From positions 1 to 25,508 of the IMG/VR virus record IMGVR_UViG_3300035698_002006: a stretch of DNA of 25,508 nucleotides. One strand, 5' to 3'. Both the position numbers and the translations under genes were made by a program. The DNA comes from a virus. The notes under the pieces were generated by a model. That model saw nothing but the letters and a program-made list of their open reading frames with translations. It searched no databases and was not told where the DNA came from. The first letter of the stretch is position 1; every line of letters starts with the position of its first letter. Shown here one piece after another: positions 1 to 25,508 of the stretch.

Positions 1-372
1 ACAGCCTGCAAACGTCCTGACCGGCCGCCTGAGCCGTTCATGGAGTTCGTTGCGAGGCAGATGCCTGAAGCTATTCGCTTTGATCACTGGGCAGGCTATA
101 ACACCGAGCACGCGCCTGTAGTCCGAGGATGGATAAAGGGCTTCCCGCACGTCCACGCGTGGCCAAAGGGAACCAAAACGCTGATTTGCTACCTGAGCTA
201 TTTCGAGGGCGGCGCGCTTGAGATTGGTGACGGCAGATTCATGAAGGATGCGACCAGCTACCAACCGTTGCTCGGAACATGTGTCACATTAGACGCCGAC
301 GAGTGGCACGGAGTACGCCCGGTCGTTGCCGGTGAGCGGATTACGGTTATCGTTACCGGCTTCACTGAGTAG
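1..372 (+). CDS. 2OG-Fe(II) oxygenase-like protein, 5' end outside window
   Basis: The frame is open from base 1, so the first ATG at base 40 is probably internal and the gene starts upstream. The visible C-terminal part resembles the double-stranded beta-helix core of prolyl-4-hydroxylase-type 2-oxoglutarate/Fe(II) dioxygenases. It shows an HVHAW segment, then TLICYLSYFEGGALEI (family pattern T-x-YL-x-x-GG-x-L), a glycine turn (LLGTCVTL), a distal histidine in DEWHGV and an arginine in AGERI. The usual HxD iron-binding pair would be HxH here, which makes catalytic activity uncertain. Such proteins are common in tailed phages, where they may modify virion or host proteins. It ends in TAG 83 bp before the next gene. 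The fold assignment is moderately sure; the function is inferred. Confidence 0.5.
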   Translation, partial: TACKRPDRPPEPFMEFVARQMPEAIRFDHWAGYNTEHAPVVRGWIKGFPHVHAWPKGTKTLICYLSYFEGGALEIGDGRFMKDATSYQPLLGTCVTLDADEWHGVRPVVAGERITVIVTGFTE

Positions 373-399
373 CCTCAACCTTCTCGTCATTTGATAATC

Positions 400-419
400 T
401 TCCTGATATAGTACTGCGC
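400..419 (+). promoter_or_regulatory. Promoter-like motif shared with the tail-tube promoter region
   Basis: TTCCTGATATAGTACTGCGC lies in the 83-bp gap before the gene at 456. It matches the 19-bp stretch at 9918-9936 except for one substitution and one inserted base. It contains TGATATAGT, an extended -10-like element. No good -35 element is visible. It is followed by an AGGAG ribosome-binding site and a start codon, the same layout as at the tube gene. It is probably a phage promoter or activator site. Confidence 0.45.
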
Positions 420-455
420 AAACGTGGCCGTACAGTTTCTCAACAGGAGTATTCA

Positions 456-806
456 ATGATTTTGTCCAACGAAGCGCGAGCGCTGCGCAAGCGACAACAG
501 ACTGAGAGGCTGGCCGCTAAGGCTGCGGCAGCCGAAACCGGAGACTTCTCCGCATACTCAGAATTCTATGCAGGGCAGGGCCTACAGAGGGCCAAGGCCG
601 AGCAAAACGAAAAGGTCACGGTAGCTCGCCGAGCGGTACGCCGAGCTAAAGACGCTCTGGATATGGCTCGCGTTTCGGGCGAAGACATCGCCGTCATAGC
701 CGCAGCACACTCGGCATCCATCCTGACCCTCAACGCAACGGTCAAGCAAACGGCCGCGCTGTTCAACACACGTTCAGGCTTCGATATTGCAGGAGGTGAC
801 GCTTGA
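456..806 (+). CDS. Hypothetical helical protein
   Basis: This 116-residue protein starts at an ATG preceded by AGGAG about 7 bases upstream. It is rich in Ala, Arg, Lys and Glu. Residues 5-30 and 45-75 look strongly helical, with alternating charge (for example RALRKRQQTERLAAKAAAA), and could form a coiled coil. There is no signal peptide or membrane segment. Its stop codon overlaps the TTG start of the next gene by 4 nt, so the two are translationally coupled. It opens a run of co-directional virion genes behind a promoter-like motif. No family was recognised; a small virion-associated or scaffold-like role is possible but not shown. Confidence 0.75.
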   Translation: MILSNEARALRKRQQTERLAAKAAAAETGDFSAYSEFYAGQGLQRAKAEQNEKVTVARRAVRRAKDALDMARVSGEDIAVIAAAHSASILTLNATVKQTAALFNTRSGFDIAGGDA

Positions 807-1255
807 GTAACCTAACCAACCAGACCGAGGATGATCTGCTTGATCTGCTTTTCACGAACGTAGACGCTCCAAACTGGGGTGATGCGGCAGGCCTTCAGAA
901 CTCAGCCACGGCAGGCAGCCTGTATATTGGTTGTCACGTCTCAGATGCGCTCAGCGACACGAGCACGGCACAGAACGCCAGCGAGTGCGCCTATACCGGA
1001 TACGGTCGTCAGGCGGTTGTACGTTCGACCGCAGGCTGGACGGTTGCGTCTGGTGTTGCCGACAATGACAACCTGATCCAATTCGGCGAGGCTTCCGGTG
1101 GAACACCAGAGACGATCACTGACGTCGGCATCGGTTACGAGTCAGGAGACCCCGGCTATCTCCATATCTGGGGCCAAGTGTCTTCCGATCTGGTTGTGAA
1201 CGTCGGTGTTAATCCTCAGTACGCGGCCGGTGCTCTGGATATCTCTCTGAACTAA
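803..1255 (+). CDS. Small phage virion protein, beta-rich
   Basis: The 150-residue product starts at TTG in a TTGA overlap with the upstream stop. A strong ribosome-binding site, AGGAGGTGA, lies just upstream and decides this start. The N-terminus (MSNLTNQTEDDLLDLLFTN) followed by SLYIGCHVSD, AYTGYGRQAV and a Gly/Val-rich beta half recalls a widespread phage family in which the segment reads roughly SLHTADPG...AYTGYAR. That family lies among fibre and decoration genes and is often annotated as hypothetical or as a tail-fibre-associated protein. There are two cysteines (near residues 44 and 62). It is probably a minor virion component. The family resemblance is recalled, not searched. Confidence 0.7.
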   Translation: MSNLTNQTEDDLLDLLFTNVDAPNWGDAAGLQNSATAGSLYIGCHVSDALSDTSTAQNASECAYTGYGRQAVVRSTAGWTVASGVADNDNLIQFGEASGGTPETITDVGIGYESGDPGYLHIWGQVSSDLVVNVGVNPQYAAGALDISLN

Positions 1256-1720
1256 ATGGGAGCGATACTCGAAAGGGTCAAGTACAGCGCGAATGACGAA
1301 CAGGATTCAGTCGTCATTCGCGTTGGTGACTTGAAGGCGCGGGTTGGCTACCGCGTCGGCTTTTCGATTGACCAGCAATTGCGGGTTGGATCAAAGCAAA
1401 TGGCCGAGCTACTCGGCGCTCCGGCCTCCTTCTGGCGTGAAGTTATTGCCGATGATCTGGGCGATTGCCCAAAACCTCACCGCACACCCCGACAATCACG
1501 TCATCTGCCGTCCTACTCGGCTTATGAGATAACCTGCAACCCTCCGCTGATAGGCTTGATATTCGACGGCAAGGGGCAGGAAGTTGAAATGGACGTAGCC
1601 GTCAAGTTGGGTCATGCAATACGACGAGCTAGCCGCAGGGCGAAGGCATGGGCCGGTGACACGAGCAGCGACCGGCGCATATTGGCGAGTATCACTGACG
1701 CGAACGCAGCGGCAGCATAA
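1256..1720 (+). CDS. Hypothetical protein, small phage gene
   Basis: The ATG directly follows the TAA of the upstream gene, with no separate ribosome-binding site, so translation is probably coupled. The 154-residue protein has a beta-like N-terminus (VVIRVGDLKARVGYRVGFSI), a basic middle (PHRTPRQSRHLPSY) and a helical, Ala/Arg-rich C-terminus (KLGHAIRRASRRAKAWAG). No signal peptide or transmembrane segment is seen. No family was recognised. Its place in a run of virion genes suggests a structural or accessory virion role, but nothing in the sequence proves it. Confidence 0.65.
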   Translation: MGAILERVKYSANDEQDSVVIRVGDLKARVGYRVGFSIDQQLRVGSKQMAELLGAPASFWREVIADDLGDCPKPHRTPRQSRHLPSYSAYEITCNPPLIGLIFDGKGQEVEMDVAVKLGHAIRRASRRAKAWAGDTSSDRRILASITDANAAAA

Positions 1721-1722
1721 CC

Positions 1723-2136
1723 GTGAGTTCCACGAAACTACGTCGTGAACTACTGGACGATCCACTTGGCCGTGGCTATTCGGCAATGACGGACGCCGAG
1801 GTTCTGACCGATCTTACTGACGAGACACTCCGAGACCTCCCCGACCTTCAGGTAGCTAAAGGCTCCGAACTTTACGAGGTTATCGTCCGTAGCGAGTACC
1901 TCGCATTGACGGACACCCAGCGAGACGAGCTAAATCTGATTCTGGGTTTGGGCGACGAGGTTTTAGTCATAGACACGTCAAAAGCACGCGCCGCGATGCT
2001 GACCATGTTTGACGTCAATTCTGCCACGCGCCCAGCACTGAGCGCCTTTGTTGATAACCGAACCACGTCCCGCGCAATAGAGCTGGCTCTTGGTAGCGTG
2101 AGTGAGTCTGATATTGCCGCAGCTCGGTTGCCGTAG
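1723..2136 (+). CDS. Conserved phage protein with DPLGRGYS N-terminal motif
   Basis: The start is GTG, two bases after the upstream stop; the product has 137 residues. The N-terminus RRELLDDPLGRGYSAMTDAE and the C-terminal pattern of a serine/arginine helix ending in DIAAAR match a recurrent phage family. Its members read roughly L...DPLGRGYAGM...LN and end in SRA.ELG...V...AR, and they occur beside fibre and virion genes. The middle has a helix-turn pattern (YLALTDTQRDELNLILGLG). The function of the family is not known to me. The gene ends in TAG, 9 bp before the next ATG. Confidence 0.7.
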   Translation: MSSTKLRRELLDDPLGRGYSAMTDAEVLTDLTDETLRDLPDLQVAKGSELYEVIVRSEYLALTDTQRDELNLILGLGDEVLVIDTSKARAAMLTMFDVNSATRPALSAFVDNRTTSRAIELALGSVSESDIAAARLP

Positions 2137-2145
2137 GATGCAGTC

Positions 2146-2664
2146 ATGACATCACAAGTATTCCAGATAGGCGCCACTGATATATCGTGGCTAGCGACTG
2201 GCGGGAGCGCGGCCTTGACTTGCACGTCACTCGCTGCCGGTGCGGGTAGACAGGGCGCTCAGTACGACTTTGGTATCATCACGGATGCTCGCGAATTCCT
2301 GTTCGACTGGCATTTCTACATGCAGTTTGCGACCACCCCGGTAGTTGACGAAATCGTTGACATCTATTGGAAGGGCTTTGCCGCGCAAAACTCAAGTCGC
2401 GGCATGAACGATGATGGCACATCGGACGCGGCGGTATCGAGCGAGGACAAGCTGAAAAACCTCAAATTTTTGGGTTCGTTGATTGTTGACGAGGCCAGCG
2501 CTACCCCAGAATTCGCAGCATTCAACCGAGGCGATCCGATCTGGATTCCTCACCGATACGGTATGCCCGTTATTTGGAATAGAACGGCGGACGCGTTTAG
2601 CTCTACTGCCGCTGAACATGGGTTCGTTCTGACGCCGATCACGCCTCAAGCTCAAGCGACTTAA
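2146..2664 (+). CDS. Conserved phage virion-associated protein
   Basis: The 172-residue protein starts with MTSQVFQIGATDISW. It carries the block DWHFYMQFATTP...DIYWKG, then a charged loop with KLKNLKFLGSLIVDEA and a late RYGMPVIWNRTAD. I recall this arrangement from small virion-associated proteins of marine and freshwater phages that lie next to large fibre genes. Tryptophan and aromatic residues alternate with Ser/Thr in a beta-sandwich-like pattern. No catalytic motif is visible. A decoration or fibre-accessory role is inferred from its place just before the 1608-residue fibre gene. Confidence 0.7.
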   Translation: MTSQVFQIGATDISWLATGGSAALTCTSLAAGAGRQGAQYDFGIITDAREFLFDWHFYMQFATTPVVDEIVDIYWKGFAAQNSSRGMNDDGTSDAAVSSEDKLKNLKFLGSLIVDEASATPEFAAFNRGDPIWIPHRYGMPVIWNRTADAFSSTAAEHGFVLTPITPQAQAT

Positions 2665-2679
2665 TCGGGAGGCTGTACG

Positions 2680-2730
2680 GTGATGGCAGTACCTTGTTCA
2701 TCGCCGAATAAAGACCCCTCCAATGGCTGA
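2680..2730 (+). CDS. 16-codon leader ORF overlapping the fibre gene start
   Basis: A clear ribosome-binding site, GGGAGG at 2667-2672, is spaced 7 bases from a GTG that is immediately followed by ATG. The frame encodes about 15-16 residues (ATG form: MAVPCSSPNKDPSNG) and stops at TGA 2728-2730, 5 bases past the start of the fibre gene's ATG (2723). The fibre ATG itself has no Shine-Dalgarno sequence. The simplest reading is a leader peptide that couples or tunes translation of the large gene. It could be chance, since the ORF is very short. Confidence 0.4.
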   Translation: MMAVPCSSPNKDPSNG

Positions 2731-5700
2731 TAAACTCAAATACAGCGGCTCGTCAATCGCCAACAAACTTGGCGGCTTGACGACCTCGTGGGCCGACCAA
2801 ATAGGTTACTTCCCGACGTCCGTTGACACAGGGTTCGGCACCTATAACAACACGACCGGATTGTGGACAGCCCCGGCTGATACGTCAGGATTCGATGCGG
2901 TAATATTCGAGTGGTCAGTGGAGTACGAGGACGGCAGCAATGGGCGTGTAAATCCCTCGTCCAGAATCGTTCAGAAATCAGGCACAGCGACACTGTTCCG
3001 CACTTGTATAGTTGACGGTTATTCGCGTGACACGTCAGAAGATCGGTCGTTCAATCATGGCACTGCGATCGGCGTTGGGGTCAGCAATAGCTCAACCTTC
3101 CAATTACAGGCGACGCGTTCCACTGACGGCGCAGATGCTTCTGATGGGATAGTTGTATCGTCACTCACTGTATTCCCTATCAAATATGGCGCTATCGGAA
3201 TCTACGAAAGCACTAGCGCAGCCATATATTCCTCTCGTCCAAACTCGCAGGTAACTGGGTGGGCAACACTGTACGAATCTGACACGGCCCAGATTCAGCG
3301 TAACGGTGACGGCATTGACCTAAAGGGTGACAACAAGCGCTACCAGCACATCATGAACTACAGCCGTAGCGGGGGAGGTAGCGGCGATCGCACAGAAAGA
3401 CTGATGAAGCCGTATGCGGATGGTGTGCCTCAGTGTGTCGGGTACACGTATATTCGGAACGCCGCGAACAGCGCTAATAACTCTTGCTTGACGCGGGACA
3501 TAATCGAAACTGCGACGGCGACGATCGACCTTGATATGCGCGTCGGCATAGGCCCCACGCCAGCCGACAACGTGGGCGGCTCTCAGGTAGCAGGGGCGGA
3601 TCCCGCGACCGCGATCAGCACGATAATAGTTATTGAACACCTTGACCAGACGGGCATCGTCCGATCAAAAGACACGACGGCCGATCAAGCTCTGGACGTC
3701 ACCGGGCCGGTTGATTTGAATGTCGCCAGAGTTGGTGCTCAGGACATAATTGACGTTGACTCGTTTACGCGAATAAGCAATACGGCATTCGACAGTCAGG
3801 CCATTATGGACGTTTGGGCCGGGGCTAATATATGGGCGCCTCGCGCGACCGTTGCAAGCACGACGAGGAACACAACCCGCGCTCATATTGTGGTCGAATC
3901 AGTAGAGGACGCCTCCACATTTGACGGTGGTTACAGCCGAGGTAATCAGGCTTTAACGGACACTTATGACGTAGCCTACAATCCAAGCGGGTTGGTTTCC
4001 CTTGGGGCGGGCGACGAGATAGGCGCATCTGTACAGCGGATTACCGGGACAGAATCCGGCAATCCAATCACCAAGACCGGAGGTGATGACGAGGGTGTGA
4101 CCTTCTGGGCTATTGATCTTGAATCAATGTTTGCCTCCGCGGCGCCTTCCGATATAGCGGCAAGCGCTGCGATCGCGCTAGACGCTACGGCCGACCTTGA
4201 TGGCGCTGGCGAGCTTTCAAGCTCGTTGCCTTTGGCTCTCGATGTAACCGCTGACCTAGATGGCGCAGGCGAGCTGTCAGGTGCCTTGGGGTTGAGTCTT
4301 GACGTGACCGCCGACGTGGACGCGGTCTCCAATAACGACCTGACCGCCTCGGCACCAATTGCGCTTGACGTCGCGGCCGATCTGGATGGCTCAGGAGAGC
4401 TTGCGGGCGCCTTAGATTTAAGTCTACTGTCAACAGCCAACCTTGACGCGGCTGGTGAATTGTCGGCCGCCCTTGATGCCGACCTATCCGTAACGGCTGG
4501 TATCCAGAACACACCGGCGCCAGCTCCGAATGTGGGCGGCGTTTACCCACTCAAGCGTCCTTGGACAACTCAGCCGCCGAGCTACACTGAACTCAGCGAT
4601 CATTCTCGCTTGGGCGCTCATTGCGTCTGGGCACTTGTTCCGGGTTGGGGGAGCTTCAGTTCCGTCAGTAATATTGCACATGGTGGGGCTCATAGTGTTG
4701 GACAGAGGATGCTGTTTGACGCGGACACATTTGACAATTCTCAGCTATACAAAAGAAGCGGAGAGTATGGTCCCGGAGTTGGGAATTGTCGGGTGTTCAG
4801 TTCACAGACCACCTCGGGCACACGGCCAGTAAGACTACTCAGAACGACAAATGACTTGGGTATTAAGTTTCCTGACCGTAAAAACCTCTCAATAGTAGGA
4901 ATATTCAAACCAGTAATTGACGGCAGGCCAGCGGGTCAAGGCGATCCGCGCATATTCTCAATAGACGAAGGCACGTCGGAAGCCGATCACGACCTTATGA
5001 TTGGCATTGCTGATTTTGGAAACGCTGCACGGACAAGAATTAGAGTTGGTGGAGGCACCAGAACGGTATTATCCACAGCCGTTATACGTGACGACGAAGT
5101 TCAGATGATTGCTGGTGTTGTTTCGGCTGTTGCCGGAGTTGCTACAAAAATAGACTGTATGCACTTAGCGCAAGACGGTGAATACAATAGATCGAGTTTC
5201 CCAAATACGCAGCTTGGGGATCATACTTACGATCCACGAAAAATCACGGATATGGCAATCGGCGCTACCGCTGATTCAGGCACTAACGATAATTCTTTTC
5301 GCGGTGATATTATTGCCGTGTACGCATTTGACTTCGCGTTCACAGAACAGGATATGCGCGATCTTTTCGCGAATCCTTGGCAAGTGTTTGCGCCGCGAAC
5401 GCTGTGGCTGCCGAGTGCGATAGCTGGAGCAGCAAGCGCTGATGTTGCCGCCTCGCTCGGCCTTGCGCTCAGCGTCGCGGCCGACTTCGAGGCGGCCGGC
5501 ACGCTCAGTGCGTCGCAGGTCGTAGCGCTATCGGTTGCCGCTGACTTGGCGGCGGCTGGATCGATTGATGCCGCTGCCGCTATGGTGCTCACAGTTGCCG
5601 CCGATCTAAGCGCCTCAGGTTCTTTGGACGCGGCTAACGTGCTCGCGCTTTCAGTTCTGGCCGACGTGGACGCAACGGCAACGCTTGACGCCTCAGTTCT

Positions 5701-7549
5701 GGCCCAGCTAACAGCCTCCGCTGACGTAGATGCTACCGGGGCACTGAGCGCATCTATGCTGGCTCAGTTGACGGCTTCGGCCGTGCTCTCGTCACCGGCA
5801 GGGTTGGAGACCGCGCTTCTGGCCCAGCTTACGACGGCCGCTGATATTGACGGCACTGGTTCTCTGGCTGCCGCGCTTCTGGCTGAGCTTACGGTAGCAG
5901 CAAGCATGACTAGCGAGGCATCACTAGCCGCCTCAGTAAGCGGCAACCTCACCGCCACGGCCGACATTGATGCGGTTGGGTCTCTGACCGCTTCGGCGCT
6001 GGCGCAGTTTGTTGCCGCCGCTGACATAATCGGGCCGGGGTCACTGATTGCCTCGGCGCTTGCGGAGTTCACCGCGACAGCCGATATAGAGGGGCCCGGA
6101 CTCCTTCGCGCTTCAGCGCTTGCGCAGTTTATAGTCACGGCGGACATAAACGGTTCGAGTTTTCTGGTTGCATCTGCCCTACTCCAATTAACGGCATCGG
6201 CCGATCTTCGGGCGACGGGGGAGCTTCGGGCCTCAGCGCTCGCCCAGACAATAACCACAGCCGACCTGAGCGCTCTGGGTACCCTCGAAGCTGTAACGCT
6301 CGCTCAACTTGTAGCCACAGCCGACATTAGCGGACTCGCAGGGCTGGATGCCGCGCTGGTCGCTCAGTTTGTAGCCACGGCCGACCTTGATGCCATTGGC
6401 TCGCTTGACGTGGCGTTACTCGCGCAGCTTGTGACGACAGCCGACCTCAGCGCGATTAGTTCCATTGACGCTTCGCTTCTGGCTGAGTTCGTCGTCTTGG
6501 CCAACGCCGGGACGTCGGCGTCGCTCGTGGCTGTCACGCTGCTTGAGTTGATAGCATCGGCCGACCTGTCAGGCGTAGGGACTCTGGGAGCGTCGCCGGT
6601 AGCGCAGTTATCGGTCGCTGCGGCGCTTGACTCGATCGGAGAGCTGTCTTCGTCGCTCGATGGCGTACTGAGTTTACTTGGAGGTATAAACGCGTCAGGC
6701 AGCGTTTCAGCCAGTGCTGCGCTGTCTTTGCTCGTCACGTCTCAGTTAAGTAGCGCAGTATCTATAAATGCTGGACTGGTTGCCGCCCTTACGGTCTCAC
6801 CGGACATTGACGCGATTGGATCGCTAGCCTCGGCGCCAGAGGTTTTGTTCACGGTGCTGGCTGACCTAGTGGCCGTGGGCGGTCTCGACGCCGCTTTGGC
6901 GGTCTCGTTATCGGTCGCGGCTGACATCAATAACGTATTCAATAACGACCTGAGCGCAACGGCGGCAATCATACTGAGCGTCGCGGCCGACATTGACGCG
7001 ATCGCTAACATGAGGGCGACTCCGAACCTCGCGCTAACTACGGCGGCGGGCCTTTCGGCGGTTGGCGCTATGGGCGCCTCGCTTGAGGCGTTGTTTACGG
7101 TGACGGCGAACGCAACCGGCGCGGGTGAGTTGGACGCTGGTGTGGTTTTGTCGGCCGATTTAGTCGCCGAGCTGTCCGCCCAGATTCGCAACTCCATTGA
7201 GGCCACGCTTCCAATATCGCTGATTGTCGCGGCCTCAGTCTCGGCCACAGGGTCATTAGCCGCCTCAGCGTCCTTGACATTTGGGCTGTCTGCTATACTT
7301 TCCGACAGCTCAGGCAGACGATTGCCGAACTCGGTCCAGTCTTTCTTTACTTCGCTATTCAACAGCCTTCAAGAATTCTCAGAGAGCCAGAACAACAGCG
7401 AGCAGACGCTAGCCGGTGAGTCAGGGAACAAAGAGCAGAGCTTGACCGGAGGTTTATGTAACAGCGAACAAGACCTAACCGGCGAGACATGCAACAGCGA
7501 GCAGACGCTCGTGAGTGGTAATAATTCAGAGGGAATAATAAATGGCTGA
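2723..7549 (+). CDS. Giant repeat-containing tail fibre/appendage protein with LamG-like domain
   Basis: The 1608-residue protein is modular. Residues about 30-155 look like a C1q/jelly-roll beta domain (GTYNNTTGLWTAPAD). Two more beta-sandwich-like regions follow, at about 170-310 and 345-468. A short array of 20-residue repeats spans about 479-594 and a LamG/concanavalin-like domain about 606-893, ending in the typical NPWQVFAPR. A long array of about 31 such repeats covers 906-1529. The last 50 residues are 11-residue NSEQ-type repeats. LamG domains commonly bind carbohydrate, and the arrays probably form an extended stalk. No signal peptide is present. The ATG has no own ribosome-binding site and is probably coupled to a leader ORF. 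A receptor-binding or head-decorating fibre is inferred; the position before the connector genes leaves open where it sits on the particle. Confidence 0.8.
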   Translation: MADKLKYSGSSIANKLGGLTTSWADQIGYFPTSVDTGFGTYNNTTGLWTAPADTSGFDAVIFEWSVEYEDGSNGRVNPSSRIVQKSGTATLFRTCIVDGYSRDTSEDRSFNHGTAIGVGVSNSSTFQLQATRSTDGADASDGIVVSSLTVFPIKYGAIGIYESTSAAIYSSRPNSQVTGWATLYESDTAQIQRNGDGIDLKGDNKRYQHIMNYSRSGGGSGDRTERLMKPYADGVPQCVGYTYIRNAANSANNSCLTRDIIETATATIDLDMRVGIGPTPADNVGGSQVAGADPATAISTIIVIEHLDQTGIVRSKDTTADQALDVTGPVDLNVARVGAQDIIDVDSFTRISNTAFDSQAIMDVWAGANIWAPRATVASTTRNTTRAHIVVESVEDASTFDGGYSRGNQALTDTYDVAYNPSGLVSLGAGDEIGASVQRITGTESGNPITKTGGDDEGVTFWAIDLESMFASAAPSDIAASAAIALDATADLDGAGELSSSLPLALDVTADLDGAGELSGALGLSLDVTADVDAVSNNDLTASAPIALDVAADLDGSGELAGALDLSLLSTANLDAAGELSAALDADLSVTAGIQNTPAPAPNVGGVYPLKRPWTTQPPSYTELSDHSRLGAHCVWALVPGWGSFSSVSNIAHGGAHSVGQRMLFDADTFDNSQLYKRSGEYGPGVGNCRVFSSQTTSGTRPVRLLRTTNDLGIKFPDRKNLSIVGIFKPVIDGRPAGQGDPRIFSIDEGTSEADHDLMIGIADFGNAARTRIRVGGGTRTVLSTAVIRDDEVQMIAGVVSAVAGVATKIDCMHLAQDGEYNRSSFPNTQLGDHTYDPRKITDMAIGATADSGTNDNSFRGDIIAVYAFDFAFTEQDMRDLFANPWQVFAPRTLWLPSAIAGAASADVAASLGLALSVAADFEAAGTLSASQVVALSVAADLAAAGSIDAAAAMVLTVAADLSASGSLDAANVLALSVLADVDATATLDASVLAQLTASADVDATGALSASMLAQLTASAVLSSPAGLETALLAQLTTAADIDGTGSLAAALLAELTVAASMTSEASLAASVSGNLTATADIDAVGSLTASALAQFVAAADIIGPGSLIASALAEFTATADIEGPGLLRASALAQFIVTADINGSSFLVASALLQLTASADLRATGELRASALAQTITTADLSALGTLEAVTLAQLVATADISGLAGLDAALVAQFVATADLDAIGSLDVALLAQLVTTADLSAISSIDASLLAEFVVLANAGTSASLVAVTLLELIASADLSGVGTLGASPVAQLSVAAALDSIGELSSSLDGVLSLLGGINASGSVSASAALSLLVTSQLSSAVSINAGLVAALTVSPDIDAIGSLASAPEVLFTVLADLVAVGGLDAALAVSLSVAADINNVFNNDLSATAAIILSVAADIDAIANMRATPNLALTTAAGLSAVGAMGASLEALFTVTANATGAGELDAGVVLSADLVAELSAQIRNSIEATLPISLIVAASVSATGSLAASASLTFGLSAILSDSSGRRLPNSVQSFFTSLFNSLQEFSESQNNSEQTLAGESGNKEQSLTGGLCNSEQDLTGETCNSEQTLVSGNNSEGIING
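4157..4505 (+). repeat. Short array of 20-residue (60-bp) coding repeats, about 6 units
   Basis: Within the fibre gene, units of the form (A/S)-ALxLALDVTADLDGAGEL recur about six times at residues 479-594. One unit is 22 residues long because it carries NNDL in place of DL. Unit length is well conserved, while the DNA of the units has diverged, so the array is old and kept by selection at the protein level. Confidence 0.85.
5438..7309 (+). repeat. Long array of 20-residue (60-bp) coding repeats, about 31 units
   Basis: Residues 906-1529 of the fibre protein are about 31 tandem units of pattern x-ASxLAQLTxxADLxAxGSL. Nearly all are exactly 20 residues; two are 22. Hydrophobic residues recur at fixed positions (roughly 5, 8, 10, 14 and 20), with Ala-Asp near 12-13 and Gly near 18. 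This suggests a beta-strand per unit and a repetitive rod or solenoid. The array follows the LamG domain directly and has the same consensus as the short array before it. Confidence 0.9.
7394..7540 (+). repeat. 33-bp tandem repeat coding 11-residue NSEQ units
   Basis: Units start at 7394, 7427, 7460 and 7493 with an exact 33-bp period and a degenerate fifth unit. They encode NSEQTLAGESG, NKEQSLTGGLC, NSEQDLTGETC and NSEQTLVSG, then NSEG. Two units end in cysteine. This repeat is unrelated to the 20-residue array and forms the extreme C-terminus of the fibre protein. Confidence 0.85.
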
Positions 7550-7916
7550 GGAAATTGTAGGCGACATCATTTGCCGAAAGCGCGGAGACACTGCGCCCGA
7601 CAAGATCACCATACTTGACCCGGAATCAGCAACGACGCCACTCGCGCCGCTTGACATTACGGGGTTCTCTTTTGTCATGACGATCAACACCGAGAAAGAC
7701 CCAGAGGCGGGAGTCGGGACCGAGCTTGCTCAGATTAACGGCGTGATAATTGACGCGCCTGCTGGCATCGTTGAGTTTCGGCCGACCGTGGGTGACGCGG
7801 ATCAAATTGCCGACGTATTCTGGTACGACATCGAGCAGATTGACGCGGCAGCGTTCATCAAGACGATAGCCAAAAACAAGTACATATTCTTTCAGGACAT
7901 CGGGAAGACAAACTAA
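7542..7916 (+). CDS. BppU-like N-terminal domain protein (baseplate/virion)
   Basis: The 124-residue protein overlaps the end of the fibre gene by 8 nt. It has the order seen in BppU N-terminal (DUF2479-like) domains: a start with KRGDT, a strand DITGFSFVMTI, a loop with charged residues, a hydrophobic strand GIVEFRPTVGDADQI, then FWYDIEQID and KYIFFQDIG. In lactococcal phages this immunoglobulin-like domain anchors receptor-binding proteins to the baseplate. Related small proteins occur in many siphophages near fibre genes. Being translationally coupled to the fibre gene, it may anchor that protein to the particle. The domain call is fairly good; the partner is inferred. Confidence 0.65.
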   Translation: MAEEIVGDIICRKRGDTAPDKITILDPESATTPLAPLDITGFSFVMTINTEKDPEAGVGTELAQINGVIIDAPAGIVEFRPTVGDADQIADVFWYDIEQIDAAAFIKTIAKNKYIFFQDIGKTN

Positions 7917-8464
7917 TGGCTTCAGTATTCACGGTTGAAACCGGCACCGGAATAGCGACCGCGAACAGCTATGTCACCGTGGCCGAGGCGACTCAGTACC
8001 TTGAGAACAGTGGCCGCAAGGATGGCACTTGGGGCAACGCAAGCAGCAAGGAAAAGGAGGCGGCGCTCGTCACCGCGTTCTATTACATGCTGGCCCGATG
8101 GAACGGCAAATGGAGGGGCTACCCAGCCAACGAGGATCAGGCGGGTGACTGGCCACAGCGCGACCAGCTCAAAAAGTCTGGGCACGCTTACAATGACAGC
8201 GAGATTGCTGTCGCTGTGAAGAACTCTCAGATTGAGTACGCGCTAATCGAGGCGGGCAGTGCGGGAGCGTTATTCCCAAACCCGGAATATGACGACACAA
8301 ACCGGGCCGTGACCGGCAAGACTGACGTAGTAGGGCCGATCACTGAGACGAGGCAGTTTAGCGACCGATCGCAGCCGTCTACGTGGCGCAAGTTCCCGTT
8401 AGCCGATAACCTCCTGAATCACCTTGTTCATAGTGGCTCGGTGAAGTCACTTTCGAGAATGTAA
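7916..8464 (+). CDS. DnaT-like head-tail adaptor (connector) protein
   Basis: The 182-residue product begins VETGTGIATANSYVTVAEATQYL, then WGNASSKEKEAALVTAFYYM, a WNGKWRG block and DWPQRD. This is the pattern of the phage family annotated as DnaT-like ssDNA-binding protein, which lies at the head-tail connector position and is related to gp6-type adaptors that sit below the portal. The C-terminal strand TETRQFSDRSQ fits the family. It overlaps the upstream gene by one base (TAATG) and the next gene likewise. The database name reflects a distant similarity; a connector role is far more likely from context. Confidence 0.8.
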   Translation: MASVFTVETGTGIATANSYVTVAEATQYLENSGRKDGTWGNASSKEKEAALVTAFYYMLARWNGKWRGYPANEDQAGDWPQRDQLKKSGHAYNDSEIAVAVKNSQIEYALIEAGSAGALFPNPEYDDTNRAVTGKTDVVGPITETRQFSDRSQPSTWRKFPLADNLLNHLVHSGSVKSLSRM

Positions 8465-8685
8465 TGGCCAAGGTTTCACACCTACATACTGGGTCAACAA
8501 CGCTTAGTGTTGAGCAGGCGATCGAGAACGCTCGGACCATGCACAAGATCGAGCCACTCACCGATGTTCTAATTGTGGGCTACGATAAAGACGGTGATAT
8601 GTTCGTGTCGTCTTCAGGAATGTCGCGGGCTGAGGCTGCTTTCTTGGCGTTGTACGCCTTAGATCACGCGCGAGGGTTGATGTAA
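8464..8685 (+). CDS. Small conserved connector-region protein
   Basis: This 73-residue protein is joined to both neighbours by TAATG overlaps. It has the pattern IEPLTDVLIVGYDKDGDMFVSSSGMSR followed by a helix EAAFLALYALDHARGL. This beta-strand/D-G turn/helix pattern is common in tiny phage proteins encoded between the adaptor and stopper genes, whose role is unknown. No membrane segment or metal site is seen. Confidence 0.75.
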   Translation: MAKVSHLHTGSTTLSVEQAIENARTMHKIEPLTDVLIVGYDKDGDMFVSSSGMSRAEAAFLALYALDHARGLM

Positions 8686-9035
8686 TGGCTCTCGAAGATA
8701 CCGCAGTCAGATTGATAGCCGCGAAAGGCCGCACGGCATCGCTTCTCAAAAAGAGTTTGATAGCTGATGACAGCGATCGTCCTTGGGAGGGCGCGGCAAG
8801 TCCCGGCGTCGCCGAAGATATCAAGGCCGTATTTCTCGACTTCAAAAGCACGCAGGTTGATGGCACCGTCGTCAAGCAGGGCGATCAACAGGTGTTCGTA
8901 GCAGCCAAGGCGACGGCCGACATATCCACGGAAGACTCAATTATTGACGGCGGCAAGACGTGGAAAATAGTGGCCGCGAACCTTCTCAAGCCCGGTGACA
9001 CGGCATATCTTTGGACGTTACAGGTTAGGGTCTAA
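8685..9035 (+). CDS. Head closure/stopper-like connector protein
   Basis: The 116-residue protein has an N-terminal helix (TAVRLIAAKGRTASLLKK), a DSDRPWEG motif, beta strands (AEDIKAVFLDFKS), GDQQVFVAAKA and a final GKTWKIVAANLLKPGDTAYLWTLQVRV. This pattern (helix, RPWxG, beta barrel, PGD...QVR end) is typical of small head-tail stopper proteins that close the portal channel after packaging. Its position between the adaptor and the tail-completion genes agrees. The start is fixed by a TAATG overlap. Confidence 0.7.
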   Translation: MALEDTAVRLIAAKGRTASLLKKSLIADDSDRPWEGAASPGVAEDIKAVFLDFKSTQVDGTVVKQGDQQVFVAAKATADISTEDSIIDGGKTWKIVAANLLKPGDTAYLWTLQVRV

Positions 9036-9499
9036 TGGCCGTTATTAAGTTCTCGGCCAGAGAGACGACCGCCGCCATGCAGGAGGAGGTCAACGAAATA
9101 ACCCGCAACCTCGCCGCCAAGGTCACGGGAACCGTTATTCTCTCAACCCCGGTAGGCCTGCCGACGTCGTGGCTGTCACCACCACCCAAGGGGTACCAAC
9201 CCGGACACGCGCGCGCGAGCTGGCAAGTGACGCTCAAAGAGGCCGCGACTTCTGATAATAAACTCGTTGACCCCGGAGGCGCTGCGACGATATCGAAAGG
9301 CATCCGAGTGATACGGCGCCTAAAGTTTGGCAATGACGTGATACTGTCCAGCCTCGCTCCGTACATGGGCGTTCTTGATACAGGTTGGTCACGGCAAGCT
9401 GGCGCCAACTTTATCGCCAAGGCGACAGCGCGAGGCGTGAAATCTACGCCGACAGGCAGTAAGCTACTCCCGGCATCCAGCAAAGTGAGACCGAAATAA
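9035..9499 (+). CDS. Tail completion/minor tail protein (HK97 gp10-like)
   Basis: The 154-residue product has an N-terminal helix (ETTAAMQEEVNEITRNLAAKV) and then STPVGLPTSW...GHARASWQV. This corresponds to the TPVdTGxxRxSW signature of HK97 gp10-like and lambda Z-like proteins. It continues with LAPYMGVLDTGWSRQAGANFIAKA, equivalent to the pYi..LE.G.SkQAp motif. Members form part of the interface between the neck and the tail tube. Linked by TAATG overlaps to the stopper and terminator genes. Confidence 0.8.
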   Translation: MAVIKFSARETTAAMQEEVNEITRNLAAKVTGTVILSTPVGLPTSWLSPPPKGYQPGHARASWQVTLKEAATSDNKLVDPGGAATISKGIRVIRRLKFGNDVILSSLAPYMGVLDTGWSRQAGANFIAKATARGVKSTPTGSKLLPASSKVRPK

Positions 9500-9915
9500 T
9501 GGCCAGCTCAATGACACCGGCACAGGCGCGGACGGCGCTTTACGAGGCTTTCTGGACGTATTGGCAGGCCACCGCAGAGGCGACGGTGAAGCTAGTCTGG
9601 GACAATATCGACGCGCATCAAGACGGCGACGAGTACGTCAGGGTTCAGGCACAGCACATCGGCGGCACCGTCGCGGCACTTGGAAACAAGCTGTATCGGC
9701 GCGAGCTTCTCCTGACGGTCAACATTTATACGCCAGAGGGTGAGGGTCAGGCTAGATCAGACGCCGTTGGTGAGATAGCTCTGGCATTTGTTGAGACACT
9801 CGACACGAGTGGCTTCCGTGTAAGAGACCCCGGATTCAATGAGGTGGGCGTGTTTGACGGCTATTATCAGTCGTCGGTCGCTGCAACTATAGAATACGAC
9901 GCTTTGCGCACCTGA
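9499..9915 (+). CDS. Tail terminator protein
   Basis: This 138-residue protein has an N-terminal helix with aromatic residues (ALYEAFWTYWQA), then a strand block WDNIDAHQDGDEYVRVQAQHIG, YRRELLLTVNIYTPEGEGQARSDAVGEIALAFVETL and a final SSVAATIEYDAL. The order matches the tail-terminator family (lambda gpU type, DUF4128-like), which caps the tube and joins it to the connector. It ends 43 bp before the tube gene, and its last codons contain the -35-like element of the tube promoter. Confidence 0.75.
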   Translation: MASSMTPAQARTALYEAFWTYWQATAEATVKLVWDNIDAHQDGDEYVRVQAQHIGGTVAALGNKLYRRELLLTVNIYTPEGEGQARSDAVGEIALAFVETLDTSGFRVRDPGFNEVGVFDGYYQSSVAATIEYDALRT

Positions 9916-9936
9916 GTTTCCTGATCTATACTGCGC
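9904..9936 (+). promoter_or_regulatory. Candidate sigma70-type promoter for the major tail protein
   Basis: TTGCGC at 9904-9909 and TATACT at 9927-9932 are separated by 17 bp, an ideal spacing. They lie in the end of the terminator gene and the 43-bp gap before the tube gene, which has an AGGAG ribosome-binding site. The stretch 9918-9936 (TTCCTGATCTATACTGCGC) recurs almost unchanged at 400-419. An extra promoter would fit the high demand for tube protein. Confidence 0.5.
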
Positions 9937-9958
9937 CAGTCCACAGGAGAGACGTCAA

Positions 9959-11500
9959 ATGTCAGATACAAACCGAGTAGGTATTGCGATCGCCCGGAGC
10001 AGTCAGGCGGCGTTTCCGACCAACGTAACCGCACTGAACAAGCTGCGCATCACAGGGACGCCAAATCTCGCCTACAACCCGTTGACCGAGGTTTCAGCAG
10101 AGATTCGCGACGATCGTCAGGTTTCGGACCTTATCCCGATTGGCGCAGACGCAGGCGGTGACGTAGGTATCGAGTTCAGCTACGGCGCCATTGACCAAAT
10201 TCTTGAATCGGCCCTTCTGGGCACATGGGACGACACTCACTCAGCGACGCCAGACGCGGGCGCCATGAGCGCAGGCGCTATCCCAATGGCGGCCACGGCC
10301 GGTTTTATTGTTGGTCAGATCGTCAGACTCATTACGCCTTCGGTCTCCCCGGCAAACGAGAGTGACACGTCTGAGCTTTACGTCATCGACACGGTGAACA
10401 CTAACGTCGATCTGGACGTCACACCGCTCGGCATAAACGCATTGTCCAGTGGATACACCGACGCGACCGCGATCAGTTCAGCGTTTGAGGCAGACGCCGT
10501 AACCGTGCTCAAGGTCGTCGGCTTCCAAGCCCCGGCCGCTGATATTGCTTATGTCGCTGCGGGCATCACGTCATCTTCAGGCATCTTTGACGACGCACTT
10601 CGCGGTGTAACTGACGATCTGGCGCCCGGTCACTTCATCCGATTGCTTGGCGCAGACGCGGCGGTCAGTGCGACCAATGACGTGTACATCGAAATCTCAG
10701 CCGTCACAGCCGCAGGCGCAGGGCTTACCCTGAACGTCCCGACTAACTGGGCGACTGACCCCGGCACCGGAGATACGGTCAATATTTTCTTTGGTGACGT
10801 GCTTATCAACCCAGCCGCTCCGGTCCCGCTATCTTCGCGAAACTACCTGATGGAGCGCAGCTTCAACGACCATACGCCGGTTGACCGTGAGGCCTTCCTC
10901 GAAATGGGTGTGAACACACTGAGCCAGACGCTCGCTCCGCAGTCTATCGCGCTGGGCACTATTGGTTTTTTCGGGACAACCGCACTGGCGAAAAGCCAGA
11001 CGGATATCACCGACCTGTACACGAGTGGCGATCCCAGCCGCGCAGACGCACCGGCCTTTGACGTCTACAACACGTCAAGCAATATCGGACGGCTGGCGCG
11101 AGGCGCGAACGCGGTTGGCTCAGGTGGCGTCAATTGCGTATTGAATGCGAGCGTTGAAATTAACAACAACATGCGCCGTCAAAATGCCGTCGGAGTTTTC
11201 GGCGCTTGCGGTATTGGCCTCGGCGAGTTCACCGTGACCGGCAACCTCGAAACATACTTCGATGACCTCAGCCTGTATGCCGACGTTCTGGCAGGAGCCG
11301 AAACGTCACTGGACTTTGTTATGCACGGCAATGACGGACGTTCTTTGCTAACCGCCATGCCTCGAATTAAGTTCACGAACGGCGCCCCGCAGGTACCGGG
11401 CAAGAATGCTGACGTGGTTCTGCCGCTCCAGTATCAGGCTTTGGTAGACGCGACCCTCGGATACACGCTAAGTTATCAGCGCTTCACTTTCGCCGCGTAG
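9959..11500 (+). CDS. Major tail tube protein (Phage_tube_2-like), enlarged
   Basis: The ATG is preceded by AGGAGAG. The 513-residue product starts with RVGIAIARSSQAAFP and LRITGTPNLAYNP, then a DDRQVSDLIPIGADAGGDVGIEFSYGAIDQILESALLG block. It ends with a tube-like core: NAVGVFGACGIGLGEFTVTGNLETYF, DDLSLYADVL and a last strand YTLSYQRFTFA. This is the pattern of Phage_tube_2 major tail proteins, which stack as hexameric rings. The usual length is roughly 300 residues. The extra region at about 95-300 reads as two additional beta domains (around GFIVGQIVRLI and LAPGHFIRLLGADA) probably exposed on the tube. The gene has its own promoter-like site and is followed by a strong RNA hairpin. Confidence 0.8.
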   Translation: MSDTNRVGIAIARSSQAAFPTNVTALNKLRITGTPNLAYNPLTEVSAEIRDDRQVSDLIPIGADAGGDVGIEFSYGAIDQILESALLGTWDDTHSATPDAGAMSAGAIPMAATAGFIVGQIVRLITPSVSPANESDTSELYVIDTVNTNVDLDVTPLGINALSSGYTDATAISSAFEADAVTVLKVVGFQAPAADIAYVAAGITSSSGIFDDALRGVTDDLAPGHFIRLLGADAAVSATNDVYIEISAVTAAGAGLTLNVPTNWATDPGTGDTVNIFFGDVLINPAAPVPLSSRNYLMERSFNDHTPVDREAFLEMGVNTLSQTLAPQSIALGTIGFFGTTALAKSQTDITDLYTSGDPSRADAPAFDVYNTSSNIGRLARGANAVGSGGVNCVLNASVEINNNMRRQNAVGVFGACGIGLGEFTVTGNLETYFDDLSLYADVLAGAETSLDFVMHGNDGRSLLTAMPRIKFTNGAPQVPGKNADVVLPLQYQALVDATLGYTLSYQRFTFAA

Positions 11501-11730
11501 TCCGAAGTTGGCACGGTTCTTGTCTCCTTGCGAAATGACCGCTGAGGCAAGGACCGTGCCAAAAAAGTCGATATTGCGCAGGACGCAATAACTATCGGAA
11601 CCGATACCAATACAAAGGGCAGTCGCAGAATTGCGTAGCGCGCAACTGACGACTGCTCAGGCCCCATAAAAACAGCTCCACCACCAATCCACTCGTGTTG
11701 AGTGGGTTCTTTACATAACCAAGGAAAAAC
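11501..11730 (+). promoter_or_regulatory. Structured 230-bp intercistronic region with four stem-loops
   Basis: No gene is apparent between the tube and chaperone genes. Four RNA hairpins can be drawn. The first is a 19-bp stem at 11508-11562. The second is TATTGCG/CGCAATA with a 5-nt loop at 11572-11590. The third is a compound GCAGTCG/CGACTGC stem enclosing CAG/CTG and TTGCG/CGCAA at 11619-11656. The fourth is a 9-bp stem at 11686-11708, followed by CTTT and then the AAGGA ribosome-binding site at 11721. The region could set the tube-to-chaperone expression ratio by processing, stabilising or partly terminating the transcript, or could yield a small RNA. The role is inferred. Confidence 0.6.
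11508..11562 (+). other. 19-bp RNA hairpin directly after the tube gene
   Basis: Bases 11508-11526 pair with 11544-11562 without a mismatch around a 17-nt loop. Two of the pairs are G-U (18:52 and 23:47 in the last two digits), which only work in the plus-strand transcript. An A-run follows rather than a T-run, so this is not a classical intrinsic terminator on either strand. An alternative inner pairing TCCTTGC/GCAAGGA is also possible. A role in mRNA stability or processing is likely. Confidence 0.7.
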
Positions 11731-12153
11731 ATGGATATTTTTGACGCTTTTGAAATGTCAACAACCGCTATCGACCACGGACTTTGGACGGACCTCGAAG
11801 TCAACGGAAAGAAAATCGGTCGGCTCAGAGTGCGATCCAGCGACGCTGATATCAACGAAGACTACCGCCGCGGACTGTACGCGACAGCTCTGGCCGCCCG
11901 CAGTGCGCTGCCAGAGGAACTCGAAGACCTCAAAAAGACGACCACCATCGCGTTGATGGCCGAGACCCTCCTGACCGATTGGGAGCTGTATAAAACCGAC
12001 AGCAGTGGCAAAGATTGTAAGATCAAGTTCTCCACAAAAAAGGCTATTGAGCTACTCACAAAGCTGCCGAAACTGCGCGCCGCCGTCGCAGAGGCCGCGA
12101 GCGACTGGACAAAGTTTCGCCGTGACGCCGTGGACGACGCCGTAAAAAGCTAA
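11731..12153 (+). CDS. Tail assembly chaperone, short form (lambda gpG-like)
   Basis: The 140-residue protein starts after an AAGGA site. It has an N-terminal ALxTLEV-like strand (HGLWTDLEVNGKKIGRLRVRSS), a helix-rich middle (EDYRRGLYATALAARSALP, TIALMAETLLTDWELYK) and a C-terminal helix. This fits the first tail assembly chaperone, encoded between the tube and tape measure genes in siphophages. Chaperones bind the tape measure protein and recruit tube subunits. The gene ends in TAA 12151-12153, one codon after the A-rich site where ribosomes probably shift to produce a longer fusion. Confidence 0.8.
   Translation: MDIFDAFEMSTTAIDHGLWTDLEVNGKKIGRLRVRSSDADINEDYRRGLYATALAARSALPEELEDLKKTTTIALMAETLLTDWELYKTDSSGKDCKIKFSTKKAIELLTKLPKLRAAVAEAASDWTKFRRDAVDDAVKS
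12144..12153 (+). promoter_or_regulatory. Predicted -1 ribosomal frameshift site
   Basis: In the chaperone frame the codons read GTA AAA AGC TAA. The five A residues (12144-12148) allow the lysine tRNA on AAA to slip back one base. Translation then continues as AAG CTA ACC in a frame that stays open to 12485. The A-site codon does not re-pair well after the slip, so this is an A_AAA-type rather than a classical X-XXY-YYZ heptamer. The stop codon one codon downstream may help by pausing the ribosome. Confidence 0.65.
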
Positions 12154-12485
12154 CCGCGTTCCTCGATAACCACCTCAGCGGAGTCGGCCCGAACTCAAGT
12201 AAAATACAGGCGGCTCTGGAAGAACGCGGGGTCAAAGTGCCTGAGTCTGTCTCGGCTCCACCGGAGTTAGAAGACGGCCATCGACTGTATTGGACGGCGT
12301 TCATAGACCTGTGCAGTTGCCGTCCACCCGTCCGAGGCGCTATGATTCCGTGGACTGCTATCCAGCAGCTCTCCAACGCCCAAGGGATACCGACCGATGA
12401 ACTCAAGACCGTAATCTGGTCGCTCGACTCTCAACTCCGCGAATGGTGGAAGGCACAGGACGAAAATGACAACCCGCGTAATTAA
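12147..12485 (+). CDS. Tail assembly chaperone, frameshifted extension (lambda gpT-like part)
   Basis: The -1 frame is open from 12126 to the TAA ending at 12485, with no well-placed start codon; the first GTG (12237) is far inside and lacks a ribosome-binding site. The 112 residues added after the slip run LTAFLDNHLSGVG, then KIQAALEERGVKVPE, and a C-terminal WTAFIDLCSCRPP...MIPWTAIQQLSNAQGI with a tryptophan-rich end. This matches the second chaperone of proteobacterial phages, which is made only as a fusion. The predicted fusion (11731-12147 plus 12147-12485) has 251 residues. Its end overlaps the tape measure start by 20 nt. Confidence 0.75.
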   Translation, partial: KLTAFLDNHLSGVGPNSSKIQAALEERGVKVPESVSAPPELEDGHRLYWTAFIDLCSCRPPVRGAMIPWTAIQQLSNAQGIPTDELKTVIWSLDSQLREWWKAQDENDNPRN

Positions 12486-14595
12486 GATAGTCATAGACTC
12501 GAAGGGCGCCAAGCGAGGCGGCAAGGACGTTGAGAATGCGCTGGGCGGCGTAGAGAAAAAGAGCAAAGGAGCCGCATCCGGTATATCTGGAATTGGCTCA
12601 GCCATCAAAGGCGCGGCGCTCGTAGCGGGCGCCATACAGGTCATCAAGCTCGGCGACGCATGGGCGGGCCTGCAAGGTCAGTTGAAGCTCGTCACCGACA
12701 GTCAGGCTGAGCTGAACGCAACAACCAACACCCTTTTCGGCATATCTCAGCGTACCCGACAATCAATTGACGCCACGGCATCACTGTACGTTCGCCTCGG
12801 TCGGTCAACCGACTTTAGCGCCGAGCGCGTAGCCAACCTGACAGAGACGATCGGCAAGACGATCGCCATATCACGAGCCGCCCCTGAAGCAGCTAAGGCG
12901 GCCTTGTTCCAGTTGGGTCAGGGTTTCGCGGCCGGTGCGTTGCGCGGCGAGGAACTCAACTCGGTTATGGAGCAAACGCCTGAATTGGCGAAAGCGATCG
13001 CGGACGGGCTGGGCAAGTCAATTGGGCAGCTCAGAATTCTGGGCGCCGAGGGCAAGCTGACGGCCGAGGCTGTCGCCGGAGCATTGGAGAACGCGGCCGC
13101 CGCCGTGAACGAGGATTTCAAAGACGTTCCGTTGACCGTTGGCGACGCGCTCACCAAAGTCAGCAACAGCCTTCAGGTATTCATAGGTCGCGTTGACGAA
13201 GCGATAGGCGGCACGAGCCGACTGGCCACCGTGTTCGATACGCTATCAACAACGATTGACGGCCTCGGCGTCCTGCTCGGCGATGATAAGGGGTTCGGTG
13301 TTGAGGCTGGCAAGATCGGCAAAGAAATTGAAGCGCTGCGCACAGAGATAGAACTGCTTGAATCGGCAGCGACGACCGGCTTTATATCAGACCCAACGGG
13401 CGGCGGCGGGTTCCTTGGTGGCAAGTTCGTTGACGTTGATAAGGCCACAGAGAGCCTTGAGGCGGCGCGTGTCAAGTTGAAGCAGTTGGAGGGTTTACAG
13501 CTAGAGCTCATAACGAACAAGGGCCTGACCGACGCTGAGGAAGCGGCACGCATAGCCAAGGAGTTAGCCGACCAGCTCGACCTTGCGGCGGCGAAAGCGG
13601 CTGAGCTGGCAGTAAAGAGTCAGGAGGCGGCCGACAAGTTCGCGAAGGGTTTTGAGACGCCGGTCGAAAAGGCGCTGGCCAACCTCAAGACGCTCGATGA
13701 CTTTCTGGATAACGGATTCATAGACGAGGCAACCGGGTCGAAAATCGCCAAGTCACTGGACGATATTATAAACCCGCTTGAAGAAATTGATGCGCTGGAC
13801 ATCAACCTTCGCGAGACCGATGACGCGACCCAGACATTCATTGATCTGGCTGACTCCGCGGACAACCTTCGCGAGCAGCTTGAGGCGTTCAACCGAGGTG
13901 GCCTAGACGACCTGAATGCAACTAAGGCATTCCAAGAGGCTGAGGCAATCATCGAAAAGACCGGCGCGACTGCCGGGGTGACGGCCGAGGCGCTGGCCGC
14001 CGTTATTGAACAGGAGCGATTGCTTGGCGAGGAGGTTGCGAAAATCAGCGACGACCTCGAAGCGGCCGACGACGCTGTGAAAGTGTTTTTCGATCGCGCC
14101 AGAGAGAACAGTCAGGACATTCTGGCCGATATGTTCGAGAATGGATTTCAAGACCTTGACGACTTTGGGGCGGCCTTCGGACAGATGCTTTTACAGCTCG
14201 CGTCACAAGCGCTGGCCGCTGATATCTTCGGTGCCATATTCGGCAGCGATAACGGAAAGGGCGGCACGTCGGGAGGTATTGACTTCGGTTCAATACTCGG
14301 CGGCATAGGGAGCTTCTTTGGCGGCGCAGCGTCCGGCAAAGACGTCGGCCGGGGAGACTTCGGAGTCGTTGGTGAGAACGGCCCAGAAATGTTCCAAGCA
14401 CCGACCGCTGGCCGCATCGTTCCAAACGCCAGCGGCGGCGGAGGCGACACCAACGTCACGGTACCAGTTACGAACATCAACACCATTGACCCCGCCGACA
14501 TTACCGGGGCTTTTCAGGATGGAGCGGGAGACCAAGTTCTGCTCAATAGAATCTCCGTGAAACGATCGTCGTTTCGCAGGGCTTTAGGAGTTTAA
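12466..14595 (+). CDS. Tape measure protein
   Basis: The 709-residue protein has a typical tape-measure N-terminal domain at about residues 55-200. It shows WAGLQGQLKLVTDSQAELNATTNTLFGISQRTRQS, RLGRSTDF and ALFQLGQGFAAGALRGEELNSVMEQTPELAKAIA. A hydrophobic stretch lies near 40-65 (GIGSAIKGAALVAGAIQVIKLG). A long helical, Glu/Lys/Ala-rich region covers 290-560. The Gly-rich C-terminus contains the common VGENGPEMFQAP motif. It sets tail length; at the usual 0.15 nm per residue the tail would be about 105 nm. The ATG overlaps the chaperone extension and has an AGGA site. No lysozyme or peptidase motif was seen. Confidence 0.93.
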   Translation: MTTRVIKIVIDSKGAKRGGKDVENALGGVEKKSKGAASGISGIGSAIKGAALVAGAIQVIKLGDAWAGLQGQLKLVTDSQAELNATTNTLFGISQRTRQSIDATASLYVRLGRSTDFSAERVANLTETIGKTIAISRAAPEAAKAALFQLGQGFAAGALRGEELNSVMEQTPELAKAIADGLGKSIGQLRILGAEGKLTAEAVAGALENAAAAVNEDFKDVPLTVGDALTKVSNSLQVFIGRVDEAIGGTSRLATVFDTLSTTIDGLGVLLGDDKGFGVEAGKIGKEIEALRTEIELLESAATTGFISDPTGGGGFLGGKFVDVDKATESLEAARVKLKQLEGLQLELITNKGLTDAEEAARIAKELADQLDLAAAKAAELAVKSQEAADKFAKGFETPVEKALANLKTLDDFLDNGFIDEATGSKIAKSLDDIINPLEEIDALDINLRETDDATQTFIDLADSADNLREQLEAFNRGGLDDLNATKAFQEAEAIIEKTGATAGVTAEALAAVIEQERLLGEEVAKISDDLEAADDAVKVFFDRARENSQDILADMFENGFQDLDDFGAAFGQMLLQLASQALAADIFGAIFGSDNGKGGTSGGIDFGSILGGIGSFFGGAASGKDVGRGDFGVVGENGPEMFQAPTAGRIVPNASGGGGDTNVTVPVTNINTIDPADITGAFQDGAGDQVLLNRISVKRSSFRRALGV

Positions 14596-14598
14596 TAA

Positions 14599-15939
14599 AT
14601 GCCATTTGTCAATGAGCTTTTAGTTGCAGACGGGGCAACCTCGCTCGGTCATATTGTCCTCTCGAAAGCGGTGCTGGATATCATCACAAACGACGCGCTA
14701 TTGACGGTCGCGGTTAATAGCGGCGGGACAGGTTACGTCGTAGATGAAGAATTCGACATAGACGGCGGCACGATAATAGGGGCCTTCAATGCGCGCGGCG
14801 TCGTGACGGCTGTATCGCTGGGCGTCGTGACTGGCGTTAAACTCGTCTCAGCAGGCGCCTACAGCACGCTCCCCGGCGTAACGGGCGCAACGACCAGTAA
14901 CGCCAGCGCGGGAGGTGATGACGCGCTCACGGTTGATCTGACGACGCAGACGGCTCGATGGACGGAAGACGAAAGTGACTACACGGATGACCTGACAGAA
15001 TTCGAGTGGATTTGCACGTCGGTCAAGTCGTCAAACCCAGCGACCATAGGCGTCAAGACGGGCGAGTCAGGAGGCAATGGCTCTCTCCGGTTGTTGGTTG
15101 CTTCTGGCTATGACAGCGGCTCGGTGTTCGACGCCCAGCCAGACGCCTCAGCGGAGGCCGTTTGCCATATAAGCGTGTCCGGTAGTAACCCTCAGGTTTT
15201 GCTCTCCACAACTGAGCGTCGGGTCAATGTGATGTCGCGCGACGGCAGCAACGTGCAAGTGGGAGGTATGGGCTTGTTCATACCGATAACCAACTCGGAT
15301 GCAAACTATCCGTTCCCGGCCATCGTTCACGCGCAAAAGCGCATCATTGCCGCAATGTCGGGGACCTACCAAGCCGCCTCCGGTGGTAACGCCGTGAATG
15401 CAAGTGTGGTCAATCCCGGTGAATACAACGCGTCACTGCCGCCACCATATTACTATCGCGACAACCTCTCAGCTCAGTGGCTTACGATCGCCACAATCTC
15501 AGCGACGGGCGGCGCTAATTCGATGATCTGGCCGAATGAGCAAAGTGACAACTCCTACAACTTCACGCACGCGCCAGAGGTAAGCGGGAAAGGGACCAAC
15601 CCGCTCGCGGACAACCAGCCAGCCGGTGTTTTCTCTGATGATGGGAGCGGTAGCGGTGAGGGTTGGTTTAACGACGACGGCACCGTGCTCGGCTATCAGG
15701 GCGTCTCACCATTTGGTACCGGCAGTCAAATGTCATTCGTTGTCGCCGCGCACATAATTAGAAGCCAGACCGGGGAGGTTTCGGTTATAGGATATATTGA
15801 TGGCTTCGCCGCCGTGCATGGCGTAGGCCTGACCGCTTTCGAGGAAATAGAGAGCTTCGGCAGCGCTCAGCGCTACATCGTCTTCCCAGACGCCAACGGG
15901 TCGGAGCTGGAAAACTGGGTTGCAATGGAGATTCTTTGA
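14599..15939 (+). CDS. Tail-region virion protein of unknown role, beta-rich
   Basis: The 446-residue protein starts 3 bp after the tape measure stop. Residues about 33-95 contain the pattern SGGTGYVVDEEFDIDGGTI...VTAVSLG...VKLVSAGAYSTLPG. It resembles small beta domains (GsGY...GG...G.VT.V.....GGYT..P) that recur in phage virion proteins. The remainder is Gly/Ser/Asn-rich with beta strands and a PPPYYYRDN segment. It lacks catalytic signatures. It lies between the tape measure and the distal tail genes, so it is probably a tail-tip or tail-surface component, but I cannot name the family with certainty. Confidence 0.7.
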   Translation: MPFVNELLVADGATSLGHIVLSKAVLDIITNDALLTVAVNSGGTGYVVDEEFDIDGGTIIGAFNARGVVTAVSLGVVTGVKLVSAGAYSTLPGVTGATTSNASAGGDDALTVDLTTQTARWTEDESDYTDDLTEFEWICTSVKSSNPATIGVKTGESGGNGSLRLLVASGYDSGSVFDAQPDASAEAVCHISVSGSNPQVLLSTTERRVNVMSRDGSNVQVGGMGLFIPITNSDANYPFPAIVHAQKRIIAAMSGTYQAASGGNAVNASVVNPGEYNASLPPPYYYRDNLSAQWLTIATISATGGANSMIWPNEQSDNSYNFTHAPEVSGKGTNPLADNQPAGVFSDDGSGSGEGWFNDDGTVLGYQGVSPFGTGSQMSFVVAAHIIRSQTGEVSVIGYIDGFAAVHGVGLTAFEEIESFGSAQRYIVFPDANGSELENWVAMEIL

Positions 15940-17120
15940 TGCCTCACGAATTTGTAGTTGGAGTGTTTGAGCCGGGTGACGATGACCTCGGTGACTTTAT
16001 GTTGGATATCTGGCTGCCATTCGCGCGGGATGATTGTAACTGGGTGGATAACCGAGCGCCCTCAGTTGGCACGCGCCCTGATATCGAAGTATGGACGCAC
16101 AGAGGTAGCGCCATCACTCCTGAGCCTCCTTACTTTTTCGCGCGCACCGAAGACCGGCACATGATGATATTTACCGGTGACGATGTAGACACTGGCGAGG
16201 AGATTTATGACCAGCCGGGGAACCCGGCAAACCAACCCGTGAACGCGGGGTTCGATATCCCGGCTTCAGGCTTTGTGACCTCAGCCATGAAGTGTTGTTT
16301 TCTCAATTCGCTCGTGGGTCCGTATGAAGGTTATTGGCTTTTCTGTGACACGTCCGGGTCTTATATTCACTGCGTTGTCAAGGTCAATTCGCGACAATAC
16401 CGTCACTTCCATGTTGGCCTGCTTCAACAGGTAGACGGCGGCCCGGATTTAGACGCTGATTCGTTTTACATCACGGGGCATACGTGGGCGAGCCTAGACC
16501 CTGAAGCGCTATACCCGCCTACCGGTGTTGTTCTCGCCGATCAGGAGCATGACCTCTTTCACGAGGGGCACCGCATCCCGTTTAGGAACGCATCCTACCA
16601 AGCTCCATCGGTATCTTTGACGTTCGCCCAGATCAATACGTTCCCCTCCGCTTGGTACTACATGCCAAACCTGAGCACGCACAGTTATGACTGGTATCAG
16701 GCAGGCCCTAACGCCGCTTTGACGGGGGCAGGGGGCAACGCCGTCAAGAATGTTGGCACTGTCAACACGAGCGTAGAGATAGGTCAAGCTCAGACGAACT
16801 ATTATGATAACGGGCTAGGTACCATTCTGTTTGCTTGCGACCCTACGTTCACCTCAAACAGCAACACACTTATTCCGATCTACGTGGGGGTGAACTTCAG
16901 CTTTGCGAGTGAGGCGCGGCTCGGCGTGGTGGCGCAAGTCCCAGACATATTCCGTGTGAACATGCGCGACTATGATGCGGAGGAAACGATCACAGTGGGC
17001 GGCGTTGACTACAAGGTGTTTCCCGTCATCAACAAAGACTCCGCGAACACTGTTGACGGTGACGGCTACAGCGGTTGGGAGGGCCTCGCTTATCGCGTTG
17101 AAACCGGGGCCGTTGTCTAA
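15939..17120 (+). CDS. Conserved phage tail-region protein of unknown function
   Basis: The ATG at 15939 overlaps the upstream TGA (TGATG) and has GGAG eight bases before it, so it is preferred over a TTG three bases earlier. The 393-residue protein has the pattern YEGYWLFCDTSGSYIHCVVKV...YRHFHVGLLQQV. In this pattern a cysteine/histidine-rich strand pair precedes a HF..G.L motif, as I recall from a family of virion proteins found in many phages. A later part has tryptophan- and tyrosine-rich loops (WYYMP, YDWYQ). The family function is unknown to me. A tail-tip or fibre-connector role is inferred from its position. Confidence 0.7.
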   Translation: MPHEFVVGVFEPGDDDLGDFMLDIWLPFARDDCNWVDNRAPSVGTRPDIEVWTHRGSAITPEPPYFFARTEDRHMMIFTGDDVDTGEEIYDQPGNPANQPVNAGFDIPASGFVTSAMKCCFLNSLVGPYEGYWLFCDTSGSYIHCVVKVNSRQYRHFHVGLLQQVDGGPDLDADSFYITGHTWASLDPEALYPPTGVVLADQEHDLFHEGHRIPFRNASYQAPSVSLTFAQINTFPSAWYYMPNLSTHSYDWYQAGPNAALTGAGGNAVKNVGTVNTSVEIGQAQTNYYDNGLGTILFACDPTFTSNSNTLIPIYVGVNFSFASEARLGVVAQVPDIFRVNMRDYDAEETITVGGVDYKVFPVINKDSANTVDGDGYSGWEGLAYRVETGAVV

Positions 17121-18809
17121 ATGGCTCAGGGTGCCGTAAGTCTTTTTCAGGCGCTTTACCATACGCCGGGAAACCCGCAGCTCCCTACGCTGCCAGACCC
17201 AAATGACCCGGTTCAAGGAAAGATCGCTGGGCCGTTCACTCTTGGCGGCGTAACAGGCGGCGCGCGATTGCAGCGCCTCCGCGTGACTCGTGGCGCAGGC
17301 CCTAACCTGAACAGAGGTTTCGCGCAGGCCTTCCTCGGCAGAATAGGCGTCACGCCAGCGCCCGTTGACTTCGGCAACATAACTGCAACCAAGCAACGGA
17401 CCTTAGTCCTACATAACACCAATAGATTCTCAATAACTGTGACGGCTGTAGACCTGAGCGCGCTATCAGGAGTGACGCTTATTACTCCGTCTCTGTCTGT
17501 CGTGGTTGAACCGTTCTCCTCTCAGGATTTTGTTATAGAGGCCGACCTTAACGGCGGCGCTCAGTTTGACGATCTGGCTGAGTTTGTGACCAGTGACGGA
17601 TCGCGTTTCGTCCGCGTCATTGGGCGCAGGATAGTTATATTCAATATGGAGCCGCAGCGAGGCGTCACTGAGACGCTGCGATTTAAGACCGACTTAATGC
17701 GGGCCAGAGACGGTTCCGAGCAGGCCATGAGTTACCGCATCGCACCGCGATCAATTGTCAAGTACATGCTGCGGCACGGTGACGCCACCGAGCGCGCAAC
17801 AATGATAAACAAAATGTTCAGCGCCATGCAGCTTCCGACTGGCGTGCAGCTCTGGTATCAGGCCCGACGATTAACGGCAGCCGCGATCACCACGGATACG
17901 GTTATTTCGTTTCCGACTGACGTCATGGAGCTACAAGCTGGCGACACGGTTGGATTCGTGCTTCCCGACAGGTCAAACGTGGAGGCTGAAGTAGACAGCC
18001 TGACGTCATCGACAGTCACGTTATCTCAAGCAATCGGCACGGCGCTGCCGGTTGGGACGTTTGCCATGCCTATCAGATTCGGCGTGCAGATGAAGAAGGC
18101 CTCGCTGGCGTCTTACCGCACCACGGTTGAAGACATTGACGCGTCATTCGAGCTGGTTGAATACAACAATATCAGCAACGTGAACGCCACTTACTTTGCT
18201 GACCATCCGATAGACGGCCGTCCGATCGTACTCGCTCCGGTTTACTTCGACGGCAACACACGGAAGGGCGCCATCAACTCAAGCCATAAGCGACTAGACA
18301 GCGACTCAGGCCTGATATCACAGGCGCGCACGGAAGCCATATCCCGGCCGAGTCAGCAAGTTCTCGCTCACTGCTATAGCTTTGAAGATCAGTTCGCGTG
18401 GCGCCAGCTCTTGCATTATTTGCGCGGCTCATGGGGAACCTTTTACGTCGCGACAGGCACCAATGACCTTCCGTTATTCTCGGACTTCTCGCTTGGCGGC
18501 AACACGTTTCAGATACCTCCTGTGGGACTGGCTACGCTGGGCAACATCGCGCCACGTCGCGACGTTCGCATAACGGTTGGCGGCGTTGACTATTACCGCA
18601 GGATAAACAGCGTCGTTGACAACGTGACATTCGAGACCGTCACCCTATCGGACGTAATTCCGGGCACCGGCACAGCATCACAAGCTGAGTTCAATTGCAG
18701 TTGGCTGACGCTCTCGCGAATCGTCAACGACGTTGCAACCTTCAAACATTCTCGGCTCGGCGTTGCTGAGCTGCGATTTGAGATTAGAGGCGTGATAAAT
18801 GGCGTTTGA
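17121..18809 (+). CDS. Distal tail-like protein with immunoglobulin-like domain
   Basis: The 562-residue protein contains at about 75-165 an immunoglobulin/PapD-like domain (VDFGNITATKQRTLVLHNTN...VVVEPFSSQDFVIEADL). It continues with the block LRFKTDLMRARDGSEQAMSYRIAPRSIVKYML, typical of siphophage tail proteins placed just before the hub. The C-terminus is beta-rich and ends ELRFEIRGVINGV. By gene order it corresponds to the distal-tail/adaptor position (the DUF2460 protein, g12, of the Rhodobacter gene transfer agent), though it is much larger. It starts directly after the upstream TAA and overlaps the hub gene by 11 nt. Confidence 0.7.
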   Translation: MAQGAVSLFQALYHTPGNPQLPTLPDPNDPVQGKIAGPFTLGGVTGGARLQRLRVTRGAGPNLNRGFAQAFLGRIGVTPAPVDFGNITATKQRTLVLHNTNRFSITVTAVDLSALSGVTLITPSLSVVVEPFSSQDFVIEADLNGGAQFDDLAEFVTSDGSRFVRVIGRRIVIFNMEPQRGVTETLRFKTDLMRARDGSEQAMSYRIAPRSIVKYMLRHGDATERATMINKMFSAMQLPTGVQLWYQARRLTAAAITTDTVISFPTDVMELQAGDTVGFVLPDRSNVEAEVDSLTSSTVTLSQAIGTALPVGTFAMPIRFGVQMKKASLASYRTTVEDIDASFELVEYNNISNVNATYFADHPIDGRPIVLAPVYFDGNTRKGAINSSHKRLDSDSGLISQARTEAISRPSQQVLAHCYSFEDQFAWRQLLHYLRGSWGTFYVATGTNDLPLFSDFSLGGNTFQIPPVGLATLGNIAPRRDVRITVGGVDYYRRINSVVDNVTFETVTLSDVIPGTGTASQAEFNCSWLTLSRIVNDVATFKHSRLGVAELRFEIRGVINGV

Positions 18810-19716
18810 TACCTACGAAGAAGGCGACGGCAGTCCCGTTGAAATAATCACGTTTCAGAGTGGCGGGACCACCTACCCGATCGCTAACACCGTGTTCCCG
18901 TACACGCTTGGGTCAGTGGTGTTTCAGCCGCTCGCTTATACGTTGTCACCGTTCTCCCAAAGTAAGGACAGTGACGACAACAACCGAACCATGAGAGTGT
19001 CCAACAGCTTCGCGGTCGTTGGTTTGTACACTGGGCCGCTGAAAAGCAGCCTCGTCACTTGCACGGTAGAGCGTGTCCACGTAGACGACGGCGCGCAGCA
19101 ACGCCAAATTCTATGGAAGGGCCGCATTGTAGCGGTAAACCATGTGAATGGTGAGGTTGAAATACTGCTTCAGCCCGCTACGTCAGGAAAGGAATCAACA
19201 CCACCTGACACATTTAGCGGGCTTTGTAATTCGTTCCTTTTCGATTCTCCGGGTTGCAGCCTCACGCGGGACGACTGGCGCTTCGTTGGCACCGTGACGT
19301 CAATCAGTGTGGACGGTATTGATATAGAGGTTTCAGGTCTCCGTGTACAGGCCGAGGCGCTAGACACGGCCCAAGGTGGCGCCACAGGCCCACTGACGTC
19401 CGGTGAGTTGGACGTTTACTTCAAAGGCGGCTATATCGTCGCCGGGGATGGTGAAGTACGAGACATCATTGAAGGCGACGTCGGTGGCGATCCAGATACC
19501 GTGAGGATAAGTATGCCGTTGCGTGACGTGGCCGTATCAGACGCGATCGCGGTGTATGCTGGCTGCGACTTATTGAGAGCGACCTGTCACAAGAAGTTTG
19601 ACAACGTGCTGAACTTTCAGGGCTTCCCGGATATACCTGAAATTGATCCAGCCAATACTGAGCTACCTCCGGGGTCGCGGGGCAGTCCATCGCCGTTCGC
19701 AGGAGTTCAAATATAA
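18799..19716 (+). CDS. Tail hub protein, DUF2163/BR0599-like, possible Fe-S protein
   Basis: The 305-residue protein has the hub pattern: an N-terminal beta domain; LQPATSGKE...FSGLCNSFLFDSPGCSL; and near the end AVYAGCDLLRATCHKKFDNVLNFQGFPDIPEIDP, the signature end of the DUF2163/phage_BR0599 family. Four cysteines (143, 153, 256 and 263) are placed as in homologues, where they can bind an iron-sulfur cluster; lambda gpL and the gene transfer agent hub are known examples. It forms the ring between the distal tail and the tip protein. GAGG precedes the ATG. The start overlaps the upstream gene, and the stop overlaps the next start (TAATG). Confidence 0.85.
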   Translation: MAFDTYEEGDGSPVEIITFQSGGTTYPIANTVFPYTLGSVVFQPLAYTLSPFSQSKDSDDNNRTMRVSNSFAVVGLYTGPLKSSLVTCTVERVHVDDGAQQRQILWKGRIVAVNHVNGEVEILLQPATSGKESTPPDTFSGLCNSFLFDSPGCSLTRDDWRFVGTVTSISVDGIDIEVSGLRVQAEALDTAQGGATGPLTSGELDVYFKGGYIVAGDGEVRDIIEGDVGGDPDTVRISMPLRDVAVSDAIAVYAGCDLLRATCHKKFDNVLNFQGFPDIPEIDPANTELPPGSRGSPSPFAGVQI

Positions 19717-22700
19717 TGTGGTGGCGTTTTGTTTGGTGGATCGTCTCGTTCGCAATTAGTGATTACTTCCGCGATCGGCTCCCGGCTCAGACGGCCAGCG
19801 GCATCGGTGACTTTAACGTGCCGACCGCAACAGAGGGCCGCATAGTTCCGATCATCACGGGTGGGACGCCTCGCATACGGTCTCCGAACTGTATCTGGTA
19901 CGGCGACTTCAGGGCGACCGAGCGCACCGTCACCACGGGGATAATCTTTCAAGATACCAAGGTTGTTGGATACGTGTATGAGTTGGCCCTTGCCTACGCG
20001 TTATTCAAAGGAGAGTGCGCAGGTATCACACGCGTCTGGATTGGTGACGACAAGGTTTTCGATCACGTTGACGACGCGGCTGGCGTTCCTCAGTCCGTCA
20101 TAGACATAGACCGGGACGACTTGTTTGGCGGGGTAGATCAGGGCGGCGGTTTTGTCGGCCGCATTCGGTTGCATAACGGCTCAGAAACGCAGGCCGTGAA
20201 CGCCTACTTGCAGGGCCATGTTCCGTTGACGCCAGCCTATCGCGGGACAAGCTATGTTGTAATCACTGACCCGACCGAGACCAAGGGCGCGAACATCGGA
20301 GAACAGAACAACCTCCGTTACTTCACCTTCGAGGTTCAGGCGTTCGACACCGTAGCCAATGGAGGCCTTGGCGACGTGCTCGGCCTTGGCAATGACCATC
20401 ACTTTATTGGGCAAGACGCAAACCCGGTTTCAGTTGCCTACGACCTTTACGTGAATACGCGATGGGGAAGAAAGTACGGAACGAGTGAAGTTGACCTTAC
20501 CAACTTCAGGGCGGCGGCTGAAGTGCTCTGGACGGAAGGCCTCGGATACACGCAGTTGATTGACGAGAGCACCGCCACCGAGAGCATTCAGGACACGATC
20601 GAGCAGCACATTGATGGCTACATCGGTCCCAACGCATTGACCGGCAAGGTTCAGGTAAACCTCGCACGTCAGGACTACACGCTTTCGGCCGAGTTTCAAG
20701 CGGACGCTAGCAACATAGAGAGCGTCCCAAAATGGAACAAAGGCGACTGGTCGCAAACATACAACCGGGTCCGCATTCGCTACACCGACCGGGGCAAGGA
20801 CTGGAACGAAACGCACGCCGTTGAGCTGGCTTCTGGTAACCGTATAATTCAGGGCAGAACGGTGACAAAAGAGGCCCGCTACCAAGGCTGCCACACCGCC
20901 TCCGTTGCCTCAAAGCTGGCCGCGCGCGAGCGTCGCAATCTGGCCAGACCGGCAAAGAGCGGAACCATTGAGGTGAACCGCACGGCGTGGCAGTTGCGTC
21001 CGGGGATGGTGTTCAGCTTCACGAGTGACGAAGTATTCGAGACAGACCTCGCGGTCAGAATAACCAAAGTTTCAGTAGGCAACACTCAGCAGAACACGAT
21101 GGTATTTGAGGTAGTTGAGGACGTATTTGACAATGACCCGGCCACCGCAGCCGCGCCTCCGGTGACGGATTTCGTGCCACCTGTTCAGGCGGTGGTTCCG
21201 TTCCTCGCGGCCGATCAGGCGGCGGCGACCGTGCCTTATGGTTTGATGGCCTACAACCAGACACCAAACCTCGTTCCGCGGATAGTTACTTTCGCGCGAG
21301 CCGCGAGCGACAACTCTCCGACGTTCTATGAAATACAGCGCCGCGTCAGGACGGCCTTCGGGACGGGCGGTTATGGGTCATACTCAACAAGCGGCCTAGT
21401 GACGGGCGGTTTTGCTACCGTAGGCGAGCTGAGAGCCGCCGCGCCGCAATGGGAAGCGAACAACGGCACGTTGACTATGCAGGTTGATCCGATCGGCTCA
21501 GAGTCTCTTGACGGCCTCATAGGCGGTTACTCTCCTACGCCAACGAACGCAGCAGGCATCGCCGTGATTAGCCCCGGACTGGCTGACGAGGAATGGATTG
21601 CATTCACGGGAGTTGTCGACGACGGTGCCGGGGTCCAGTTGACTGGCGTTTACCGATCGTTCTTTGACTCCCCGGCCGTCGTTCACGCGCTCGGCGCTCG
21701 CGTCTGGTTTGTCTGGCTTGGAGGAATGGGCATGACGGACGGAGGGGATCTGTTTTCGGCCGGTAACGGGGTCGAGGTCAAACTGCTTCCCAGCTCTCCG
21801 ACGGATACTGTTCTCGAAGGTGCCGCCACAGCAATCGCTGAAATTGATGTGCTGGACACCATCAGGAGTACTCGGCCGCTCCTGCCGCGATCGCTGGAAT
21901 GCAATGATGTAGAGTTTCCGACCGGCAACGTGAGCGCCGACTTCGAGGCGGCTACCGGGCCGTCCGTTTTTGGTGTTCGCTTCAACCCGTTCCCGCGCTA
22001 TTGGAAAACACCTGACGCGATAAAACAGGTGCAAGGATTCAACGCGGCTGGCGTTGCAATAACGGACGCCGACTGGTTGGTTGAAGGCGCTCAGATTGAG
22101 TACTGGCTTTTCGACTTGGGCGCCACGCCGTCACCAGTCCGCGGAGTAGACGAGCTAGTCACAGGGACGCTTGTCTGGGACGAGGTTACGGACCTGTTCA
22201 TAATAACGCGCGCCGACATACTGGCGTCAGGTGTGACGGACAGCATCGTAGCGGCTCGCATTGAGATAGAGATTGAGCACAGTCCAGCTAGTGAGGCGGC
22301 AAACCAGATCAGTCGGGTTCCAATGATTTTTGATTTCACTCTGGTTGGCGACTTCGCTACCTCGCCGCCCTTCAGTGAGTGGGCGTTCGCGTCACACTTC
22401 GATGGGACTGACGCAGCCACAACGGCCGTTGACAACTCACCGCAGGCCGGTACGATCACGTTCAACAACAACGCTCAAATTGACACTGCGCAAAGTGTGT
22501 TCGGAGGCGCCTCTTTGCTGTTTGATGGCACAAACGATTACGTTCAGATACCGGATCACGCGATCCTCAATCTGGCCGCTCAAGATTTTACGATGGAGTG
22601 CCGGGTAAGGTTCGCAACCACACCGGCATCAGCGCAGGGCTTCCTGACTATGTGGAACGACGTTTCTGGTCAGAACACGTTCGTCTTCAGATACGTTAGC

Positions 22701-23654
22701 GGGACACTGAGTTTTGGATACTCACCGGGAGCCAGCGGTTTTGTCGGTTTTGGCGTGACGTGGGCGCCCGTCGCTGACGTGTGGTACGCGGTCGCGGTGT
22801 GCAGGATAGGCGCGGACTTGCTGTTTTTCGTTGATGGCTTGCAGGTAGGCACAGCTCAGAACATAGGGGCGGCGACCATATACAACGGCACGGGGCCGTT
22901 ACGGCTGGGAGGCTGGTTCAGTGGCGGCACACTGATAAGCGATCTTGACGGCTGGATTGACGAGGTTCGCGTTATTGTTGGGACGGGCCTGTACACCGAT
23001 GACTACACGCTTGCGGCCGCACCGTTCACCTTTTACGCGGTCACGCTTCTGGCTGACTTTAGCGGGGGCACCGGGGCGACGGCATTCACTACGCGCGACC
23101 AGTACGCGCACGTCCTTACATTCACTGGAAACGCCCAGCTTGACGACGTTGACTCAAAGTACGGTTACGCCTCGTTGCTTCTTGATGGCGTCGGCGGCTA
23201 CGTTAGCGCACCGAGTCACGCGGGCTTTGACTTCGGCACGGGTGATTTCACTGTTGAGGGTTGGATTCGGCCGGATGATATGACCATCGGCAACATACTG
23301 TCATGGTCAAGTGGAGCTGTTCAGGGAGCGCTGTATCTCGATGGGGTCGGGAGTAACCTGCACTTTCAGACGGCGGGCGTCGAGCGGATCACGGGAGGAT
23401 CACTCGTGACTGATACGTGGTATCACGTCGCGATCGTCAGAGACGCAGGAACCCATGAAATATTCTTGGATGGCGTAAGCCTCGGCACCGACGCGACGGC
23501 GATCACCTACGTTCAGGCGGCGTTCGAGATCGGAAGACGTAACGGCGCGTCCAACGTGTTCGCGGGTAGCCTTGAAGACGTGCGGGTCACAAAGGGCATC
23601 GCGCTGTACACCGGGACATTCACGCCGCCGACCGAGGCGTTCCCCAGAGTTTAG
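19716..23654 (+). CDS. Tail tip protein (J/megatron-like) with two C-terminal LamG domains
   Basis: The 1312-residue protein begins with an aromatic hydrophobic segment (MWWRFVWWIVSFAISDYF), common in tip proteins. Residues about 235-325 carry the Phage-tail_3-type pattern YDLYVNTRWGRKYG...EVLWTEGLGYTQLIDE...GYIGPNALTGKVQVNLARQDY. Immunoglobulin/fibronectin-like parts lie about 480-880. Two tandem LamG domains occupy about 890-1105 and 1110-1312, with SLLFDGTNDYVQIPDH / DFTMECRVRF and SLLLDGVGGYVSAPSH / DFTVEGWIRP as matching strands. The tip protein penetrates the cell surface and recognises the receptor; LamG domains are typical carbohydrate or protein binders. No NlpC/P60 peptidase gene lies between this and the hub. 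It ends in TAG, sharing bases with a minus-strand stop. Confidence 0.88.
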   Translation: MWWRFVWWIVSFAISDYFRDRLPAQTASGIGDFNVPTATEGRIVPIITGGTPRIRSPNCIWYGDFRATERTVTTGIIFQDTKVVGYVYELALAYALFKGECAGITRVWIGDDKVFDHVDDAAGVPQSVIDIDRDDLFGGVDQGGGFVGRIRLHNGSETQAVNAYLQGHVPLTPAYRGTSYVVITDPTETKGANIGEQNNLRYFTFEVQAFDTVANGGLGDVLGLGNDHHFIGQDANPVSVAYDLYVNTRWGRKYGTSEVDLTNFRAAAEVLWTEGLGYTQLIDESTATESIQDTIEQHIDGYIGPNALTGKVQVNLARQDYTLSAEFQADASNIESVPKWNKGDWSQTYNRVRIRYTDRGKDWNETHAVELASGNRIIQGRTVTKEARYQGCHTASVASKLAARERRNLARPAKSGTIEVNRTAWQLRPGMVFSFTSDEVFETDLAVRITKVSVGNTQQNTMVFEVVEDVFDNDPATAAAPPVTDFVPPVQAVVPFLAADQAAATVPYGLMAYNQTPNLVPRIVTFARAASDNSPTFYEIQRRVRTAFGTGGYGSYSTSGLVTGGFATVGELRAAAPQWEANNGTLTMQVDPIGSESLDGLIGGYSPTPTNAAGIAVISPGLADEEWIAFTGVVDDGAGVQLTGVYRSFFDSPAVVHALGARVWFVWLGGMGMTDGGDLFSAGNGVEVKLLPSSPTDTVLEGAATAIAEIDVLDTIRSTRPLLPRSLECNDVEFPTGNVSADFEAATGPSVFGVRFNPFPRYWKTPDAIKQVQGFNAAGVAITDADWLVEGAQIEYWLFDLGATPSPVRGVDELVTGTLVWDEVTDLFIITRADILASGVTDSIVAARIEIEIEHSPASEAANQISRVPMIFDFTLVGDFATSPPFSEWAFASHFDGTDAATTAVDNSPQAGTITFNNNAQIDTAQSVFGGASLLFDGTNDYVQIPDHAILNLAAQDFTMECRVRFATTPASAQGFLTMWNDVSGQNTFVFRYVSGTLSFGYSPGASGFVGFGVTWAPVADVWYAVAVCRIGADLLFFVDGLQVGTAQNIGAATIYNGTGPLRLGGWFSGGTLISDLDGWIDEVRVIVGTGLYTDDYTLAAAPFTFYAVTLLADFSGGTGATAFTTRDQYAHVLTFTGNAQLDDVDSKYGYASLLLDGVGGYVSAPSHAGFDFGTGDFTVEGWIRPDDMTIGNILSWSSGAVQGALYLDGVGSNLHFQTAGVERITGGSLVTDTWYHVAIVRDAGTHEIFLDGVSLGTDATAITYVQAAFEIGRRNGASNVFAGSLEDVRVTKGIALYTGTFTPPTEAFPRV

Positions 23655-23902
23655 TCCCAGAGCGCTCGCATCATCCACGGGTTTTTCCCGCAGTGCATCA
23701 AGCCGATTCTTGGTGAGGGGGCAACCTCCATACAGGCGGCCAGCTCAGTGACGTAGCCACGGGCGTTCCAGCCTATTATGGCCAGAATCAAGATCAAGGA
23801 TAAAATGTACCGCCTCAGACGCCGCTGACGGGCTTTTCTCTTGGCGACCCTAGCAAGGGCCTGCACGGAATCGGCTCTGGTGATGTAGCCGGGTTCAGTC
23901 AA
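23651..23902 (-). CDS. Small membrane protein, last gene of the minus-strand block
   Basis: The frame is open further upstream to a TTG at 23947, but the TTG at 23902, overlapping the stop of the preceding gene by 8 nt, is the most likely start and gives 83 residues. A GTG 36 bp further in is another option; no clear ribosome-binding site separates them. After a basic stretch (ARVAKRKARQRRLRRY) comes one transmembrane segment (ILSLILILAIIGW), then a tail with two cysteines. By the positive-inside rule the N-terminus stays in the cytoplasm. Single-span phage proteins can be holin- or spanin-like, but nothing specific supports that. It ends in TAA, sharing the bases TTAG with the stop of the tail tip gene. 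Confidence 0.6.
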   Translation of the reverse strand: MTEPGYITRADSVQALARVAKRKARQRRLRRYILSLILILAIIGWNARGYVTELAACMEVAPSPRIGLMHCGKNPWMMRALWD

Positions 23903-24071
23903 CGCGGGCGGGCTTTCGGGGCCGCAGCGGTGGCGGGACTTTATCAAACATGGAGACCGGGCAGCTCAGAGTGATGTCGTCAACAATCAATCCGGGGATA
24001 AACGATCGGCGGGTGACGACTCGGCAGCCTTCCTCGCTGGTCTCAATTTTCTTGCGCTTTCGTATGCTCAT
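23895..24071 (-). CDS. Small basic hypothetical protein
   Basis: The ATG is preceded on its own strand by GAGGTC five bases upstream, a good ribosome-binding site. The 58-residue product is basic at the N-terminus (MSIRKRKKIETSEEG), has a beta-like middle (RRSFIPGLIVDDITLSCPVSMFD) and a proline/arginine-rich end (KVPPPLRPRKPARVD). Two cysteines are present. It overlaps the start of the downstream membrane-protein gene by 8 nt, so both are probably one operon. No family was recognised; it could be a small regulatory or host-takeover protein. Confidence 0.65.
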   Translation of the reverse strand: MSIRKRKKIETSEEGCRVVTRRSFIPGLIVDDITLSCPVSMFDKVPPPLRPRKPARVD

Positions 24072-24109
24072 GCCGACCTCGATCTATACAGTAGTCAGGG
24101 TCAGATCGT

Positions 24110-24126
24110 ATTGCGTGAGGCGCAAT
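24110..24126. promoter_or_regulatory. Dyad ATTGCG-N5-CGCAAT, operator-like
   Basis: A perfect inverted repeat with a 5-bp centre (TGAGG). The same TTGCG-N5-CGCAA dyad occurs at 11572-11590 and 11631-11645. Here its centre forms the Shine-Dalgarno of the small plus-strand ORF at 24128, so protein binding or RNA folding would block that ORF. Confidence 0.45.
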
Positions 24127-24127
24127 T

Positions 24128-25508: not shown

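Follow-up and report, generated by a model that had tools for sequence, protein, structure and literature searches.

The question raised by this locus is what kind of protein is encoded by one long gene in which two arrays of a 20-residue repeat are separated by a LamG-like domain, where such a protein would be placed on the virion, and how its layout could have arisen. The gene lies in a 25.5-kb IMG/VR virus contig (IMGVR_UViG_3300035698_002006), and the whole stretch of 25,508 nucleotides is referred to here as the window. Relatives of the protein or of its parts are designated by L numbers.

The gene and its two repeat arrays

The following features were located in the gene.

2723..7549, plus strand: candidate fibre gene, 1608 aa, an uninterrupted single ORF, intact in the virus record
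2723..4144, plus strand: N-terminal domain, aa 1-474, a putative exchangeable module (65% identical in L001, 46% in L003)
4145..4516, plus strand: array 1, 5-6 twenty-residue coils, aa 475-598 (unit profile; AF2 beta-solenoid)
4331..4342, plus strand: NNDL turn insertion of array 1, aa 537-540, in a 22-residue unit, aa 521-542
4538..5410, plus strand: predicted LamG/ConA-like domain, aa 606-896 (38% identical N-terminal domain in L099; PF13385 in relatives; fold matches)
5441..7294, plus strand: array 2, about 30 twenty-residue coils, aa 907-1524 (unit profile; AF2 of the first 6-7 coils)
6941..6952, plus strand: NNDL turn insertion of array 2, aa 1407-1410, in a 22-residue unit, aa 1391-1412
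7295..7546, plus strand: C-terminal cap with 11-residue NSEQxL repeats, aa 1525-1608 (39-45% identical caps in L064, L099, L054, and L118)

Repeat units in the 1608-aa protein were located with an iterated unit profile, which detected five full units (aa 481-582) and a partial sixth in array 1, and 29 units (aa 911-1514), a terminal half-unit, and one degenerate unit (at about aa 1473-1494) in array 2; shuffled versions of the protein gave a mean of 0.7 matches and a maximum of 4. These counts, 5-6 before and about 30 after the central domain, agree with the original prediction of about 6 and about 31 units, which had been made from the letters of the window, and the near-constant unit length that it claimed was also found: 29 of the 32 within-array spacings were 20 residues, two were 22, and the remaining one, which spans the degenerate unit, was 42. 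The units are very regular and rich in Ala and Leu. They have diverged in DNA, mostly at third codon positions (identities of 0.48, 0.58, and 0.31 at codon positions 1, 2, and 3), with the amino-acid pattern kept, and therefore the claim that the arrays are under selection is supported at the level of the protein. Exact DNA matches between array 1 and array 2 reach at most 16 bases, which speaks against a misassembly driven by the repeats.

The NNDL insertion shared by one unit of each array had been taken to suggest block duplication. The two insertions do occupy the same turn. However, the neighbours of the two NNDL units resemble each other no more (identity 0.42-0.52) than array-1/array-2 pairs do overall (mean 0.43), and block duplication was rejected. 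Since extensions of 2-3 residues at this turn recur in L003, L099, L118, L054, and other relatives, the NNDL insertions look like a tolerated turn variant.

Gene neighbourhood and probable place on the virion

Three neighbouring genes bear on the place of the protein.

803..1255, plus strand: Gp80-like gene (PF23140 "Podophage GP4 fiber I protein gp80"; phrog_240 "head protein")
7542..7916, plus strand: next gene, phrog_1084 by PHROGs match, syntenic in relatives
7916..8464, plus strand: head-tail adaptor Ad1 (phrog_477, E 1e-35)

The order observed downstream is phrog_1084, Ad1, head closure Hc1, Neck1, tail terminator, a tail-tube-like gene, a tape-measure-like ORF (named from its place and its alignment to relatives), and a tail protein. 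An array gene followed by a phrog_1084 homologue and Ad1 was also found in L064, L078, L099, L054, L118, and L004, and in 13 of the 93 array loci among the matches listed, a Gp80-like gene precedes the array on the same strand, at a distance of 0.3-4.7 kb. A gene placed between head genes and the head-tail adaptor does not favour the reading as a tail fibre, and from this position we infer a location that favours the head or neck over the tail. The contents of the slot before Ad1 differ among isolates that have related tail genes, with spanin, holin, and endolysin genes in phage M6, an endopeptidase gene in MMDA13, and little in RDJL3 and ctIqW946; thus the position is suggestive only and does not prove a head protein. 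It is possible, as the lesser of the two readings, that the gene in this head-tail junction slot encodes a neck or collar whisker or a tail side fibre instead of a capsid fibre, as it directly precedes the head-tail adaptor, closure, and neck genes in an order that is kept in L064, L099, L054, and L118. In contrast, L003 shares the N-terminal domain and the array type, and its incomplete 33.7-kb contig has portal and coat genes, but neither a tail tube nor a tape measure was recognised in the ORFs examined.

Elsewhere in the window, two adjacent genes (14599-15939 and 15936-17120) both match phrog_687 and probably encode paralogous structural proteins, and a partial gene at 1-372 resembles a 2OG-Fe(II) oxygenase, as judged from reading the sequence.

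Fold of the arrays

The arrays were modelled with AF2 as a single chain covering aa 475-1030, from a shallow alignment of nine sequences. Both arrays were predicted to form a regular beta-solenoid with three strands per 20-residue unit, with pLDDT of 81-92 across the greater part of array 2 and of about 57-78 across array 1, so that the proposed check by structure prediction of the units as a monomer gave an ordered solenoid. The E-values from plain Foldseek with this model were weak. In VIA alignments the top structure was HxuA (Z 13.9, rmsd 2.2 over 137 residues), HMW1 gave a Z of 11.9 with an rmsd of 1.9 over 135 residues, and the left-handed LpxA/LpxD helices superposed only at an rmsd of about 11.5, which argues that the array model is right-handed. 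Middling Z values can come from a shared repeat arrangement, and therefore agreement with Pfam matters. PF05594 (Fil_haemagg) was matched by 15 of 22 related array segments (best 9.6e-9) and by none of 10 shuffled controls; the full array of L084 matched it with 33.9 bits (E 5e-8), above the curated cut-off, and the array segment of the window scored below that cut-off (15.4 vs 21.5 bits). Searches of PDB sequences returned nothing useful, whether the query was the protein, the profile of the array, or that of the LamG domain. Taken together, the model, its alignments, and the Pfam matches of relatives point to the FHA/TpsA type of right-handed three-sheet beta-helix, with one 20-residue unit per turn. 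The original prediction of a long beta rod carrying a domain in its middle thus holds for the regular rod of constant geometry and for the LamG-like domain between the arrays, but not for the lack of a characterised fold, since the repeat resembles an already solved family (HxuA and HMW1, with PF05594 in relatives). The rise of a beta-helix is 0.48 nm per coil, which gives estimated rod lengths of about 3 nm for array 1 and about 14.5 nm for array 2.

Most phage fibres with solved shafts are trimers, and a trimer test had been proposed along with the monomer test. A homotrimeric shaft, such as a triple beta-spiral or triple beta-helix, would be in keeping with this, but we consider it unlikely, because a single chain was confidently predicted as a closed solenoid, the array model matches single-chain TpsA helices at an rmsd of about 2, and units of relatives match PF05594. 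A protein secreted by, or exposed on the surface of, a lysogen (a moron adhesin) rather than a part of the virion appears more improbable still. Secreted bacterial adhesins are the best-known carriers of FHA-like shafts (PMC5422565), and the slot before Ad1 can carry non-structural genes; however, the full protein has no TPS domain or other Pfam family and no visible signal peptide at its N-terminus (MADKLKYSGS...), and its gene lies on the same strand inside a run of structural genes whose synteny is conserved.

The central domain

The Pfam search of the central domain returned 0 families, so that the LamG label of the original prediction lacks a direct match, and what upholds it are relatives with PF13385 and the predicted fold. 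Among these relatives, L245 matches PF13385 through an adjoining tandem domain and L247 does so just under the cut-off. The AF2 model, built from seven sequences, is of medium confidence (mostly pLDDT 50-82 at aa 720-870); Foldseek matched it to LamG and CBM40 at a prob of 0.95-0.99, and VIA gave Z values of 10-10.8 with rmsd of 3.1-4.8, predicting a ConA-like jelly-roll. The model also resembles sialidase lectin domains. An hhalign comparison of the central domain with the LamG_3 domains of the window itself (22395-23648) gave no match, probably because of shallow depth, and therefore the LamG link rests on the relatives and the fold, through which a LamG/ConA-like assignment is supported.

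The LamG_3 domains of the window are a tandem pair of true LamG_3 domains at the C-terminal end of a tail protein (phrog_1101, 19716-23654), and this pair is a second lectin-like module in the same phage.

Exchange of terminal domains and origin of the two-array layout

The AF2 confidence for the N-terminal domain (aa 1-474) was low, and a genome scan with this domain found no bacterial relative. At the other end of the protein, the 11-residue repeat of the cap (NSEQxLxGExx) is located at 7397-7546 of the window and is present in a shorter form in L064, L099, and L118.

The N-terminal and central domains were found in other combinations in relatives. The N-terminal domain is followed in L001 by a 22-residue repeat of another type, and in L003 by five 20-residue units, after which the protein stops; ten further units are encoded there by a separate downstream gene. 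The central domain is itself N-terminal in L099 and L244, in a 716-aa protein that continues directly into about 16 detected units and then the same cap, and it is also N-terminal in L246, where it is followed by 22-residue repeats similar to the array of L001. That array, to which the N-terminal domain is joined at 7430-8052 of L001, has a consensus like VNVLASTDDLTLSEFSATIAND.

The clearest cases of exchange came from pairs of loci. The DNA of L099 and L118 is 85% identical over a stretch that begins with the array, takes in the cap, and runs on into the downstream genes, whereas the N-terminal domains of these two are unrelated. In L118 and L054, the N-terminal domains are 97% identical but the arrays 69%. 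By these alignments, N-terminal domains were shown to swap cleanly onto conserved arrays and C-terminal caps. A variable N-terminus combined with a conserved C-terminus beside conserved genes suggests that the C-terminus is virion-proximal, and we infer that the cap is likely to be this end.

Since the LamG-like domain starts the proteins of L099, L244, and L246, and the upstream part ends after five units in L003, its middle position in the window protein is best read as the result of a fusion between one protein of the L003 kind and one of the L099 kind. The presence of the two halves as separate proteins in L003 and L099 would also fit an assembly chimera of two array genes, the least probable of the alternatives considered, because 16 bases of exact identity between the arrays are few to mislead an assembly, the reading frame is unbroken, and the sequence on either side follows the expected order.

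Distribution of the repeat

A degenerate DNA pattern for two adjacent units was scanned over viral contigs and matched at least 119 stretches, and at least 93 viral loci had arrays in an open frame. Among the matches listed, a unit spacing of 20 was by far the commonest (646), followed by 18 (92). The same pattern found few regular arrays in genomes. No array was detected in seven stretches of named phages and one podovirus-like half-contig, so the unit profile is not simply promiscuous. In tblastn searches of phage isolates with the whole protein, the N-terminal domain, the central domain, the L001 and L003 proteins, L109, and the central domain of L099, no match was obtained. The low-complexity filter of BLAST is likely to have masked the arrays; a tail-tube control query matched 518 records. 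A PHROGs search of the fibre protein gave only an uninformative long-profile match (phrog_27049), and a search of BFVD gave no coherent match.

In L109, a minor tail protein (phrog_754, 4242-7697) has a glycine-rich N-terminal domain and about 29 units of the same repeat type, and thus the shaft also occurs outside the head-side locus. In L001, two GIY-YIG-type homing endonuclease-like genes (1920-3393), recognised from reading the sequence, interrupt the capsid gene region.

A probable modular fibre

We consider it reasonably probable that the gene encodes a modular virion fibre, composed of an FHA-type single-chain shaft, exchangeable binding modules, and a C-terminal virion-proximal cap, and derived from the fusion of two proteins. 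The shaft would be a right-handed, three-sheeted FHA-type beta-helix formed by a single chain, as computed. The LamG/ConA-like and N-terminal domains could serve as exchangeable, outward-facing binding modules, whose putative ligands would probably be host glycans or other polymers on the host surface. The conserved cap, with the conserved neighbour genes, would mark the end that is attached to the virion, probably at the head or neck. The two-array layout may have resulted from the joining of a protein with the N-terminal domain and a short array to a protein with the LamG-like domain, a long array, and the cap.

More tentatively, the protein might represent a widespread unnamed family of capsid or neck fibres, with a single-chain FHA-type shaft, a C-terminal cap as the anchor, and exchangeable lectin-like domains at N-terminal or internal positions, which could supply the unidentified thin head fibre proteins in many uncultured phages. 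The present analysis connects a repeat present in at least 93 viral contigs with a shaft fold already known, makes domain swapping visible at the array boundary, and offers a specific sequence signature by which fibres of this kind could be sought in uncultured phages. Confirmation in virions would mean that phages use shafts of the bacterial-adhesin type as host-contact fibres near the head.

Comparison with known systems

Earlier work had already described FHA-like phage proteins (PMC3909814, PMC7247149), and the candidate fibre gene has a predicted shaft of known type in an unusual setting. A hemagglutinin-repeat protein, gp211, is part of the structural proteome of phage phAPEC6 (PMC7247149), and FHA-like genes are among the putative host-recognition genes in metaviromic islands of marine phages (PMC3909814). 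The window protein is likened to these by description, as phage proteins annotated with this repeat type, and differs in its LamG domain, caps, and swaps, which do not appear in the available portions of their descriptions.

With the capsid fibres of phage 7-7-1 and of phiCbK-type phages, the predicted fibre would share a possible role in host contact, exerted through long thin fibres close to the head. The capsid fibre proteins of phage 7-7-1 are still unknown (PMC12796354), and neither its whole genome nor the examined stretch of CcrSC contained arrays of this kind by the unit profile.

The central domain is similar to the LamG/ConA-like domains of phage structural proteins (PF13385) in its predicted jelly-roll and in having relatives that match PF13385. 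Unlike members of that family, it has no Pfam match itself and forms a divergent subfamily with an RPWTTQPP motif at the start and an NPWQVFAPR motif at the end.

The closest likeness of the arrays is to TpsA proteins (FHA, HMW1, HxuA; PF05594), which form right-handed helices of three parallel sheets; that of HxuA measures 120 A in length (PMC5422565). The window protein also has imperfect tandem repeats of about 19-20 residues, and its arrays are predicted to have three short parallel strands per coil and a right-handed course. Unlike TpsA proteins, it has no TPS secretion domain (no Pfam family), signal peptide, or visible partner transporter, and it is encoded in a phage structural locus, with very regular Ala/Leu-rich units and with a LamG-like domain placed between its arrays.
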